The notes beneath the pieces were generated by a model. It made no database searches and was not told the DNA's origin. It saw only the letters and a list, made by a program, of their open reading frames with translations. From Flavobacterium luteolum (lineage in GTDB: Bacteria; Bacteroidota; Bacteroidia; Flavobacteriales; Flavobacteriaceae), in contig NZ_CP114286.1 in the NCBI RefSeq assembly GCF_027111275.1, forward strand, positions 2,852,001 to 2,916,000: DNA of 64,000 nt, given 5' to 3'. Every line of letters begins with the position of its first letter. The first letter of the stretch is position 1. The position numbers were made by a program, and so were the translations under genes. Positions 1 through 64,000 of this stretch are shown here, piece after piece.

Positions 1-1
1 T

Positions 2-298
2 AATATTCTAAAAGGAATATTGTCTGAAAGAGATTATGCTAGGAAAATTGTACTGAAAGATAAATCTTCTAAAGAAACTTTTGTTCATGAGATTATGGAA
101 AGTCATGTTTTTACAGTAAAACTTTCAGATAATCTTGAAGATTGTATGGAACTTATGAGCGAAAAAAGAATAAGACACCTGCCTGTTTTAGAAGATGGAA
201 CAGTGGTTGGAGTAATTTCAATCAGCGATGTAGTGAAGGCAATTATAGAAATTCAGAAAGATACAATCAACCATTTGAATTCTTATATTTCTCAATAA
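2..298 (+). CDS. CBS-domain protein, 3' part (5' end outside window)
   Basis: The reading frame is open from the first bases of the window, so this is the C-terminal part of a longer protein. The visible 99 residues hold the end of one CBS motif (GILSERDYARK) followed by a complete second CBS motif with the typical RHLPVLEDG turn and the VISISDVV ending. Tandem CBS domains form a Bateman module that binds adenine nucleotides and usually regulates a partner. Nothing else is visible, so no target can be named. A TTG at 20 could start translation, but it lies inside the first CBS domain and is not a credible start. An intrinsic terminator follows at 331. Confidence 0.85.
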   Translation, partial: NILKGILSERDYARKIVLKDKSSKETFVHEIMESHVFTVKLSDNLEDCMELMSEKRIRHLPVLEDGTVVGVISISDVVKAIIEIQKDTINHLNSYISQ

Positions 299-330
299 AG
301 CACACCTAAAAACGATAAAAATTCAAACGA

Positions 331-353
331 GTCCAATTTCTATTGGACTTTTT
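331..353 (+). terminator. intrinsic terminator after CBS gene
   Basis: GTCCAAT (331-337) pairs with ATTGGAC (342-348) across a TTCT loop and is followed by five T residues. It closes the CBS-domain gene before the maeB promoter. Confidence 0.8.
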
Positions 354-419
354 CTATTTATTCGAATAAATTTTAGGAAAAGAAAACGCTAAAAAGACGC
401 CATTTTAAAACAAGACTTA

Positions 420-427
420 TATCTTTG
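420..427 (+). promoter_or_regulatory. maeB promoter, -7 element
   Basis: TATCTTTG matches the Bacteroidota -7 consensus TAnnTTTG and lies 25 bases before the maeB ATG, implying a short leader. No good upstream TTG element is visible. Confidence 0.6.
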
Positions 428-452
428 TAAGCTAGAATAAAAGCTAAAAACA

Positions 453-2744
453 ATGAACAAAGAGAGTAAAAGAAGAGAAGCGTTACTGTACCACGCAGAA
501 CCAACTCCAGGAAAAATTCAGGTAGTTCCAACAAAAAAATATGCAACCCAGAGAGATTTATCATTGGCCTATTCGCCGGGAGTTGCAGAACCATGTTTAG
601 AAATCGCAGCAAACAAAGAAGACGTTTATAAATATACAGCAAAAGGAAATTTAGTAGCCGTAATTTCAAACGGTACAGCTGTTTTAGGACTTGGAAATAT
701 TGGTCCAGAGGCAGGAAAACCTGTAATGGAAGGAAAAGGTTTATTGTTTAAAATTTTCTCAGACATTGATGTTTTTGATATCGAAATTGATACCGAAAAT
801 GTTGAAGAATTTATTCAGACTGTAAAAAATATTGCTCCAACTTTTGGAGGTATTAATCTTGAAGATATCAAAGCTCCAGAATCTTTTGAAATCGAAAGAA
901 GATTGATCGAAGAATTGGATATTCCTGTAATGCACGACGACCAGCACGGAACAGCAATTATCTCTTCTGCAGCTTTAATCAATGCACTTGAATTGGCAGG
1001 AAAAAAAGCAGAAGATGTAAAAGTAGTAGTATCTGGAGCAGGATCGGCAGCAATTGCTTGTACAGATTTATACGTTTTACTTGGAGTAAAAGTTGAAAAC
1101 GTTTTAATGTACAACAGTAAAGGACTTTTAACTAAAGATAATCCTGCACTTTCAGATTTACAATTAAAATATGCTATTGACGGAGCTAAAATTCCTTTAG
1201 AAGAAGCAGTAAAAGGTGCTGACGTTTTCATTGGATTATCTTCTGGAGATATTCTTTCGCCAGAAATGTTATTAACAATGGCAAAAAATCCGATCGTTTT
1301 TGCAATGGCAAATCCGAACCCGGAAATCGATTATAATTTGGCTGTACAAACTCGTAAAGATGTTATTATGGCTACTGGGCGTTCAGATTTTCCTAATCAG
1401 GTAAATAACGTATTAGGTTTCCCTTATATTTTTAGAGGAGCATTAGACGTTAGAGCGACAAAAATCAACGAAGAAATGAAAATGGCGGCTGTAAAAGCTT
1501 TAGCTATTTTGGCAAAAGAACCAGTTCCAGAGCAGGTAAACGTAGCTTACGGTGCAATGAAACTTGGATTTGGACAAGAATATATCATTCCTAAACCTTT
1601 CGATCCTAGATTGATCACTGTTGTAGCTCCTGCAGTTGCAAAAGCAGCAATGGAATCTGGAGTAGCAAAAAATCCTATTACAGACTGGGCAGCTTATGAA
1701 GATCACCTTCGTGAGCGTATGGGTAATGATAACAAAATGGTGCGTTTGATTACAAACCGTGCAAAATTAGATCCAAAGAAAATTGTTTTTGCTGAAGCAG
1801 ATCAATTAAACGTTTTAAAAGCAGCTCAAATTGTTTATGAAGACGGAATTGGATTCCCAGTTTTATTAGGAAACAAAGAAGTGATTTTAGAATTAAAAGC
1901 AGAACTTGGTTTTGATGCTGATCTTGAAATCATTGATCCTAAAACAGATGAAGAAACTGAAAGACGTAACAGATTTGCTAAATCATTTTGGGAAGCAAGA
2001 GGAAGAAGAGGAGTTTCTAAACTAGATGCAGAAAAATTCATGCGCGAAAGAAACTATTTTGCAGCAATGATGGTTAATGAAGGTGAGGCTGATGCAGTAG
2101 TTACAGGACATTCTAGAAGTTATCCTTCTGTTGTAAAACCAATGATGCAGTTAATTCCAAAAGCACAAAATGCTTCGCTTATTGCAACTGCAAATATGAT
2201 GCTTACATCTCGCGGACCAATGTTTTTATCAGATACTGCAATAAACATTAATCCATCTGCTCAAGATTTGATTAATATTGCGATTATGACTTCTAAAACA
2301 GCTAAAATGTTCGGAATTGAGCCTGTTATTGCAATGGTTTCGTTCTCAAACTTTGGTTCTTCTACTAGCGAAAGCGCTTCAAAAGTTAGAGAAGCTGTAG
2401 CTTATCTGCATAAAAATCACCCAGAATTAATTGTTGATGGAGAAATTCAAGCAGATTTTGCTTTAAATCCAGAAATGCTTCAAGAAAAATTCCCTTTCTC
2501 TAAATTGGCTGGAAAGAAAGTAAACACCTTGATTTTCCCTAATTTAGAATCGGCAAACATCACTTATAAATTATTAAAAGAATTGTATAAAGTGAATTCT
2601 ATTGGACCAATTATGATGGGTATGGGCAAACCAGTTCACATTTTCCAATTAGGTGCAAGCGTAGAAGAAATGGTAAACATGGCTGCAATCGCTGTTATTG
2701 ACGCACAAGAAAAAGAAAGTAAAAAGAATAAAATAGCACAATAA
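453..2744 (+). CDS. maeB: NADP-type malic enzyme fused to phosphotransacetylase-like domain
   Basis: Oxidative decarboxylation of malate to pyruvate with production of NAD(P)H, in the cytoplasm, linking the TCA cycle to pyruvate and reducing power. The 763 residues divide into a malic-enzyme N-terminal domain (SPGVAEPC at 41-48, HDDQHGTA at 161-168), a Rossmann NAD(P) domain (GAGSAA at 195-200), and from about residue 430 a phosphate acetyl/butyryl-transferase-like domain. The length and order match the MaeB class of large hybrid malic enzymes, whose C-terminal domain is generally regulatory (acetyl-CoA sensing) rather than catalytic. It stands alone between a terminator and the ruvA promoter. 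The cofactor preference is inferred from the family, not read from residues. Confidence 0.95.
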
Positions 2745-2768
2745 ATCTTCTAAGAGGGATTCAACAAA

Positions 2769-2803
2769 TTTGTCGTAGTTTTACGGCATTTTTGTTATAT
2801 TTG
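2769..2803 (+). promoter_or_regulatory. ruvA promoter
   Basis: TTTG at 2769-2772 and TATATTTG at 2796-2803, separated by 23 bases, fit the Bacteroidota -33/-7 pattern; the ruvA ATG is 20 bases further on. Confidence 0.6.
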
Positions 2804-2822
2804 ATACTGATAAATTATATTT

Positions 2823-3404
2823 ATGATAGCACATTTGCAAGGTAGATTAGTAGAAAAGAATCCTACAGAGGTTGTAATTGATTGTGGCGGAGTTGGTTAT
2901 CAGGTAAATATATCGCTGCATACCTTCTCTTTAATTCCAAATTCTGAAAATATAAAATTGTATACGCATCTTCAAATTAAAGAAGATGCGCATACTTTAT
3001 ATGGTTTTGCCGAAAAATCGGAAAGAGAAATTTTTAGAATGCTGCTTTCTGTTTCAGGAATTGGAGCAGGAATTGCAAGAACAATGCTTTCGTCAATAGA
3101 ACCAAAGCAAATTATAAACGCCATAGCATCTGGCGATGTGGGCGTAATCCAGTCTATAAAAGGGATTGGAAACAAAACGGCACAAAGAGTTATACTTGAT
3201 TTAAAGGAAAAAGTTGTTAAATTGTATGATATTGACGAAGTTTTTGCTGTTCAAAACAATAGAAATCGAGATGAAGCGTTATCTGCTCTAGAAGTTCTAG
3301 GTTTTGTGCGAAAAGCTTCTGAAAAAGTGGTAGAAAAGATTGTGAAAGAAGATCCTGAAGCTACCGCAGAAACAATTATCAAAAAGGCTTTAAAAAGTTT
3401 ATAA
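2823..3404 (+). CDS. ruvA: Holliday junction branch migration protein RuvA
   Basis: RuvA tetramers bind Holliday junctions and load the RuvB helicase during recombinational repair. The 193-residue product has the expected three parts: an N-terminal OB-fold starting MIAHLQGRL, a central pair of helix-hairpin-helix motifs (VSGIGAGIA and IKGIGNKTAQR), and a C-terminal helical domain (about 145-193, with EALSALEVLGF) that contacts RuvB. Length is normal for the family. No ruvB or ruvC is adjacent. sprA begins only 25 bases downstream without an obvious terminator, so the two may be co-transcribed despite unrelated roles. Confidence 0.97.
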   Translation: MIAHLQGRLVEKNPTEVVIDCGGVGYQVNISLHTFSLIPNSENIKLYTHLQIKEDAHTLYGFAEKSEREIFRMLLSVSGIGAGIARTMLSSIEPKQIINAIASGDVGVIQSIKGIGNKTAQRVILDLKEKVVKLYDIDEVFAVQNNRNRDEALSALEVLGFVRKASEKVVEKIVKEDPEATAETIIKKALKSL

Positions 3405-3429
3405 ATTTCATTTTATATAAAAGAATTCT

Positions 3430-6400
3430 ATGCGTAAAATTTGTATTTTGTTGCTGGTATTACTCTGCGGTAATGTTTTGCGTGCACAGGTTACACCGAT
3501 AGCTCAAGATACAACAAAAACTCAATTTTCAGTAGGTAAGATAGATATCGAAGATCCGCCAAGCGTACTTTCGGCATATAGATACGATCCTATTACAGAT
3601 CGTTATATTTACACCACTTCAGTAGATGGTTTCTCTATTAATTACCCTTTAATTTTAACTCCAAAAGAATACGAAGATTTAGTTCTAAAAGAATCGAGGC
3701 GAAATTATTTTAGAAAAAAATCAGACGCCATTGACGGTAAAAAAGCTGGAGCCGAAGCAGCTAAAAAAGATTTATTACCAAGATATTACATCAACTCGAG
3801 TTTATTCGAAAGCATCTTTGGAAGTAATACCATAGATGTAAAGCCCACAGGTTCAGTAGAAATGGACTTGGGTATGCGTTACACAAAACAAGATAATCCT
3901 TCATTTTCGCCAAGAAACAGATCTTCCCTAACTTTTGATTTTGACCAAAGAATCAGTATGAGTTTAATGGGGAAAATTGGAACTCGTCTTGAAGTAAATG
4001 CCAACTACGACACTCAATCAACATTTGCTTTTCAAAACTTATTTAAACTAGCTTATACTCCTTCAGAAGATGATATTGTTCAGAAAGTTGAGGTGGGTAA
4101 TGTGAGCATGCCTCTTAATAGTACGCTTATTCGAGGTGCTCAAAGTTTATTTGGGGTCAAAGCGCAACTGCAATTTGGCAAGACAACTGTTACAGGGGTT
4201 TTCTCAGAACAGAAGTCACAAACCAAAAGTATAGTCGCAGAGGGTGGCGGAACCGTACAAAACTTTGATTTATTTGCATTAGATTATGATAATGACCGAC
4301 ATTTCTTCTTATCACAATATTTTAGAAATAAATATGATGCTTCGTTAAAGAATTATCCATTAATTGATAGCCGTGTTCAAGTTACAAGGATAGAAGTTTG
4401 GGTAACTAATAAACAGAATAGAATAACAACAGGAAATAATAACTTAAGAAATATTATTGCGCTTCAGGATTTGGGAGAAGGCCAGGTTACAGGTGTGCCA
4501 GATAACGAAGTTGTTGTTATTACAAATCCAACAGGTTTCTTTAATAATCCTATAGATTCTCCAACAGATAATACAAATAATAAATACGATCCTGGAGCAA
4601 TCGGAAAAGCAGGAAGTTATTTAAATTCTAATATTAGAGAAATTGTCACAGCAAAATCAGGATTCAATAATACCAATGTAAATGAAGGTACAGATTACTC
4701 TGTCCTTGAAAATGCAAGAAAATTAACAACACAAGAATATACTTTTAATGCACAGTTAGGTTATATCTCATTACAACAGCGTTTGGCCAATGACGAAATT
4801 TTAGCAGTTGCGTTTGAATATACTGTTGGAGGAAAAGTGTATCAAGTTGGGGAATTTGGAAGTGATGGTGTAGATGCAACTGTGGTTACAGGAAACAACA
4901 ATGCCAATCAGGCAATTGTTACACAAAGTTTGGTTTTGAAAATGCTGAAAAGCAGTTTGACAAACGTACAGAATCCAGTTTGGAACTTGATGATGAAAAA
5001 CGTGTATCAAATTCCACAGGCATACCAAATCAAACAAGAAGATTTTAGACTTAACATTCTCTATACAGATCCTTCGCCAATCAATTATATTACGCCGGTT
5101 GCGGGAAGCACTTTTCCACCAAATCCTGCGCCAGATGATAAATTAGACCAAACGCCATTATTGAATGTCTTTAATCTTGACCGTTTAAATTACAACAACG
5201 ATCCGCAGACAGGAGGAGACGGATTCTTCGATTATGTTCCTGGAGTTACGGTTGACGTTCAGAATGCACGAATTATTTTTACGACTAAAGAACCATTTGG
5301 AGAACTTTTGTTTAGAAAATTAAACACAGGCACTGGGGAAAGTTATAACGATCCAACTACATATAATCCGAATCAGAGGAAATATGTATTTAGAAATATG
5401 TATAAGAATACTCAGGCGGGTGCTTTGCAGGATAGTGACAAAAACAAATTCTTATTAAGAGGAAAATACAAATCTTCGGGTAGTAACGGTATTCCTATTG
5501 GTGCTTTCAACGTGCCGCAGGGATCTGTAGTGGTAACAGCTGCCGGAAGAGTTTTAGTAGAAGGTATTGATTATAGTGTAGATTATCAATTAGGAAGAGT
5601 GCAGATATTAGATCCATCACTTCAGGCTTCTAATACTCCGATTGAAGTTTCGTTAGAAAACAATTCAATCTTTGGACAGCAAACCAGAAGATTTATGGGA
5701 TTCAATATTGAACATAAAATTTCTGAAAAATTTGTTGTTGGTGGAACATTCTTAAAAATGACAGAACGTCCTTTCACGCAAAAATCAAGTTATGGGCAAG
5801 AATCTGTAAATAATACTATTTTTGGTTTCAACGGAAATTATGCAACAGAAGTTCCATTTTTAACAAGATTGGCTAACAAACTGCCAAATATAGATACAGA
5901 TGTTCCTTCTAATCTTTCGATTCGCGGAGAAGTAGCATTTTTGAAACCAGATGCTCCAAAAGCAAGTGATTTTGAAGGTGAAGCAACTATTTATATCGAT
6001 GATTTTGAAGGTACTCAGACTACAATCGATATGAGGTCTGCATATGCTTGGAGTTTGGCTTCAACACCATTTATTACTTCAGCCATAGACAATACTTTTA
6101 ATGCCAGCTCAAATACTTTAGAGTATGGTTATAAACGTGCTAAGCTGTCTTGGTATACTATTGATCCGATTTTCTATACTTCAAAACCTTCAGGAGTTTC
6201 AAATGATGATTTGTCTTTAAACTCAACAAGAAGAATTTACAGTAAAGAACTTTATCCAAATACAGATATTGCACAGGGACAAATTCAGGTAGTTAATACG
6301 CTCGATTTAACGTATTATCCTTCAGACAGAGGACCATATAACAATAACCCAAATTTTGCTTCAAGCAATCCAGCTGGTAATTTTGGAGGAATTATGCGTT

Positions 6401-9400
6401 CGCTTAACTCTACTAACTTTGAGCAAGGAAATGTCGAGTACATCCAGTTTTGGGTGTTGGATCCTTATGTTGGTACAGGACAAGCTCAGTCAACTAACAA
6501 CGGAAAAATCTATTTCAATTTAGGTGAAGTTTCTGAAGACGTTTTAAAAGACGGAAGAAAACAGTATGAGAATGGTTTGGGGCCAGATCAGATTATGGTA
6601 AACCCGCAACCGATTTGGGGAGACGTTCCAGCATCTCAATCATTGATTTACGCATTTGATACTAATCCAGACAATCGTAAAAATCAGGATGTCGGTTTAG
6701 ATGGTCTGCCAGATGCAAAAGAAGGATCGATTTATAACAATTATGCAGGAGAACCAGATCCCGCTGCCGATAACTATAAATACTTTTTAAATGAAGAAGG
6801 AGGCGTTTTACAGCGTTATAAAAGATACAACGGAACAGAAGGAAATTCTGCTGTAAGCGTTGATGATCCAAACCGTGGTTCTACAACCCTTCCAGATGTT
6901 GAAGATATCAATCGTGATAATACCATGAGTACAATCAATGCTTATTATGAGTATAGTATTGATGTAAAGCCAGGCATGCAGGTTGGTGAAAATTATATCA
7001 CAGATATTAGAGAGGTTCAAAACGTAGAGCTTCCAAATGGAGGTTCAACCAATGCAAGATGGATTCAATTTAAAATTCCTGTTTCAAAACCTCAAAATAC
7101 TATTGGGAATATTACCGACTTTAGATCGATTCGTTTCATGCGTATGTTCATGACTGGATTTAATGATCAAATGACAGTTCGTTTTGGAGCTTTAGATTTA
7201 GTTCGTGGAGAGTGGAGAAAGTATACAGGAACACTAGATGCAAATGATACAAATCCTGATGATGACGGAACCCAGTTTGATGTTGCGGCAGTAAACATTC
7301 AAGAAAACGGTACCAAATGTCCAGTTAACTATGTTATTCCACCAGGAGTTCAAAGAGAACAATTGTATAATAATAATACGATTATCAACCAGAATGAACA
7401 GTCTTTAGCAGTTCGAATTGCAGGTACAGGATTAGAATATCAAGATTCTAGAGCAGTTTTCAAAAATGTAAGCGTTGACATGCGTCAGTACAAAAAATTG
7501 AAAATGTTCCTTCATGCTGAATCGCTTCCAAATGAAAATCAGCTTTTAGATGATGAGATGATCGGATTTATCCGTTTTGGTAACGATTTTACACAGAACT
7601 TTTACCAAGTTGAGATTCCATTAAAAGTAACAAGAACAGGTGGATCTTGTACTATTAGTCCAGATCAGGTTTGGCTTGAAGAGAATAATATTGATTTGGT
7701 TCTATCTCTATTGACAAGAATGAAGATTTTGGGAATGAATATCGATATTAATTCGTCAAAGAGAGATATAAATGGTATTTATTATCCAGACCGAGATCCA
7801 GATGTACAGGGTGGTGACCAAGACGCTAAGTTAACTTTGGGGATTAAAGGAAATCCGAATTTTGGATTGGTTCGAAATTTAATGGTAGGAGTAAAAAGTG
7901 CGGCAAACCATAAAGATATTATGGGAGAAGTTTGGTTTAACGAACTTCGTATGTCTGATCTAGAAAACAAAGGAGGTATGGCTGCATTACTGAATCTAGA
8001 TACCAATATGGCCGATTTGATGACATTGTCTGCTTCTGGTAAAAAGAGTACAATTGGTTTTGGTTCTCTTGAGCAGGGAGCAAACGAAAGAGATCGTGAA
8101 GATATTCAGCAGTACAACATTGTAACCAATATAAATTTAGGAAAACTGTTGCCTCCAAAATGGGGTATTAATCTTCCATTCAATTATGCAATCGGAGAGG
8201 AAGTTATTACGCCAGAATACGATCCGTTTAATCAGGATATTAAGTTAGATCAATTAATAGCAGAAACTACAGATCCAGCAGAAAAAGAAAATATTAGAAC
8301 ACGTGCAGTTGATTACACTAAGCGTAAAAGCATCAATTTTATTGGAGTAAGAAAAGATAGAGCGCCAGAACAGAAACCACATGTTTATGATGTAGAAAAC
8401 TTTACTTTTTCTCAATCTTACAATCAGGTAGAAAGACACGATTATGAAGTTGAAAATTACAACGACGAACAATCGAATACTGCAGTAAATTATGCTTATA
8501 CATTCCAGCCAAAAGAGGTGGTTCCGTTTAAGCAGACCCAATTCATGAAAAAAAGTGATTATTGGAAAATGTTGAGCGATTTTAATTTTAATTATCTTCC
8601 TTCAAATATTTCGTTTAATACTAATATTTTAAGACAAAGCAACCGTCAGCAGTATAGACAAGTTGAAGATGTTCAAGGTATTGGACTTGATCCTCTTTAC
8701 AGAAGAAATTTTGCTTTTAATTATCAATATGGTTTCGGATTTAATTTGACAAAATCATTAAAATTAAACTATACAGCAGCGTCTAATAATATTGTTAGAA
8801 ACTTCTTGAATGACGATAATACACCAAAAGAAGATTTTAATATCTGGGATGATTATTTTGATATTGGTATACCAAATCAGCATTTACAGCAATTGGTTCT
8901 GAATTATGATATTCCAATTAATAAAATTCCAATATTTAGTTTTGTAAAAGCGACTTACTCTTATACTGCCGATTATAACTGGCAACGTTCTTCGACAGCA
9001 ATGTCTCAGTACGTTGATGACAGTGGAGTGTCTTGGGATTTAGGAAATACGGTTCAAAATGCCAATTCTAATACTTTTTCGACGACATTAAATATGAATA
9101 CATTGTATAAGTATTTAGGTCTAACACCAGGGGCAAAACCTGCAAAAACAGCAAAACCTGCTGCGCCGCCAAAACCAGGTGAGAAAATTGTAAATACAGC
9201 TAAACCTGTTACAAGTAGCAATCCTTTTTATGATGGTTTAATTGGAGTATTGACTAGTGTTAAAAACGTTCAAATTAATTATACAAAAAATAGCGGAACA
9301 GTTTTACCAGGTTATATTCCAGGTGTAGGTTTCTTTGGTACTTCTAAGCCTTCGTTAGGATTCGTATTTGGTAGTCAGGATGATGTGCGTTTTGAAGCTG

Positions 9401-10641
9401 CTAAAAATGGATGGCTGACCAGTTATCAGAATTTCAACCAGAACTTCACGCAGGTTAGCAATAAATTGTTGAAAGTAACAGCAAACGTAGATTTATTGCC
9501 AGATTTGAAAATTGATTTAGCAATGGATCGTGCTTATTCTGAGAATTCATCAGAACAATATACAGTTAGAGATTCTATTGGAGGATTATATTATAAGCCA
9601 TTATCACCATATACTTATGGAATGTTTTCTATTTCAACGGTATTAATTAAAACGTCTTTCTCTACAAGTACAGAAACTGTGTCGTCTGCATTTGATGATT
9701 TTAGAAGCAATCGTTTGGTTATTGCAAATCGTTTAGCAGAGGAACACTATGGAGGAGGAGTAATTCCAAGATATGGAGATGCTAATAATCCAATTCCAGC
9801 TGAAACAGATCCTAATTATAAAATATATGTTGCCAATGAAGGGTATCCAATTGGTTTCTCAAAAAGTAATCAAGCAGTTTTGCTTCCTTCATTTATGGCT
9901 GCCTATACAGGAGCAGATGCTTCAAAGAGTTCGACAGGTATTTTTAGAAGTTTCCCTATTCCAAACTGGAATATTAAATATAATGGTTTAATGCGTTATA
10001 AGTATTTCAAAGATCATTTTAGACGTTTTTCATTGCAGCACAATTATAGAGCATCGTATACAATTAGCCAGTTTAGATCTAACTTTGATTATTTAGAGAA
10101 TCCAACAGGACAGGATGTAAATACTAACTTCTTTAATAAAACGATTATGTCTAATGTTAACTTAGTAGAGCAGTTTAGTCCATTGATGAGAATTGATTTT
10201 GAATTGAAAAATTCATTCCGTTTATTGACAGAAGTTAAAAAAGATCGCGCTTTGTCTATGAGTTTCGATAATAATTTATTGACAGAGGTTAGAGGAGTAG
10301 AATACGTAGTAGGAGTAGGATATCGTTTTAAAGATGTAATTATCTCATCAAGATTAGCAGATAATCCGACAGGAATTATTAAAAGTGATATCAATATAAA
10401 AGCTGATTTCTCATATAGAAATAACGAAACTCTAGTTCGCTATTTAGATTACGATAATAATCAGCTGGCAGCAGGACAGAATATATGGACGTTGAAATTG
10501 ACGGCAGATTATGCTTTCAGTAAAAACTTAACGGCAATATTCTATTATGACCATTCGTTCTCGAAAGCAGTTATTTCAACTTCTTTCCCTTTAACGAATA
10601 TCAGATCAGGTTTCACACTTCGTTATAATTTCGGAAATTAA
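3430..10641 (+). CDS. sprA: type IX secretion outer-membrane translocon SprA
   Basis: SprA (Sov in Porphyromonas) is the giant outer-membrane barrel through which type IX secretion substrates leave the cell; in F. johnsoniae it is needed for gliding adhesins and secreted enzymes. The 2403-residue protein starts with a signal peptide (MRKICILLLVLLCGNVLRAQ) and has the length typical of SprA. It carries long stretches of alternating aromatic/polar strands, a proline-alanine-rich insert near residue 1900 (KPAKTAKPAAPPKPG), and a C-terminal strand ending RSGFTLRYNFGN, as expected for a barrel. Identification also rests on neighbours: gcvH, a VanZ-like gene, deoC and remB follow, the order I recall for F. 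johnsoniae. The start was chosen because the signal peptide begins there. Confidence 0.95.
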   Translation: MRKICILLLVLLCGNVLRAQVTPIAQDTTKTQFSVGKIDIEDPPSVLSAYRYDPITDRYIYTTSVDGFSINYPLILTPKEYEDLVLKESRRNYFRKKSDAIDGKKAGAEAAKKDLLPRYYINSSLFESIFGSNTIDVKPTGSVEMDLGMRYTKQDNPSFSPRNRSSLTFDFDQRISMSLMGKIGTRLEVNANYDTQSTFAFQNLFKLAYTPSEDDIVQKVEVGNVSMPLNSTLIRGAQSLFGVKAQLQFGKTTVTGVFSEQKSQTKSIVAEGGGTVQNFDLFALDYDNDRHFFLSQYFRNKYDASLKNYPLIDSRVQVTRIEVWVTNKQNRITTGNNNLRNIIALQDLGEGQVTGVPDNEVVVITNPTGFFNNPIDSPTDNTNNKYDPGAIGKAGSYLNSNIREIVTAKSGFNNTNVNEGTDYSVLENARKLTTQEYTFNAQLGYISLQQRLANDEILAVAFEYTVGGKVYQVGEFGSDGVDATVVTGNNNANQAIVTQSLVLKMLKSSLTNVQNPVWNLMMKNVYQIPQAYQIKQEDFRLNILYTDPSPINYITPVAGSTFPPNPAPDDKLDQTPLLNVFNLDRLNYNNDPQTGGDGFFDYVPGVTVDVQNARIIFTTKEPFGELLFRKLNTGTGESYNDPTTYNPNQRKYVFRNMYKNTQAGALQDSDKNKFLLRGKYKSSGSNGIPIGAFNVPQGSVVVTAAGRVLVEGIDYSVDYQLGRVQILDPSLQASNTPIEVSLENNSIFGQQTRRFMGFNIEHKISEKFVVGGTFLKMTERPFTQKSSYGQESVNNTIFGFNGNYATEVPFLTRLANKLPNIDTDVPSNLSIRGEVAFLKPDAPKASDFEGEATIYIDDFEGTQTTIDMRSAYAWSLASTPFITSAIDNTFNASSNTLEYGYKRAKLSWYTIDPIFYTSKPSGVSNDDLSLNSTRRIYSKELYPNTDIAQGQIQVVNTLDLTYYPSDRGPYNNNPNFASSNPAGNFGGIMRSLNSTNFEQGNVEYIQFWVLDPYVGTGQAQSTNNGKIYFNLGEVSEDVLKDGRKQYENGLGPDQIMVNPQPIWGDVPASQSLIYAFDTNPDNRKNQDVGLDGLPDAKEGSIYNNYAGEPDPAADNYKYFLNEEGGVLQRYKRYNGTEGNSAVSVDDPNRGSTTLPDVEDINRDNTMSTINAYYEYSIDVKPGMQVGENYITDIREVQNVELPNGGSTNARWIQFKIPVSKPQNTIGNITDFRSIRFMRMFMTGFNDQMTVRFGALDLVRGEWRKYTGTLDANDTNPDDDGTQFDVAAVNIQENGTKCPVNYVIPPGVQREQLYNNNTIINQNEQSLAVRIAGTGLEYQDSRAVFKNVSVDMRQYKKLKMFLHAESLPNENQLLDDEMIGFIRFGNDFTQNFYQVEIPLKVTRTGGSCTISPDQVWLEENNIDLVLSLLTRMKILGMNIDINSSKRDINGIYYPDRDPDVQGGDQDAKLTLGIKGNPNFGLVRNLMVGVKSAANHKDIMGEVWFNELRMSDLENKGGMAALLNLDTNMADLMTLSASGKKSTIGFGSLEQGANERDREDIQQYNIVTNINLGKLLPPKWGINLPFNYAIGEEVITPEYDPFNQDIKLDQLIAETTDPAEKENIRTRAVDYTKRKSINFIGVRKDRAPEQKPHVYDVENFTFSQSYNQVERHDYEVENYNDEQSNTAVNYAYTFQPKEVVPFKQTQFMKKSDYWKMLSDFNFNYLPSNISFNTNILRQSNRQQYRQVEDVQGIGLDPLYRRNFAFNYQYGFGFNLTKSLKLNYTAASNNIVRNFLNDDNTPKEDFNIWDDYFDIGIPNQHLQQLVLNYDIPINKIPIFSFVKATYSYTADYNWQRSSTAMSQYVDDSGVSWDLGNTVQNANSNTFSTTLNMNTLYKYLGLTPGAKPAKTAKPAAPPKPGEKIVNTAKPVTSSNPFYDGLIGVLTSVKNVQINYTKNSGTVLPGYIPGVGFFGTSKPSLGFVFGSQDDVRFEAAKNGWLTSYQNFNQNFTQVSNKLLKVTANVDLLPDLKIDLAMDRAYSENSSEQYTVRDSIGGLYYKPLSPYTYGMFSISTVLIKTSFSTSTETVSSAFDDFRSNRLVIANRLAEEHYGGGVIPRYGDANNPIPAETDPNYKIYVANEGYPIGFSKSNQAVLLPSFMAAYTGADASKSSTGIFRSFPIPNWNIKYNGLMRYKYFKDHFRRFSLQHNYRASYTISQFRSNFDYLENPTGQDVNTNFFNKTIMSNVNLVEQFSPLMRIDFELKNSFRLLTEVKKDRALSMSFDNNLLTEVRGVEYVVGVGYRFKDVIISSRLADNPTGIIKSDINIKADFSYRNNETLVRYLDYDNNQLAAGQNIWTLKLTADYAFSKNLTAIFYYDHSFSKAVISTSFPLTNIRSGFTLRYNFGN

Positions 10642-10678
10642 ATTTGAGTTTCTAAACTAGATTTTATTAGAAGATTAT

Positions 10679-10686
10679 TACATTTG
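10679..10686 (+). promoter_or_regulatory. gcvH promoter, -7 element
   Basis: TACATTTG matches TAnnTTTG and lies 41 bases before the gcvH ATG, so gcvH and the VanZ-like gene probably have a promoter separate from sprA. Confidence 0.55.
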
Positions 10687-10727
10687 TGGCTTAAATTTTA
10701 AACAATCAATTTTCAAACACAACTATT

Positions 10728-11108
10728 ATGAGCATACCAGCAAATTTAAAGTACACAAAAGATCACGAATGGGTTAGCATTGAAGGAGATGTTGCAACAG
10801 TAGGAATTACTCATTTTGCACAAAAGGAGTTAGGAGATATCGTGTATGTTGAAGTAGAAACTTTAGACCAGACATTAGATAAAGATGAGGTTTTTGGAAC
10901 AGTTGAAGCTGTAAAAACAGTTTCTGATTTATTCTTACCATTAACAGGTGAAATCATTGCTTTTAATGAAGAATTAGAAAGTGCTCCTGAAACAGTAAAT
11001 TCAGATCCTTATGGAGCTGGATGGATGATTAAAATAAAAATTGCTGATGCATCAGAAATTGACTCTCTATTATCTGATCAAGCTTATAAAGATTTAATCG
11101 GTGCCTAA
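10728..11108 (+). CDS. gcvH: glycine cleavage system H protein
   Basis: The H protein carries a lipoyl arm that shuttles the aminomethyl group between the P, T and L proteins of the glycine cleavage system. The 126-residue product has the standard length and fold, with the lipoylated lysine at K63 in [12 protein letters not shown]. The conserved start KYTKDHEWV and the C-terminal [13 protein letters not shown] are both present. The other glycine cleavage genes are not in the window. Its stop overlaps the GTG start of the VanZ-like gene by eight bases, so the two are translationally linked. Confidence 0.97.
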
Positions 11109-11484
11109 ACAACTATTATTAATTTGGGCAATTATCTGCTCAGGAATTATTACTTATTTTTGTTTGACAGATTCAAGTAATATACCAGCGGTTAATTTTC
11201 CGAGTATTGATAAAATTGTCCACTTCTGTTTCCATTTTGGATTTACAATCTCGTGGATTTTATTTTTCAAAAAAGAATTAAAAGGTAAAGATGCAGATGA
11301 CTATAAAGCATATTTGATTTCTTTCATATTTTCTGTCTTTTTTGGAATCACAATCGAAATTCTTCAAAGTGCTCTTACGGTAACAAGATCGTCTGATGTT
11401 ACAGATATATTAGCAAATGCGCTAGGAGCTGTTGTGGCAGTTTTTTCAGCAATAGCTTTTAAAAGGCAAATCGATAAAATATAA
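11101..11484 (+). CDS. VanZ-like family membrane protein
   Basis: A 127-residue protein with about four transmembrane segments and VanZ-like motifs: an early acidic-histidine stretch ([14 protein letters not shown]) and the later sequence [12 protein letters not shown] followed by [14 protein letters not shown]. VanZ gives low teicoplanin resistance in one enterococcal operon, but the family is broad and the role here is unknown. The start is a GTG overlapping the gcvH stop by eight bases, which favours translational coupling. A terminator with a UUCG loop lies six bases after the stop. Confidence 0.85.
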
Positions 11485-11490
11485 TTTTAG

Positions 11491-11513
11491 AAACCCACTT
11501 CGGTGGGTTTTTT
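11491..11513 (+). terminator. intrinsic terminator with TTCG tetraloop
   Basis: AAACCCAC (11491-11498) pairs with GTGGGTTT (11503-11510) around a TTCG loop, followed by more T residues. It ends the gcvH-VanZ transcript. Confidence 0.9.
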
Positions 11514-11563
11514 ATTACAAGAAAATCAAGCACTTAAAAGCTATGTTTTTTCAATATAAAATG

Positions 11564-11571
11564 TACTTTTG
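11564..11571 (+). promoter_or_regulatory. deoC-remB promoter, -7 element
   Basis: TACTTTTG matches TAnnTTTG. Transcription would begin around 11578, which rules out the upstream TTG (11569) as the deoC start and supports the ATG at 11599. Confidence 0.65.
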
Positions 11572-11598
11572 TGCTGGTTTTGTGCAACTTCTATCAAA

Positions 11599-12342
11599 AT
11601 GAATGTAAAGCAATATTTGGACTCCACGTATTTAAAAACTGCATCGCAAGCTGGTCTTTCGGAAGCAGAAAATACTATTGTGGTCAAAAATGCAATTGCG
11701 GAAGCAATTCATGAAGGTTTCAAACTAATTATGATTCGTCCAGAATATGTTGCTCTGGCAAAAAAAATGATTATAGAAGCCAATTCTGTTCTATTAGTCG
11801 GAACCGTAATTGATTTTCCAGAAGGGAAATCAAGTCTTGAAGACAAAATTAAAGAAGCTAATGAAGCTATTGCTAATGGAGCTGACGATTTAGATTTTGT
11901 ATGCAACTACGAAGCATTTAAAAATGGTGATCTCGATTTAGTGAAAAAAGAAATCTTAATCGGAACACAGATAGGTTTAGCAAACGATAAAACCGTAAAG
12001 TGGATTATTGAAGTTGCTGCCTTAACAGATAAAGAAATTATTCAGCTATCGTCCTTGATAAAACATGTTGTAGTATCTAGTTTTAAAGAAGACGATTTTG
12101 AATCTGTTTTTGTAAAATCTTCTACTGGTTTTTACAAAACAGACGATGGTGCTCCAAATGGAGCGACAGTCCCAAGTATAATTATGATGCTTGAAAATGC
12201 TTCGCCACTTTCCATAAAAGCAGCAGGCGGAGTCCGTTCATTTGAAGAAGCGGCAGAAATGATTCGTTTAGGAGTAAAACGAATTGGAGCTTCGGCTGCA
12301 AAAGCAATTGCTAATGGGGAAATTTCCCCAAACCAATATTAA
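11599..12342 (+). CDS. deoC: deoxyribose-phosphate aldolase
   Basis: Class I aldolase that splits 2-deoxyribose-5-phosphate into glyceraldehyde-3-phosphate and acetaldehyde in deoxynucleoside breakdown. In the 247-residue product the Schiff-base lysine is K173 in FVKSSTGF, the second active-site lysine is K207 in IKAAGGVRS, and the acidic residues lie in ADDLDFV near residue 100. A longer frame begins at a TTG at 11569, but that codon overlaps the predicted promoter, so I start at the ATG. remB follows 19 bases after the stop with no terminator, so the two are probably one transcript, although no functional link is obvious. Confidence 0.95.
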   Translation: MNVKQYLDSTYLKTASQAGLSEAENTIVVKNAIAEAIHEGFKLIMIRPEYVALAKKMIIEANSVLLVGTVIDFPEGKSSLEDKIKEANEAIANGADDLDFVCNYEAFKNGDLDLVKKEILIGTQIGLANDKTVKWIIEVAALTDKEIIQLSSLIKHVVVSSFKEDDFESVFVKSSTGFYKTDDGAPNGATVPSIIMMLENASPLSIKAAGGVRSFEEAAEMIRLGVKRIGASAAKAIANGEISPNQY

Positions 12343-12361
12343 ATAAATACCCAGATTTTAA

Positions 12362-14485
12362 GTGAATAAGTTTTTTTTGTCCCTTGTTTTAATTTTTTCT
12401 TTTTTTATTCTTTCCGCTCAGCAAAATGGTAATTCTTCAATTCAGTCGGGTTTCACTGCAGAAATGTTTCCGGTTTTTCCTAACTGCGAAAATTTGGAGG
12501 CCAAAAAATTAGAAACCTGTTTTTATAAAGAAGTGCAGGATTTTGTATTTAACAATTTTCAAGTTCCTCAAAAATTAAAACAGACCAATTATAAAGGAGC
12601 AGTAAAATTGCTTTTTGAAGTAAATGCAGAAGGAGAATTTAAAGTGATTTATGTTTCTGCAGAAACGGAAGAATTGTCTGAAGAAGCGAAAAGAGTATTC
12701 GGGACATTTCCAAAAATAAAACCTTCGACTTATAACGGAAAGCCGACGTATTCTAAATATACGATTTCTATTGATATACCGCTAAAAAGTGCAGCACAGC
12801 TTGCCGCAGAAGCTCAGGCAGCAGCAGAAATTTTAAAACCAGCCGAAAAACCAATGACAGAGTTGGATAGTATTGTCTATAAAAAATACAATAATCCAGA
12901 ATTCGATAGCCATTTAAATATTCCTTTTTCGCACAGCTATTATGCGCAGTTTGATGCTGCAATGAACGAGGTTGGAAGTAATAATCACACAGCTTCTAAG
13001 CCTTATACTTATGCTGAGGTTTCAAAATATTATAATTTAAGAGCCGTAAATGAATCGTTACAGAAAAAAACATCAACTTGGCTGGGACGAAAGTGGTGGA
13101 ATGAAAATTTAGTGCAGATTCAGGGAGAAGATTATTGGTTTGCCTTAAATCCAATTGTGGATTTACAAATGGGTAAAGCTTCAGATCTTGATGCCTCTTA
13201 CACTTACGTGAATACGAGAGCATTAAACTTTAGAGGAGGTTTAGGGAAGCAAATTAACTTTACAACTACATTTTTTGAGAGCCAGGGAAGATTTGCAGGA
13301 TATTTTAACGATTATGCGGAATCGATTAAGCCTTCAGGAGGAAATCCAGCAATAATTCCAGGAGTTGGAATTGCAAAAAGATTCAAAACAGATGCTTACG
13401 ATTTTCCTTTGGCGGAAGCGAATATTACCTTTGCGCCAGGAAAAATATTTGATTTTCAGTTAGGTTACGGCCGAAATTTTATAGGAGATGGTTATCGTTC
13501 TTTATTAGAGAGCGATGGAGCAAGTCCATACCCATATTTTAAATTGAATACTAAATTCTGGAAAATTAAATACACCAATACGTATATGTGGATGAAAGAC
13601 GTTCGTCCAGAAGTAACGGCTGAAAAAACATATGCGACCAAATTTATGGCAAATCACTATTTGAGTTGGAATGTTTCTAATAGAGTAAATTTAGGTTTTT
13701 TTGAATCTGTAGTTTGGACGAATTCTAACAATAGAGGTTTTGATGCTAATTTTGTTAATCCGATTATTTTTTACCGTGCAGTAGAATTTGGTTCTTCATC
13801 TAAAAGCGGAAATGCGCTTTTAGGAATTACTGGAAAATACAAATGGAATAATAGTATAAATCTGTATTCGCAATTCTTGATCGATGAATTTTCTGTTTCT
13901 GATGTTGGAGCGGGAAATCAAAGTTGGAAAAACAAATTTGGGTTTCAGTTTGGAGCAAAATATTTCAATGCGTTTAATGTAAAAGATTTACTAGTGCAGG
14001 TGGAATTTAATAGAGTGCGTCCTTATGTTTACTCGCACAGTGCTGTTATTACAAATTATGGGCATAATAATCAGAGTGTTGGGCATCAGTGGGGTGGAAA
14101 TTTTAATGAGCTTATTGCAATTGCTAGATATCATAAAGGCCGTTGGCTTGCCGATGCAAAATTGACAGTTGGAACAAGAGGTTTGGATTTCGATACTGCG
14201 GAAGACTCTTATAATTATGGAGGAAATATTTATAAAAGTTATGATGAGAAACGTCCGTATGATACAGGCGTAAAAATTGGACAGGGAAATAAAACGAATG
14301 TTTTTATTGCAGATATTCAAGGTGGTTATTTGATTAATCCGATGACAAATTTGAAGCTGTTTGGCAGTTTGATCTATAGAAATTTTGACCCTACTCAAGA
14401 AACAGCGACAACTTTTAAGCAAAGTACCACTTGGTTTAGTATTGGTTTACGTTCGGATATTTTTAATTGGTATTTTGATTACTAG
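12362..14485 (+). CDS. remB: gliding motility protein RemB (TonB-C-like domain plus outer-membrane barrel)
   Basis: RemB was found in F. johnsoniae as a protein needed for normal gliding and spreading. This 707-residue protein begins at a GTG with a signal peptide ending at LSAQ. Residues about 30-145 resemble the C-terminal domain of TonB: a conserved lead-in (VFPNCENLEAKKLETCF) and the fold region from KGAVKLLFEVNAEGEF to YTISIDIPL. From about residue 200 the sequence becomes a capsule-assembly (Wzi)-like barrel of alternating strands ending in IFNWYFDY. Identification relies on the architecture and on the sprA-gcvH-VanZ-deoC neighbourhood. The exact biochemical role of RemB is not established. 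Confidence 0.8.
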   Translation: MNKFFLSLVLIFSFFILSAQQNGNSSIQSGFTAEMFPVFPNCENLEAKKLETCFYKEVQDFVFNNFQVPQKLKQTNYKGAVKLLFEVNAEGEFKVIYVSAETEELSEEAKRVFGTFPKIKPSTYNGKPTYSKYTISIDIPLKSAAQLAAEAQAAAEILKPAEKPMTELDSIVYKKYNNPEFDSHLNIPFSHSYYAQFDAAMNEVGSNNHTASKPYTYAEVSKYYNLRAVNESLQKKTSTWLGRKWWNENLVQIQGEDYWFALNPIVDLQMGKASDLDASYTYVNTRALNFRGGLGKQINFTTTFFESQGRFAGYFNDYAESIKPSGGNPAIIPGVGIAKRFKTDAYDFPLAEANITFAPGKIFDFQLGYGRNFIGDGYRSLLESDGASPYPYFKLNTKFWKIKYTNTYMWMKDVRPEVTAEKTYATKFMANHYLSWNVSNRVNLGFFESVVWTNSNNRGFDANFVNPIIFYRAVEFGSSSKSGNALLGITGKYKWNNSINLYSQFLIDEFSVSDVGAGNQSWKNKFGFQFGAKYFNAFNVKDLLVQVEFNRVRPYVYSHSAVITNYGHNNQSVGHQWGGNFNELIAIARYHKGRWLADAKLTVGTRGLDFDTAEDSYNYGGNIYKSYDEKRPYDTGVKIGQGNKTNVFIADIQGGYLINPMTNLKLFGSLIYRNFDPTQETATTFKQSTTWFSIGLRSDIFNWYFDY

Positions 14486-14601
14486 TATTTTTAATAAGAT
14501 TTTTCGAAATAATAGTGTTAAAGAATGCTGAGATCTTAATTTGCAAAGGTTTTATTGAAAAAAATCTATTTTTATAGGCTTAAATTCTACAATCTAATTT
14601 G

Positions 14602-14609
14602 TACATTTG
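14602..14609 (+). promoter_or_regulatory. ctaB operon promoter, -7 element
   Basis: TACATTTG matches TAnnTTTG. The predicted start of transcription near 14616 places the TTG at 14599 upstream of the message and supports starting ctaB at 14644. Confidence 0.65.
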
Positions 14610-14643
14610 CACCACTCAAAAAAAATACACAAAAACAACGGTA

Positions 14644-15546
14644 TTGAACGCTGCAAAAAATACATTATCAATCAAATCAATATTTCTAGATTTTAAAGAG
14701 ATCACTAAAGCTGGTTTAGCTATTAGTGTATTATTCTCTTCTATCGCTGGATATTTATTAGGAGTAGATTCTGAGCATCCTTTCAAATGGAGTGTTTTGG
14801 CTGTTTTGGCAGTTGGGGGCTATTGTATGGTAGGAGCTTCAAACGCTTTTAATCAAGTAATCGAGAAAGATATCGATTCTTTGATGGATCGTACTAAAAA
14901 TCGTCCAGTTCCATCAGGTCGTATGTCTCCAAAAGTAGCTTTGCTAGTAGCAAGTCTTTTGACAATTTTAGGAATTGCACTTCTTTATACTATAAACGCA
15001 AAGTCAGCAATGTTTGCTGCAATTTCTATATTTCTTTATACAAGTGTTTATACACCATTAAAAACAGTAACTTCGTTGTCTGTTTTTGTTGGAGCATTTC
15101 CTGGAGCAATTCCGTTTATGCTGGGTTGGGTAGCAGCAACTGGCGAATTTGGTATAGAAGCAGGAACTTTATTTTTAATTCAATTTTTTTGGCAGTTTCC
15201 TCATTTCTGGTCTATTGGGTGGTTTTTGTATGAAGACTATGAGAAAGCGGGAATTTTTATGCTTCCGACAGGTAAAAAAGATAAAGGAACTGCATTGCAA
15301 ATAATATTGTATACAATTTGGCTTATAATAGCATCGTTATTGCCTGTGTTAGGTTTTACAGGGCAATTGTTTATTTCTCCAATTGCAGCGGTTTTAGTCT
15401 TTCTATTAGGGATTTGGATGCTTTTCTATGCAGTTCGTTTGTATCGATTAAGAACTGCGAAAGCAGCGAGAACATTAATGCTAGTAAGCGTTTCTTATAT
15501 TTCGCTGTTGCAAATTGTATTTATAATAGATAAATTTTTAAGATAG
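14644..15546 (+). CDS. ctaB: protoheme IX farnesyltransferase (heme O synthase)
   Basis: Inner-membrane UbiA-family prenyltransferase that adds a farnesyl group to heme B, making heme O for heme-copper oxidases. The product has about 300 residues and multiple membrane segments. The first aspartate-rich motif reads NQVIEKDIDSLMDRTKNRP and the second region EDYEKAGIFMLPT. Translation is placed at the TTG at 14644 (MNAAKNTLSIKS after initiation), because an earlier in-frame TTG lies before the predicted transcription start. It leads the oxidase cluster, and the subunit III gene follows after two bases. Confidence 0.93.
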   Translation: MNAAKNTLSIKSIFLDFKEITKAGLAISVLFSSIAGYLLGVDSEHPFKWSVLAVLAVGGYCMVGASNAFNQVIEKDIDSLMDRTKNRPVPSGRMSPKVALLVASLLTILGIALLYTINAKSAMFAAISIFLYTSVYTPLKTVTSLSVFVGAFPGAIPFMLGWVAATGEFGIEAGTLFLIQFFWQFPHFWSIGWFLYEDYEKAGIFMLPTGKKDKGTALQIILYTIWLIIASLLPVLGFTGQLFISPIAAVLVFLLGIWMLFYAVRLYRLRTAKAARTLMLVSVSYISLLQIVFIIDKFLR

Positions 15547-15548
15547 TT

Positions 15549-16136
15549 ATGGAAATGACATTAAAAACAAATGAAGAACAAGTAAGGAAATCAAAATCAG
15601 CAAAACTGATTCTGCTTTTCGCAATGGTTAGTATGACCATGATGTTTGCTGGTCTGACAAGTGCATTTGTAGTAAGTAAATCAAGAGCAGACTGGTTGAA
15701 GAATTTTGAACTTCCTTCGGCGTTCTATTGGAGTACAGCAGTAATCATTGCATGTAGTGTTACTTTTCACCTGGCAAAAAAAGCCATTCAAAAAGACAAT
15801 AGAAGTGCAGTTACAGGATTGCTTCTTGGAACTTTGGCTTTAGGAATTTTATTTGTGGTATTACAATTCAAAGGATTTGGACAAATCGTTGCTGAAGGGT
15901 ATTACTTTACTGGAGAAGGTAGTTCAATTACTACAACTTTTCTTTATGTGGTAACAGTTACACACCTGTTGCACTTAGCTGGCGGATTAATTTCACTTTT
16001 AATTATAATTTATAATCATTTTAAACAAAAATACAATTCGACTCAAACTCTTGGGATAGAGCTAGGTGCGATGTATTGGCACTTTTTGGATTTATTATGG
16101 GTATATTTATTTTTATTTTTATATTTCTTTAAATAA
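15549..16136 (+). CDS. cytochrome c oxidase subunit III, short paralogue
   Basis: A 195-residue membrane protein of the heme-copper oxidase subunit III family. It has about five transmembrane segments, an N-terminal MTMMFAGLTSAFVV stretch, THLLHLAGG in the middle, and the family ending GAMYWHFLDLLWVYLFLFLY. Subunit III supports proton uptake and the stability of subunit I; it binds no metal. It starts two bases after ctaB and so is in the same operon. A second, longer subunit III gene follows immediately, which suggests that both are used in one oxidase. Subunits I and II are not in this window. Confidence 0.9.
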   Translation: MEMTLKTNEEQVRKSKSAKLILLFAMVSMTMMFAGLTSAFVVSKSRADWLKNFELPSAFYWSTAVIIACSVTFHLAKKAIQKDNRSAVTGLLLGTLALGILFVVLQFKGFGQIVAEGYYFTGEGSSITTTFLYVVTVTHLLHLAGGLISLLIIIYNHFKQKYNSTQTLGIELGAMYWHFLDLLWVYLFLFLYFFK

Positions 16137-16146
16137 GAAAAAAACG

Positions 16147-16154
16147 TAAATTTG
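16147..16154 (+). promoter_or_regulatory. possible internal promoter before long subunit III gene
   Basis: TAAATTTG matches TAnnTTTG and lies 25 bases before the ATG at 16179. It could give separate expression of the downstream oxidase genes. Confidence 0.5.
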
Positions 16155-16178
16155 GGAACTTTTTAACGAATATCTTTT

Positions 16179-17162
16179 ATGGGAGCGACAGTTACTACTG
16201 CAAACAACGACGAAAAAACTTGGGGAGGCGGTCACAATGAGCCTTTAGGAGCAAGTTATGGTAAAATGATGATGTGGTTTTTTATCGTATCAGATGCCTT
16301 AACATTCTCTGGATTTCTAGGAGCTTATGGTTTTTCTAGATTTAAATTTATTGAAACTTGGCCTTTGGCTGATGAAGTGTTCACTCACTTCCCATTTATG
16401 CATGGTGTTGCGGCTCCAATGTATTATGTAGCATTAATGACTTTTATTTTGATCTTTTCTTCTGTAACAATGGTATTAGCTGTTGATGCAGGACACCAAT
16501 TGAAAAAGACAAAAGTTGCAATCTATATGTTCTTAACTATTATTGGAGGTTTAATTTTCGTTGGTTCTCAAGCTTGGGAATGGAAAAACTTCATTAAAGG
16601 AGAATATGGTGCAGTTGAAACAGTTGGAGGAAGTTTACTTCAATTCGTGGATAAAGATGGTAAAAGAGTAGCTTTGGCTGATTTTGCTGTTAAATTGCCA
16701 GAACAAAGAGAAGCTTTAACAAGAAGCCACTCAACTTGGTTTATGGAAGATGCTCAGTCTCTTCCAACTTATACGGTTGCTGAAGTGCAAGCTGGATTTA
16801 AAGCACATCCAGAAATCTTAATCAGAACAGAAAAACTTACAGATAAAAAGCAAAAGACAGTTTTGTCAAGAGAAGAATCTGAAAAACATTTGGCTAGTGC
16901 TAAATATGTAGTAGAAGGTGCTAACTTGATCAGAAACGAGTACGGTAATAAATTATTTGCTGATTTCTTCTTCTTTATTACAGGTTTCCACGGATTCCAC
17001 GTATTCTCTGGAGTTATCATCAACATCATTATTTTCTTTAATGTATTGTTAGGTACTTACGAGAAAAGAAGAAGCTACGAAATGGTAGAGAAAGTTGGTT
17101 TATACTGGCACTTCGTAGATTTAGTTTGGGTATTTGTATTTACAGTTTTCTACCTAGTTTAA
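16179..17162 (+). CDS. cytochrome c oxidase subunit III, long form with soluble insert
   Basis: A 327-residue subunit III family protein. The N-terminal half has membrane segments with MMMWFFIVSDALTFSGF and FVGSQAWEWKNFI; the C-terminal half has FFFITGFHGFHVFSGV and ends with YWHFVDLVWVFVFTVFYLV. Between them lies a hydrophilic block of about 110 residues (roughly 145-255) rich in K and E, which classical subunit III lacks. It should sit on one side of the membrane between two helices. The gene follows the short paralogue with a 42-base gap that contains a possible promoter and is itself followed by subunit IV. Confidence 0.92.
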   Translation: MGATVTTANNDEKTWGGGHNEPLGASYGKMMMWFFIVSDALTFSGFLGAYGFSRFKFIETWPLADEVFTHFPFMHGVAAPMYYVALMTFILIFSSVTMVLAVDAGHQLKKTKVAIYMFLTIIGGLIFVGSQAWEWKNFIKGEYGAVETVGGSLLQFVDKDGKRVALADFAVKLPEQREALTRSHSTWFMEDAQSLPTYTVAEVQAGFKAHPEILIRTEKLTDKKQKTVLSREESEKHLASAKYVVEGANLIRNEYGNKLFADFFFFITGFHGFHVFSGVIINIIIFFNVLLGTYEKRRSYEMVEKVGLYWHFVDLVWVFVFTVFYLV

Positions 17163-17181
17163 TTTTTAGAATTTAATTATT

Positions 17182-17532
17182 ATGTCACACGAGCACGTAT
17201 CAAATACAAAAAGAATCTGGTTTGTTTTCGGATTACTTTCAGTAGTAACTACAGTAGAGGTTATTTTAGGTATCTACAAACCTGGAGTATTGGAATTTAA
17301 TCATTTTGTTGGATTGAATCTATTAAACTGGATTTTCTATATCTTAACAATTTTCAAAGCATATTATATTGTATGGGCATTTATGCACATGGAAGGTGAA
17401 AAAAGCAACCTTAGATGGTCTGTAGTTTCTCCTGTTATCTTCCTAGTTTTATATTTATTGTTTATTCTGTTAACAGAAGGACATTATATTTATGGGGTTT
17501 TTAAAGATTCTACTATTAAATGGAATTTTTAA
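17182..17532 (+). CDS. cytochrome c oxidase subunit IV (prokaryotic type)
   Basis: A 116-residue protein with three predicted membrane helices and the pattern of bacterial oxidase subunit IV: WFVFGLLSVVTTVEVILG, then FYILTIFKAYYIVWAFMHM, then a final helix LVLYLLFILLTEGHY. The N-terminus is histidine-bearing (MSHEHVSN). Subunit IV is a small accessory chain of caa3/bo3 oxidases. It lies 19 bases after the long subunit III gene and is followed by a strong terminator, so it closes the first oxidase transcript. Confidence 0.88.
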   Translation: MSHEHVSNTKRIWFVFGLLSVVTTVEVILGIYKPGVLEFNHFVGLNLLNWIFYILTIFKAYYIVWAFMHMEGEKSNLRWSVVSPVIFLVLYLLFILLTEGHYIYGVFKDSTIKWNF

Positions 17533-17552
17533 CATGATATTAATTCGAAAAG

Positions 17553-17578
17553 AAGCTCCGATTTACGGAGCTTTTTTT
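17553..17578 (+). terminator. intrinsic terminator after oxidase subunit IV
   Basis: AGCTCCG (17554-17560) pairs with CGGAGCT (17566-17572) around ATTTA and is followed by a run of T residues. The T run merges directly into the promoter of the next gene. Confidence 0.88.
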
Positions 17579-17585
17579 ATTTTTG
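17578..17585 (+). promoter_or_regulatory. promoter for the SCO maturation genes, -7 element
   Basis: TATTTTTG fits TAnnTTTG and abuts the T tract of the upstream terminator, 26 bases before the ATG at 17612. Confidence 0.6.
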
Positions 17586-17611
17586 TACCTCAATAATTCC
17601 CCGTTAATACA

Positions 17612-18253
17612 ATGAAAAAAAATATAGTTCTCTTTGTACTTTTTGTATTGCCAATTGTAGCGTATTTATTTTTCGCTTCTGGTGTAAATAGTTTTACAAC
17701 ACTTCCTGTAATAACACCAAAAGTGGCCGACTTTGGAAACTGGAATTCATTAAACGGAAAAAAAATCTCCCTTGATAAGAAGATTACTGTACTAGGCTTT
17801 GCGGGTACAAATATTTTAGAAAATAGAGGTAATTATTTTAATCTAAATGAAAAGATCTATAAACGTTATAACGGTTTTGAAGATCTTCAGTTTGTAGTGT
17901 TGTGTCCAACAGGAACTGAAAAAGAAGCTCAAAAAATTGTTGATGCTTTATCTCCTTTTACAGATGTTAAGAATTGGAATTTTGTTTTTGCTTCAAAAGA
18001 AGAAATCCAGAAGTTTTATGACGGATTGCATTTAAAAGAAAAGCTGAATGAAAACCTTGGAACTTCTAATGTTTATATTATCGATAAAGAACGTAATCTA
18101 AGAGGTAGAAAAGATAAAGAGGAATATAAAGAGGGGTATGATACTTTTCATCCATCTGAATTAAGCAATGAGATGCTTGATGATTTCAAGATTATTCTTT
18201 ACGAATACCGCGCAGCTTTAAAGAAAAATCATAACGCTACAAAGCAACTTTAA
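17612..18253 (+). CDS. cysteine-less SCO/thioredoxin-fold paralogue, membrane-anchored
   Basis: A 213-residue protein with one N-terminal membrane anchor (MKKNIVLFVLFVLPIVAYLFF) and a thioredoxin-fold-like body facing the periplasm. Its second half aligns by eye with the SCO protein encoded next: KNWNF against SNWNF, and IIDKERNLRGRKD against LIDKDGNIRCRKD. At the place of the SCO copper motif CPSIC it has no cysteine, and the SCO histidine in GFEHSG has no counterpart. It therefore cannot bind copper in the SCO manner. The position between oxidase structural genes and sco argues for a role in oxidase assembly, perhaps as a partner of the active SCO. Function is inferred only. Confidence 0.75.
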   Translation: MKKNIVLFVLFVLPIVAYLFFASGVNSFTTLPVITPKVADFGNWNSLNGKKISLDKKITVLGFAGTNILENRGNYFNLNEKIYKRYNGFEDLQFVVLCPTGTEKEAQKIVDALSPFTDVKNWNFVFASKEEIQKFYDGLHLKEKLNENLGTSNVYIIDKERNLRGRKDKEEYKEGYDTFHPSELSNEMLDDFKIILYEYRAALKKNHNATKQL

Positions 18254-18264
18254 AATCATTTATA

Positions 18265-18951
18265 ATGTTTAAGAACAAATCATATATCGGAATCTCTTTT
18301 GTCATTTTGATTTTTGGGATTTACGCCATTCCTAAAATTGTTGATCGAGTTAAAAACGGTGACGTTGTAAAAGGAAATCGTTTGGATAATGTTGGAGTTA
18401 AATCTTCAAAGGAAGCTAAACTTTTAACAATTGGCCCAGCTCCAAAATTCGAGTTGACGAATCAGGACAATATTAAAGTTTCTAATGAAACGTATAAGGG
18501 AAAAGTATATGTTTTGGAATTCTTCTTTACAACTTGTCCGTCTATTTGTCCAAAGATGAATATGAGTATGCTAGAGATTGAAAAGACCTTTTTCGGAAAC
18601 CCGAACTTTGGAATTGTTTCTATTACAATCGACCCTAAACATGATACGCCACAAGTTTTAAGAGATCACGCTAAATTGTTAGGTGTAAAATCTTCAAACT
18701 GGAATTTCTTAACAGGAGACAGAAACGTAATCATGGATTTGTCTAATAAAGGTTTTAATCTTTATGCTGGAGAGAATGATAAAGTAAGCGGTGGATTTGA
18801 GCATTCTGGTTTATTTGCTTTAATAGACAAAGATGGAAACATTCGTTGCAGAAAAGATGAATACGGAAACCCAAATATTTATTACGACGGTTTAGATAAA
18901 AAAGGAGTGAGAGATATTCAAGAAGATATTAAAATTTTATTAGCAGAATAA
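18265..18951 (+). CDS. SCO1/SenC family copper chaperone/thioredoxin-like protein
   Basis: SCO proteins deliver copper to the CuA site of oxidase subunit II or keep its cysteines reduced. The 228-residue protein has an N-terminal membrane anchor, then a thioredoxin fold with the copper-binding CPSIC in FFFTTCPSICPKMNMSM, the family segment TIDPKHDTPQVL, and the histidine ligand in GGFEHSGLF. All three metal ligands are visible. It starts 11 bases after the cysteine-less paralogue and ends two bases before the DUF420 gene, so it is in an operon with other oxidase assembly factors. Confidence 0.93.
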   Translation: MFKNKSYIGISFVILIFGIYAIPKIVDRVKNGDVVKGNRLDNVGVKSSKEAKLLTIGPAPKFELTNQDNIKVSNETYKGKVYVLEFFFTTCPSICPKMNMSMLEIEKTFFGNPNFGIVSITIDPKHDTPQVLRDHAKLLGVKSSNWNFLTGDRNVIMDLSNKGFNLYAGENDKVSGGFEHSGLFALIDKDGNIRCRKDEYGNPNIYYDGLDKKGVRDIQEDIKILLAE

Positions 18952-18953
18952 AA

Positions 18954-19496
18954 ATGGAAGATAATACTTTAGAGAAAAAATATAGCAAGTTCATTATTGC
19001 AGTTTCAATTGTAATCCCAGTTGTTGTGGCCATTTTGTTCGGAGTTAAATTGAAAGATTTTGGTTTTAATGTAGAGCCTTTATCGTTCTTGCCTCCAATT
19101 TATGCAACTACAAATGGTATTACAGCAATTGTTTTGGTTTGGGCTGTTTTGGCAATTAAAAAAGGAAACCAAAAACTACACGAAAGATTAATGACTTTTG
19201 CTATTGCATTGTCAGTTGCTTTTTTGGTTATGTATGTAGCATATCATATGACTTCAGATTCTACAAAATATGGAGGAGAGGGAGCATTGCGTTATGTTTA
19301 TTTCTTTATTCTTGTAACGCATATTTTATTATCAATTGCAATTATTCCACTTGTTTTAATCACCTATGTTAGAGCGCTTGCAAAACGTTTTGATAGACAT
19401 AGAAAAATTGCTAAAATCACATTTCCTCTTTGGTTGTATGTTGCGGTAACTGGAGTGGTAGTTTATTTAATGATTTCGCCATATTATGTACACTAA
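18954..19496 (+). CDS. DUF420 family membrane protein
   Basis: A 180-residue protein with about five hydrophobic helices and no large soluble domain. It matches the DUF420 pattern, including the histidines MYVAYHMTSDSTKY and a later THILLSIAIIPLVL. DUF420 proteins are regularly found beside SCO and oxidase genes and are thought to help oxidase or heme/copper maturation, but no activity has been proved that I know of. The gene starts two bases after sco and its end overlaps the next small gene by eleven bases. Confidence 0.85.
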   Translation: MEDNTLEKKYSKFIIAVSIVIPVVVAILFGVKLKDFGFNVEPLSFLPPIYATTNGITAIVLVWAVLAIKKGNQKLHERLMTFAIALSVAFLVMYVAYHMTSDSTKYGGEGALRYVYFFILVTHILLSIAIIPLVLITYVRALAKRFDRHRKIAKITFPLWLYVAVTGVVVYLMISPYYVH

Positions 19497-19746
19497 AAAT
19501 AAAATCCAAAAATCAAGTTCCAAATTACAAAGTTTCATGTTTGGGATTTGTATTTTTTTAATTGGAATTTCAGCAAATGCTCAATGCGCCATGTGCCGTG
19601 CAGCACTATCAGGAGATTCTAATACTAAAAAAGCTGAAGCAGTAAATGATGGAATTGTTTATTTAATGGTTATTCCGTATTTACTAGTATTAATAATAGG
19701 ATATTTGATTTATCGAATGTATTCTAAAAAGAAAAAAGCAGTGTAA
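19486..19746 (+). CDS. small CxxC membrane protein of the oxidase maturation operon
   Basis: An 86-residue protein with a signal-peptide-like segment ending at ISANAQ, directly followed by the cysteine pair CAMC, a short polar loop, and one C-terminal helix (IVYLMVIPYLLVLIIGYLIY) with a lysine-rich tail. The CxxC would sit in the periplasm near the membrane, suited to metal or thiol chemistry. The reading frame overlaps the DUF420 stop by eleven bases. An alternative ATG at 19537 would remove a repeat-like, lysine- and serine-rich N-terminus and still leave the hydrophobic segment. I recognise it only as a conserved companion of flavobacterial oxidase genes; function unknown. Confidence 0.75.
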   Translation: MYTKNKIQKSSSKLQSFMFGICIFLIGISANAQCAMCRAALSGDSNTKKAEAVNDGIVYLMVIPYLLVLIIGYLIYRMYSKKKKAV

Positions 19747-19767
19747 TAATTACACTGCTTTTTTTTT
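19738..19767. terminator. bidirectional intrinsic terminator
   Basis: GCAGTGTAA (19738-19746) pairs with TTACACTGC (19750-19758) with a three-base loop. Nine T residues follow on the plus strand, and an A-rich stretch precedes it, giving a T-rich tail on the minus strand. It separates the convergent small CxxC gene and DUF4403 gene and includes the former's stop codon. Confidence 0.85.
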
Positions 19768-19768
19768 A

Positions 19769-21175
19769 TTATTTAAGTCCGTTAACCGAGACATTTACCG
19801 TACCGTTTATTTTGATGAATGCTATAATGGCCTGATTGGTTAACTGTATTTTGTCAAACTGAATATCTTCCATTTTCCCATTAACGAATACACCTGGCAT
19901 TGGTGAGTAATTCTTTAGATATCCTGCCATGCTCTTTTTGCCTTCTTCCAAATTTGGCTGAATCGAATAGCGACAGCTTTCTTCCATTTTTCTTAGAATG
20001 AATCCTTGCGCTAGCCAGTTAGCTGTTCGCATCAATTTACTTTTGGTATCTAAAACGTAATCTAGTTTTTCAAAATAAATTTCTTTTGTCTGCACATTGT
20101 ATGACGGAAAACCATTTAAATAAAGTGTTCCATTTATATATCCTAGAACATCTAATGCAATAATCATTTTGCCATCTTTATGCCAGATTGATACATTTTT
20201 CACAGTTACTTTTTTGCTGCCAGAACCAAATTCCTGACCGGCAAAATTCTTGGTCATAATTTTTGAGGCATCTACGTAGCTTGAAATTGCTGCGATATTA
20301 GCAGAAATCTGATTTGGGATTTTAGCAACTGGTTTTAACGCGATTTTGTTTGCATTGTATTTTGAGTCTGGCTGTTTGCCAACAATTGTTTCCATATTGC
20401 ATTTCATACCCATGTCAAGCAAAAATGAATCGTTTTTAAGTTTGGCATTTGTAGAATAAATTTCAATGGGAACAATTCGAAGCCAGCTTTCATAAGTGTC
20501 ACTCATTTGAAAAGGAGTGCAGATTTTTTCGACAGCTTGGAGAACATTTGGTTTAAAGTCCATTGATTTTTCAATTGCTGCATCAATTTCCTTTTCCAGT
20601 TTGCTTTTGAAAATAGAAATAGCAGGATTTATCAAATATGTAATTGGCATGTTTTTGCCAAATATTGACATGGTTGGACTTTCGTTCCAGTTTAGTGATT
20701 TAAATTCTGTTTTTGTGGAAAGCTTCCAATTGGTTAGGGCAGTTTCGCTTGAAAGTGTGATAACTCCGTTTAAGTTAAATTCTCTTACGTCATACAATTC
20801 AACTCCAAGCTTTTTTGTTCCAATTCGATATTTGATCGTCGCTTTAAGCGGTAAAATTGTTCTAATTCTTTTATCAAGATTCGATGGATCATTTTGAATT
20901 TTAATTGGAGCTTGTTTCCAGATTTTCATTTCAATATCGTCATCTTCGATATTATTGTCTTCATAAATTAAACCGTTAAGCAAAGAGTTGGTCTGATTTT
21001 CAATATCGCTTAATTTGATGGTAATAGGAAGGTTTATAAAGGAGGGACTGCTGTCATAAATCAGCGGACTAGCATCGTCCGGTTCGGGTTTTAATGTTTC
21101 TAATTTTTGAGCCGATGAACAGCTTGATAGCACTGCAAGTACTGTAAACATTGAAATAATAGAACTAAGCTTCAT
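19769..21175 (-). CDS. DUF4403 family lipoprotein
   Basis: A 468-residue protein exported as a lipoprotein: the signal peptide runs to a lipobox at LAVLSSC and Cys 19 would be acylated. The mature part has the features of DUF4403, including an early INLPITIKLSDIENQTN segment and a repeated organisation of beta-rich lipid-binding-like modules. The function of this family is unknown. It is transcribed alone on the minus strand, convergent with the oxidase cluster and divergent from the ABC export genes. Confidence 0.85.
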   Translation of the reverse strand: MKLSSIISMFTVLAVLSSCSSAQKLETLKPEPDDASPLIYDSSPSFINLPITIKLSDIENQTNSLLNGLIYEDNNIEDDDIEMKIWKQAPIKIQNDPSNLDKRIRTILPLKATIKYRIGTKKLGVELYDVREFNLNGVITLSSETALTNWKLSTKTEFKSLNWNESPTMSIFGKNMPITYLINPAISIFKSKLEKEIDAAIEKSMDFKPNVLQAVEKICTPFQMSDTYESWLRIVPIEIYSTNAKLKNDSFLLDMGMKCNMETIVGKQPDSKYNANKIALKPVAKIPNQISANIAAISSYVDASKIMTKNFAGQEFGSGSKKVTVKNVSIWHKDGKMIIALDVLGYINGTLYLNGFPSYNVQTKEIYFEKLDYVLDTKSKLMRTANWLAQGFILRKMEESCRYSIQPNLEEGKKSMAGYLKNYSPMPGVFVNGKMEDIQFDKIQLTNQAIIAFIKINGTVNVSVNGLK

Positions 21176-21352
21176 TTAAGATGATTTTTATTACGAAGTA
21201 AAATTACGAAAACAATCATATTTTATTAAAAAAGTGTAACAATAACTAAATTATGCAGTCTTATACAAAATAGGTAACAAAATTATTAACTTTTTATTAT
21301 CATAAATTACTTAATAAAAACGTTATTATTGTCTAAAAAAATTAACAATACC

Positions 21353-22054
21353 ATGATTGAAATTAAAGATTTACATAAATCCTATAAGATGGGAAGTTCA
21401 GAATTACATGTATTAAAAGGTATTAATTTTAATATTGAAGAGGGTGAATTAGTTGCAATCATGGGGTCATCTGGTTCAGGTAAATCTACACTTCTTAACA
21501 TTTTGGGAATTCTGGATGAAGCTGATTCTGGAAGTTATATTTTAGATAAAACACCTATAAAAAAATTAAACGAAACAATTGCCTCAAAATACCGTAATAA
21601 GTTTTTAGGTTTTGTTTTTCAGTCTTTTAACTTAATCAATTACAAAACAGCATTAGACAATGTTGCGATGCCTTTGTATTATCAAGGTGTTAAAAGAAAG
21701 GAACGTTACGATATAGCAATGAAGTATTTGGAAAAAGTTGGTTTAGGTTCTCACGTTCACCACTTGCCAAATGAACTTTCTGGAGGTCAGAAACAACGTG
21801 TGGCTATTGCAAGAGCATTGGCTTCAAATCCGAAGGTTTTGCTTGCCGATGAGCCGACAGGAGCTTTGGATACTAAAACTTCTTATGAAGTGATGGAACT
21901 TATTCAAGGAATTAACGATGAGGGAAAAACGATTTTAATTGTTACACACGAACCTGATATTGCTGCAATGTGCAAAAGAAATGTTGTCCTGAAAGATGGA
22001 TTAATTATCGATGATAAAAAAGTAGAACAAGTTAGAGCTTCGTCTTATGTTTAA
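21353..22054 (+). CDS. ABC transporter ATP-binding protein (MacB/LolD type)
   Basis: Cytoplasmic ATPase that powers the export complex encoded downstream. The 233-residue product has Walker A at 38-46 (GSSGSGKST), the signature LSGGQ at 142-146, Walker B around 162-168 (VLLADEP) and a switch histidine in LIVTHEPD. The spacing and the text around the signature match the MacB/LolD subfamily, which drives mechanotransmission rather than translocation through the membrane. A TTG at 21329 would add eight residues; I prefer the ATG at 21353 because MIEIKDLHKSY is the normal family beginning. It overlaps the first permease gene by eight bases. Confidence 0.93.
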   Translation: MIEIKDLHKSYKMGSSELHVLKGINFNIEEGELVAIMGSSGSGKSTLLNILGILDEADSGSYILDKTPIKKLNETIASKYRNKFLGFVFQSFNLINYKTALDNVAMPLYYQGVKRKERYDIAMKYLEKVGLGSHVHHLPNELSGGQKQRVAIARALASNPKVLLADEPTGALDTKTSYEVMELIQGINDEGKTILIVTHEPDIAAMCKRNVVLKDGLIIDDKKVEQVRASSYV

Positions 22055-23291
22055 TATTGAACGCTGGCAGGAAATATTTGAAGCCATTTCGAAAAACCGC
22101 TTAAGAACATTCTTAACAGGGGTTTCTGTGGCTTCTGGAATTTTTATTTTGGTAATCCTACTTGGTGCAGGTAAAGGTTTACAGAACGGAATTGAAAAAC
22201 AATTCGAACGTGATGCGGCTGGAATTATCGAGGTTTGGTCTGGAACAACTACCAAAGAATACAAAGGGCTAAATCCAGGAAGACAGATTCAGTTTCGCAA
22301 TAGCGATTATAATCAATCGGTACAGAAATTTGAAGATAAATTAGATCTAAGAGCTTCAACAAATAATTACTGGGGGCAGGCTTTTGCTTATGGTAAAGAA
22401 TCGGGAAGTTATCAGTTTAGAGGTGTAGATCCAGATTATGGAGGAATAGAAAATTTGACCATTGTTCAAGGACGTTATATCAATGCAAAGGATTTAGAAA
22501 GTAACGCAAAAGTGGCTGTTATCGGGATGAAGTTGAAAACCGATTTGCTTAAAGATAAAGAAGCAATAGGTGAAGAAATCTTAATCAACAACATTAACTT
22601 CAAAGTGGTCGGAGTTTTTACAGATCCAGGAGGAGAGAGAGAAGAAACACGTGCTTATTTACCTTTAACTACAGTTCAGAAAACATTTGGCGGTGGCGAT
22701 AAAATTAGCAACTTGTTTTTTACCCTTAAAAAGACAAACGATTATGATGAAGCATTGGCTCAGTCTGAAAAATTTACACAAGATTTAAAAGATTTATTAA
22801 AGAGTAAAAATGTAGTGGCGCCTGAGGATGACGGTGGTGTCGGAGTTTATAATTCGGTTAAAGATGCTAAACAATTTTACGATTTAAACTTATATATCAG
22901 ACTCTTTTTCTGGTGGGTTGGTATCTGTACGATTATCGCTGGTGTAGTTGGAGTAAGTAATATCATGCTAATCATTGTAAAAGAACGTACAAAAGAAATC
23001 GGAATTAGAAAAGCGCTGGGAGCATCGCCTTTTTCTATTATAACGATGATTCTTCATGAGTCAATTTTTATTACAACTATTGCAGGTTTTGTTGGATTAT
23101 TGGCCAGTCTTGCACTATTGGAATTTGTAGGACCGATGGTTCAGAGCGAATATTTTAGAAATCCTGAAGTAGATTTTAGTGTTGCTTTAACTACTTTGGT
23201 ATTACTTGTTTTTGCTGGGGCAATGGCAGGATTTTTCCCAGCTTACAGAGCAGCCAAAATTAAACCTATTGTAGCACTTAGAGACGAATAA
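22047..23291 (+). CDS. MacB-like ABC permease, first copy
   Basis: A 414-residue permease of the MacB/FtsX type. One membrane helix near the N-terminus (TGVSVASGIFILVILLGAG) is followed by a large periplasmic domain of about 230 residues and then three helices. Between the helices is the coupling segment IIVKERTKEIGIRKALGASP that contacts the ATPase. Such permeases work as dimers with an adaptor and TolC. Here a second, related permease gene follows after two bases, so the working unit is probably a heterodimer. Confidence 0.92.
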   Translation: MFNIERWQEIFEAISKNRLRTFLTGVSVASGIFILVILLGAGKGLQNGIEKQFERDAAGIIEVWSGTTTKEYKGLNPGRQIQFRNSDYNQSVQKFEDKLDLRASTNNYWGQAFAYGKESGSYQFRGVDPDYGGIENLTIVQGRYINAKDLESNAKVAVIGMKLKTDLLKDKEAIGEEILINNINFKVVGVFTDPGGEREETRAYLPLTTVQKTFGGGDKISNLFFTLKKTNDYDEALAQSEKFTQDLKDLLKSKNVVAPEDDGGVGVYNSVKDAKQFYDLNLYIRLFFWWVGICTIIAGVVGVSNIMLIIVKERTKEIGIRKALGASPFSIITMILHESIFITTIAGFVGLLASLALLEFVGPMVQSEYFRNPEVDFSVALTTLVLLVFAGAMAGFFPAYRAAKIKPIVALRDE

Positions 23292-23293
23292 TT

Positions 23294-24559
23294 ATGTTTA
23301 AAAAAGATAATTGGGACGAGATTTTACAGGCCTTAACCGCCAATCCTTTCAGGACTATCCTGACAGCTTTTGGTGTTTTTTGGGGAATTTTTATCTTGGT
23401 AATTTTACTTGCTGCAGGTAATGGTTTGGAAAATGGTATCAAAAAAGGTTTTGATGGCATCGCGACCAATACCATGTTTATGTGGAGTCAAACCACCTCT
23501 AAGGCTTATAAAGGTTTGCCAAAAACAAGACGTTATGATTTTAGAAATAGCGATGTAACTGCTTTAAAAGCGGCGTTGCCAGATTTATTATATGTTTCAC
23601 CAAGAAATCAGTTAGGTGATTTTAACGGAACAAATAATGTTGTAAGAGGTACAAAAACTTCTGCATTTACAATTTACGGAGATTATCCAGAGCTTATTAA
23701 ACAACAGCCAATGGATATCATTAAAGGAAGATTTGTAAACCAGCAAGATATTGAACAAAGAAGAAAAGTCTGTGTAATTGGTAAAGGTGTTATCAGCGAA
23801 CTTTATGGTAAAGAAGAAGAGGCCGTTGGAACCTATATCAAAATTAACAGTATCAATTTTATGGTTGTTGGGGTTTATAAATCAAAACAACAGGGAGGAA
23901 ATGCAGAACAAGAACAGAAGAATATTTTCATTCCTTTTACAACTTTTCAGCAGGCCTTTAATTATGGGGATAAAGTGGGATGGATGGCACTTACAGCAAA
24001 AGACGAAACTTCTATAACCGATTTAAAGCCTAAAATTTTAGAAATTATAAAAGCATTGCATTCTATAAATCCGACAGATGAGAGGGCGGTTGGAAATTTT
24101 GATTTGTACGAGCAATTTAATAAAGTGCAAAGCTTATTTAATATTTTAAAAGTAATTGCGTATTTCGTAGGAACATTAGTTTTGATTTCGGGTGTAATCG
24201 GAATTTCGAATATTATGCTGATTGTGGTTAAAGAACGTACAAAAGAAATCGGAATTAGAAGAGCTTTAGGAGCGACTCCTGGAGCAATTAGAGGGCAGAT
24301 ATTATCTGAGTCAATATTTTTAACCATTATTTCAGGTATGCTTGGAATTGCTGTTGCAACAGGAGTTATAGCACTTTTAAATATGGTGTTAGATTCGATG
24401 CCTCCTGATCAAAATACTATGTTTGCCAATCCAACTGTAGATTTAGGAGTTGTATTTGTAGCATTAATTATATTAGTAGGATCTGGTTTGCTCGCTGGAT
24501 TTATCCCAGCACAGACCGCAATCAATGTGAAACCTGTAGATGCATTAAGAACAGAATAA
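23294..24559 (+). CDS. MacB-like ABC permease, second copy
   Basis: A 421-residue paralogue of the preceding permease with the same order: N-terminal helix, periplasmic domain, three C-terminal helices. The coupling segment is nearly identical (VVKERTKEIGIRRALGATP). It differs mainly in the periplasmic domain, which is where substrate and adaptor contacts occur in MacB. It begins two bases after the first permease and is followed 37 bases later by the adaptor gene. Confidence 0.92.
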   Translation: MFKKDNWDEILQALTANPFRTILTAFGVFWGIFILVILLAAGNGLENGIKKGFDGIATNTMFMWSQTTSKAYKGLPKTRRYDFRNSDVTALKAALPDLLYVSPRNQLGDFNGTNNVVRGTKTSAFTIYGDYPELIKQQPMDIIKGRFVNQQDIEQRRKVCVIGKGVISELYGKEEEAVGTYIKINSINFMVVGVYKSKQQGGNAEQEQKNIFIPFTTFQQAFNYGDKVGWMALTAKDETSITDLKPKILEIIKALHSINPTDERAVGNFDLYEQFNKVQSLFNILKVIAYFVGTLVLISGVIGISNIMLIVVKERTKEIGIRRALGATPGAIRGQILSESIFLTIISGMLGIAVATGVIALLNMVLDSMPPDQNTMFANPTVDLGVVFVALIILVGSGLLAGFIPAQTAINVKPVDALRTE

Positions 24560-24596
24560 ATTATCAATCAAAATAAATCGATTAAACCAAAAACAA

Positions 24597-25718
24597 ATGA
24601 AAAAAGGAGTAACGGTAACCATTTTAATATTTATTGCAATTGTTTTTTTTGGCGCACTTTATTATTTGTATGCTAAAAACCAAGAGTCGCCGATTGTATT
24701 TAAAACGGAAAAAGCAGAAATAAAAACCATCGTAAAAAATACTATTGCGACAGGTAATATTCAGCCTGATGAAGAGGTTCTAATCAAACCAAATATTTCA
24801 GGTATCATTGAAGAAGTGTACATCAAAGCTGGTGAAAAAATCAAAGCTGGTGATATGATTGCTAAGATTAGAGTTGTAGCGAATGTTTCGAACGTGAGCA
24901 ATTCTCAGAATCAAGTGCAGACGGCTAAAATAGCATTAGATAATCAGGAAAAAATTTACAAAAGACAGAAAACATTATTCGAAAAAGATGTTATTTCTGC
25001 AAATGATTATGATGCAGCTTTACTTGCTTATAATCAAGCAAAACAAAACTATTTAGCGGCAAAACAAGGTTTGGATATCGTTAAAACAGGGACAACTTCT
25101 TCTTTAGGTAGCTATGCCAATACCTTAATTCGCTCTACGGTGAACGGAATGGTATTAGATGTTCCAGTAAAAGTAGGTAACCAAGTTATCGAAAGTAATA
25201 ACTTCAACGAAGGAACTACAATTGCAAGTGTTGCCGATGTTGGAAGAATGATCTTTATTGGAAAAATCGATGAATCTGAGGTTGGAAAGATCAAAGAAAA
25301 AATGCCAATTGAGATTACAATTGGTGCTATCGAAAATAAAAAGTTTGACGCGGTTTTAAATTATATTGCTCCAAAAGGAGTTACAGAAAATGGGGCAATC
25401 CAATTTGAGATTAAAGCACAAATGGTTAACAGAGACGATACTTTTATTAGAGCTGGTTTAAGTGCAAACGCTTCTATTATTTTAGAAAAAGCAGAGAAAG
25501 TTCTAGCAATAAAAGAATCTTTGGTTCAATTTGACAAAAAAACACAAAAGCCTTATGTAGAAGTTGAAACTGCTCCACAAAAATTTCAAAGAAGAGATTT
25601 GGTTCTTGGAGTTAGTGACGGAATCTATGTTCAAGTTAAAAGTGGTGTAAATGATACAGACAAAATTAAAATCTGGAACCAGGGCTTGATTAACGAAGGA
25701 GACAAAGAAAAAAAATAA
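24597..25718 (+). CDS. periplasmic adaptor (membrane fusion) protein, first copy
   Basis: A 373-residue adaptor with an N-terminal membrane anchor and the HlyD/MacA layout: lipoyl half-motif near residue 50-85 (NIQPDEEVLIKPNISGII), a helical hairpin at about 95-150 (KIALDNQEKIYKRQKTLFEKD), the second lipoyl half, and a beta-barrel plus membrane-proximal region. It should bridge the ABC permeases to TolC across the periplasm. It lies between the permeases and the tolC-like gene; an 84-base gap with a promoter-like element then precedes tolC. Confidence 0.9.
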   Translation: MKKGVTVTILIFIAIVFFGALYYLYAKNQESPIVFKTEKAEIKTIVKNTIATGNIQPDEEVLIKPNISGIIEEVYIKAGEKIKAGDMIAKIRVVANVSNVSNSQNQVQTAKIALDNQEKIYKRQKTLFEKDVISANDYDAALLAYNQAKQNYLAAKQGLDIVKTGTTSSLGSYANTLIRSTVNGMVLDVPVKVGNQVIESNNFNEGTTIASVADVGRMIFIGKIDESEVGKIKEKMPIEITIGAIENKKFDAVLNYIAPKGVTENGAIQFEIKAQMVNRDDTFIRAGLSANASIILEKAEKVLAIKESLVQFDKKTQKPYVEVETAPQKFQRRDLVLGVSDGIYVQVKSGVNDTDKIKIWNQGLINEGDKEKK

Positions 25719-25759
25719 GCTAATTTGAAAGGTTAGGGATCTTTTGGTTTTAAAAATGT

Positions 25760-25767
25760 TAAATTTG
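25760..25767 (+). promoter_or_regulatory. possible promoter before tolC-like gene
   Basis: TAAATTTG fits TAnnTTTG and lies 36 bases before the ATG at 25803, in the only sizeable gap inside the export cluster. It would allow separate expression of TolC and the second adaptor. Confidence 0.5.
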
Positions 25768-25802
25768 CGTAGTTCGGTTTACTGCGCCTTCATTAAAAGT
25801 AT

Positions 25803-27254
25803 ATGAAAATAAATAAATATAATAGTCTTATTTTTGCAGTGTTATTCGGATTCGGATTAACTGGACAGGCACAAACTAAGAAATGGACTTTAGAAGAGTG
25901 TGTGAGATACGCACTCGAAAACAATATCACGATTAAGCAATCGGAACTGGATTTAAAAAATGCTGATATTGATAAAAAAGCTGCATTAGGAAATTATCTT
26001 CCATCTGTAAACGGAAATGCTTCTCATTCTTGGAATATCGGTTTGAACCAAGATGTAACAACGGGTATTTTACGTAATCAAACTACACAATATTCTTCTG
26101 TTGGTTTGAGTGCTGGTGTAGATATTTACAAAGGTCTGCAGAATCAAAATACGATGAGAAAAGCGAAGTTAACAATCATTTCTTCGCAATATCAGTTGTT
26201 AAAAATGCAAGAAGATATTTCTCTGAATGTGGCAAGCGCATTTTTGCAGATTTTATCTAACAAAGAAGATTTGAAAGTTAAAAAAGAACAGTTAACAATC
26301 GACGAGAAGAGATATGCGCGTTCTGAAGAAATGGTAAATGCAGGGACTATTCCTCGTGGGGATTTGTTCGATTTGAAAGCAACTGTAGCAACAGACAAAC
26401 AAAATATCGCCGTTTCTGAAAATAATTTATTGATCTCGAAATTGAGTTTGGCGCAGCTTTTACAATTAAAAGAATTTGCAGATTTTGATGTTGTTGATGA
26501 TACCAATGCAATGGACGAAAACAATATTCTAGCTCAGAGTCCAATTGAAATCTACAATAAAGCTAAAGAAACTAGAACAGAGTTAAAATTAGCACAGACC
26601 AATCTTGAAATTGCTGAGAAAAATGTTGCTATCGCAAAAGGAGCCTTTCAGCCAACTTTAAGTGCTTTCTATAACTTTAATACTAGAGCAAGTTACAGTG
26701 ATGTTATAAGAGGTACTACACCAAATCTAGCAAACCCAACTTCACAGATTGGATATGTTCAGGGAACCAATCAGCCAGTTCTTCAGGATAATTATACGCC
26801 AGTTTTGGGTAAAGCAGATCCAATATTAGACCAGTTTAGTGATAACAAAGGACAATCTTTTGGATTTCAGCTTTCCGTTCCTATCTTTAATGGATTCTCA
26901 GTTAGAAATAATGTAGAGCGTAATAAAGTAAGTTTAGAAAAATCTAAAATAGATTTAGAGCAAAAAAGTTTAGATTTGCAGCGTAACGTTTATACTGCGT
27001 TTACTGATGCAAGAGGAGCTCTGAATACATACGAATCTTCTACTGTAACTTTAGAAGCAAGACAGCAGGCTTACAATTATGCAAAAGAAAAATATGATGT
27101 TGGTTTAATGAATTCATTTGATTTCACACAAGCTCAAACATTATTGACCAATGCGCAGTCTGATGTTATCAGAACAAAATACGATTACATGTTCAAAATT
27201 AAAATATTAGAGTTTTATTTCGGAATTCCAATTGTTCCAATTATTACAAAATAA
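25803..27254 (+). CDS. TolC family outer-membrane efflux protein
   Basis: A 483-residue outer-membrane channel protein with a signal peptide ending TGQAQ. It begins the mature region with the family's WTLEECVRYALENN and contains two repeats of long periplasmic helices with IKQSELDLKNADID and a matching region near residue 265. The barrel strands lie between helices. It provides the exit duct for the ABC exporter encoded around it. The second adaptor gene follows after six bases. Confidence 0.93.
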   Translation: MKINKYNSLIFAVLFGFGLTGQAQTKKWTLEECVRYALENNITIKQSELDLKNADIDKKAALGNYLPSVNGNASHSWNIGLNQDVTTGILRNQTTQYSSVGLSAGVDIYKGLQNQNTMRKAKLTIISSQYQLLKMQEDISLNVASAFLQILSNKEDLKVKKEQLTIDEKRYARSEEMVNAGTIPRGDLFDLKATVATDKQNIAVSENNLLISKLSLAQLLQLKEFADFDVVDDTNAMDENNILAQSPIEIYNKAKETRTELKLAQTNLEIAEKNVAIAKGAFQPTLSAFYNFNTRASYSDVIRGTTPNLANPTSQIGYVQGTNQPVLQDNYTPVLGKADPILDQFSDNKGQSFGFQLSVPIFNGFSVRNNVERNKVSLEKSKIDLEQKSLDLQRNVYTAFTDARGALNTYESSTVTLEARQQAYNYAKEKYDVGLMNSFDFTQAQTLLTNAQSDVIRTKYDYMFKIKILEFYFGIPIVPIITK

Positions 27255-27260
27255 TTTATT

Positions 27261-28553
27261 ATGTCAAAAAAAACAGTTTATTTCTTATTAGGCGGTGCAA
27301 TAGTTTTAATTGCGGCTTTGGTTGGTCTTTCTAAGGCTGGAGTAATAGGAAATAAGGACGAAGGAAAAGAAGTAGAAACTGCAAAAGTGATGGCTTCAAC
27401 GATTGTTGAAACAGTGTCTGCAACAGGTAAAATTCAGCCCGAAATTGAGGTTAAAATTGCGTCGATGGTTTCGGGCGAGATAATTTCATTAAATGTAAAA
27501 GAAGGGCAGGTAGTAAAAAAAGGTGATTTATTAGTAAAGATAAATCCCGATTTATATACCTCTGGATTAGATAGATCTGTTGCAAATCTAGCTGGAACAA
27601 AAGCAAGTCTTACTCAATCTGACGCTAGTTTTAAAGAAGCAAAAGCAAATTATGAGCGTAATAAAATATTATATGATAAGGGTGTAATCTCAAAATCAGA
27701 TTGGGATAAAGTTATATCTACTTTTGAAGTTGCCAAAGCAACAAAACAAAGTGCGTATTATAATGTTCAAAGTGCTTCGGCGTCAGTTACCGAAGCTCGA
27801 GACAACTTAGGCCGTACAACGATTTATTCTCCAGCAGATGGAACTATTTCTGTATTAAATGTAGAATTGGGAGAAAGAGTTTTAGGAACGCAACAAATGG
27901 CTGGAACTGAGCTTTTGCGTGTAGCCAATTTAAACAATATGGAAGTTGAAGTTGATGTAAACGAAAATGACATTGTAAAAATTAAAATTGGTGACGAAGC
28001 AAATGTTGAAGTTGACGCCTATCTAAAAAAGAAATTTAAGGGAGTAGTAACGAGTATTTCAAACTCAGCAAGTACAACTTTGACTTCAGATCAGGTAACG
28101 AATTTTAAAGTTAAAGTTCGTATTCTGAAAGATTCTTATCAAGATTTGTTAGAAGGAAAGCCAAGTACATATTCTCCTTTTAGACCTGGAATGACGGCTA
28201 CGGTTGATATAATTACAACAACAAAAACAAATGTTTTGGCTGTGCCAATTAGTTCTGTTGTAGTAAAGTCGGATACTACTGCCGTAAAAGATTTTAAGGT
28301 TGAAGATCCAAATGAAGATAAAAAAGCAGCTCCTAAAAGTGATAAAAAATTCGAATGTGTTTTTGTGAAAGTTGGAGATAAAGCTAAGATTAGAGTCATT
28401 AAAACTGGAATTCAGGACGATACTAATATTGAAGTGATGTCTGGTATAAAATCGGGTGATGTTGTTATTACAGGTCCATATACAACAGTTTCTAAAGATC
28501 TTAATTCTGGAGACAAGGTAAAACTTAAGAAAGCCGAAACTCCAAAGAAATAA
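27261..28553 (+). CDS. periplasmic adaptor (membrane fusion) protein, second copy
   Basis: A 430-residue adaptor with an N-terminal anchor (VYFLLGGAIVLIAALVGL), a lipoyl half-motif TGKIQPEIEVKIASMVSGEI, a helical hairpin around 100-150, and the matching TTIYSPADGTISVLNVELG. It has a lysine-rich insert near residue 350 not seen in the first adaptor. The two adaptors share only general family features, so they are not recent duplicates. It is last in the cluster and may replace or complement the first adaptor on the same exporter. Confidence 0.9.
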   Translation: MSKKTVYFLLGGAIVLIAALVGLSKAGVIGNKDEGKEVETAKVMASTIVETVSATGKIQPEIEVKIASMVSGEIISLNVKEGQVVKKGDLLVKINPDLYTSGLDRSVANLAGTKASLTQSDASFKEAKANYERNKILYDKGVISKSDWDKVISTFEVAKATKQSAYYNVQSASASVTEARDNLGRTTIYSPADGTISVLNVELGERVLGTQQMAGTELLRVANLNNMEVEVDVNENDIVKIKIGDEANVEVDAYLKKKFKGVVTSISNSASTTLTSDQVTNFKVKVRILKDSYQDLLEGKPSTYSPFRPGMTATVDIITTTKTNVLAVPISSVVVKSDTTAVKDFKVEDPNEDKKAAPKSDKKFECVFVKVGDKAKIRVIKTGIQDDTNIEVMSGIKSGDVVITGPYTTVSKDLNSGDKVKLKKAETPKK

Positions 28554-28566
28554 ATATTTAAGCATA

Positions 28567-28631
28567 TTGTCATCCTGAGCGAAGTCGAAGGCTTTAAAGT
28601 AAGAAAGACTTCAATTTCGTTCAGGCTGATA
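28567..28631. repeat. palindromic intergenic repeat, imperfect copy (CCTGAGCGAAGTCGAAGG family)
   Basis: The left arm CCTGAGCGAAGTCGAAG (28574-28590) pairs with CTTCAATTTCGTTCAGG (28609-28625) with three mismatches. The 18-base core CCTGAGCGAAGTCGAAGG is identical to the copy at 61179-61196. It occupies the 108-base gap between the second adaptor and tsaB. Confidence 0.8.
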
Positions 28632-28661
28632 TAAAATAACTAATTTTTAAAATATAATACT

Positions 28662-29336
28662 TTGTCTTTTATTCTCAATATCGAAACGGCTACTAAAAAT
28701 TGTTCTGTATCTATAGCAAAAGATGGTCAGACCATTGTTTGCAGTGAATTGGCTGATGAAGGATATTCGCATGCCGAAAAACTGCATGTTTTTATTGAAG
28801 AAGTAATCGCAAAAGCGGGAATTTCGGTACATGAATTAAAGGCTGTTGCTGTTAGCCAAGGGCCAGGATCATATACAGGTTTAAGAATTGGTGTTTCGGC
28901 AGCAAAAGGCTTGTGTTATGCTTTAAATATTCCGTTGATTGCTGTTGATACGATGCAGACTTTGGCATCGCAAGCAGGAGTTGCAGACGGAAAAATTGTA
29001 CCTATGTTAGATGCACGCCGTATGGAAGTGTACAGCGCTGTTTTTAATTCAGATTTGACGTTGGAAAGAGCTATAAAGGCCGAAATTATTGACGAAAATT
29101 CATTTCAGGAATATACCGACAAACTTTATTTTGTTGGTGATTGTGCTGATAAATGCAAACCTGTTTTGACTAAAGACAATTTTGTATTTTTAGAAAATAT
29201 TAAATATCCTTCTGCACAAGCAATGAGCAAAATCAGTTTTGATAAGTATCAAAAAAGCGACACTGTAGATGTCGCTTATTTTGAACCTTATTATTTAAAA
29301 GATTTTATAATTACAGCTCCTTCAAAAAAGGAATAA
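28662..29336 (+). CDS. tsaB: tRNA threonylcarbamoyladenosine biosynthesis protein TsaB
   Basis: TsaB is the non-catalytic ASKHA-fold partner of TsaD in the t6A37 modification of tRNAs that read ANN codons. The 224-residue product begins at a TTG with MSFILNIETATKNCSVSIA, the family's first strand pair. It includes HAEKLHVFIEEV and the conserved SQGPGSYTGLRIGVSAAKGL. No tsaD, tsaE or tsaC lies nearby. It ends six bases before the convergent mscS gene. Confidence 0.93.
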   Translation: MSFILNIETATKNCSVSIAKDGQTIVCSELADEGYSHAEKLHVFIEEVIAKAGISVHELKAVAVSQGPGSYTGLRIGVSAAKGLCYALNIPLIAVDTMQTLASQAGVADGKIVPMLDARRMEVYSAVFNSDLTLERAIKAEIIDENSFQEYTDKLYFVGDCADKCKPVLTKDNFVFLENIKYPSAQAMSKISFDKYQKSDTVDVAYFEPYYLKDFIITAPSKKE

Positions 29337-29342
29337 TACTTT

Positions 29343-30155
29343 TTATTTCTGTATTGTGTAGGGCTGAATTGCAATTCCAGCCTCATCCAATGCTATTTTG
29401 CAATTCTCTAAAGTTTCAGAAAATACAGCTCCGTAATTGGCATTTTTAGCCCAAGGACGAACAGCAAAATCAATAGAACTTGCTGATAGATTTTTTACAA
29501 AAACCTCTGGAGCAGGTTTCTTCAATACTTTAGGGTTTTTATTCAAAACATCTAAAAGAATTTCTTTTGCTTTTTTGATATCTGAATCGTAAGAAATGGC
29601 AAAAGTTAGATCTGCTCTTCTTTCTCCTTGCATGGAATAATTAATGATATTTCCATTAGACAAAGAGCCGTTAGGAACAAATACAGTCTGATTATTTGCT
29701 GTAAGCATTTTGGTTACAAAAATCTGGATTTCGAGAACCGTTGCAACAACGCCTTGTGCTTCTATTGTATCTCCAACTTTAAATGGCTTAAAAACAATAA
29801 TAAGCATTCCTCCGGCAAAATTAGAAAGCGATCCTTGCAATGATAAACCAACAGCAAGACCCATTGCTCCTAAAATAGCGACGAACGACGAAGTTTCAAT
29901 TCCTAATTTAGAAATAAAGGTTACGAATAATAATATTCGAAGCGCCCACAATAAAATATCGGATAAGAATTTTGTTAATGTTGGATCTAGATTTCGCTGA
30001 ATCATTATTTTTCTAATAATTCGATTAATCAGTCTGATGGCGTATAAACCAATAAATAAGATTAAAAAAGCAGAAATCAGTTTTGGTGAATAATCAACTA
30101 AAATGTCAATAAAACGGCTTATGTATTTACTGACTTGTTCTGGACTAAGATTCAT
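29343..30155 (-). CDS. small-conductance mechanosensitive channel (MscS family)
   Basis: A 270-residue MscS-like channel that opens under membrane tension to release solutes on hypo-osmotic shock. Three N-terminal helices are visible. The third, pore-lining helix has the glycine-alanine pattern GAMGLAVGLSLQGSLSNFAGG, followed by the beta domain (VGDTIEAQGVVATVLEIQIF) and the alpha/beta C-terminal domain. The length is close to that of E. coli MscS. A promoter-like element and a hairpin lie in the leader (see 30166-30213). Confidence 0.94.
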   Translation of the reverse strand: MNLSPEQVSKYISRFIDILVDYSPKLISAFLILFIGLYAIRLINRIIRKIMIQRNLDPTLTKFLSDILLWALRILLFVTFISKLGIETSSFVAILGAMGLAVGLSLQGSLSNFAGGMLIIVFKPFKVGDTIEAQGVVATVLEIQIFVTKMLTANNQTVFVPNGSLSNGNIINYSMQGERRADLTFAISYDSDIKKAKEILLDVLNKNPKVLKKPAPEVFVKNLSASSIDFAVRPWAKNANYGAVFSETLENCKIALDEAGIAIQPYTIQK

Positions 30156-30165
30156 AGATTTTAAA

Positions 30166-30193
30166 ATAAAAAAACCTTCTCATAAGAGAAGGT
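30166..30193 (-). terminator. terminator-like hairpin inside the mscS leader
   Basis: On the minus strand, ACCTTCTC and GAGAAGGT pair around a four-base loop and are followed by a run of seven to eight T residues. It can end the upstream small gene, but it lies downstream of the predicted mscS promoter, only 10 bases before the mscS start codon, so it could also attenuate mscS. Confidence 0.75.
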
Positions 30194-30205
30194 ATATTAG
30201 TGGTG

Positions 30206-30213
30206 CAAATATA
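30206..30213 (-). promoter_or_regulatory. mscS promoter, -7 element
   Basis: On the minus strand the sequence is TATATTTG, a full match to TAnnTTTG. Transcription would begin near 30199, just before the hairpin. Confidence 0.6.
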
Positions 30214-30242
30214 AGAATATTTACATTATTCGAAAAGTGTGT

Positions 30243-30653
30243 TTATGCTTTCTCAGCAGCGTCATCAGCGATTTCTTCTACTTCCGCTACTGTTTTCTCG
30301 CTTTCGTCAACCACAGTTTCAGAAATAGTTTCTGGCGTATCGCTGGTTGCTAAAGAAGCTGTTTTTTCTTTAACAGAATCAACCACGTCATTTACGACTT
30401 TAGCTGCTTTATCAGCATATTCGCTTACAGTGTCTTTTGCTTTTTCAGCATAATCTGATGCATTGTCAATAATTGGTTCCGAAACTTCTTTTACTTTTTC
30501 AATTGTTTCTTCCGCAAAAGCTTCTGCTTTCTCAATATAAGGTGCTGCGGCTTCCTTTGCTTGCTCAAAAGTCTCTTCGGCATTATTTGCCAATTCAGTT
30601 ACAGACTCTTTCGTTGAGCCAAACAAATTTTTAAAAAATGAAGATAATCCCAT
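30243..30653 (-). CDS. charged helical repeat protein (LEA/apolipoprotein-like)
   Basis: A 136-residue protein made almost entirely of A, E, K, V, D and S, with no cysteine, tryptophan or histidine. After a short amphipathic start (MGLSSFFKNLFGST) it repeats an eleven-like pattern of the kind YIEKAEAFAEETIEKVKEV, predicting long amphipathic helices. Such sequences resemble late-embryogenesis-abundant or apolipoprotein-like proteins that bind membranes or protect against desiccation and osmotic stress. Its position upstream of mscS on the same strand fits a stress role, but this is inference. I do not recognise a named family. Confidence 0.75.
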   Translation of the reverse strand: MGLSSFFKNLFGSTKESVTELANNAEETFEQAKEAAAPYIEKAEAFAEETIEKVKEVSEPIIDNASDYAEKAKDTVSEYADKAAKVVNDVVDSVKEKTASLATSDTPETISETVVDESEKTVAEVEEIADDAAEKA

Positions 30654-30750
30654 GGTTTTTAATTAATTGGTTAAGAATACAATATTAATTAATTTTATAG
30701 AATTACTCGTTTTTTTAATGGTAAATAATTGAAAGCTAGTAACTAATAAT

Positions 30751-30775
30751 AAAAAAAGCGCCTCAATGAGACGCT
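30751..30775 (-). terminator. intrinsic terminator of the nfu gene
   Basis: On the minus strand AGCGTCTCA pairs with TGAGGCGCT with one G-T position and is followed by a run of T residues. It lies 26 bases after the NifU-like stop. Confidence 0.85.
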
Positions 30776-30801
30776 TTGTATAATAATTTTGTCAAATTAA
30801 A

Positions 30802-31701
30802 TTACGCATTTGATGCCTCTACTTTAATAGCATCATCGTTTAGCATGCTTTTCAACATATTTTCGATACCGCTTTTTAAAGTAAATGTAGATGAAGGGCA
30901 ACCGCTGCAAGCACCTTGCAATAATACTTTTACCGTTTTATCATCTTCATTGTAAGATTCAAAAGCAATATTTCCACCATCGGCAGCTACTGCTGGTTTT
31001 ACGTATTCTTCTAAGATGTTTATAATTTGCTGTGATGTAACATCTAGTTTATCAAAAGCCTCATCTTTTGTTGCTTCAGTTTTGGCTTTAGTTTCAATTA
31101 AGCTTTCGTCTAAAACAGTTCCTCCGTTTTCTATAAATTGTTTAATGAAAGTTCTTAATTCTAAAGTGATTTCATCCCAGTTATTGATTTCATATTTTGT
31201 AACCGAAATATAATTTTCATCAATAAAAATTTCTTTCACATAAGGGAATTTGAATAATTCCTGAGCTAATGGAGAAGAAGCTGTCTGATCAATATTTTTG
31301 TACTCTATTGCATTACGAGTAAGCATTCTGCTCACAACAAATTTTAATGCAGAAGGATTTGGAGTTGTTTCTCCGTAAACTGTAATAGGCTGTTTTTTTG
31401 GTTTTGTTTCATCAATTTTAATGATAACGCCACCTTTATCAACAAAAGCACTGATTTGTTCAGCAACAGCATCTTTAACATCATCCCAATCTACAATACT
31501 ATATCTTTCGATAGCAATAAAGTTTCCTGAAATATAAACTGTTTTAACAAACGGTAAATAGAATAATTGCTGAGCTAGAGGAGAAGCTTGTGCTTCGTCA
31601 ATATTTTTAAACTCAAAGTTCTGGTTTTGAGTAATGAAATCCTCAAATTCAAACTTTAAAATAGTTGGATTTTGGGTTTCTTTTATAGTGATTTTAGTCA
31701 T
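30802..31701 (-). CDS. NifU-like iron-sulfur scaffold with two Nfu N-terminal domains
   Basis: A 299-residue Fe-S cluster carrier. The C-terminal NifU domain has the cluster ligands C265 and C268 in QGACSGCPSS. Upstream are two copies of the Nfu N-terminal domain: the first around 1-95 (ETQNPTILKFEF, ASPLAQQLFYLPFVKTVYI) and the second around 105-200 (TTPNPSALKFVV, SSPLAQELFKFPYVKEIFI). The usual Nfu protein has one such domain, so this one carries an internal duplication. It should accept and deliver 4Fe-4S clusters to client proteins. A promoter-like element lies just upstream and a terminator just downstream, so it is a single-gene unit. Confidence 0.92.
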   Translation of the reverse strand: MTKITIKETQNPTILKFEFEDFITQNQNFEFKNIDEAQASPLAQQLFYLPFVKTVYISGNFIAIERYSIVDWDDVKDAVAEQISAFVDKGGVIIKIDETKPKKQPITVYGETTPNPSALKFVVSRMLTRNAIEYKNIDQTASSPLAQELFKFPYVKEIFIDENYISVTKYEINNWDEITLELRTFIKQFIENGGTVLDESLIETKAKTEATKDEAFDKLDVTSQQIINILEEYVKPAVAADGGNIAFESYNEDDKTVKVLLQGACSGCPSSTFTLKSGIENMLKSMLNDDAIKVEASNA

Positions 31702-31717
31702 GGTAATATATTTTTCG

Positions 31718-31725
31718 CAAATTTA
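31718..31725 (-). promoter_or_regulatory. nfu promoter, -7 element
   Basis: TAAATTTG on the minus strand, 16 bases before the start codon, fits TAnnTTTG. Confidence 0.6.
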
Positions 31726-31844
31726 CTAAAGTTATTTTCTACTAATGGCTATATTTGATTTTTTAATAAAATAATTAAGACTCTTTTCAAATAAATCGTG
31801 TTAAATTGCAAGAGTGAAAATTATATAGAAACAATATTGTCTTT

Positions 31845-32834
31845 ATGAAATTAAAAATCAAGGTTTTATTAATTTTTCTCATTACTGCTTTTCATTCCTA
31901 TTCCCAAGAGGGAATTCCTGTTTATTCAGATTATTTGTCTGATAATTATTATCTTATTCACCCCTCAATGGCTGGTGCGGCAAACTGTGCCAAGATTAGA
32001 TTAACTGCTAGAAAACAATGGTTTGGGCAAGACGATGCGCCATCTTTGCAAACACTAAGTTTTAACGGAAGAATAGACGAACGTTCGGGAGCTGGTGTTA
32101 TTCTTTTTAACGATAAAAATGGATATCATTCTCAAAAAGGGTTAAAAGCAACCTATGCGCATCATATTATGTTTTCGAGAGATGAGATAGATTTAAATCA
32201 GTTGTCTTTTGGTATAAGCGGAGGAGTAATGCAGAATCAGTTGGATGAGACTAAATTTGGTCCTACACTTGATCCTTTGATTACTAATTCAGTGCTTAAC
32301 GATACTTATTTTACAATGGATGTTGGAGCTTCATATAATTTTATGGATTTTTACGCTCATGCGACTGTTCAGGGTCTAATACAAACTAGAAGAGATCTTT
32401 ATTCAGATTATGAAAATAACAATTTAAGAAAGTTTTTATTTAGCGCGGGTTATGTGTTTGGCAAGAATGATAATTGGACATGGGAACCTTCTATCCTTTT
32501 TCAGTTTTTTGATCAGACCAAAGAAAAAACAATCGATCTGAACATGAAAGCTTATAAAAACATGGATTTTGGAAGTCTATGGGCGGCTTTGTCTTATCGA
32601 AGAGGTTTTGAGGGTACAAATTATTTGTCGGGAACTAGTGTTTCTTCTCAAAAACTACAATATTTCACTCCTATTGTTGGGGTTAATTTTAAGAACTTTA
32701 TGTTTGCTTATACTTATACTCAAGTCTTAGGCGATGTAAAGTTTGATACAGGCGGTTATCATCAAATTACATTAGGAATTAACTTGTTCTGTAAAAAAGA
32801 ACGTTACGATTGTAATTGTCCTGCAATTAATTAA
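31845..32834 (+). CDS. PorP/SprF family type IX secretion outer-membrane protein
   Basis: A 329-residue outer-membrane protein with a signal peptide ending HSYSQ. The mature start EGIPVYSDYLSDNYYLIHPSMAGAA matches the family's conserved opening, where a tyrosine- and asparagine-rich strand is followed by HPSMAG. Further strands continue to a C-terminal barrel, with a final cysteine-rich tail KKERYDCNCPAIN. PorP/SprF proteins are usually encoded next to a large type IX substrate (SprB-like) and attach it to the surface. No such partner lies here, so this is an orphan copy. Confidence 0.9.
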   Translation: MKLKIKVLLIFLITAFHSYSQEGIPVYSDYLSDNYYLIHPSMAGAANCAKIRLTARKQWFGQDDAPSLQTLSFNGRIDERSGAGVILFNDKNGYHSQKGLKATYAHHIMFSRDEIDLNQLSFGISGGVMQNQLDETKFGPTLDPLITNSVLNDTYFTMDVGASYNFMDFYAHATVQGLIQTRRDLYSDYENNNLRKFLFSAGYVFGKNDNWTWEPSILFQFFDQTKEKTIDLNMKAYKNMDFGSLWAALSYRRGFEGTNYLSGTSVSSQKLQYFTPIVGVNFKNFMFAYTYTQVLGDVKFDTGGYHQITLGINLFCKKERYDCNCPAIN

Positions 32835-32845
32835 AATTTATTTTT

Positions 32846-33364
32846 ATGCTGATTAAATCTGTAAACGGAAAATCGCCTCTTATTCCAGAGGATTGTTATG
32901 TAGCCGAAAATGCTACTATTGTTGGAGATGTTACTTTTGGAGAATCTTGCAGTGTTTGGTTTAATGCTGTTGTGAGGGGAGATGTTCATTTTATTAAAAT
33001 CGGAAATAAAGTAAACATTCAGGATGGTGCAGTAATTCATTGTACATATCAAAAACACCCTACGATTATAGGAAATAACGTTTCAATAGGTCATAATGCA
33101 ATTGTGCACGGATGCACGATTCATGATAACGTTTTAATCGGAATGGGAGCAATCGTAATGGATAATTGCGTAGTAGAAAGCAATGCCATAATTGCTGCAG
33201 GTGCCGTAGTAACTCAAAATACGGTTGTAACTTCAGGAAGTATTTATGCTGGTGTTCCGGCAAAAAAGGTGAAAGATATTGACCAATCTGATTTTGCTGG
33301 CGAAATTGGACGTATATCAAATAATTATGTGATGTACTCGAGTTGGTTCAAAGAAGAAAAATAA
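32846..33364 (+). CDS. gamma carbonic anhydrase family protein
   Basis: A 172-residue left-handed beta-helix protein with clear hexapeptide repeats (ATIVGDVTFGESCSVWFNAV and later NNVSIGHNAIVHG). The zinc histidines of the gamma class are in place: HCTYQKH and IGHNAIVHG. The family hydrates CO2, but many bacterial members of this YrdA/PaaY-like branch have weak or no carbonic anhydrase activity. The gene is 11 bases after the PorP-like gene and ends six to eight bases before a large palindrome. Confidence 0.92.
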   Translation: MLIKSVNGKSPLIPEDCYVAENATIVGDVTFGESCSVWFNAVVRGDVHFIKIGNKVNIQDGAVIHCTYQKHPTIIGNNVSIGHNAIVHGCTIHDNVLIGMGAIVMDNCVVESNAIIAAGAVVTQNTVVTSGSIYAGVPAKKVKDIDQSDFAGEIGRISNNYVMYSSWFKEEK

Positions 33365-33372
33365 AAATATAA

Positions 33373-33444
33373 AAATTCCAAAACAGAAAATTCCAAATTC
33401 CAAAGGTTAAGTCTTGGAATTTGGAATTTTCTGTTTTGGAATTT
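33373..33444. repeat. perfect 31-bp inverted repeat, likely bidirectional terminator
   Basis: The left arm is 33373-33403 and the right arm 33414-33444, perfectly complementary over 31 bases, with a ten-base loop (AGGTTAAGTC). The words AATTCCAAA and CAGAAAATTCC dominate the arms. It fills the gap between two convergent genes, where it could stop transcription from both sides, but the arms are longer than a normal terminator needs and look like a mobile or dispersed repeat. Confidence 0.85.
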
Positions 33445-33450
33445 CATGAA

Positions 33451-34164
33451 CTAAAGGTTGATTTTTTCGAAGAAAGTATTTTTATAGCTTTCGCTGATTG
33501 GAACTCTTTTATCGCTTATTAATACCTTGTTTTTCTGAATCGATTTAACATGTTTGATATTGATAATATACGACCTGTGAATTCTAGCAAAACCTTTGCT
33601 CGAAAGTAAATTTTCAAGTTTGATTAAACTGATTAGCGTCAGCGTAAATTTATTGTCTGTAGTGTAAATTTTGACATAATCTTTAAGGCCTTCAATAAAA
33701 AGAATATCAGCAAAATTCAATTTTACATTTTCATATTCAGCTCGAACAAACATAAAATCCTGTTCAATTTCTGGAGTGTTGTTGTTTTCGGCAAGTGTTT
33801 GAGTCGTTACCGGCTGTAAAACCTGCTGTGCTCTAACCACTGCTTTTAGAAATCGATGAAACGGAATAGGTTTTACTAAATAATCTACTGCACCAAGATT
33901 AAAACCTTCTACAGCATAATCAGAATAAGCCGTCGTAAAAATTACTAGAGGTTTTTTTTCTATGGTATTTAAAAAATCAATTCCTGAAAAATGAGGCATC
34001 TGAATATCAAGAAAAACCAAATCAACATTATTTTGGTTGATAAATGAAACGGCATCAATAGCATTGTTGAAAGTGCTTACCAACTCAAGAGTATCAACTT
34101 TTTTGACAAAATCCTGTAAAAGTTCTACAGCCAAAGGTTCGTCATCAATAATTACACATTTCAT
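33451..34164 (-). CDS. LytTR-family response regulator
   Basis: A 237-residue response regulator. The receiver domain (about 1-120) has the acidic pocket IIDDEP, the phospho-acceptor D53 in FLDIQMP, and the conserved K in VKPIPFHRF. The C-terminal LytTR DNA-binding domain (about 140-237) carries ILFIEGLKDYVKIYT and FARIHRSYIINI. It is the partner expected for the LytS-type kinase encoded two genes upstream; a 107-base gap and a promoter-like element separate it from the intermediate dioxygenase-like gene. Target promoters cannot be told from the sequence. Confidence 0.93.
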   Translation of the reverse strand: MKCVIIDDEPLAVELLQDFVKKVDTLELVSTFNNAIDAVSFINQNNVDLVFLDIQMPHFSGIDFLNTIEKKPLVIFTTAYSDYAVEGFNLGAVDYLVKPIPFHRFLKAVVRAQQVLQPVTTQTLAENNNTPEIEQDFMFVRAEYENVKLNFADILFIEGLKDYVKIYTTDNKFTLTLISLIKLENLLSSKGFARIHRSYIINIKHVKSIQKNKVLISDKRVPISESYKNTFFEKINL

Positions 34165-34201
34165 CTTTTCAGAATTAGTTTTTTAAAATTTATTTCGCAG
34201 T

Positions 34202-34209
34202 CAAAAGTA
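34202..34209 (-). promoter_or_regulatory. LytTR regulator promoter, -7 element
   Basis: TACTTTTG on the minus strand fits TAnnTTTG, 37 bases before the start codon, and could give the regulator its own transcript. Confidence 0.5.
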
Positions 34210-34271
34210 GTTTGAAACCAGTAAATTAAGTTTTAAAATTTTCATAAAATACTGGTTCTTACAAATCAAAA

Positions 34272-34982
34272 TTATGCGTTAACGGTTATTGTTTTTGTAA
34301 GCGTATAACCATCTGTAATGTTACCCGTAATTGTAGCAAGTTCCTCAGATAAGCTGTCGGCAAATACATTGTCTTTTGCATTCGCAGTATCTGCTTGTCC
34401 GTGTGCCACATAATTGGTGCTGGAGTAAACTTGACTCGAAATAGTTTCTGGAAATGCGATCTGAGTTACAAGTAAAGAAGTTCCCGCACTCGATAAAACT
34501 TCAACATGCACATGCGGGGCTCTTCCTTGATACCAGCCTGGATAAATAGAGATAAAAGAAACTTCTCCGTTTGTGTTTGAAGTCTGTCTACCTCTCAAGA
34601 AATGAACAGAAGTATAATCGGTCTGTTGCATTTGCGTTCCTCCATATTCAGAATAATTTCCGTCTTTGTCGCAATGCCAGACATCTACTAAAACTCCCGA
34701 AAGAGGTTCGCAATTATTCTTTTTATTTTCAATTTTTAAATTAATCAATAGCGCAATTCCAACACGGTCAGACTTGATGTTTTCTAAAATTAGCTGACTT
34801 GGCGTTTTAATCGGGAACGGACCCTTTGTTTCTGCTGGAGAAACAGTACAGCTTTCGTCTCCAGAATTGCTTGTATCAGTTTCGTCATTATCGCTTTTAG
34901 AACAAGATTCTAAAAATTTTGAAGCAGTTGCCAATGATGCAATGCCCAAAATACCATTTCGGATGAATTTTTTTCTGTCCAT
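34272..34982 (-). CDS. secreted intradiol ring-cleavage dioxygenase-like lipoprotein
   Basis: A 236-residue exported protein. The N-terminus (RKKFIRNGILGIASLATA) leads to a lipobox FLESC, so it is probably a lipoprotein, followed by an acidic low-complexity linker of about 15 residues. The core has all four non-heme iron ligands of intradiol dioxygenases: Y110 in KDGNYSEY, Y151 in PGWYQG, and H157 and H159 in GRAPHVHVEV. The family normally cleaves catechols or protocatechuate in the cytoplasm; an envelope-anchored member is unusual in role, and the substrate is unknown. It lies 12 bases after the sensor kinase gene and before its response regulator. Confidence 0.88.
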   Translation of the reverse strand: MDRKKFIRNGILGIASLATASKFLESCSKSDNDETDTSNSGDESCTVSPAETKGPFPIKTPSQLILENIKSDRVGIALLINLKIENKKNNCEPLSGVLVDVWHCDKDGNYSEYGGTQMQQTDYTSVHFLRGRQTSNTNGEVSFISIYPGWYQGRAPHVHVEVLSSAGTSLLVTQIAFPETISSQVYSSTNYVAHGQADTANAKDNVFADSLSEELATITGNITDGYTLTKTITVNA

Positions 34983-34993
34983 AATCGGTTTTT

Positions 34994-36109
34994 TTAATGT
35001 ATTGCGGTTTTAATTTCGTCTAACTTTAAATTTAAATGAACTCGGTAATATTCATTATCCTGAGTAATGGTCAGTTCGTGTGCGTTTGGATAAAGAAGGT
35101 CAAGGCGGCTTTGAATGTTTACCAATCCAATTCCTGAGTTTTCAGGGTCTTTTACATAGTTTTCAATCGTATTTTCGATCCAAAAGTCAAGATTATGATC
35201 TGTTATAAGAATCTTGATTTTTACGTGAGCGGCGCCTTTATAATCAGTTCCATATTTAAAGGCATTTTCAACAAAAGAAATCAACAATAAAGGTTCGATA
35301 AATTTGTTTTTTGTATCGCCATGAACGTTGATTACAATGTCTTCGATATTGTTTAATCGCAGTTTTTGCAATTCAATATAATTCTGGATATAATTGACCT
35401 CTTTTTCTAAAGCCACCGTTTTGTTGTCTGTCTCGTAGAGCATATAGCGCATAAGCTCAGACAAGGTCACGATGGCATCAGGGACCAAATCAGATTTTTT
35501 GTGTGCCAGCGAATAAATACTGTTTAAGGAATTAAATAAAAAATGCGGATTGGTTTGTTTGCGCAAATAGATCAATTCAGTATTTGTTCGGTGTGTTTCG
35601 GCAATCAGTTTGTTTTGCTGATTGTTATAAAATTCAGTTAATGTTCTAATAATTGCAGAAACCGTAATAATTAAGATGTAGAAAAATGATGGGGCAATTT
35701 TAAAAAAAAACGGCTGTCTCATTTCTATTCTGTGATGCATTCTGTCGCCTTTTGGAAAAAAATGGGGGTCACGAATAATGGTTTCAGAATGCATCATTTT
35801 TTCGGGCCTTAAATGTCTAAATTCAGGAATAAAATAATTTAGCCTTATTGCCATAAATAGGACTATCAGACCAATAGCAAATGTGCCATAGACCCAATAT
35901 TTTTTTTGCAGTAGATAATTTGGAACCAAATAAAAATAGTTCAGATAAAACAATAAAATTCCAGAAAGCCATTGGGCATAAAAATCGTTGTCGAGTTTAA
36001 ATGGACTTTCGTAAAATTGAATTAGAGAAGTCAAAATAAAGAAAATCCATATCATAAAATGAAATAGTATTTTGTTGTAGCCTGTATTTTTAATGGTATC
36101 GATCTGCAT
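34994..36109 (-). CDS. LytS-type sensor histidine kinase
   Basis: A 371-residue membrane kinase with four predicted helices in the first 155 residues, then a His-kinase-family dimerisation region with the phospho-acceptor H189 in NPHFLFNSLNSIY, and a HATPase domain with NAFKYGTDYKG. A histidine- and methionine-rich loop lies between the second pair of helices (KMMHSE, KGDRMHHRIEM), a conceivable metal or ligand sensor. Its start codon abuts the DUF4907 stop, so the two are translationally linked. It should phosphorylate the LytTR regulator at 33451. Confidence 0.92.
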   Translation of the reverse strand: MQIDTIKNTGYNKILFHFMIWIFFILTSLIQFYESPFKLDNDFYAQWLSGILLFYLNYFYLVPNYLLQKKYWVYGTFAIGLIVLFMAIRLNYFIPEFRHLRPEKMMHSETIIRDPHFFPKGDRMHHRIEMRQPFFFKIAPSFFYILIITVSAIIRTLTEFYNNQQNKLIAETHRTNTELIYLRKQTNPHFLFNSLNSIYSLAHKKSDLVPDAIVTLSELMRYMLYETDNKTVALEKEVNYIQNYIELQKLRLNNIEDIVINVHGDTKNKFIEPLLLISFVENAFKYGTDYKGAAHVKIKILITDHNLDFWIENTIENYVKDPENSGIGLVNIQSRLDLLYPNAHELTITQDNEYYRVHLNLKLDEIKTAIH

Positions 36110-36439
36110 TTACAATTTTATTTTTAATAAAATTAATTCATTTTTGGTTACCGTAGGAGATAAGTTTTCTTTGAGTTTCTGCTTTACAAGATCAGCAACT
36201 TTTAGGGCATCGTTTTCTGTTTTAAAGCTTTTAGTGTCGCTTATTACCGGAATGATAGACTGTTTAATTAAAATTTTTTCTTTGTAGGCTATTGTGTAGC
36301 CCCATCCCGAATTTGTTTTAAAAGATGCTGTTGTTAAAGCTTCTTTTTTTGTGCAAGCAGTAAAAAGTGAAAGAAGTGCAAAAACGATTAAAATCTTCTG
36401 GATAGTGCTCCAGAAGACTTTTTTAATATTAGTTATCAT
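36110..36439 (-). CDS. DUF4907-type small lipoprotein
   Basis: A 109-residue lipoprotein with signal peptide and lipobox LFTAC. After it comes a short domain with SGWGYTIAYKEKILIKQS and a C-terminal helix KTENDALKVADLVKQKL. The pattern fits what I know as DUF4907; its function is unknown. A GTG at 36445 would add two residues; I start at the ATG at 36439, which overlaps the Kelch gene by eleven bases. The next gene, the sensor kinase, begins at the base after its stop, so this protein is tightly coupled to both neighbours. Confidence 0.7.
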   Translation of the reverse strand: MITNIKKVFWSTIQKILIVFALLSLFTACTKKEALTTASFKTNSGWGYTIAYKEKILIKQSIIPVISDTKSFKTENDALKVADLVKQKLKENLSPTVTKNELILLKIKL

Positions 36440-37436
36440 CGTCACTTTGTTCGTCTAACGGCTTAAATTCCCAAGCATCGTCAAAGTAAGTAGAGCCAAT
36501 TCGTCCTAACATATAGAATCCGCGATTATTGATGGCAAAACCAACTGCATCGGTTCTTGTAGCTCCTTCCATTGGAGTTCTTTCTGTCCATAAGTCGGTT
36601 GTTGGGTTGTATTCCCAAACTGTTTTTACGTTTTCGCCTCCTACAACATACCCTAAACCATTCATAGAAAAGCTTGATGCATTAGAACGTACAATAGCAT
36701 AATCATCGTTGTAGCTGTAATCGTCGTCTGTATCTTTATCGATATCTCTTTTTCTTGTCCAAACATCTGTTGCTGGATCAAATTCCCAGAAATCTTCCTG
36801 ATATACGCCATTGTTTACACCAGTCACCAAGTACGCTTTGTCTGCAATTGTAAAAACAGTCGCGTTACGTCTTTTATTTCCGCTGAAACCATTTACTAGA
36901 GTCCAAGTATTTGCTTGGTCATCATACTGATAAAAATCTTTCAAATAATTTCCGTCATAACCTGTTCCAAAATAGGCTTTACCACCAACCTGAAAACCTA
37001 CTGCGGCATAACGCGCTGTTCCAGCAAAATCTGTTTTTTGTGTCCAGCTATTTGCAGACGGGTCATATTGATAAAAATCTTTCAGTTTGTTTGTTCCGTC
37101 ATAACCAAGACCTACATAACCTTTGTCGTTTAATGCAAAACTGGAAGCAGAACTTCTTCCAACACCGCCAAAATCAGCTTTCTGTTCCCAATAATCTCCA
37201 GTTGAATTGTAAACCCACAAATCTTTCAAATAAACATCGCCTGTATATCCGCCTACTACATAAGCATAATCTCCGATAACAAAACTTGTGGCACTAGATC
37301 TTGCAGGGCCATCAAAGGCTGATTTTTTAATCCAGTTTCCTACCAAATCATCGTCATCATTATCATTGCTGCAGCTTATAAAAAAGAGGCTCGAAAAAAG
37401 CGCTGTGAATAAAATTCCTTTTTTTAGATTAATCAT
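36429..37436 (-). CDS. Kelch-repeat lipoprotein
   Basis: A 335-residue lipoprotein: signal peptide to lipobox FFISC, an acidic DNDDDD linker, then a Kelch beta-propeller with about six blades. Each blade repeats the motif family 'YVVGGYTGD...DLWVYNSTGDYW' and 'YFGTGYDGNYLKDFYQYDDQANTW', with paired glycines before a tryptophan. Kelch propellers bind proteins or sugars; there is no catalytic oxidase domain visible, so it is not a galactose oxidase. It sits between the barrel protein and the DUF4907 gene and may act as the ligand-binding partner of the envelope cluster. Confidence 0.9.
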   Translation of the reverse strand: MINLKKGILFTALFSSLFFISCSNDNDDDDLVGNWIKKSAFDGPARSSATSFVIGDYAYVVGGYTGDVYLKDLWVYNSTGDYWEQKADFGGVGRSSASSFALNDKGYVGLGYDGTNKLKDFYQYDPSANSWTQKTDFAGTARYAAVGFQVGGKAYFGTGYDGNYLKDFYQYDDQANTWTLVNGFSGNKRRNATVFTIADKAYLVTGVNNGVYQEDFWEFDPATDVWTRKRDIDKDTDDDYSYNDDYAIVRSNASSFSMNGLGYVVGGENVKTVWEYNPTTDLWTERTPMEGATRTDAVGFAINNRGFYMLGRIGSTYFDDAWEFKPLDEQSDDDN

Positions 37437-37450
37437 AGTGTATTTAAAAT

Positions 37451-38293
37451 TTATTGTTTGTATTTGATCCCTATTCCTAAAACGTAACCATTTCCGGTAT
37501 TGTAGTCGTATATTTTATGGTCACTGTTGTCTAGTAAATTGTATTTTTTATTGAAATCGTAACCTGCTTTAAAATTTAAAAACCAATTGCCTGCAACATT
37601 TCTTTCATATTCCAATGCCGAAGTCATTTGCGATAAAGTGGCTTTTTTTGCCTTATTATCTGCATCGGCAGTTTCGTCCAAATGATAAAAGTTTCCATTA
37701 AAACTATTTGTCAGACTAAATTTGTTTCGATCATTATTTGAATAAGAAATTTTCGAATCTGGAAATCCGATTCTAAAATCGATTTTCTCATTCATTTTAT
37801 AATCAAAAGCAACAATCGGTGTAATTTTCGGAGCTCCGAAAATAGAGGTACGTCCCGCTCCAATTATTACATTTACTTTTGAACTTAGCCGCTGGCTTAT
37901 TTCTAAATTTCCTAAAACAGTAATAACAGAAAAATCTAGTTTGCTCTGAAAATTCGCTGTTGGAATTATAGAAAGCCTCCATTTTGTTTTTTCTACTATT
38001 TCAGATGAATACTCAAATTTGTTTTGAACTTGGTTGAATTTATCCTCATCTGCATAAAAGTTATAGGGATTTAATTCGTAATTCACCTTCAAATTAGAAT
38101 ATTCTAGCGTGTTTGCTATTTTGCTTTTTGCGTCTAATTTTTTCTGATAAAAAATAGCAATGTTTGTTTCATTAAAATTTATCTTTTCTGTCGGCTCGGT
38201 TTTAAAATTTATAGCAGCGCTAAAATTCTCCTGAGCTTTTAAACCTAAAAATGAAATCAAAAAAAGAGAACAAACCAAAAACCTTACTTTCAT
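37451..38293 (-). CDS. outer-membrane beta-barrel protein (DUF6268-like)
   Basis: A 280-residue protein with a signal peptide ending GLKAQ, followed by alternating polar and aromatic strands and ending GNGYVLGIGIKYKQ, as expected of an outer-membrane barrel of about eight or more strands. The text resembles DUF6268 proteins, but I am less sure of the family than of the barrel. It is the first gene of the cluster and lies behind a promoter-like element. The Kelch gene starts 14 bases after its stop. Confidence 0.75.
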   Translation of the reverse strand: MKVRFLVCSLFLISFLGLKAQENFSAAINFKTEPTEKINFNETNIAIFYQKKLDAKSKIANTLEYSNLKVNYELNPYNFYADEDKFNQVQNKFEYSSEIVEKTKWRLSIIPTANFQSKLDFSVITVLGNLEISQRLSSKVNVIIGAGRTSIFGAPKITPIVAFDYKMNEKIDFRIGFPDSKISYSNNDRNKFSLTNSFNGNFYHLDETADADNKAKKATLSQMTSALEYERNVAGNWFLNFKAGYDFNKKYNLLDNSDHKIYDYNTGNGYVLGIGIKYKQ

Positions 38294-38310
38294 TATTTAT
38301 TTTATTGGCT

Positions 38311-38318
38311 CAAAATTA
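38311..38318 (-). promoter_or_regulatory. promoter of the Kelch/kinase/dioxygenase cluster, -7 element
   Basis: TAATTTTG on the minus strand fits TAnnTTTG, with the first start codon 17 bases downstream. No clear upstream element was found. Confidence 0.5.
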
Positions 38319-38501
38319 GACGGATGACGCTCTTAAAAAAAAGAAGATATATATATGACGTGTTTTGATAGACAAAATCACTTTTTTTAAGGTCGAATTA
38401 AAATTTTAGAATAGAATTTAGATTATAGATTGTTTTGTACAGTTTGTAGCTTAAAAAAGCGCGGTAGTATATGTTATAGTGTGTTGCCAAGGAGCACAAT
38501 T

Positions 38502-38509
38502 TATATTTG
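38502..38509 (+). promoter_or_regulatory. DUF4270 gene promoter, -7 element
   Basis: TATATTTG fits TAnnTTTG and lies 15 bases before the ATG at 38525. The 231-base divergent spacer holds little else. Confidence 0.6.
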
Positions 38510-38524
38510 CCCAAAAATTAAATT

Positions 38525-39850
38525 ATGCGCAAGTTTATATTGATGCTGCTTTTTGTACTAACCTTATTTTCATGTGGTACAGATACAGATACTGGAGAAT
38601 TTACTGTTGGGTCTGATTATTTGGCTTTGAGTAATAAAGTGATTTTGATTGATACGATGACAGTCAATATGTCAACGATTAATTTTGATTCATTAGCAAC
38701 TTCTAGCCGAGGTAGAATCCTGATAGGGAATTATGATGATCCCATTTTCGGAAAAGTAAAATCGGATAGCTATTTTCAGGTTTCTACTGATATTTATGCA
38801 TTAAACAGTATTGGATCAGATACAGAATCTACAAATTATGTTTTTGATTCTATTTCTATGATTCTTAAGTATGATAGGTACTTTTATGGAGATACGACAA
38901 AAGTTCAGACGTTTAATATTCACAGATTAACTCAAAAAGTTAAGCCAAATAAAGAGGATAATAATTTCTATAATAATTCGACACTGACTTATAGCTCGGA
39001 AAGTTTGGGTACAATCTCATTTAGACCAAGACCAAAGGAAAAAGATTCTATCAATATTCAAATGAGTAAAGAATTTGGAGAAGCTCTTTTTCAAAAAATA
39101 AAGAAAAGAGAAGTTACAGATTTTGGCAGTTTTACAGAATATCTCAAAGGATTTGTATTGGTTCCAGAAAATTCAAGTTCTTCCAATGTTATCGGATTTA
39201 GTGTTTCGAATAGTAAGGTTCGGTTGTATTATTCGAAGTATCAGACAGATAGTGAAACTCCATATATAATCGATTTTTCGATTTTAGACACTTCTAAACA
39301 GTTTAATTCTATTTCGCTCGACAAAACAGGAACGATCCTGCAAAATCTCCCCGTATCTACTGGTACATTATCAAGTACACTAGTCAGCAACCAAGGATTT
39401 ATACAATCTGGAACAGGTGTTGCTTGTCGGGTCGATTTTCCAAATATAAAGCAGTTTAAGAATATTTCGGCAAACGGCGCTATTGTCGATGCAGAATTAA
39501 TTCTTAAACCAGTTAATAATACTTATTCAGAAAAATATCCTTTAGCTGATTCGCTAACTGTTTATGTGGGAGATAATTTAAATAGAATAAGCGGAACTCT
39601 TGTCAATGCTGCTGGCGCTTCGGTTTATGGAAGGCTGAGTAAAAGCAGCGATGAATTTAACGAAAATGTAGCATATTCAATTTCGGTCGGAGCTTTTCTT
39701 CAAAAGGAAATGCTAAAACAATCTGATTCAAGATCATCGCTTATTTTGACACTGCCTGGAATTGCACAATCTGTAAACAGAATCGTTCTGGGTGATCAAA
39801 AACATTTCAACAATAAAATTCAGCTGAAAATTTATTACATCTCTTATTAA
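38525..39850 (+). CDS. DUF4270 family lipoprotein
   Basis: A 441-residue lipoprotein with lipobox LTLFSC. The mature region begins with the family's pattern of strands (FTVGSDYLALSNKVILIDTMTV, then SSRGRILIGNYDDPIFGKVK) and includes a central SPATS-like stretch of polar strands. DUF4270 proteins are common in Bacteroidota and of unknown function; some are encoded with carbohydrate-uptake or barrel genes. Its stop codon is immediately followed by the ATG of an outer-membrane barrel gene, so the two are co-translated. Confidence 0.85.
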   Translation: MRKFILMLLFVLTLFSCGTDTDTGEFTVGSDYLALSNKVILIDTMTVNMSTINFDSLATSSRGRILIGNYDDPIFGKVKSDSYFQVSTDIYALNSIGSDTESTNYVFDSISMILKYDRYFYGDTTKVQTFNIHRLTQKVKPNKEDNNFYNNSTLTYSSESLGTISFRPRPKEKDSINIQMSKEFGEALFQKIKKREVTDFGSFTEYLKGFVLVPENSSSSNVIGFSVSNSKVRLYYSKYQTDSETPYIIDFSILDTSKQFNSISLDKTGTILQNLPVSTGTLSSTLVSNQGFIQSGTGVACRVDFPNIKQFKNISANGAIVDAELILKPVNNTYSEKYPLADSLTVYVGDNLNRISGTLVNAAGASVYGRLSKSSDEFNENVAYSISVGAFLQKEMLKQSDSRSSLILTLPGIAQSVNRIVLGDQKHFNNKIQLKIYYISY

Positions 39851-41086
39851 ATGAAAAATAAAATTGTTTTATGGAGCTGCTTCCTTTTAATGTCGCTGAC
39901 TTCGTTTTCTCAAAGTATTTCAAGTTCTCCATATTCGCTTTATGGATTAGGAAGTCTGTATGATTCAGATTTTGGCTATCTGCCTTCAATTGGTGGTTCT
40001 GGAATTGCTTTGCCTTCAGATACTTTTATCAATAATTTAAATCCAGCTTCTTTAGGATTTATGTATCAAAATCATTTTCTTTTTGATCTTGGAGGAAAAG
40101 CGATTGCGACAACATATCAAGGCAGTAATCGTACAGAAAAGCGAAATAATTTTCAGTTTTCTCATTTGGCTTTTGCTTTTCCAGTCACAAAAAACTCTGG
40201 CTTTAGTTTGGCGCTTCGCCCATATTCAAGTTCGGTATTTAAAATCTCAAATTTAAAACTTCCAATTGCCGATAGTCAGGAATATTATTACGTTACGGCA
40301 CAAGGATCTGGAGGTTTAAACAATCTAGATTTTTCATACGGATATCGATTTGGAAAAAAATTAACAGTAGGGGCAACTGGAACGGTACTTTTTGGGAACA
40401 CCGTTGATGATCGAGCCTTTTTGATTTCAAATGCTATTACTACCGTCCATAAGCAAACAGATTATAGAGGCGTTCGTGCAACATTAGGGGCTCAGTTTAA
40501 AATAGATTCTACATTTACAATTGGAACAACATTTAAAGTCCCTACAAGAATAAATGCTTCTAAAGTACAATCTGTAACAAGTATTGCAGATGAAGTAGAA
40601 TCTTCTATTGAAACTGATAAAGCTTCAGATACAGACGATTATTATATGCCGCTAGAAATTGGTTTTGGAGCAAGTAAACGATTTAAAAATAATTTGAGTG
40701 TAACTTTAGATTATGAAAAAAGCTTCTGGAGTAATACAAACCAATCCGATCTTTATGGTGAATTTGTAAATCAAGATCGTTTTGCATTAGGAGTTACCTA
40801 TAGCACTAAAAAGAATGTTAGGAAATATTGGGATAGGGTAGGTTATGCTGCAGGTATAAACTTTGATAATGGCTATCTGGAAATTGACAAACAGCATGTC
40901 AATAGCGCATCTATTTCTGTTGGACTAAATCTTCCAATCGAAAATACATTTTCATCACTTAATATTTCTTATTCTTACGGACAGAAAGGCAGAATTGCAA
41001 ATGATCTAATAAAAGAAAACTACCACAAAATATCACTTAATCTATCGTTGGACGGAATTTGGTTCGTCAAGCGAAAGTTTGAATAA
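39851..41086 (+). CDS. outer-membrane beta-barrel protein, partner of DUF4270 lipoprotein
   Basis: A 411-residue protein with signal peptide ending LTSFSQ and a mature start SISSSPYSLYGLGSLYD, a conserved opening of a flavobacterial barrel family. The rest alternates aromatic-rich strands and ends with SLNLSLDGIWFVKRKFE. I recognise it as a generic outer-membrane barrel, similar in outline to OmpP1/FadL proteins; the substrate is unknown. It starts at the base after the DUF4270 stop and ends four bases before murI on the other strand, so no terminator can fit between. Confidence 0.8.
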   Translation: MKNKIVLWSCFLLMSLTSFSQSISSSPYSLYGLGSLYDSDFGYLPSIGGSGIALPSDTFINNLNPASLGFMYQNHFLFDLGGKAIATTYQGSNRTEKRNNFQFSHLAFAFPVTKNSGFSLALRPYSSSVFKISNLKLPIADSQEYYYVTAQGSGGLNNLDFSYGYRFGKKLTVGATGTVLFGNTVDDRAFLISNAITTVHKQTDYRGVRATLGAQFKIDSTFTIGTTFKVPTRINASKVQSVTSIADEVESSIETDKASDTDDYYMPLEIGFGASKRFKNNLSVTLDYEKSFWSNTNQSDLYGEFVNQDRFALGVTYSTKKNVRKYWDRVGYAAGINFDNGYLEIDKQHVNSASISVGLNLPIENTFSSLNISYSYGQKGRIANDLIKENYHKISLNLSLDGIWFVKRKFE

Positions 41087-41090
41087 TACT

Positions 41091-41867
41091 TTAAAAGTCT
41101 TTTTTGATTACCGGATATTTATACTCTAAAATTGACTCTAAAACTTTTGGGTCAGAATTGACATAAAATACTGGGTCAATATCTGTACTTTCAGAAAAGC
41201 CAACTTTGTCTTTAAGTAGATTTTTTGTTTGGCGTGCAACAGCTTCTCCTGAGTCTATTATTTTAATATGATCTGGGAGAATTTTTTTTATCTGAGGAAT
41301 TAGATAAGGGTAGTGGCTGCATCCTAATACCAAGTAGTCAATATTAGCTTCAATCATCGGCTGAAGATATGACTCTAACAATTGGGTCATTTCTGGTGAG
41401 TGCAAATTGCCATCTTCAATCAGCTGTACAAGTCCGTGACCAACTTGCTCTATGATTTTGGTGTTATGAAACATCTCGGCAGTTTTATTAAATAACTCAC
41501 TGTTTAGTGTTCCTTTTGTAGCCAGAATTCCAATAACCTGAGTTTGGGAATTGTTTGCGGCAGGTTTAATGGCAGGTTCAATTCCAACAAATGGAATATC
41601 ATAATCTGCACGTAGTTCTACTATAGCATTTGTGGTTGCAGTATTGCAGGCAACAACAATTAGTTTGCATTTATTCTCTAGTAAAAACTCTACATTTTTT
41701 TTGCTTAATGCAACAATTTCATCTTTGCTTCTTTGACCATATGGTGCATTTTTACTGTCGGCCAGATAAATGGTTTTTTCATTTGGAAGAAGGTCATGGA
41801 TGGCGCTCCAAATGGAAGTTCCGCCAATACCAGAATCAAAAACGCCTATAGGATTATTGTTTGTCAT
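41091..41867 (-). CDS. murI: glutamate racemase
   Basis: Produces D-glutamate for peptidoglycan from L-glutamate without a cofactor. The 258-residue protein has the two catalytic cysteines, C74 in VVACNTATTNA and C183 in VLGCSHYPYL, and the N-terminal acidic residue D11 in GVFDSGIGG. The start is firm: NNNPIGVFDSGIGG is the usual family beginning. A TAAATTTG element lies only four bases upstream of the ATG, so the message may be leaderless. It follows the ompH genes on the same strand but behind a terminator. Confidence 0.96.
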   Translation of the reverse strand: MTNNNPIGVFDSGIGGTSIWSAIHDLLPNEKTIYLADSKNAPYGQRSKDEIVALSKKNVEFLLENKCKLIVVACNTATTNAIVELRADYDIPFVGIEPAIKPAANNSQTQVIGILATKGTLNSELFNKTAEMFHNTKIIEQVGHGLVQLIEDGNLHSPEMTQLLESYLQPMIEANIDYLVLGCSHYPYLIPQIKKILPDHIKIIDSGEAVARQTKNLLKDKVGFSESTDIDPVFYVNSDPKVLESILEYKYPVIKKDF

Positions 41868-41871
41868 AAAG

Positions 41872-41879
41872 CAAATTTA
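41872..41879 (-). promoter_or_regulatory. murI promoter, -7 element
   Basis: TAAATTTG on the minus strand fits TAnnTTTG, with its last base four positions before the murI ATG, so transcription would begin at or near the start codon. Confidence 0.55.
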
Positions 41880-41958
41880 CTGTTTTTTAATAAAAATTCG
41901 ATATTCTAAGTTAAGTGAAATCTTGAAATAATACCAAAGATTAGCTTTAATTTTTTGT

Positions 41959-41996
41959 AAAAAAAAACTGCTCAAATTATATAAATTGAGCAGTTT
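41959..41996 (-). terminator. intrinsic terminator of the uppS-bamA-ompH operon
   Basis: On the minus strand AAACTGCTCAA pairs with TTGAGCAGTTT around a ten-base AT-rich loop and is followed by a run of T residues, 21 bases after the last ompH stop. Confidence 0.88.
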
Positions 41997-42016
41997 AAAT
42001 TATGAGATTTAATTTC

Positions 42017-42520
42017 TTAGAATCCTAAATCTTTTTTAACATCAGCAGTGATGTTTGGACCATCAGCTAATAATAAAGTAGAACCGTCTAAAACGTATTG
42101 GAAACCTTTAGCTTTTCCAACTTTTTGGATAGAAGCTCTAACTTTTTCCATTAATGGTTTTACGATATCTGTTTCTTTTTGTTGTAATTCTTTTTGAGCA
42201 TTGTCTCTGTAATCAACAATTCTCTTTTGCATATCTTGAACTTCTTTAGAACGCTCACCGTTTACAGCATCTGTTACAGTTGCAGCTTCAGCCTCGTACT
42301 TTTTAATTTTTACTTGATATTCGTCAACCATTTTTTTGTATTCAGCATCATATGTACCACTTAATTTTTGCAGTTGATTTTGAGCATCTAGCATAGCAGG
42401 CATTTTAGACATGATCTCGCTTACATCAACATGAGCTACCTTCGCTTGCGCGTTCATTGTGTTACTTGCTCCTAAAATAAGAATTGCAGCAATTAGTAAA
42501 GTTTTGATTTGTTTCATCAT
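42017..42520 (-). CDS. OmpH/Skp family periplasmic chaperone, short
   Basis: A 167-residue Skp-like chaperone with a signal peptide ending NTMNAQ and a long helical hairpin between about residues 40 and 125, rich in K, E and Q, of the trimeric Skp 'tentacle' type. Skp binds unfolded outer-membrane proteins in the periplasm and passes them to BamA. The gene is last in the uppS-bamA operon and 14 bases after a longer homologue, a common arrangement in Bacteroidota. Confidence 0.92.
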   Translation of the reverse strand: MMKQIKTLLIAAILILGASNTMNAQAKVAHVDVSEIMSKMPAMLDAQNQLQKLSGTYDAEYKKMVDEYQVKIKKYEAEAATVTDAVNGERSKEVQDMQKRIVDYRDNAQKELQQKETDIVKPLMEKVRASIQKVGKAKGFQYVLDGSTLLLADGPNITADVKKDLGF

Positions 42521-42534
42521 TTTTAAAATATTAA

Positions 42535-43572
42535 TTAATTATTGGTCGTATTTGTTTTTTGTGTTTCGGCTTCTTTTGCTTTTTTAGCCGCTTCTCTTTC
42601 TTCTAAAATTTTCTTTCTTCTTTCTTCCAATTCTTTTTTACGCTGTTCGTAAAGTAATTGTCTTTCCTCTGCTTTCGTCATTGCCGGCTGCTCAGTAGCT
42701 GGAGTTTCTCCAGTTGATGTTGGCGCTGCAGTTTTAGCAGTCGAGCTTGTTTTAGCCGCATCCGTTGCAGCAGCAGGAGCTACTGTTGCTGGTGAGGCTG
42801 TTCCAGAAACCGTGCCATTTTTTTTAGCGTCTCTTTCTTCTTGTAGAGCTTTTCTTCTGTCTTCGTATTCTTTCCTCTTAGCATCTTGCTCTAGCTTTCG
42901 GTCTTGGATCAGTTTTTCTCTAGCAGCTCTTTTTTCATCTAGTGCTTTTTGGCGATCGGCCATTGCTGGATTTTCGTCAATTGCGTTCTCAATGTTTTCT
43001 TTAGCTTCCTGTTCTTTCAGTTGTTTTTTACTTAACTGCTCACGTTTTTCAGTACGGTTTAAAATTCTTAAAACCTGATCGCTGATATCAAATCTTTTAT
43101 TGCTGAAAAGCATGGTAAGATCTGATGATTTATCAAAAACAAAATCATAATTTTTTGCTTCTGCGATATCTTGCACAGCTGTAAAAACCTGGTCTTGTAT
43201 AGGTTTTGCCAAAGCTGCTTTCTGTCTCATTAGATTTCCATCAGAACCAAATTGTTTCTGCTGATAATCCATCATTTCTTGTTCAAGAAACTTAATTTCT
43301 GTTTCTCTTTCTTCTATTAATTCCTTTGTAAGTAAAGCTTTTTCTGTTTTTAAGCTTTCTTTTAAATTATTTATATTTAATTTTTTGGCCTCAACTTCTT
43401 GTTTCCACTTTTGAGCTTTTTGCTCTAATTGTGATTTAGCTTCTTTATAGTCGGAAACATTTTCTAAAATATATTCCATGTCGATGTAGCCAATTCGAGT
43501 AGTCTTACCTTGCGCCTGACTTGTATTTGCTACAATCAAGGCTAAAAATATAAATAAAAATTGTTTTCTCAT
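42535..43572 (-). CDS. OmpH/Skp family chaperone, long form with charged tail
   Basis: A 345-residue protein with a signal peptide ending TSQAQG. The first 180 residues are a Skp domain (IGYIDMEYILENVSDYKEAK and DFVFDKSSDLTMLFSNKRFDI). The remaining half is a charged region: coiled-coil K/E/R repeats, an A/T/P-rich stretch around 255-300 and a final K/E-rich helix. Skp proteins are normally about 160 residues, so this one has roughly doubled length by adding the tail. It lies 42 bases after bamA and 14 before the short homologue. Confidence 0.9.
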   Translation of the reverse strand: MRKQFLFIFLALIVANTSQAQGKTTRIGYIDMEYILENVSDYKEAKSQLEQKAQKWKQEVEAKKLNINNLKESLKTEKALLTKELIEERETEIKFLEQEMMDYQQKQFGSDGNLMRQKAALAKPIQDQVFTAVQDIAEAKNYDFVFDKSSDLTMLFSNKRFDISDQVLRILNRTEKREQLSKKQLKEQEAKENIENAIDENPAMADRQKALDEKRAAREKLIQDRKLEQDAKRKEYEDRRKALQEERDAKKNGTVSGTASPATVAPAAATDAAKTSSTAKTAAPTSTGETPATEQPAMTKAEERQLLYEQRKKELEERRKKILEEREAAKKAKEAETQKTNTTNN

Positions 43573-43614
43573 AACATAACTTTATTTGATGATTTTTAAC
43601 CAAACGTTATTTCA

Positions 43615-46311
43615 CTAAAATTGTTGTCCAATAATAAAGTGTGTTTCCCATCCATTAGCTTTTGTTTGCCCTGGAAGAGCATCAAATCCGTAACCAAAGT
43701 CAATACCCAATAATCCAAATGCAGGCATGAATACACGTAAACCAGCTCCAGCAGAACGATTTAAATCAAATGGGTTGTAATCTTTGAACGTTGGATAAGA
43801 TGAACCTGCTTCTAAGAACGTTAAGGCAAAAATAGAAGCCGATGCTTTTAATGTAATTGGGTAACGTAATTCCATAGAGAATTTGTTGTAAATCGTTGCT
43901 CCAATTGCATCACCATTTGCGTTTACAGGAGTCAAAGAGTTGTTAGGATAACCTCTCAACTGAATTGTCTCTCTACCATCCATTGAGTATTGTGCCATAC
44001 CATCACCTCCTAAGTAAAAACGCTCAAACGGAATAACACCTCTTTCTTGGTTATAAGCCCCTAAGAAACCAAATTCGGTAAGTGTTCTTAATACTAATTT
44101 TCCATAAACTTTAGTATACCAATCTCCTTTAAATTTAATTTTATAGTATTCTAACCAGTTGTATTTTTTCTGATCGACTTTTGCTACATCTGTATCAGCA
44201 CTTGAATAATCAGATCCAACACTTACGTAGCCAGTTTGCCCATTTACAGTCTCTGTTTTTACATAGTCACCATTGTTAAGTGGTTTTCCATCTACACCAC
44301 TTCCAGATGTTCCTGTGTATTGTGTTTTATAATCTTTTTGGTTATGTAAATCACCATAATCAATTCCATTAAATAATGAATATGGAGGTGTAACTTTTGC
44401 GGTAATACTAAATTCAGAACCGTACGTCGGGAATATTGGGTTTACCCCTTTATTGCTTCTTGAAAGTCCGATAGTATAAGCTAAGTTTCTTGATGCACCA
44501 TCACCAAAAGTAAACAAACCTGTATTATAATTGTTCAAGTCGTAGTGCTGATAACTTACAGACTGAGATAATACGAAGTAGTCATCTGGCACGGTTAATC
44601 TTTTTGCTAAACCAACTTGGATTGTAAAAATATTAAAACTTTTGCTTTTATCAACAGTTCTAGTGATGTAATTGTTAAGAAATTGCTTACTGTATGAAAT
44701 AGATGAACTAAACTGTACAGGTTTCTTTCCTCCAAACCATGGCTCTGAGAAAGATAAACTATAGGTTTGGAAATAAGTACTACCCTGCAGACGAAGCGAG
44801 ACTTTTTGTCCGTCTCCCATTGGTAAAGGCTTATAAGCTTCTTTATCAAATATTTTACGTGCCGAGAAGTTATTAAATGAAAGTCCCAATGTTCCAATGA
44901 AACCACCACCGCCATAACCTCCTTGAAGTTCGACCTGGCTAGATCCTTTTTCTACTACATTGTATTCAATATCAACTGTTCCTGCTCCAGCATCAACATT
45001 TTTAAATTTAGGATCGATTGCCTCAGGATCAAAGAAACCTAATTGGCCAATCTCACGAATCGTTCTAACTAATTGTTCTTTGCTATATTTTTCTCCTGGT
45101 TTTGTTCTTAACTCTCGGTAAATAACATGGTCGTTTGTTTTATCGTTTCCAACAACCGTAATTTTGTTGAAATAAGCGATAGGACCTTCTGTAACTCTAA
45201 TTTCAAAATCGATAGTGTCATTGACCGTTTTTACCTCTACAGCATTAATGTTTGAGAACAAATAACCGTTGTTTTGGTATAGGTTGGTAATATCTTCTGC
45301 GTCTGGTTTAGACTTATCGGCAATTCTTTTTTCAAGTAAAACTCCGTTATAAGTTTCTCCTTTTTTGATTCCTAAATAACGGCTTAAAAGCTGATCTGAA
45401 TAGACAGTATTTCCTAAGAATTTAATATTTCCGAAGTAATATTTGTTCCCTTCTTCTACATCAATTTTAATGGCAAGTGTATTTTTCTTCTTATTATATT
45501 GTACAGAATCGTAAATAATACGAGCGTCACGGTATCCTTTTTCCTTATAGGCTGCGATTACTTTTTCTAAGTCTGTTTTATATTTTTCTGGAATAAATTT
45601 AGATGCCTTAAATACGCGAATGAAGTTTTTCTGTTTTGTATCTTTCATTGCGCCTCGCAACTGAGTGTCTGTAAGTTGTTTGTTTCCAGTGAAATCAATA
45701 CTGCTGATTTTTACTTTGTCTCCTTTGTCTATCCTGACAAGCATATTAACTTGATGCCCGTTTATAGTATCAGGAGTATTGGTGATTGTAACTTTAGTGT
45801 TATAAAAACCTTCTTTTTTGTATTTGTTTTCGATGTAATTCTTAGTAGTAGTAATTAAGTTTTCGTTGACAATTTTATTCTTTGTCAAGTTGTTATCCTT
45901 AATTAAAGCTTCAACTTTGCTTTTCTTAACACCAACAATTTTAACCTCGTTTAATTTAGGAAGTTCAACGATATCTAAGTCCAAATAGATACTGTCGTTT
46001 TCTACTTTATTAACATAGAAAGCGATCTCATCAAAAAGTCCTAGTTTACCTAATTTTTTAATTGCGCTACTGATTTCTTCTCCAGGAACCGTGATTTCCT
46101 GTCCTTTCTGAAGTCCTGAAAAGGTTACAACAGTTTGCTCATTGAAGCTTATTTTACCAACAACAGAAACTTTAGCTAGAATATATTTTTTCCCTTGATC
46201 AAAAGGAACTCTTTCTTGTGCTTTAATTTGTGAAAAACTACCCAAAAGTAAAAGGGTAAAGACTATTTGTATTTTTTTTTGCAACACTAAAAAATTATTT
46301 AATTTGTTCAC
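43615..46311 (-). CDS. bamA: outer-membrane protein assembly factor BamA
   Basis: The central Omp85-family insertase of the outer membrane. From the GTG at 46311 the product has 898 residues: a signal peptide ending SQIKAQ, five POTRA domains to about residue 430 (for example VSVVGKISFNEQTVVTFSGL), and a C-terminal barrel with the family's RGYPN and final FIIGQQF. An earlier frame start at 46425 would place 38 residues inside uppS and is unlikely. The GTG start overlaps the uppS gene by 17 bases, and two ompH genes follow. The barrel contains an insert near residue 660-720 with glycine-rich text. Confidence 0.95.
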   Translation of the reverse strand: MNKLNNFLVLQKKIQIVFTLLLLGSFSQIKAQERVPFDQGKKYILAKVSVVGKISFNEQTVVTFSGLQKGQEITVPGEEISSAIKKLGKLGLFDEIAFYVNKVENDSIYLDLDIVELPKLNEVKIVGVKKSKVEALIKDNNLTKNKIVNENLITTTKNYIENKYKKEGFYNTKVTITNTPDTINGHQVNMLVRIDKGDKVKISSIDFTGNKQLTDTQLRGAMKDTKQKNFIRVFKASKFIPEKYKTDLEKVIAAYKEKGYRDARIIYDSVQYNKKKNTLAIKIDVEEGNKYYFGNIKFLGNTVYSDQLLSRYLGIKKGETYNGVLLEKRIADKSKPDAEDITNLYQNNGYLFSNINAVEVKTVNDTIDFEIRVTEGPIAYFNKITVVGNDKTNDHVIYRELRTKPGEKYSKEQLVRTIREIGQLGFFDPEAIDPKFKNVDAGAGTVDIEYNVVEKGSSQVELQGGYGGGGFIGTLGLSFNNFSARKIFDKEAYKPLPMGDGQKVSLRLQGSTYFQTYSLSFSEPWFGGKKPVQFSSSISYSKQFLNNYITRTVDKSKSFNIFTIQVGLAKRLTVPDDYFVLSQSVSYQHYDLNNYNTGLFTFGDGASRNLAYTIGLSRSNKGVNPIFPTYGSEFSITAKVTPPYSLFNGIDYGDLHNQKDYKTQYTGTSGSGVDGKPLNNGDYVKTETVNGQTGYVSVGSDYSSADTDVAKVDQKKYNWLEYYKIKFKGDWYTKVYGKLVLRTLTEFGFLGAYNQERGVIPFERFYLGGDGMAQYSMDGRETIQLRGYPNNSLTPVNANGDAIGATIYNKFSMELRYPITLKASASIFALTFLEAGSSYPTFKDYNPFDLNRSAGAGLRVFMPAFGLLGIDFGYGFDALPGQTKANGWETHFIIGQQF

Positions 46312-47035
46312 TGGTTTTTCCAAATCTACGTTCTCTTTTTTGATAACTAATAATAGCCTCATATAAATCTTGGTCTTTAAAGTCTGGCCACAAGACATTA
46401 GTAAAATACAATTCTGCATAGGCAATCTGCCACAGCAAAAAATTACTTATTCTATGTTCTCCACTTGTTCGTATTAATAAATCTACGTCTGGTAAATTTT
46501 GCGTGTAAAGATGCTCATTTATAATTGAATCGTCAATAGTGTCTATTGAAATTATATTATTTTTAACTTTATCACTAATTGCCTTTACGGCATTTACCAA
46601 TTCCTCTCTGGAGCCATAACTTAAAGCGAGGGTAAGAGTTAAACGAGTATTGTTTTTGGTTTTTTCCATAACATCCAAAAGTTCTTTTTGGGCTGTTTTT
46701 GGTAATTTATCAAGATTTCCAATTGCGTTAAGTCTGATATTGTTTTCTTCAAGGGTTACAAGTTCTTTTTTTAATGAATTAATCAATATTTTCATTAAGG
46801 CTTGCACCTCCAGTTTAGGACGATTCCAGTTTTCTGTAGAAAAAGCGTATAAAGTTAAATACTCAATTCCAAGTTTAGCCGAGGTTTTGATTATTTCTTT
46901 TACAGATTTTGTTCCATTTTCATGGCCAAATGCACGCAGGAAGCCTTGTTGTTTTGCCCAGCGTCCGTTGCCGTCCATGATAATGGCAAGGTGTTTAGGT
47001 AAGTTTTTGTGATCTATTGATTCTATTAAATTCAT
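46295..47035 (-). CDS. uppS: isoprenyl transferase (undecaprenyl diphosphate synthase)
   Basis: Makes the long cis-polyprenyl diphosphate lipid carrier for peptidoglycan and surface glycans. The 246-residue product has the catalytic D21 in IIMDGNGRWAK and the C-terminal RTSGEHRISNFLLWQIAYAE. The ATG at 47035 sits one base after the DUF6089 stop, while a more upstream alternative would run back into that gene. The bamA start overlaps its 3' end by 17 bases, so uppS and bamA are translationally coupled. Confidence 0.96.
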   Translation of the reverse strand: MNLIESIDHKNLPKHLAIIMDGNGRWAKQQGFLRAFGHENGTKSVKEIIKTSAKLGIEYLTLYAFSTENWNRPKLEVQALMKILINSLKKELVTLEENNIRLNAIGNLDKLPKTAQKELLDVMEKTKNNTRLTLTLALSYGSREELVNAVKAISDKVKNNIISIDTIDDSIINEHLYTQNLPDVDLLIRTSGEHRISNFLLWQIAYAELYFTNVLWPDFKDQDLYEAIISYQKRERRFGKTSEQIK

Positions 47036-47036
47036 T

Positions 47037-47729
47037 TTATTCTGGGCAATAGCAAGGTTTTTGTCCAAAGGTATACGTTAAAGTAAGACCTGAGAAAACA
47101 TACCAGTCATTATTATTTAAATTGCCAAATTTTAGGATTTGTGTATAGCTTGTATTAGGATTACTTCCGTCAATGTTATCTGTAAAGGTATAACGTGCTC
47201 CAACTTCGGCCCCTAAAACAAAACGAGGCGAGATATTTGATTTTATACCTAATATAATTGGTATTGCTGCAGAACTACGGTTTTTTTGAGCGTATATTAC
47301 GTTTGGGTTTGAAGTATATCTGTACAAGTTGTCAAAAATAAAGTAATTTAAACCGGTAAAGACATAAGGGGTTATCTTAGTATGGTAATCATGCAGATTA
47401 AAATCGAAAAAATTGAATTCCAGTCCAGCAGAAAATTCTTTAATATCATTGTCAAAACGATAACCTCTCTGATTTCTTCCTGTTTCATCTGATTTAAAAT
47501 CATTTCCGCTAATGTTTGATTGCATGTAAGAAAATCTCCAAGCATGTCTTGGGCTTCTATTCCACTTGTAAAGAACACCAAAAGCTGGTTTTTCTGGGGA
47601 GATGTAAGTTGTTTTTCCAACATCGCCTACAAAGTTACTTCCTCCAAAAAAGACACCAATCTCATTGATTTGAGCATTTAGTGTAATAAGGGGGAAAAAA
47701 CATAACAATAAATTAAAAATTTTCTTCAT
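47037..47729 (-). CDS. DUF6089 family outer-membrane protein
   Basis: A 230-residue protein with signal peptide ending TLNAQ and a beta-barrel-like mature part starting INEIGVFFGGSNFVGDVG, ending TLTYTFGQKPCYCPE. I identify it as DUF6089 by the order of genes (DUF6089-uppS-bamA is conserved in flavobacteria) and its opening motif. It is not assigned a function, but its coupling to bamA suggests an envelope role. It carries its own promoter and starts the operon. Confidence 0.8.
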   Translation of the reverse strand: MKKIFNLLLCFFPLITLNAQINEIGVFFGGSNFVGDVGKTTYISPEKPAFGVLYKWNRSPRHAWRFSYMQSNISGNDFKSDETGRNQRGYRFDNDIKEFSAGLEFNFFDFNLHDYHTKITPYVFTGLNYFIFDNLYRYTSNPNVIYAQKNRSSAAIPIILGIKSNISPRFVLGAEVGARYTFTDNIDGSNPNTSYTQILKFGNLNNNDWYVFSGLTLTYTFGQKPCYCPE

Positions 47730-47747
47730 TTAATTCAAAATTGCGTG

Positions 47748-47777
47748 CAAATATAATAATTATCAATACGAATCAAA
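47748..47777 (-). promoter_or_regulatory. promoter of the DUF6089-uppS-bamA-ompH operon
   Basis: On the minus strand TTTG (47774-47777) and TATATTTG (47748-47755) are separated by 18 bases, close to the Bacteroidota optimum, with the start codon 18 bases downstream. Confidence 0.75.
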
Positions 47778-47902
47778 GTTCCTTTAGTTAAATGTGCTTT
47801 TTTTTCAATTTACGTTATGATTTTGAGCCATTTAATGATGATTCACTACATGCAGAACGAGAAAATGTGGTATTATCGTATAGTGAAGAATCAGAAAAGA
47901 GT

Positions 47903-48787
47903 TTAATTTCTTTTATCTTCTCCCCATAGCAGTTTGTTTCTTAACGTCTTTAAGAAAGTTTCGCCTGGTATTTCGACCATTTTAATTTTGTAATCTGTTT
48001 TTTTAATTTTTAAAATAGACTCGTTTTTTACCGAAGAAATTCTTGAGTCTAAAGAAACCAAATACTGGTCTTCTCTTCCTGATACGCGCAATGTAATTTC
48101 TGTGTCGTCTGGAATAACTAGAGGTCTGGCGGTTAAATTATGTGGTGCAATTGGTGTAATAACTAGACTTTTGACATCTGGTGTTAAAATTGGCCCACCG
48201 CAACTTAAAGAATATCCTGTGGAACCCGTTGGTGTTGAAATGATTAAGCCGTCTGCCCAATAAGAATTTAGATATTCATTATTTAAATACGTTTCGACAG
48301 TAATCATCGAAGTGGTATCTTTTCTACTCACAGTAACTTCGTTCATTGCAAAATTAAGTTCTTCAAAAGCTTTGTTATAAGGTTCGCAAGTTAAGCCTAA
48401 TAAGGTTCTTTCAGAAGTTGTATAATTTTGGCTAATAACATATTGAAGTAAAATATCAATATTTTCTTTCTGAACTTTAGCCAAGAAACCTAATCTTCCA
48501 GCATTAATTCCTAATAAAGGAACGCCGGAATTTCGAACAAATGCAGCGGCTCTAAGAATCGTACCGTCACCTCCAATACTTATCAGCATTTCGAAACTAT
48601 TGTCTAAAGCAGTACTCGGCGAAAAAGTTTTGTATTCTTTTTTTACAAGCTGTTTTTCATAAAGCATGTTCAAGAAGTTTTCTTCAATTACCATTTCGAC
48701 GTTGTTGGCATTGAAGAAATTGAATATGTCTTTTATGATAGGTTCGGTACTGTTCTGATAATATTGTCCGTAAATGGCTATTTTCAT
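47903..48787 (-). CDS. nadK: NAD kinase
   Basis: Phosphorylates NAD to NADP using ATP. The 294-residue product has the signature GGDGTILRAA (GGDGT at 72-76), the NE/D region FAMNEVTVSRKD, and the glycine-rich TPTGSTGYSLSCGGPI. The length is standard. A CBS-domain gene lies upstream on the same strand with a 98-base gap that contains direct and inverted repeats, so co-transcription is possible but not certain. Confidence 0.96.
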   Translation of the reverse strand: MKIAIYGQYYQNSTEPIIKDIFNFFNANNVEMVIEENFLNMLYEKQLVKKEYKTFSPSTALDNSFEMLISIGGDGTILRAAAFVRNSGVPLLGINAGRLGFLAKVQKENIDILLQYVISQNYTTSERTLLGLTCEPYNKAFEELNFAMNEVTVSRKDTTSMITVETYLNNEYLNSYWADGLIISTPTGSTGYSLSCGGPILTPDVKSLVITPIAPHNLTARPLVIPDDTEITLRVSGREDQYLVSLDSRISSVKNESILKIKKTDYKIKMVEIPGETFLKTLRNKLLWGEDKRN

Positions 48788-48795
48788 TCGTTGTA

Positions 48796-48855
48796 AATTA
48801 GATAATTTGTCAATGTGTCAATTAGATAATTTGGAAATGCGAAAATTATCTAATT
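48796..48855. repeat. direct and inverted repeat between nadK and CBS gene
   Basis: AATTAGATAATTTG occurs at 48796-48809 and again at 48820-48833. The second copy is also the left arm of an inverted repeat: AATTAGATAATTT (48820-48832) with AAATTATCTAATT (48843-48855). The words resemble a common flavobacterial intergenic repeat; function unknown. Confidence 0.7.
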
Positions 48856-48885
48856 AACTAATTCTCCCATTGGCACATTCATAAT

Positions 48886-49545
48886 TTATATGTTGAGATA
48901 TTTGTCTAAATAATCTGATCGCTCTTTTAGACTGTTAATATAGTTGTCTTCCTGATGTTCTGAAATAATTTCATACCCATATCTTCTATAAGTCTGAATG
49001 ATTTCATTGATTGCTCCTAAACCAATTTTTACGGTAATTTGAACATTTTCTGTATCAGCTTCAGAGACAAAACATCCTAAAACTTTTCCATTATTACTTT
49101 CTACAATTTGGGTCACCTCGCTCATAGAATAATCCAAAAGACCTTTTTGCACAATTATAATAGCGCCAGGTTCTTTTAAAAATGGAGTTTCTTGAAAAAA
49201 TTTCATGATATCTTCCATTTCATAATAACCTACGTAATTATTATTCTCATCAAGAATTGGGAGAAGATTGGTGTGGTTTTTTGCGAAAACTTCTAGAACA
49301 TCTAGCCAGATCATCGATTTTCTGGCAAAAAAACGTTCTAAAGTATATTTATAATCAACTGCTTTTTTTTCAGTGTCAAATGTTTCAACATCGTCAGAAG
49401 AGATGTTTCCAATAAAAACACCGTCTTCCAAAATCGGAAAATGAGAAAAATTTACATCGATAAAAAAGTCCTGAATCGAGGCTATCGTTTCCTGACTGTC
49501 AATCGCTCTGAAATCGTTTGTGATATAGTTTGTAATTTCTGTCAT
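48886..49545 (-). CDS. CBS-domain protein
   Basis: A 219-residue soluble protein with a pair of CBS domains in the first 125 residues (SHFPILEDGVFIGNISSDDVE, then TNLLPILDENNNYVGYYEMED) and an ACT-like C-terminal part (about 135-205) with GAINEIIQTYRRYGYEII. The CBS pair probably senses adenine nucleotides. It lies upstream of nadK on the same strand, so a role in nucleotide-cofactor control is possible but unproved. Confidence 0.85.
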   Translation of the reverse strand: MTEITNYITNDFRAIDSQETIASIQDFFIDVNFSHFPILEDGVFIGNISSDDVETFDTEKKAVDYKYTLERFFARKSMIWLDVLEVFAKNHTNLLPILDENNNYVGYYEMEDIMKFFQETPFLKEPGAIIIVQKGLLDYSMSEVTQIVESNNGKVLGCFVSEADTENVQITVKIGLGAINEIIQTYRRYGYEIISEHQEDNYINSLKERSDYLDKYLNI

Positions 49546-49611
49546 AAATCAATTGAAGATATTTGATGCAAAATAATCAAAAAATACGGAAAACCGCTCT
49601 GTTTTACTTTG

Positions 49612-49619
49612 TATTTTTG
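49612..49619 (+). promoter_or_regulatory. pdxJ promoter, -7 element
   Basis: TATTTTTG fits TAnnTTTG. The predicted start of transcription lies before the ATG at 49661, and an ATG at 49634 remains possible. Confidence 0.6.
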
Positions 49620-49660
49620 TCGTAACAAATATAATGTTACTAGAATTAATATCTATTTAT

Positions 49661-50374
49661 ATGACAAAATTAAGTGTAAATATCAATAAAATAGCAACGC
49701 TTCGAAATGCCCGTGGCGGAAATGTTCCAGATTTATTAAAAGTAGCTGCAGATATTCAGCAATTTGGAGGGCAGGGAATTACCATTCATCCACGTCCAGA
49801 CGAACGTCATATTCGTTATCAGGATGCGCGCGATTTGAAAGCGGTTGTTACAACAGAATATAATATTGAAGGAAATCCGCAGCATAATTTTATTGATTTG
49901 GTTTTAGAATGCAAACCAGATCAGGTAACCTTAGTTCCAGATGCAATTGGAGCAATAACTTCTTCTGCAGGTTGGGATACGATTAAAAATCAAGAATATT
50001 TAACTGAGGTTATCCAAGAGTTTCAAAAAAACGGAATCAGAACATCGATTTTTGTTGATCCGATTTTAGAAATGATTGAAGGAGCAAAAAAAACAGGAAC
50101 AGATAGAATCGAATTGTATACGGAATCTTTTGCGCACCAATATAGTTTAGGAAACGAAAAAGGAATTGAGCCCTACACTAAAGCTGCAGAATTGGCAAAC
50201 GAATTAGGTTTAGGAATCAATGCCGGACACGATTTAAGTTTAGATAATATTAAATTTTTCAAGCAAAATATTCCTGGTTTACTGGAAGTTTCTATTGGTC
50301 ATGCCTTGATTTCAGAGGCACTTTACCTTGGGTTAGATAATACGGTAAACATGTATCTGAATAAATTGAAATAA
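49661..50374 (+). CDS. pdxJ: pyridoxine 5'-phosphate synthase
   Basis: Joins 1-deoxyxylulose-5-phosphate and 3-amino-2-oxopropyl phosphate into pyridoxine 5'-phosphate in vitamin B6 synthesis. The 237-residue TIM-barrel protein begins LSVNINKIATLRNARGG, with the active-site H of TIHPRPDERHI and the family motif GINAGHDLSLDNI. An upstream ATG at 49634 would add nine residues not typical of the family. The alpha/beta hydrolase gene follows after 26 bases, without a terminator. Confidence 0.96.
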   Translation: MTKLSVNINKIATLRNARGGNVPDLLKVAADIQQFGGQGITIHPRPDERHIRYQDARDLKAVVTTEYNIEGNPQHNFIDLVLECKPDQVTLVPDAIGAITSSAGWDTIKNQEYLTEVIQEFQKNGIRTSIFVDPILEMIEGAKKTGTDRIELYTESFAHQYSLGNEKGIEPYTKAAELANELGLGINAGHDLSLDNIKFFKQNIPGLLEVSIGHALISEALYLGLDNTVNMYLNKLK

Positions 50375-50400
50375 TTTTTCAAAGTAAAACTAAAAAGTAA

Positions 50401-51165
50401 ATGTTATACTCAAAAATAGAAGGCGAAGGAAAACCACTTGTCATCATGCACGGATTTCTTGGGATGTCTGATAATTGGAAAACCTTAGCTGGGCAATATG
50501 TAGAAGCTGGATTTCAAGTTCATATTTTAGATTTAAGAAACCACGGTCGCAGTTTTCATTCAGATGAATGGAGTTATGAAGCCATGGTTCAAGATGTTTA
50601 TGAATATTGTCAGGCAAATAATCTAACGCGAATTGATATTCTCGGACATTCAATGGGAGGGAAAGTAGCAATGCTTTTTGCAACTACGCATCCAGAGATT
50701 GTAGACAAATTAATTGTGGCAGATATTGGCCCGAGATTCTACAAACAACATCATCAGGAGATTTTGGCAGGATTAAATGCTGTCGATTTTTCGGTAAAAC
50801 CAAGCCGAAATGATGTAGAAGAAATAGTATCTCAATACGTTCCAGATTTTGGAACACGTCAGTTTTTGCTGAAAAACTTATACTGGAAGGAACCTGGACA
50901 ATTGGCTTTTAGATTTAATCTTGAAGCTTTTAATAATAATCTTGATGCAATTGGAAAACCTCTGCCAGAACATTTAGTTTTTGATAAGCCAACATTATTT
51001 ATTAGAGGTGGCAATTCTGGGTATATTCAAGATGCTGATCTTGATGGAATTCGCAAACATTTTCCAAATCTAAAATTAGAAACCATTCCAAATGCAGGGC
51101 ATTGGCTTCACGCAGAAAATCCGAAAATGTTTTTCGAATTGACCGCTACGTTTTTAAAAGAGTAG
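50401..51165 (+). CDS. alpha/beta-fold hydrolase (YbfF-like)
   Basis: A 254-residue hydrolase with the nucleophile serine in GHSMGGKVAML and an oxyanion-type HGFLGMSDNW. The charge relay residues are expected near D in LRNHGRS and the final H in NAGHWLHAENP. The pattern is that of the YbfF esterase group; the substrate is unknown. It follows pdxJ closely, probably in the same transcript. Confidence 0.92.
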   Translation: MLYSKIEGEGKPLVIMHGFLGMSDNWKTLAGQYVEAGFQVHILDLRNHGRSFHSDEWSYEAMVQDVYEYCQANNLTRIDILGHSMGGKVAMLFATTHPEIVDKLIVADIGPRFYKQHHQEILAGLNAVDFSVKPSRNDVEEIVSQYVPDFGTRQFLLKNLYWKEPGQLAFRFNLEAFNNNLDAIGKPLPEHLVFDKPTLFIRGGNSGYIQDADLDGIRKHFPNLKLETIPNAGHWLHAENPKMFFELTATFLKE

Positions 51166-51211
51166 TTATTTTTGATTAAAATTAGTACTTTTAAATAAAT
51201 TTTAAACCAGA

Positions 51212-51562
51212 ATGACTATGAAATTATTACTTAGACTCCTTGTTACTGCTGCCTTGGTTTTATTATTATCTAATATTTTGACTGGGGTTCATGTTGCTAG
51301 TTTTGGTACGGCTGTAATTGTTGCAGTAGTTTTAGGATTGCTGAACGTTTTTATAAAACCAATTTTAGTGATTTTAACTTTGCCGGTTACTTTTGTTACT
51401 TTAGGTTTGTTTTTACTGGTAATCAACGCGATAATTATTTTACTGTGCACTAATATTGTGGGCGGTTTTGCAGTAAATTCATTTTGGACAGCATTACTAT
51501 TCAGTATTATTTTGTCTATACTTCAATCTATTACTTATAAAATACTTGGAGATGATAAATAA
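51212..51562 (+). CDS. small membrane protein of the phage-holin-4-like family
   Basis: A 116-residue protein with four hydrophobic helices (ending SILQSITYKILGDDK) matching the family annotated as phage holin superfamily 4 (Phage_holin_4_2). In chromosomes this is a common housekeeping-like membrane protein and the window has no phage genes around it. Translation could start at either of two close ATGs, 51212 or 51218. The role is unknown. Confidence 0.8.
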   Translation: MTMKLLLRLLVTAALVLLLSNILTGVHVASFGTAVIVAVVLGLLNVFIKPILVILTLPVTFVTLGLFLLVINAIIILLCTNIVGGFAVNSFWTALLFSIILSILQSITYKILGDDK

Positions 51563-51610
51563 AACAAATGTAGCAGATTAAAACTGCTTCAAATACAATA
51601 GATTAAAAAC

Positions 51611-51641
51611 TTGGTTGGGTTGCAAAAATTTTATAATTTTG
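51611..51641 (+). promoter_or_regulatory. tig promoter
   Basis: TTG at 51611-51613 and TAATTTTG at 51634-51641 are 20 bases apart, fitting the Bacteroidota promoter. A perfect inverted repeat overlaps it (51615-51649). Confidence 0.6.
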
Positions 51642-51649
51642 CAACCCAA
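51615..51649. repeat. 13-bp inverted repeat overlapping the tig promoter
   Basis: TTGGGTTGCAAAA (51615-51627) and TTTTGCAACCCAA (51637-51649) are perfect complements with a nine-base loop. The right arm includes the end of the -7 element. It may be an operator, or the terminator of the upstream gene since some T residues follow. Confidence 0.6.
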
Positions 51650-51675
51650 TTTTATTATGTAAATTAAAGAAGAAG

Positions 51676-52998
51676 ATGGATATTAAAAGAGTAGCAATAG
51701 ACGCTGTAAACGAGACAATCGTTATGAACGTTGTTCATATGGATTATAAAGGTCAAGTAGCAAAAAGAATTAACGAAAAAATGCCTTTAGCGCAAGTAAA
51801 AGGATTTAGAAAAGGGGCAGTGCCTAAAGATCTTGTTGAAAAACAATACGGAAAAGCTATTAAGCAAGAAGAGATCAAAAAAGTAGTTGATTTGGCTTTA
51901 GAGCGTTATATTCAATCTGAAAGATTAAATCTTTTAGGAACTCCTCTTGCTAAAGTAAACGAAAATTTTAACTGGGATGCTGAAGAATTAACTTTCGAAT
52001 ACGAAATTGGTTTAGTGCCAAATTTTGAAATTGATCTTGAAGCTAAAAATAATATCGTAAAATATATCGTTACTGCTGACGATAAATTAATCGATGGACA
52101 AGTTGAGCGTATCCAAAAACAATTTGGAAAAGCAGTTCCTCAAGAAGTTTCTGATGCTAAATCTGATTTAACTGGAACTTTCTCAAACGAAGCAAACGGA
52201 ATCAACAATACGACTACAATTTCTGTAGATACATTCAGCAAAAAAGCTCAAAAACAATTCACAGGTAAAAAAGTTGGAGATGTTGTTACAGTAAGCACAA
52301 AAGGTTTATTTGAAGACGATCACCAATTAATGGATTACTTAAAAGTAGGTCACGAAGGTGTTCACGGTTTAGATGTCGAAGTAGACTTTACTATCGAAGC
52401 TATCAACGGTTCTGAGCCAGCTGAATTAAACCAAGAATTATTTGACAAACTTTTTGGTGAAGGAAAAGTAGCTTCTTTAGAAGATTTAAAAGCTAAAATT
52501 AAAGAAGATGCTGAATCTCAATTCGCACAGCAAGCTGACCAAAAATTATTATTGGATGTTCAGGATTTCTTGATCGAAAACACAAAATTCGATTTGCCAG
52601 CTGAATTCTTGAAAAAATGGTTGCAAACTGTTGGAGAGAAAAAATTAACTGCAGAAGAAGCTGAAGTTGAATACGCAAGATCTGAAAAAGGTTTACGTTT
52701 TCAATTAATCGAAGGAAAAGCTTTAGCTCAAAGCAATATTCAAATTACATTTGATGACCTGAAAGAGTTTACATCAAACGCAATCAGACAGCAAATGGCT
52801 CAATTTGGTCAAACAAACCCAACTGACGAAGAAGTTCAAGGAATCGTGGCTAGAGTTTTATCTAACCAAGATGAAGTGAAAAGACTTTCTGAGCAAGTTG
52901 TAGCAGCTAAAATGTTAGATATCTTCAAAGAAAAAGCTAACCCAACAACTAAAGAGGTTACTTACGAAGAATTTATTGCAGCTTCTTACGGAGAATAA
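51676..52998 (+). CDS. tig: trigger factor
   Basis: Ribosome-associated folding chaperone. The 440-residue protein has an N-terminal ribosome-binding domain with a variant signature KGFRKGAVPKDL (residues about 41-52), a degenerate peptidyl-prolyl isomerase domain near 150-250, and a C-terminal substrate-binding domain rich in A/E/K. In Bacteroidota trigger factors are often divergent, and the PPIase loops here are poorly conserved. It is followed by clpP and clpX, the classic order, though each has its own spacer. Confidence 0.94.
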   Translation: MDIKRVAIDAVNETIVMNVVHMDYKGQVAKRINEKMPLAQVKGFRKGAVPKDLVEKQYGKAIKQEEIKKVVDLALERYIQSERLNLLGTPLAKVNENFNWDAEELTFEYEIGLVPNFEIDLEAKNNIVKYIVTADDKLIDGQVERIQKQFGKAVPQEVSDAKSDLTGTFSNEANGINNTTTISVDTFSKKAQKQFTGKKVGDVVTVSTKGLFEDDHQLMDYLKVGHEGVHGLDVEVDFTIEAINGSEPAELNQELFDKLFGEGKVASLEDLKAKIKEDAESQFAQQADQKLLLDVQDFLIENTKFDLPAEFLKKWLQTVGEKKLTAEEAEVEYARSEKGLRFQLIEGKALAQSNIQITFDDLKEFTSNAIRQQMAQFGQTNPTDEEVQGIVARVLSNQDEVKRLSEQVVAAKMLDIFKEKANPTTKEVTYEEFIAASYGE

Positions 52999-53319
52999 AT
53001 TTAAGTCTGAAAGTCAAAAGTTCTAAAGTCGAAAGTTAAGAGATATACTTTTTAAAAATTAAGATTTTATTACAGAAACTGAAAGATAAAAATAATTATA
53101 TTTGAACGTCAATGGAATTTTTTATTCTGTTGACGTTCTTTTTTTGTTTCAAGTTTAAGGTTTCAGGTTTCACGTTTTCTTCAGTTAACTTGAAACCTTG
53201 AACTTGAAACAAAAGAAACGTTTCAGACAAATTGGCATCTCTTATAAAAAGGTATGAACTTTGTTTAATTCGTTTAAGTCACATGCTGACTTTAGACTTT
53301 TCAACTTTAAACTAAAAAT
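52999..53319. repeat. 321-base spacer with inverted repeats between tig and clpP
   Basis: No gene is visible. From left to right it holds AAGTC-rich words at 53003-53040, a terminator at 53104-53145, a near-perfect inverted repeat (53146-53169 with 53187-53210, two mismatches, both able to form G-U pairs), and a second AAGTC/GACTTT-rich region at 53286-53312 that is roughly the inverse of the first. The repeated words resemble dispersed flavobacterial intergenic repeats. Confidence 0.7.
53104..53145 (+). terminator. intrinsic terminator after tig
   Basis: GAACGTCAA (53104-53112) pairs with TTGACGTTC (53130-53138), followed by seven T residues. The 17-base loop is long but AT-rich. Confidence 0.75.
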
Positions 53320-53994
53320 ATGAACTACGGTAAAGAATTCAAAAAATTTGCTACAAAGCACCAAGGAGTAAACGCAATGTATTACGATAAAATCGTAGCA
53401 GCGATGACACCAACAAACATGACTCCATATATTATCGAAGAGCGCCAATTGAATATTTCTCAATTAGACGTTTTCTCAAGATTAATGATGGACAGAATTA
53501 TCTTTTTAGGAACAGGTATTGACGATCAGATTGCTAATATCGTTCAGGCTCAGTTGTTATTTTTAGAAAGCGCTGATGCTTCAAAAGATATTCAAATTTA
53601 CTTAAACTCTCCAGGAGGAAGTGTTTATGCAGGTTTAGGAATTTACGATACCATGCAGTACATCAAGCCTGATGTAGCAACAATCTGTACAGGAATGGCA
53701 GCTTCAATGGGAGCAGTTCTATTATGCGCAGGAGCAGCAGGAAAACGTTCTGCATTGCCTCACTCAAGAGTAATGATTCACCAGCCATCTGGAGGAGCAC
53801 AAGGAGTTGCAACAGATATGGAAATCAACTTACGTGAGATGTTGAAATTAAAAGATGAATTGTATAACATCATTTCTCAACATTCAGGACAAACTTTTGA
53901 CAAAGTGCACAAAGACAGTGAGCGTGATTACTGGATGAAAGCTGACGAGGCAAAAGAATACGGAATGATTGATGAAGTATTAAGAAGAGGATAA
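53320..53994 (+). CDS. clpP: ATP-dependent Clp protease proteolytic subunit
   Basis: Serine peptidase that forms a double ring with ClpX or ClpA. The 224-residue product has the nucleophile S129 in TGMAASMGAV and the histidine H154 in RVMIHQPSGG; the catalytic acid is expected in the segment DSERDYWM. An N-terminal extension of about 35 residues (MNYGKEFKKFATKHQGVNAM) precedes the core, as usual in Bacteroidota, and may be removed on maturation. It is followed by clpX after a 177-base gap. Confidence 0.96.
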   Translation: MNYGKEFKKFATKHQGVNAMYYDKIVAAMTPTNMTPYIIEERQLNISQLDVFSRLMMDRIIFLGTGIDDQIANIVQAQLLFLESADASKDIQIYLNSPGGSVYAGLGIYDTMQYIKPDVATICTGMAASMGAVLLCAGAAGKRSALPHSRVMIHQPSGGAQGVATDMEINLREMLKLKDELYNIISQHSGQTFDKVHKDSERDYWMKADEAKEYGMIDEVLRRG

Positions 53995-54141
53995 TTTTTT
54001 TAGGGTTCAAAGTTACAAAGGAACTAAGGTTCTAAGATTAACTTGAAACTTGAAACAAATTAAACATTGAAACAAAAAATAAATATTAAGCTGTAAGGGG
54101 CTAAGTTTTTAAGTTTTAGGTTAAAAAGCTTAGAAACTTAG

Positions 54142-54149
54142 TATCTTTG
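54142..54149 (+). promoter_or_regulatory. clpX promoter, -7 element
   Basis: TATCTTTG fits TAnnTTTG and lies 22 bases before the ATG at 54172, indicating that clpX has its own promoter. Confidence 0.65.
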
Positions 54150-54171
54150 CAGCTTAGTAACTAAATATAGA

Positions 54172-55404
54172 ATGGCAAAAGTAGTATTAGAATGTTCGTT
54201 TTGTGGAAGAAAGAAGCCAGAAACTAATTTATTAATTGCAGGTATCAATGCACATATTTGTGATAAGTGTATTGAACAGGCACACGGAATTGTTTTAGAA
54301 GAATTAAAATCTAGCGGAAGCGCGAAACTAGTTGGTGACTTAATTTTAAAGAAACCAAAAGAAATTAGAGCTTTCCTAGATCAATATGTTATTGGTCAAG
54401 ATCAGACTAAAAAAGTGATGTCAGTTGCGGTTTACAATCACTACAAGCGTTTAATGCAACAGCAATTAGACGATGAAGTAGAGATCGAAAAAAGTAACAT
54501 CATCATGGTGGGTCAGACAGGAACAGGAAAAACATTGGTTGCAAAAACAATTGCTAAAATGTTAGATGTTCCGTTGGCTATTGTTGACGCGACAGTATTG
54601 ACAGAAGCTGGATATGTTGGAGAAGATGTTGAAAGTATTTTAACTCGTTTGCTTCAGGCTGCAGATTATGATGTAGCAAAAGCAGAAAGAGGAATTGTAT
54701 TTATTGATGAGATTGATAAAATTGCCCGTAAGAGCGATAATCCATCAATTACTCGTGATGTTTCTGGAGAAGGTGTTCAGCAGGCATTATTGAAGTTATT
54801 GGAAGGAACAGTGGTAAACGTACCGCCAAAAGGTGGACGTAAACATCCTGACCAGAAATTTGTTGAGGTAAATACTCAAAATATCTTATTTATTGCTGGT
54901 GGAGCTTTTGATGGAGTAGAGCGTATTATTTCAAAACGTCTAAACCGTCAGGCAGTTGGTTACTCAACTTCTAAAAATGTAGATAATATAGATAAAGATA
55001 ATTTATTGCAATATATCATTCCAAAAGACATTAAAGACTTTGGTTTGATTCCTGAGATTATTGGACGTTTACCAGTTTTAACGCACATGGATCCTTTGGA
55101 TAAAGCAACGCTTCGTGCAATTTTGACACAGCCTAAAAATGCGTTGATCAAACAATATCAGAAATTATTCTTAATGGATGATGTTGAGTTTACAATTACC
55201 GATGAAGCTTTAGATTTTATTGTAGATAAAGCTTTAGAGTACAAATTGGGTGCGCGTGGATTACGTTCTTTATGTGAAGCTATCTTAACAGATGCCATGT
55301 ACGAACTGCCAACATCTGACGATATCAGTTTGACAATCGACAAAGAATATGCAGAACATACGTTAAGTAAAAACTTATTGAAGCGTATGGAGATTGCTTC
55401 TTAA
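54172..55404 (+). CDS. clpX: ATP-dependent Clp protease ATP-binding subunit ClpX
   Basis: AAA+ unfoldase that feeds substrates to ClpP. The 410-residue protein has the N-terminal zinc domain with cysteines C8, C11, C30 and C33, Walker A GQTGTGKT at 114-121, Walker [12 protein letters not shown], sensor regions including [10 protein letters not shown], and the ClpP-docking IGF-type loop region expected about residue 255-275. Length is normal. A terminator lies 52 bases after its stop. Confidence 0.97.
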
Positions 55405-55456
55405 CTTTAAAAATAGCTTTATCAAAATTTAAAACTTTGATAAAGTTCAATTATAG

Positions 55457-55488
55457 AACCTGCTCATTTGTTTGAGCAGGTTTTTTTA
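55457..55488 (+). terminator. intrinsic terminator after clpX
   Basis: AACCTGCTCA (55457-55466) pairs with TGAGCAGGTT (55473-55482) around a six-base loop, followed by T residues. Confidence 0.93.
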
Positions 55489-55538
55489 TACACTTTTTTA
55501 GCCTTATTTTCGTTTGTGCTTTTGAGTAAATATTTGAT

Positions 55539-56189
55539 ATGAAGAATACGCTTTTTATAATTTGTTTGGCTTTTGCTTTTTCTTGCAATAAAGAAAGCAA
55601 AAGAATAGTTGTTTCTGAAAATAAGCATAAAAGTGAAGTAGCTTCATTAGAAAAACCTCGTGTTGAAGTTGATTACAGCAATTATTATAAAGAAGCAGCA
55701 TACTATTGTAAAGTCAATAATTTAAATCAAGATAAATTTATTTTGATTGACCTCGGATTGCATTCTGGTTATAAACGATTTTTTGTTTACGATTTTGAAA
55801 AGAAAGAAGTTTCAAAATCATATATGGTGAGTCATGGTTGTGGAGATAATCAATGGGGAGGAACTTATTCTAAAGATAACGCAAAGACGAGTAACGAATT
55901 TGATTCGCATTGTTCTTCGGTTGGAAAATATGTTGTTTTGGATCGTGGTGTAAGTCAGTGGGGAATAAAGGTAAATTATGTTTTGCAAGGAAAAGAAAAA
56001 AGCAATTTTAATGCACGAAAACGTGCCATTGTTTTACATTCTTGGGAAGAGGTGTCAGATAATGAAGTTTATCCAAAAGGAACACCAGAGGGTTGGGGTT
56101 GTCCTGCGGTTTCAAACGAGAGCATGAGAGAAATCGATGAACTTTTGAAAGCCAATAAAAAAGTACTCCTTTGGATTGTTAAGTCTTAA
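55539..56189 (+). CDS. murein L,D-transpeptidase catalytic domain lipoprotein
   Basis: A 216-residue lipoprotein (lipobox AFSC, C16) with a YkuD_2-like domain. The catalytic region has HSWEE and the nucleophile C188 in EGWGCPAVS. A second cysteine-bearing motif is VSHGCGDNQWGG. L,D-transpeptidases of this type remodel or crosslink peptidoglycan, or attach lipoproteins. Its position between clpX and the repeat at 56219 gives no operon partner. Confidence 0.85.
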   Translation: MKNTLFIICLAFAFSCNKESKRIVVSENKHKSEVASLEKPRVEVDYSNYYKEAAYYCKVNNLNQDKFILIDLGLHSGYKRFFVYDFEKKEVSKSYMVSHGCGDNQWGGTYSKDNAKTSNEFDSHCSSVGKYVVLDRGVSQWGIKVNYVLQGKEKSNFNARKRAIVLHSWEEVSDNEVYPKGTPEGWGCPAVSNESMREIDELLKANKKVLLWIVKS

Positions 56190-56218
56190 AGTAATGCTGA
56201 AAAACAAAAGTTCTATTT

Positions 56219-56322
56219 TAGCCCTGATCGAAACGGCATCTCCCGATTTAGAAAAACAAGGCTTTTTAGCCGTAGTTTTTGTTTATCGGGAATACAGTAT
56301 AGAGCAGGACAAAACGTTCTGA
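56219..56322 (+). repeat. structured intergenic repeat (TAGCCC...GGATAGC family)
   Basis: Starts TAGCCCTGATCGAAACGGC and contains a long hairpin: TCCCGAT (56241-56247) with ATCGGGA (56285-56291), AAAAAC (56252-56257) with GTTTTT (56275-56280), and GGCT (56260-56263) with AGCC (56268-56271). A 42-codon open frame at 56194-56322 overlaps it but looks like chance. From memory, elements with this beginning occur in many flavobacterial genomes; the element at 61419 appears related in reverse. Confidence 0.7.
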
Positions 56323-56350
56323 TGAAAACGAATTGATCTGCTTCTAAAAA

Positions 56351-57316
56351 TTACTGCACTCTAAATTTTTCTCGATATTCAATTGGTTTCATGCCGACCA
56401 TTTTATAAAACACTTTTCTAAATGCTTTTGGGTCATTGTAGCCAGTTTTTTCTATAATTTCTGAAATAGAAAGCTGCGTTTGCTCTAGATATTTCTTCGA
56501 ACTTTCGACTCTAATATTCTGTAAATATTCGATAGGAGGAATTCCTGTCACTTGTTTGAAACGACGTGTCATGTTTCGGGCACTTGTTGGGATATCTTTT
56601 GTGATCTCTTCCAGTTTTTCGATAGAATGATACTGATTTTCTATTTTTTGCTGCAATAGGGCAACTAGAGAATCATTGTGTAAATGATTGGGTCTGAAGG
56701 TGCTGAAATAACTTTGTTTGTATCGGTTCAAATCGATTGAGAAGATTTTAGCAATTTTAACTGCCATTTCGTTTCCGCAGAATTTCTGAACCAAAAGAAT
56801 CAATAGATGGAAAGTTGAAGTCGATCCTCCACTGGTATATAAACTTCCGTCTGCAGTCAAAGTTTCCTCAGGTTTTAATTTTACCATCGGAAAAGCTTTG
56901 GTAAAGGCGCTGCAGGCATCAACATGTGTTGTGGCTAACTTTTCGTTTAATAAACCAGAAGCGGCAAACAAAAAAGCTCCTGTGCAAAAACTGGCTAATT
57001 CGGCTCCAGCCTTATGCTGTTTTTGAAGCCATGGTATAAAGCTTTTATTCTTTTTAATCATCTCGCTCATATTATCAGTTGTAAAAGCGGGAATTAAAAT
57101 TAAGTCTAGAATAATTTCTGAAGTTTCAATAGCGTTACTTTTATATCCAAATAAATTTCCCTGATCGTTTTGTTCTTGCGATTGAAAAATCATAATTTCA
57201 AATGGTTTTTCAGTTTCAGGAGTAAGTTTATTGGCAGTTTCGAATACCTCTAATATAGCTGCGATGCTTAGTAATTTATAATCGTGAGGTATGATTAATC
57301 CTAGTTTCGTGCTCAT
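56351..57316 (-). CDS. GlxA-type AraC-family transcriptional regulator with DJ-1/PfpI domain
   Basis: A 321-residue protein with an N-terminal class-I glutamine-amidotransferase-like (DJ-1/PfpI) domain (about 1-195, with the nucleophile elbow FCTGAFLFAASGLL) and a C-terminal AraC DNA-binding domain (two helix-turn-helix units, SIEKLEEITKDIPTSARNM and YNDPKAFRKVFYKMVGMKP). GlxA-type regulators respond to small molecules. The start is the ATG at 57316: an upstream alternative lies beyond the predicted promoter. It is divergent from the VOC/SRPBCC cassette and is its likely regulator. Confidence 0.93.
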   Translation of the reverse strand: MSTKLGLIIPHDYKLLSIAAILEVFETANKLTPETEKPFEIMIFQSQEQNDQGNLFGYKSNAIETSEIILDLILIPAFTTDNMSEMIKKNKSFIPWLQKQHKAGAELASFCTGAFLFAASGLLNEKLATTHVDACSAFTKAFPMVKLKPEETLTADGSLYTSGGSTSTFHLLILLVQKFCGNEMAVKIAKIFSIDLNRYKQSYFSTFRPNHLHNDSLVALLQQKIENQYHSIEKLEEITKDIPTSARNMTRRFKQVTGIPPIEYLQNIRVESSKKYLEQTQLSISEIIEKTGYNDPKAFRKVFYKMVGMKPIEYREKFRVQ

Positions 57317-57349
57317 GATATTTTGGTTTTTTGGAATTTCAGTAAGGTG

Positions 57350-57357
57350 CAAAAATA
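57350..57357 (-). promoter_or_regulatory. GlxA regulator promoter, -7 element
   Basis: TATTTTTG on the minus strand fits TAnnTTTG and lies 33 bases before the ATG at 57316, supporting that start. Confidence 0.55.
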
Positions 57358-57422
57358 AGCAAATTGTCTCAAATGCCCCTAAAAATGACTTTTATTGGTA
57401 TTTTTAAGTAATCTTAAAAAAT

Positions 57423-57430
57423 TAAATTTG
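57423..57430 (+). promoter_or_regulatory. VOC/SRPBCC cassette promoter, -7 element
   Basis: TAAATTTG fits TAnnTTTG, 27 bases before the ATG at 57458. Together with the opposite-strand element it forms a compact divergent promoter region of about 140 bases. Confidence 0.6.
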
Positions 57431-57457
57431 TTTTAATTAATTCGTAATTTTATAAAG

Positions 57458-57868
57458 ATGAAAACAAAAATCTTCTTAAATCTTGCTGTAAAAGATTTAA
57501 ACAGGGCAGTGTCTTTTTATAATGGACTTGGTTTTTCGACCAATCCAAAATTCTCAAATGAAAAAGGAGCTTGTTTGGTTATTGATGAAAATATATTTGT
57601 GATGATTTTGGTAGAAGAGTTTTATCAAACATTTACCAAAAAACAAATTTGTGATTCAACAACAACTAGTGAAGCTCTTATTGCTATTTCTGTAGACACT
57701 AGAGAGCAGGTCGATGAAATGATGGACAAAGCGATTAAATCGGGTGGAACAGATTATCATCAGACAAATGATTATGGTTGGATGTATCAAAGAACTTTTC
57801 TAGATGTAGATGGTCATCACTGGGAAGTTTTCTTTATGGATGAAAGTCAGATTCCAGAGAACATGTAG
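57458..57868 (+). CDS. VOC family protein (glyoxalase/dioxygenase-like), first copy
   Basis: A 136-residue small protein with the vicinal-oxygen-chelate fold: paired beta-alpha-beta units with a strand at IFLNLAVKDLNRAVSFYNGLG and a second at WMYQRTFLDVDGHHWEVFFMD. Family members bind divalent metals and act in glyoxalase, extradiol dioxygenase, or antibiotic-binding reactions. The DVDGHHWEV histidine is the likely metal site. It leads a cassette of alternating VOC and SRPBCC genes and is divergent from the GlxA-type regulator. Confidence 0.88.
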   Translation: MKTKIFLNLAVKDLNRAVSFYNGLGFSTNPKFSNEKGACLVIDENIFVMILVEEFYQTFTKKQICDSTTTSEALIAISVDTREQVDEMMDKAIKSGGTDYHQTNDYGWMYQRTFLDVDGHHWEVFFMDESQIPENM

Positions 57869-57904
57869 TAATTAAGTAAGAACAAATCAAACAAAAAATA
57901 AAAA

Positions 57905-58309
57905 ATGATAACAATAAAAAATACTGTAAATGCATCTTTAGATAAAGTTTGGAATTTTTGGAATACTCCAGAACATATTACAAAATGGAGCTTTGCCTCT
58001 CCTGATTGGCATACGCCTTATGCAGAGGCTGATTTGAGAGAAGGAGGAAAATTCAAATCGACTATGGCTGCAAAAGACGGAAGCATGAGTTTTGATTTTG
58101 GAGGTGAATTTACTTTAGTAAAGCCAAACGAAGCGTTATCTTATGTTTTGGGAGACGGAAGAAAGGTTGAAATCACTTTTACAGAAACGGCAGATGGTGT
58201 TGAAATTATTGAGAGTTTTGACCCAGAAACACAAAATCCTGAAGAAATGCAGCGTGCTGGCTGGCAGGCAATTTTAGATAATTTTAAAAATTACGCTGAA
58301 GCTAATTAA
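57905..58309 (+). CDS. SRPBCC (AHSA1-like) protein, first copy
   Basis: A 134-residue protein of the START/Bet-v1-like SRPBCC superfamily, AHSA1 type (Aha1 C-terminal domain): opens ITIKNTVNASLDKVWNFWN and has the consensus TPEHITKWSFASPDWH. The fold forms a hydrophobic pocket for lipids or aromatic molecules; in bacteria the role is usually unknown. It follows the first VOC gene after 36 bases, and the second VOC gene follows with a 120-base gap. Confidence 0.88.
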   Translation: MITIKNTVNASLDKVWNFWNTPEHITKWSFASPDWHTPYAEADLREGGKFKSTMAAKDGSMSFDFGGEFTLVKPNEALSYVLGDGRKVEITFTETADGVEIIESFDPETQNPEEMQRAGWQAILDNFKNYAEAN

Positions 58310-58429
58310 TTTTAGATTCACAGACTCAAAATAACAAGGTTCAAAGATTACAAACTTAAAATTAGCTTACATCACTTATATGGTTTAAAAAAGAAATAAA
58401 TATCTAACCCAACAAAAAAAAAACAAAAA

Positions 58430-58840
58430 ATGACAAAACAAATATGGTTGAATCTTCCTGTAAAGGATGTGGCAAAAGCGAAAGATTTTTTCTGGAAAAT
58501 AGGTTTTTCGTTTAATGAACAGCATGATACGCCAAGTTCGACGTGCATGGTTGTAGGTGAAGGACATTTTGTGATAATGCTTTTTGAAGAAATGCTTTTT
58601 TCAAGTTTTTCTAAAAACAGCGTTACAGATACGAATTCAAGCTCTGAAGTCTTGATTTCTATTGACGCAGAAAGCAGAGAAGAAGTTGATGAATTAGCCG
58701 ATAAAGTCAAAGAAGCTGGAGGAAACGTTTTTGCTCCTCCTGCAGAAAGTCAGGGCTGGATGTACGGCTGCGGTTTTACCGATTTGGACGGTCATCGTTG
58801 GAATGTTTTATTTATGGATTTTAGTAAATTACCAGATTAA
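58430..58840 (+). CDS. VOC family protein, second copy
   Basis: A 136-residue paralogue of the protein at 57458, of identical length. It shares the layout LNLPVKDVAKAKDFFWKIGF against LNLAVKDLNRAVSFYNGLGF and the ending CGFTDLDGHRWNVLFMD. Overall similarity is moderate, so the copies are an old duplication or independent recruitment. The next gene starts one base after its stop, showing tight linkage to the second SRPBCC protein. Confidence 0.88.
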   Translation: MTKQIWLNLPVKDVAKAKDFFWKIGFSFNEQHDTPSSTCMVVGEGHFVIMLFEEMLFSSFSKNSVTDTNSSSEVLISIDAESREEVDELADKVKEAGGNVFAPPAESQGWMYGCGFTDLDGHRWNVLFMDFSKLPD

Positions 58841-58841
58841 G

Positions 58842-59282
58842 ATGGAAAAATTAGTGTTTAATATTGAGATAAAGGCTTCTAAAGAAAAGATATGGAAAGT
58901 CTTATGGGACGATGAAACGTACAGGAAATGGACAAGTGTTTTTGCCGAAGGAAGTTACGCCGAATCGACTTGGAATGAAGGGGACAAAATTTATTTTTTA
59001 GGGTCTGGCGGAGCAGATGGAATGAATAGTTTGATTGAAACTAAAATTCCGAATGAATTTATGGCTTTTAAGCATCTTGGCGAAATCAAAGATCATAAAG
59101 AAGTGCCACCAAATGCAGAAACAGAAAAATGGAGTGGTGCAATGGAAACTTACAAGTTAACTCAAAAAGGTGATATTGTAAATCTTCATGTTGAGGTAGA
59201 CGTAATTGAAAAACATATTGATTATTTCAAAGATGCGTTTCCTAAAGCGGTGGAATTGATTAAAGAATTGTCTGAGAAGTAA
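58842..59282 (+). CDS. SRPBCC family protein, second copy
   Basis: A 146-residue SRPBCC protein starting MEKLVFNIEIKASKEKIWKV and carrying TWNEGDKIYFLG and FKHLGEIKDHKE, of the activator-of-Hsp90-like or Bet-v1-like superfamily. I start at the ATG one base after the preceding stop; an upstream ATG inside the VOC gene would make an implausible extension. Its ligand is unknown. Confidence 0.85.
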   Translation: MEKLVFNIEIKASKEKIWKVLWDDETYRKWTSVFAEGSYAESTWNEGDKIYFLGSGGADGMNSLIETKIPNEFMAFKHLGEIKDHKEVPPNAETEKWSGAMETYKLTQKGDIVNLHVEVDVIEKHIDYFKDAFPKAVELIKELSEK

Positions 59283-59339
59283 ATGAGAAGAAAAACAGAT
59301 AATTAATAATTTATAATTAACAATTAAAAAAATAATATC

Positions 59340-59777
59340 ATGGCAACAGCAGTCAACCCATATTTAATGTTTAACGGAACTTGCGAAGCGGCATTTCTGT
59401 TTTACAAATCAGTTTTTGGCGGAGATTTTCCGTATATCGGAAAATTTAAAGATGCTCCGGCAGAAGAAGGCGAAGTGCTTTCGGAAGAAGCTTTAAATCG
59501 AATCATGCACGTATCTCTTCCAATCGGAAGTAGTATTTTAATGGGAAGCGACACCCACCCACGATACGGAGATGTCGGTTTTGGCGATAACTTTTCCGTT
59601 TCTGTTAATGCAGAAAGCAGAGAAGAGGCAGATAAAATCTTTAACGGACTTTCAGCTGGAGGAAAAGTAGAAATGCCAATTAATGACACTTTCTGGGGAT
59701 CTTACTTTGGAATGTTTAAAGATAAATTTGGCATCAACTGGATGGTGAGTTTTGATAAAAATGAACCAATGAAATAA
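59340..59777 (+). CDS. PhnB-like VOC family protein
   Basis: A 145-residue VOC protein of the PhnB-like type: MATAVNPYLMFNGTCEAAFLFYK, then PRYGDVGFGDNFSVSVNAE, and ending INWMVSFDKNEPMK. It is related to proteins annotated as DUF1428/PhnB demethylubiquinone-like, without a proven activity. It closes the cassette, 57 bases after the second SRPBCC gene, and is followed by a terminator at 59826. Confidence 0.88.
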   Translation: MATAVNPYLMFNGTCEAAFLFYKSVFGGDFPYIGKFKDAPAEEGEVLSEEALNRIMHVSLPIGSSILMGSDTHPRYGDVGFGDNFSVSVNAESREEADKIFNGLSAGGKVEMPINDTFWGSYFGMFKDKFGINWMVSFDKNEPMK

Positions 59778-59825
59778 TGTAAAAGTTACGTTATTTTAAT
59801 AGTAGAGCATAATTGTTAAATTACT

Positions 59826-59860
59826 CGAAAAAGCACATGAAAATGTGCTTTTTCGTTTTA
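59826..59860 (+). terminator. intrinsic terminator with GAAA loop
   Basis: CGAAAAAGCACAT (59826-59838) pairs perfectly with ATGTGCTTTTTCG (59843-59855) around a GAAA loop, then T residues follow. It ends the VOC/SRPBCC cassette. Confidence 0.92.
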
Positions 59861-59933
59861 AAAAAACAAGGATTATTCTTTTTTATCAACGAGAGATTGC
59901 CGATTTTTGTCGCTTCATAATCAAGAAAGAAAA

Positions 59934-61163
59934 ATGGCAGCAGAAGACAAAGAAATAATTTTATTAAAAGTTTCTGGACACGATAAAATTGGAGTTACAG
60001 CAGGATTAACAGCTGTATTGGCAGCATACGACGCCAATATTTTAGATATCGGGCAGGCAGATATTCATGATACGCTTTCTTTAGGAATTTTGTTCGAAAT
60101 TGCTGCAGGTTCTTCTTCAGCGCCTGTTTTAAAAGATCTTTTGTTCAAAGCATATGAATTGGAAATTAAAGTAAAATTTATTCCAATTTCTATCGAAGAT
60201 TATGAAACTTGGGTAAAATCGCAATCAAAACAACGTTATATCATCAATATTTTGGGTGAGAAACTCGCAGCTTCACAATTGTCTGCAGTTACTCAAATAT
60301 TGTCAGATCAAAATTTAAATATTGACTCTATTATCCGATTAACAGGAAGAACTTCTGTTGTAGAAAAGGAAGAATATCCGCGTTCTTGTATTCAATTATC
60401 TGTTACAGGCGAAATTGTCAACAAGATCATCATGACGGCAAGTTTTATGGAAATTTCCAGAACGCTAAACGTTGATATCTCTTTCCAAGAAGATAATATT
60501 TATAGAAGAAACCGCCGTTTGGTTTGCTTCGATATGGATTCGACTTTAATTCAAACCGAAGTAATCGATGAGCTTGCTGAATTGAATGGAGTTGGAGATC
60601 AAGTGCGAGCTATTACAGAATCGGCTATGAACGGTGAAATTGATTTCAACGAAAGCTTCAAAAAGCGCATGGCTCTTCTAGAAGGTTTAAGTGAAGAAGT
60701 TTTGCAAAATGTTGCTGTCAATTTGCCGATTACACAAGGAGCACATCGTTTGATGAAAGCCTTAAAATACTACGGCTATAAAACAGCAATTCTTTCTGGA
60801 GGATTTACTTATTTTGGAGAATATCTTCAAAAAGAATTAGGAATAGATTACGTTCACGCCAATCAATTAGAAATAAAAGATGGTAAATTGACAGGTAAAT
60901 ATTTAGGTGATATTGTAGATGGTCAGAAAAAAGCAGAATTATTAAAAGCAATTGCAGAGAAAGAAGGAATTCATATCAATCAGACAATTGCGGTTGGAGA
61001 TGGAGCAAACGATTTGCCAATGCTAAACTTGGCTGGTCTAGGAATTGCTTTCCATGCTAAGCCAAAAGTTAAAGAAAGTGCTTCGACGTCAATTTCAAGT
61101 TTAGGTCTTGACGGTGTTTTGTACTTATTAGGATATCACGATAGATATATCGATATGATGTAA
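59934..61163 (+). CDS. serB: phosphoserine phosphatase with N-terminal ACT domains
   Basis: Last step of serine biosynthesis. The 409-residue product starts with two ACT-like regulatory domains (about 1-90 and 100-185), then a HAD phosphatase domain with nucleophile D200 and general acid D202 in CFDMDSTLIQTEVIDELA, the motif II serine in AILSGGFT, and motif III/IV in VGDGANDLPML. An upstream in-frame codon at 59907 would add nine residues not needed. The ACT domains probably bind serine for feedback control. Confidence 0.95.
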   Translation: MAAEDKEIILLKVSGHDKIGVTAGLTAVLAAYDANILDIGQADIHDTLSLGILFEIAAGSSSAPVLKDLLFKAYELEIKVKFIPISIEDYETWVKSQSKQRYIINILGEKLAASQLSAVTQILSDQNLNIDSIIRLTGRTSVVEKEEYPRSCIQLSVTGEIVNKIIMTASFMEISRTLNVDISFQEDNIYRRNRRLVCFDMDSTLIQTEVIDELAELNGVGDQVRAITESAMNGEIDFNESFKKRMALLEGLSEEVLQNVAVNLPITQGAHRLMKALKYYGYKTAILSGGFTYFGEYLQKELGIDYVHANQLEIKDGKLTGKYLGDIVDGQKKAELLKAIAEKEGIHINQTIAVGDGANDLPMLNLAGLGIAFHAKPKVKESASTSISSLGLDGVLYLLGYHDRYIDMM

Positions 61164-61170
61164 TTTACAA

Positions 61171-61240
61171 GTTGTCACCCTGAGCGAAGTCGAAGGGCTT
61201 TCATGTAGAAAAGGGCTTCGACTCCGCTCAGCCTGTCAAC
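61171..61240. repeat. palindromic repeat, CCTGAGCGAAGTCGAAGG family
   Basis: CTGAGCGAAGTCGAAG (61180-61195) pairs with CTTCGACTCCGCTCAG (61216-61231) with one mismatch, and the outer GTTG/CAAC bases extend the palindrome. The 18-base core is identical to that at 28573-28590. Confidence 0.85.
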
Positions 61241-61268
61241 CGAAATAAAGAGAAAATTCACCTCATTT

Positions 61269-61372
61269 TTGTCATTTCGACGTAAGGAGAAATCTTCGCA
61301 AGTAGCTTCGTAAAGAGAATCCAATCTTTGTCGAATTTCTCACGAAGATTTCTCCTTACGTCGAAATGACAA
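61269..61372. repeat. perfect 30-bp inverted repeat
   Basis: The arms are 61269-61298 and 61343-61372, perfectly complementary, around a 44-base loop. The core word is GTCATTTCGACGTAAGGAG. It resembles a widely dispersed intergenic palindrome of flavobacteria. Confidence 0.85.
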
Positions 61373-61418
61373 TATTGAGAAAATCTTAGCAACTTAGAAT
61401 CTCAGAATCTTAATAATG

Positions 61419-61503
61419 GCATGTCCCTCCGGGTCGGGCTATCCGTTTCAATCTTTTATGCCGAACCCCGGCATAAAAGGATTTCCACTTCTATCCCTCA
61501 TGC
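61419..61503. repeat. hairpin-bearing repeat element (GGATAGC family, reverse)
   Basis: GCAT at 61419-61422 pairs with ATGC at 61500-61503, and CTTTTATGCCG (61453-61463) with CGGCATAAAAG (61469-61479) around a five-base loop. On the reverse strand it contains GGGATAGAAGTGGAAATCC and GAAACGGATAGCCCG, resembling the element at 56219. Confidence 0.75.
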
Positions 61504-61524
61504 GGGTTTAGTGGAATTAACGTT

Positions 61525-61767
61525 TTATTTTCTTGATTCCAATTCCTTTTTCATTTCCTTTAAATTCTTCAGATTCAAGAAAAGAATAGGCAATAACGCA
61601 ACAGGAATAACATTCATAGCGCTAAAGCCTTTCATAAAAACAATGAAGGTATTAAGAACGAATAGCATAAAAAGAACAACGCAAAAAATAGTATTCACAG
61701 TTTTTAGTGTCTTCTGATTTTTAATCAGTTCTTCGTTGCTCATTTCGCTGAATTTTGTGTCTTTCAT
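61525..61767 (-). CDS. small two-helix membrane protein
   Basis: An 80-residue protein: a polar N-terminus (MKDTKFSEMSNEELIKNQKTL), two hydrophobic helices (VNTIFCVVLFMLFVLNTFIV and IPVALLPILFLNL) and a K/E-rich tail. It has only one cysteine, so it should not be called a redox-active disulfide protein, although I recall that label on similar flavobacterial sequences. It lies 15 bases after the stop of the GH3-like gene on the same strand, so the two are probably in one transcript. Confidence 0.75.
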   Translation of the reverse strand: MKDTKFSEMSNEELIKNQKTLKTVNTIFCVVLFMLFVLNTFIVFMKGFSAMNVIPVALLPILFLNLKNLKEMKKELESRK

Positions 61768-61782
61768 TTTTATAAGTTGTTA

Positions 61783-63294
61783 TTAGCACATTTCTTTCAA
61801 TTGTTCCAAATAATCTCTCTGATTCGAAAGCCTCGGAATCTTATGCTGGCCTCCTAATTTGTCTCTTTCTTTCAGCCAATCATAAAATAAATTCTCTCGA
61901 GCAACATTAATCACCAAAGGATTTAAAGTCATATTATTGTAGCGTTTCGCTTCGTAATCTGAGTTTAGAGTTTGCAGAGTTTCATCTAGTACTTTTTGGA
62001 AAAGACCAACATCAGCAGGATGTTTCTTAAATTCAATCATCCATTCGTGAGCGCCTTTTTCTTTATCATGCATAAAAATAGGAGCAACCGTATAATCGAT
62101 AACTTCAGTTTGTGTTACTTGACAAGCTTTTGCAATCGCCTGATCGGTATTTTCTACCATTAATTCTTCGCCAAAAACATTGATATGATGTTTAGTTCGT
62201 CCCGTTACTCTAATTCTGTATGGATTTAAAGAAGTAAAACGAACCGTGTCGCCAATTAAATAGCGCCACAAACCAGAATTTGTAGTAATAACAATAGCGT
62301 AATTTTTATTCAATTCAACATCGGCCAAGCGAACTACTTTTTGGTTTGGAGATCCAAAAGTGTCCATCGGAATAAATTCGTAGAAAATTCCGTAATCCAG
62401 CATCAATAATAAGTCACTTGAGTTATTCAAGTCTTGAATTGCAAAAAAGCCTTCAGAGGCATTGTATATTTCGTAATATCTAAAATCCTTGCTTGGTAAA
62501 AGTTTTTTATACTGTTCTCTATAAGGAGAAAAACTTACACCTCCGTGAAAGTAAACTTCCAGATTTGGCCAAAGTTCCAGTAGACTCTGTTTTCCTGTAT
62601 TCTCTAAAACTTTATTCATTAAAACTAGCATCCAAGAAGGAACTCCTGCAAAACTGGTTACGTTTTCGTTTTTAGTTTCATTGATAATAGCGGCAATTTT
62701 CGTTTCCCATTCGCTCATTAGGGAGGTTTTGCTGCTTGGCGTACTGCTGAATTCAGCCCAAATAGGCATGTTTTCAATTAAAATAGCCGATAGATCACCG
62801 AAGAAAGTATTGTTGTTTTCGTAAATCTGAGAGCTTCCTCCTAAACGGAGACTTTTTCCTAAAAACAATTCAGAATCTTCATTATTATTTAAATATAGAC
62901 ACAAAAGATCTTTACTGCCTTTGTAATGGCAATCCTCCAAAGCCTCATTACTTACAGGAATAAATTTACTTTTTGCATTTGTAGTTCCGCTCGATTTGGC
63001 AAACCATTTAATAGGGCTTTCCCAAAAAACATTTTGTTCTCCCAAACGAGTACGTTCAATAAGTGGCTGTAATTCCTCGTAAGTTGCAATCGGAACTCTT
63101 TCAGCAAAGGTTTGATAGGAACTAATGGTAGAAAATTCATATTTTTTTCCAATAACTGTATTTTCAGATGCCGTCAATAAGTTATGCAATAATTCTTCCT
63201 GAACTTCATTTGGGTATTTTAAAAAAAGCTCTATTTGGTGAATCCTTTGTTTGAGGACCCAAGATGCAAACGAATTGATAATAGATAAAGGCAT
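61783..63294 (-). CDS. GH3 family acyl-acid-amido synthetase-like protein
   Basis: A 503-residue protein of the GH3 fold (adenylate-forming acyl-acid-amido synthetase superfamily). It has an N-terminal ATP/AMP-binding part with the serine-rich SSGTTNAKSKFIPVS motif and later the GEELMVENTDQAIAKA region near the second domain. Plant GH3 enzymes conjugate hormones to amino acids; the bacterial substrates are unknown, so no hormone role should be implied. It starts at 63294 and has a divergent DUF2797 gene. Length is normal for bacterial members. Confidence 0.93.
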   Translation of the reverse strand: MPLSIINSFASWVLKQRIHQIELFLKYPNEVQEELLHNLLTASENTVIGKKYEFSTISSYQTFAERVPIATYEELQPLIERTRLGEQNVFWESPIKWFAKSSGTTNAKSKFIPVSNEALEDCHYKGSKDLLCLYLNNNEDSELFLGKSLRLGGSSQIYENNNTFFGDLSAILIENMPIWAEFSSTPSSKTSLMSEWETKIAAIINETKNENVTSFAGVPSWMLVLMNKVLENTGKQSLLELWPNLEVYFHGGVSFSPYREQYKKLLPSKDFRYYEIYNASEGFFAIQDLNNSSDLLLMLDYGIFYEFIPMDTFGSPNQKVVRLADVELNKNYAIVITTNSGLWRYLIGDTVRFTSLNPYRIRVTGRTKHHINVFGEELMVENTDQAIAKACQVTQTEVIDYTVAPIFMHDKEKGAHEWMIEFKKHPADVGLFQKVLDETLQTLNSDYEAKRYNNMTLNPLVINVARENLFYDWLKERDKLGGQHKIPRLSNQRDYLEQLKEMC

Positions 63295-63364
63295 GAATCT
63301 GTTTTTTAGTTAACTAATTTTAGGTTTTAAATCTTACAATCTGTGCAAAACAAAAAACTTAAAA

Positions 63365-63395
63365 TTTGAATATCGACAGACAAATAGTAACTTTG
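63365..63395 (+). promoter_or_regulatory. DUF2797 gene promoter
   Basis: TTTG at 63365-63368 and TAACTTTG at 63388-63395, 19 bases apart, match the Bacteroidota -33/-7 pattern well. The leader to the ATG at 63536 would be about 135 bases. Confidence 0.7.
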
Positions 63396-63535
63396 TCTTC
63401 ATATCAAAAATAATATTTTTTTGTAATAAACAATTCAATTTACGGTAAAGATTCTACCGAAAAAGTCGAATTTAACACAAAAAACTTTAAATCTTTTGAG
63501 AAGTCTAAATCAGCAATTATAAATAAAAAATACAA

Positions 63536-64000
63536 ATGCAATATCAAGGTGTACTGACAAAAATGCAAACTGAACTTGGGAGTCCAATTCAATATTATTT
63601 GGTTTTCGAGGATAGTTTCTTAAACATGAATCAATTATTAGATAAAGAAATTGAAATCAATTTTGTGGGTTGCCAATGTTTGAATTGCGGTAAAAAGAAA
63701 AAAATATACCGACAAGGTTTTTGTTATGAATGTTTTTATTCAAGTCCAGCAGTTGGAGATTGGATTATGAGGCCAGAATTGAGTACGGCACATTTGGGAA
63801 TTGCAGACAGGGATTTGGAATATGAATCTAAAGTTCAGCTACAACCGCACATTGTATATTTGGCTTCGGCATGCGAGATAAAAGTAGGTGTTACCCGTAA
63901 AACTCAAGTTCCTACCAGATGGATAGATCAAGGCGCTTCTCAAGCGATTGCCATTGTTGAGGTTCCAAACCGTTATTTGGCTGGAATTACAGAGGTGGCA
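63536..64000 (+). CDS. DUF2797 domain protein, 5' part (cut by window end)
   Basis: An open frame of at least 155 codons that runs off the window. It starts at the ATG at 63536 with MQYQGVLTKMQTELGSPIQY. A four-cysteine cluster, CQCLNCGKKKKIYRQGFCYEC, looks like a zinc site, and the C-terminal visible part reads IKVGVTRKTQVPTRWIDQGA, which matches my memory of DUF2797. Function unknown. It is divergent from the GH3-like gene with a 241-base spacer holding its promoter. Confidence 0.8.
   Translation, partial: MQYQGVLTKMQTELGSPIQYYLVFEDSFLNMNQLLDKEIEINFVGCQCLNCGKKKKIYRQGFCYECFYSSPAVGDWIMRPELSTAHLGIADRDLEYESKVQLQPHIVYLASACEIKVGVTRKTQVPTRWIDQGASQAIAIVEVPNRYLAGITEVA

Follow-up and report, generated by a model that had tools for sequence, protein, structure and literature searches.

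A conserved Flavobacterium locus that may encode a two-component-controlled alternative outer-membrane assembly module

In the window, the whole stretch of 64,000 nucleotides of Flavobacterium luteolum DNA analysed here, two divergent gene sets point away from a shared intergenic region and are conserved together: a bamH2-like and bamG2-like pair on the plus strand and, on the minus strand, a series coding for a DUF6268 protein, a Kelch protein, a DUF4907 protein, a kinase, in some cases a dioxygenase, and a LytTR regulator. We propose that the locus may be a two-component-controlled alternative outer-membrane assembly module, a reading of the sequence comparisons to which we give an even chance.

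The initial annotation described six minus-strand genes, and all six open reading frames were found with the identities it gave them. The first gene of the operon (37451-38293) encodes a DUF6268 protein (PF19783), which we assume to be an outer-membrane barrel. It is followed by the genes for a Kelch β-propeller lipoprotein (36429-37436; five stretches matching Pfam Kelch_1), a DUF4907 lipoprotein (36110-36445; PF16250), a LytS-type sensor histidine kinase with a hydrophobic N-terminal part (34994-36109; PF06580), an intradiol dioxygenase-like lipoprotein (34272-34982; PF00775), which is an optional gene, and a response regulator with a receiver and a LytTR DNA-binding domain (33451-34164; PF00072 and PF04397), which has orthologues at related loci. 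The Pfam matches to the His_kinase, receiver and LytTR domains identify kinase and regulator as a LytS/LytTR pair. As in known LytS/LytTR systems, a PF06580 kinase is joined by a receiver-LytTR regulator; unlike in those systems, the kinase gene abuts a Kelch-DUF4907 lipoprotein gene pair and, in this clade, is separated from the regulator gene by a dioxygenase gene. Defence-system models had no match among the five proteins scanned.

The claimed overlap of the Kelch and DUF4907 genes is present, measuring 17 nt with a GTG start or 11 nt from an ATG two codons further inside; with lengths matched to the window gene, it is 11 nt in 21 of 40 orthologues. The DUF4907 stop codon adjoins the kinase ATG with a spacing of 0 nt, as had been noted, and this spacing stays between -1 and +1 nt at all 40 loci measured, which supports the proposed module. 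The right edge of the cluster, which had been placed at 38318, coincides with a -7-like promoter element and not with coding sequence.

The divergent pair starts with a DUF4270 lipoprotein gene (38525-39850, plus strand; PF14092, E 8.5e-29), directly followed by a gene for a BamG-family barrel with a FadL fold (39851-41086, plus strand). The product of the latter scored 408.4 bits against the BamG model NF053685 (cut-off 250), and its structural model matched solved BamG chains in Foldseek searches (9hiv_F, E 2e-28; 9n2d_B, E 6.1e-27), the matched chains coming from the BAM complexes of B. theta, F. johnsoniae and P. gingivalis; both results favor the module. When 9n2d_B was compared with this genome, it scored 703 bits with a gene elsewhere (L278) and 110 bits with the window protein, so the latter is not the orthologue of the essential F. 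johnsoniae BamG; its identity to the genome's own BamG is 26%. The orthologue of F. johnsoniae BamH likewise lies elsewhere (L279, 621 bits). Given these scores of the copies elsewhere, the window pair represents paralogues, a further point for the module. The BamH equivalog model NF053686 gave no match for the 38525-39850 product at E up to 1, which counts against the module; the L279 gene reached 618 bits with this model. Based on paralogy, gene order and size, the pair at 38525-41086 would fit BamG2/BamH2.

The BAM described in the available text of PMC12611786 resembles the locus in having a BamG-family FadL-fold barrel, as at 39851-41086, and a DUF4270 lipoprotein with an acidic surface-export tail, as at 38525-39850 (the genome's BamH orthologue is also a DUF4270 protein), and differs in that the window holds paralogues while the BamG and BamH orthologues are at other loci. 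The B. theta BamG2-BamH2 pair (Bt1785-Bt1786), as far as the text of PMC12578637 describes it, likewise has a second BamH copy, shorter by ~100 residues, adjoining a second BamG (here 441 aa versus 550 aa). The terms "two-component", "Kelch" and "operon" are absent from the main text of PMC12611786, as are "Kelch", "two-component" and "synten" from that of PMC12578637. In the available text of these two 2025 structure papers (PMC12611786, PMC12578637), the second BamG/BamH copies are deletable, those of F. johnsoniae are not appreciably expressed in rich medium and those of B. theta are not detected, both of which would suit the module. A B. theta bamH bamH2 double deletion had a stress phenotype similar to that of bamH alone, which the authors, in the same partial text, take as an argument against a rescuing BamG2H2 complex (PMC12578637); this speaks against the module. 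So does the low-iron induction of BT1785-86, at 2.2-3.1-fold with P 0.249 (PMC10434189). Given this P value, from one data set, we did not build on a control of the B. theta genes by low iron.

A gene-order comparison across other flavobacteria, set beforehand, found the order kept. Of 39 further loci in Flavobacterium, 36 hold the complete DUF6268-Kelch-DUF4907-kinase-LytTR order, more than expected by chance; of the remaining three, L055 lacks a recognisable DUF6268 gene, L067 lies at a contig end and L069 is degraded. Together with the near-zero spacing, this bears out the view of the cluster as a conserved envelope signalling system with tightly coupled lipoprotein and kinase genes. The flanking genes are likewise conserved inside the genus. 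At least two BamG-family matches were found in 39 of the 40 genomes with DUF4907 versus 49 of 110 others in the genus; the former figure supports the module, while the frequency of second matches in genomes without DUF4907 weighs against it. A further point against is L135, a Kelch-DUF4907 locus within the genus with neither a BamH2-like neighbour nor a LytTR system.

Outside the genus, a BamH2-like gene adjoins the Kelch-DUF4907 genes in 12 of the 15 loci examined and a BamG2-like gene in 10, and the Kelch-DUF4907 and BamH2-like genes stay adjacent in both divergent and co-directional layouts. A LytTR system occurs in eight of the 15, in three positions: beside DUF4907 in five loci; before Kelch in L124, where kinase, regulator, Kelch, DUF4907, BamH2 and BamG2 genes are co-directional; and after BamG2 in L126 and L132, the latter with a regulator only. 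Pfam confirmed LytTR and kinase domains in nine proteins from six of these eight loci. These neighbourhoods favor the module; three of the 15 loci without a BamH2-like neighbour and seven without any LytTR system count against it. The BamH2/BamG2-like genes are more constant partners of Kelch-DUF4907 than the dioxygenase is. The initial annotation was thus right about the signalling cluster, while it missed the second BamH and BamG copies next door and included a dioxygenase that turned out to be optional.

To predict surface exposure we used the acidic export tail, following a rule given in the available text of PMC12578637. Such tails were found in 38 of 40 Kelch orthologues, in 35 of the 37 BamH2-like proteins with a cysteine found (GTDTDT after Cys17 in the window protein) and in all 10 dioxygenases, and in four of the 35 DUF4907 orthologues, out of 40, whose lipobox could be recognised, a distribution that agrees with the module. 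The Kelch and dioxygenase lipoproteins are therefore predicted to be surface-exposed, and the DUF4907 lipoprotein to stay on the periplasmic side. The best PDB match of the DUF4907 structural model (pLDDT 86) was not significant (E 0.47). In the collection of papers searched, we found one that mentions DUF4270 and none on DUF4907, nor any combining LytTR, histidine kinase and Kelch in Bacteroidetes.

The Bacteroidota -7 consensus is TAnnTTTG. Candidate -7 elements are TAATTTTG for the operon promoter (38311-38318, minus strand) and TATATTTG for the divergent bamH2-like gene (38502-38509, plus strand). Upstream of the operon promoter lies a phylogenetic footprint, GTCTATCAAAA-N5-CATATATATATCTTC (38343-38373, minus strand), a candidate regulator site whose conservation in the intergenic region favors the module; the genome holds no second copy at up to three mismatches, which does not. 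A separate promoter-like element, TACTTTTG (34202-34209, minus strand), precedes the regulator gene in this clade; it is a candidate -7 element that fits the consensus. Upstream of the same gene is a conserved block with an imperfect inverted repeat, AACCAGTA...TACTGGTT (34215-34257, minus strand), and where the dioxygenase has been lost, most related loci still show this block, which is weak in L054 and L056 and was not found in L057; a search of the genome with its 20-nt core gave no second exact copy and nothing beyond chance. The regulator gene converges with a gene at 32846-33364, and the perfect inverted repeat of 31 nt with a 10-nt loop that lies between the two (33373-33444) is likely to act as a bidirectional terminator.

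A hint of metal had been read from the His- and Met-rich loop of the kinase. In an alignment of 42 kinases including that of the window, these residues are mostly not conserved (H107 in 4, H116 in 12 and H125 in 19 of 42) and several positions are mostly gaps. Metal sensing via the loop is not supported by this conservation and was rejected, even though 28 of the 42 kinases retain H99 at its edge.

Intradiol dioxygenases bind iron through two tyrosines and two histidines. The window enzyme scored 41.1 bits against PF00775 (gathering score 27.3), its best PDB matches were 5vg2 and 6bdj (E 1e-21 and 8.6e-22), and Y110, Y151, H157 and H159 are invariant in 31 of 31 dioxygenases; with the iron-ligand positions intact, the exported enzyme is probably active. 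It shares retained ligand positions and export with secreted intradiol dioxygenases such as those of the spider mite (5vg2/6bdj, in the text available of PMC9167512) and the chains 4ilt/4ilv, and differs from the spider mite enzymes as described there in being a predicted surface lipoprotein whose gene is part of a two-component operon. Two relatives in Flavobacterium bear a T9SS tail instead (L114, by Pfam; L115, by eye).

Only eight of the 39 other Flavobacterium loci contain the dioxygenase gene; nearly all of the 31 without it keep kinase, regulator, Kelch and DUF4907, and some hold dioxygenase remnants. The gene is thus an extra that has been lost repeatedly, and a role of the enzyme as a fixed component of a sensor is not supported. 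Its link with LytTR systems does extend beyond this genome to other Bacteroidota. Counting regulators with at least 100 bits to that of the window, a dioxygenase lies within two genes of a regulator in 11 of 38 named loci of other than the window type, which were drawn from the best 80 of 573 matches and are not a census, and at 13 of 20 further Flavobacterium places (two loci are common to both sets). In a family-wide draw, five of 20 dioxygenase places adjoin other LytTR systems, and three are at this locus (P ~1e-5, an estimate that treats the places as independent and allows eight slots among 3,900 genes). At other LytTR loci the usual place of the dioxygenase gene is behind that of the regulator, and a pirin-like gene often accompanies it.

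Five placements of the dioxygenase were seen at the present locus. It lies between kinase and regulator as in the window, ahead of Kelch in L183 (the same as L257, where a DUF4907 gene was looked for and not found), between Kelch and DUF4907 in L263, behind the regulator in L258 and behind BamG2 in L184 and L185. BamH2/BamG2-like genes were confirmed in L257, L258 and L263. To see whether the gene has one origin here, we ran AU tests, which rejected a single clade with the window type for L184+L185 (p 0.009), L183+L184+L185 (p 0.005) and L263 (p 0.007), and did not reject it for L183 (p 0.37), L257 (the same gene, p 0.41), L258 (p 0.13) or L257, L258 and L263 together (p 0.09); as the groups were named after the data had been seen, these p values are optimistic. 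The L184 dioxygenase directly adjoins trmD, a gene that is also two or three genes away from two-component-linked dioxygenases in L209 (the same as L259) and L261, so the enzyme may have come to lie at this locus in L184 by chance. The window regulator and those of the dioxygenase loci meet at a fork without a resolved branching order.

In the module we propose, an envelope signal would reach the LytS-type kinase, probably through the DUF4907 lipoprotein, as its gene abuts the kinase gene and the protein is predicted to face the periplasm. The LytTR regulator, acting at the intergenic region that the two gene sets share, would then switch both on, so that a BamG2-BamH2 assembly unit is made under specific conditions together with a surface Kelch lipoprotein. 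Such a switch would account for the silence of BamG2/BamH2 in rich medium. The dioxygenase that the operon carries in this clade would be controlled in the same way and would act on the cell surface, cleaving catechol-type compounds; since it reappears next to LytTR systems elsewhere in the Bacteroidota and takes five positions at this locus, it is probably co-regulated cargo outside the sensing core.

The same components could form a surveillance device akin to RcsF, with surface Kelch and BamH2 proteins and the periplasmic DUF4907 protein reporting outer-membrane assembly or integrity to the kinase, and BamG2-BamH2 acting as a sensing scaffold and not as an assembly factor. The predicted lipoprotein topology, the near-zero DUF4907-kinase spacing and the frequent BamH2/BamG2 neighbours agree with it, and complexes of RcsF with barrels, as the available text of PMC4942254 describes them, offer a precedent for a signalling system that is informed across the outer membrane by a lipoprotein and a barrel. 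The likeness to the window locus is one of analogy, and with DUF4907 matching no PDB entry significantly and seven of 15 non-genus loci devoid of a LytTR system, we judge this account unlikely. It is improbable that the system senses aromatic compounds, the exported dioxygenase making or removing the kinase's signal together with Kelch and DUF4907. Exported intradiol dioxygenases do lie beside LytTR-type systems in many Bacteroidota and reach this locus in several arrangements; however, most orthologous loci do without the enzyme and keep the rest of the system, some with remnants of the gene, and elsewhere its usual place after the regulator, often with a pirin-like gene, is output-like.

A regulated surface glycan-handling set of Kelch, DUF4907 and DUF6268 proteins, which the adjoining BamH2-BamG2 would merely assemble, is suggested by the Kelch protein passing the Pfam model NANM (N-acetylneuraminate epimerase; 50.1 bits, cut-off 45). 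However, it passes several other Kelch models, some by more, NCBIfam epimerase models remain far under their cut-off (51 versus 416 bits), and no carbohydrate gene was recognised in the conserved neighbourhood, whose flanks were labelled against our own query set, which makes this reading quite improbable. That the units are adjacent through chromosomal inertia and inheritance only would fit the conserved flanks within the genus; the joint occurrence of Kelch-DUF4907 and BamH2-like genes outside it, whether divergent or co-directional, renders this highly improbable.

More broadly, and with less confidence than in the module proposed for this locus, we suggest that Bacteroidota might possess a second, inducible BAM made of BamG2-BamH2 and served by a dedicated trans-envelope signalling line of surface Kelch, periplasmic DUF4907 and LytS/LytTR proteins, off in rich medium, that assembles or displays special surface proteins and carries swappable cargo such as an exported catechol dioxygenase. 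The comparative context of BamG2/BamH2 provides a handle, as activating the regulator could show whether a second BAM is made, what its clients are and when it acts. It also gives a first functional setting for DUF4907, DUF6268 and the Kelch family found here, and brings to notice a family of exported intradiol dioxygenases that recurs with LytTR systems in Bacteroidota.

The six minus-strand genes at 33451-38293 bear the identities proposed for them in the initial annotation: Pfam supports a DUF6268 protein, a Kelch lipoprotein, a DUF4907 lipoprotein, a LytS-type kinase, an intradiol dioxygenase lipoprotein and a LytTR regulator. Searching 150 Flavobacterium genomes with the kinase, we obtained 39 loci besides the window (L031-L069), 36 of which show the complete order DUF6268-Kelch-DUF4907-kinase-regulator. 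The exceptions are L055, without a recognisable DUF6268 gene, L067, at a contig end, and the degraded L069. DUF4907 stop and kinase start are -1 to +1 nt apart in 40/40 measurable loci (37 of the 39 and L136-L138, start codons being picked by length). The signalling cluster is real. L069 (genome G141) holds a decayed module with a partial kinase containing stops and a partial regulator and BamG2-like gene; no other module genes were found there.

The divergent plus-strand pair at 38525-41086 is kept beside the operon in 36/39 Flavobacterium loci. Its first product (38525-39850) is a DUF4270 protein (PF14092). The second (39851-41086) had no match in a Pfam scan and is assigned to BamG by NCBIfam, with 408 bits against a cut-off of 250. 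The top structural matches of its AlphaFold model (pLDDT 79) are BamG from the BAM complexes of B. theta, F. johnsoniae and P. gingivalis, followed by FadL/TodX. The F. luteolum genome has two matches to each of the BamG and BamH families, and it is the non-window copies that are orthologous to F. johnsoniae BamG (703 bits, 9n2d chain B) and BamH (621 bits, 9n2d chain C); the window pair is therefore paralogous, BamH2/BamG2-like. Gene order and size suggest that it is orthologous to the published BamG2/BamH2. In the relevant passages of PMC12611786, F. johnsoniae BamG2 and BamH2 are deletable and show no appreciable expression in rich medium; those of PMC12578637 describe a putative BamG2/BamH2 operon in B. 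theta, whose products proteomics did not detect, with BamG2 deletable. Within the genus, at least two BamG-family matches (E up to 0.001) occur in 39/40 genomes with DUF4907 versus 49/110 others, as raw counts that ignore kinship.

DUF4907 is present in 29/395 sampled genomes of the phylum, and we inspected 17 loci, 15 from outside Flavobacterium and two from within it (L134, with the full set of parts, and L135, with Kelch-DUF4907 alone). In all 15 non-genus loci Kelch adjoins DUF4907; 12 of them have a BamH2-like gene nearby and 10 a BamG2-like gene. Eight carry a LytTR system and seven do not. Of the eight, five have it next to DUF4907 and two after BamG2 (L126, L132); in L124 it precedes Kelch, in a co-directional run of kinase, regulator, Kelch, DUF4907, BamH2 and BamG2. 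Pfam confirmed LytTR domains in L121, L124, L126, L129, L132 and L133; L132 has a regulator without a kinase, its receiver domain falling under the Pfam cut-off. The regulator's linkage to the module thus varies.

A surface-export rule given in PMC12578637 calls for at least two acidic residues among the six after the lipid cysteine. Such a tail is found in 38/40 Kelch proteins, 10/10 dioxygenases and 35 of the 37 BamH2-like proteins with a cysteine found (39 sequences in all), and in 4 of the 35 DUF4907 proteins with a cysteine found (40 in all). The rule thus predicts surface exposure for Kelch, the BamH2-like protein and the dioxygenase, and for few of the DUF4907 proteins. The DUF4907 model places a small beta-alpha domain behind a long N-terminal helix; searching the PDB with it gave no significant match.

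We aligned 16 of 39 collected upstream regions, chosen as close relatives and including the window. All carry a TAnTTTTG resembling a -7 element, together with two conserved stretches, a footprint at 38343-38373 and another close to the bamH2-like promoter; no further copies of the footprint were found genome-wide at up to 3 mismatches. For the regulator gene there is a separate candidate -7 element, TACTTTTG, and a conserved block in the window's clade. At 33373-33444, 3' of the regulator gene and between convergent genes, lies a 31-nt perfect inverted repeat with a 10-nt loop.

An intact dioxygenase gene is present in 8/39 Flavobacterium loci. Among the 12 basal loci (L058-L069; L069 is degraded), 11 have a kinase-regulator gap of -4 to 42 nt, except that it is 102 nt in L061. 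The 19 other dioxygenase-less loci, closer to the window, have gaps of 103-225 nt. Among these 19, L036 still has both dioxygenase ends, and L031, L032 and L035 keep its last codons and a downstream block of 88-92% identity. Most of the rest show only the regulator-upstream block (weakly in L054 and L056), which was not seen in L057. Because of these gap lengths and remnants, a single lineage most likely acquired the dioxygenase between its kinase and regulator genes, with repeated losses afterwards.

Among the best 80 of 573 matches, a list from which the window's own record may be absent, the dioxygenases of Flavobacterium sp. LPB0248 (97%) and F. sharifuzzamanii (96%) are the nearest in named genomes. 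Arg154 and the four ligand positions are retained in 31/31 aligned Flavobacterium dioxygenases. Spider-mite enzymes are the nearest relatives of solved structure; catechol cleavage in vitro is reported for one of them (PMC9167512). In the window dioxygenase (34272-34982, residues 1-13) and its relatives, an N-terminal [RK][RK]xF, mostly followed by a lipobox, resembles a Tat signal in which a Lys takes the place of one Arg. In place of a lipobox, a relative at L114:8341-9366 has a C-terminal sorting domain of type IX secretion (PF18962), the same enzyme thus taking another export route.

The exported dioxygenase family is widespread in Bacteroidota (48/390 genomes, E up to 1e-15). Of 38 named loci not of the window type, drawn from the best 80 of 573 matches, 11 have a LytTR-type regulator and 12 a pirin-like gene no more than two genes from the dioxygenase. 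A family-wide draw found the dioxygenase in 20/378 genomes (E up to 1e-30). Among 20 places outside the genus, three are at the Kelch/BamH2 locus (L257, L258 and L263, each in a different position and with bamH2-like and bamG2-like genes) and five adjoin other LytTR systems (L256, L259-L262); none of the other 12 directly adjoins a LytTR pair, that of L274 being two genes off. Two of these places repeat genes from the named set: L257 is L183, and L259 is L209. Five dioxygenase positions thus exist at the Kelch/BamH2 locus (window type, L184/L185, L257, L258, L263), and at least some placements look like independent arrivals. These occurrences support a functional link of the dioxygenase to the regulatory module, as output or cargo.

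Other arrangements were also observed. A second Flavobacterium locus type has the order LytS-LytTR-dioxygenase (L099, L100, L102, L103, L105-L107, L109-L115), usually with a pirin-like gene (PF17954 in those of L102 and L104, the two scanned) and a protein of ~167 aa after or alongside; in several cases genes for a PorP/SprF-like protein and a giant adhesin-like protein lie upstream. In several Bacteroidota, members of the ~167 aa family (L102:6809-7309 and relatives) accompany genes for an exported dioxygenase and a pirin-like protein; a Pfam scan of one member gave no match. A Crp-like regulator gene adjoins another exported-dioxygenase branch (L117, L118, L180, L196, L199, L271).

In the mechanism we propose, a signal input would reach the system, DUF4907 may contact the kinase, the LytTR protein would regulate bamH2-bamG2, and the dioxygenase would be enzymatically active. 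The comparisons establish the anatomy, conservation, paralogy and recurrence of the module, and the best-supported reading of the cluster's setting is that of an alternative BAM module controlled by a two-component system, with a lineage-specific catechol dioxygenase in addition.
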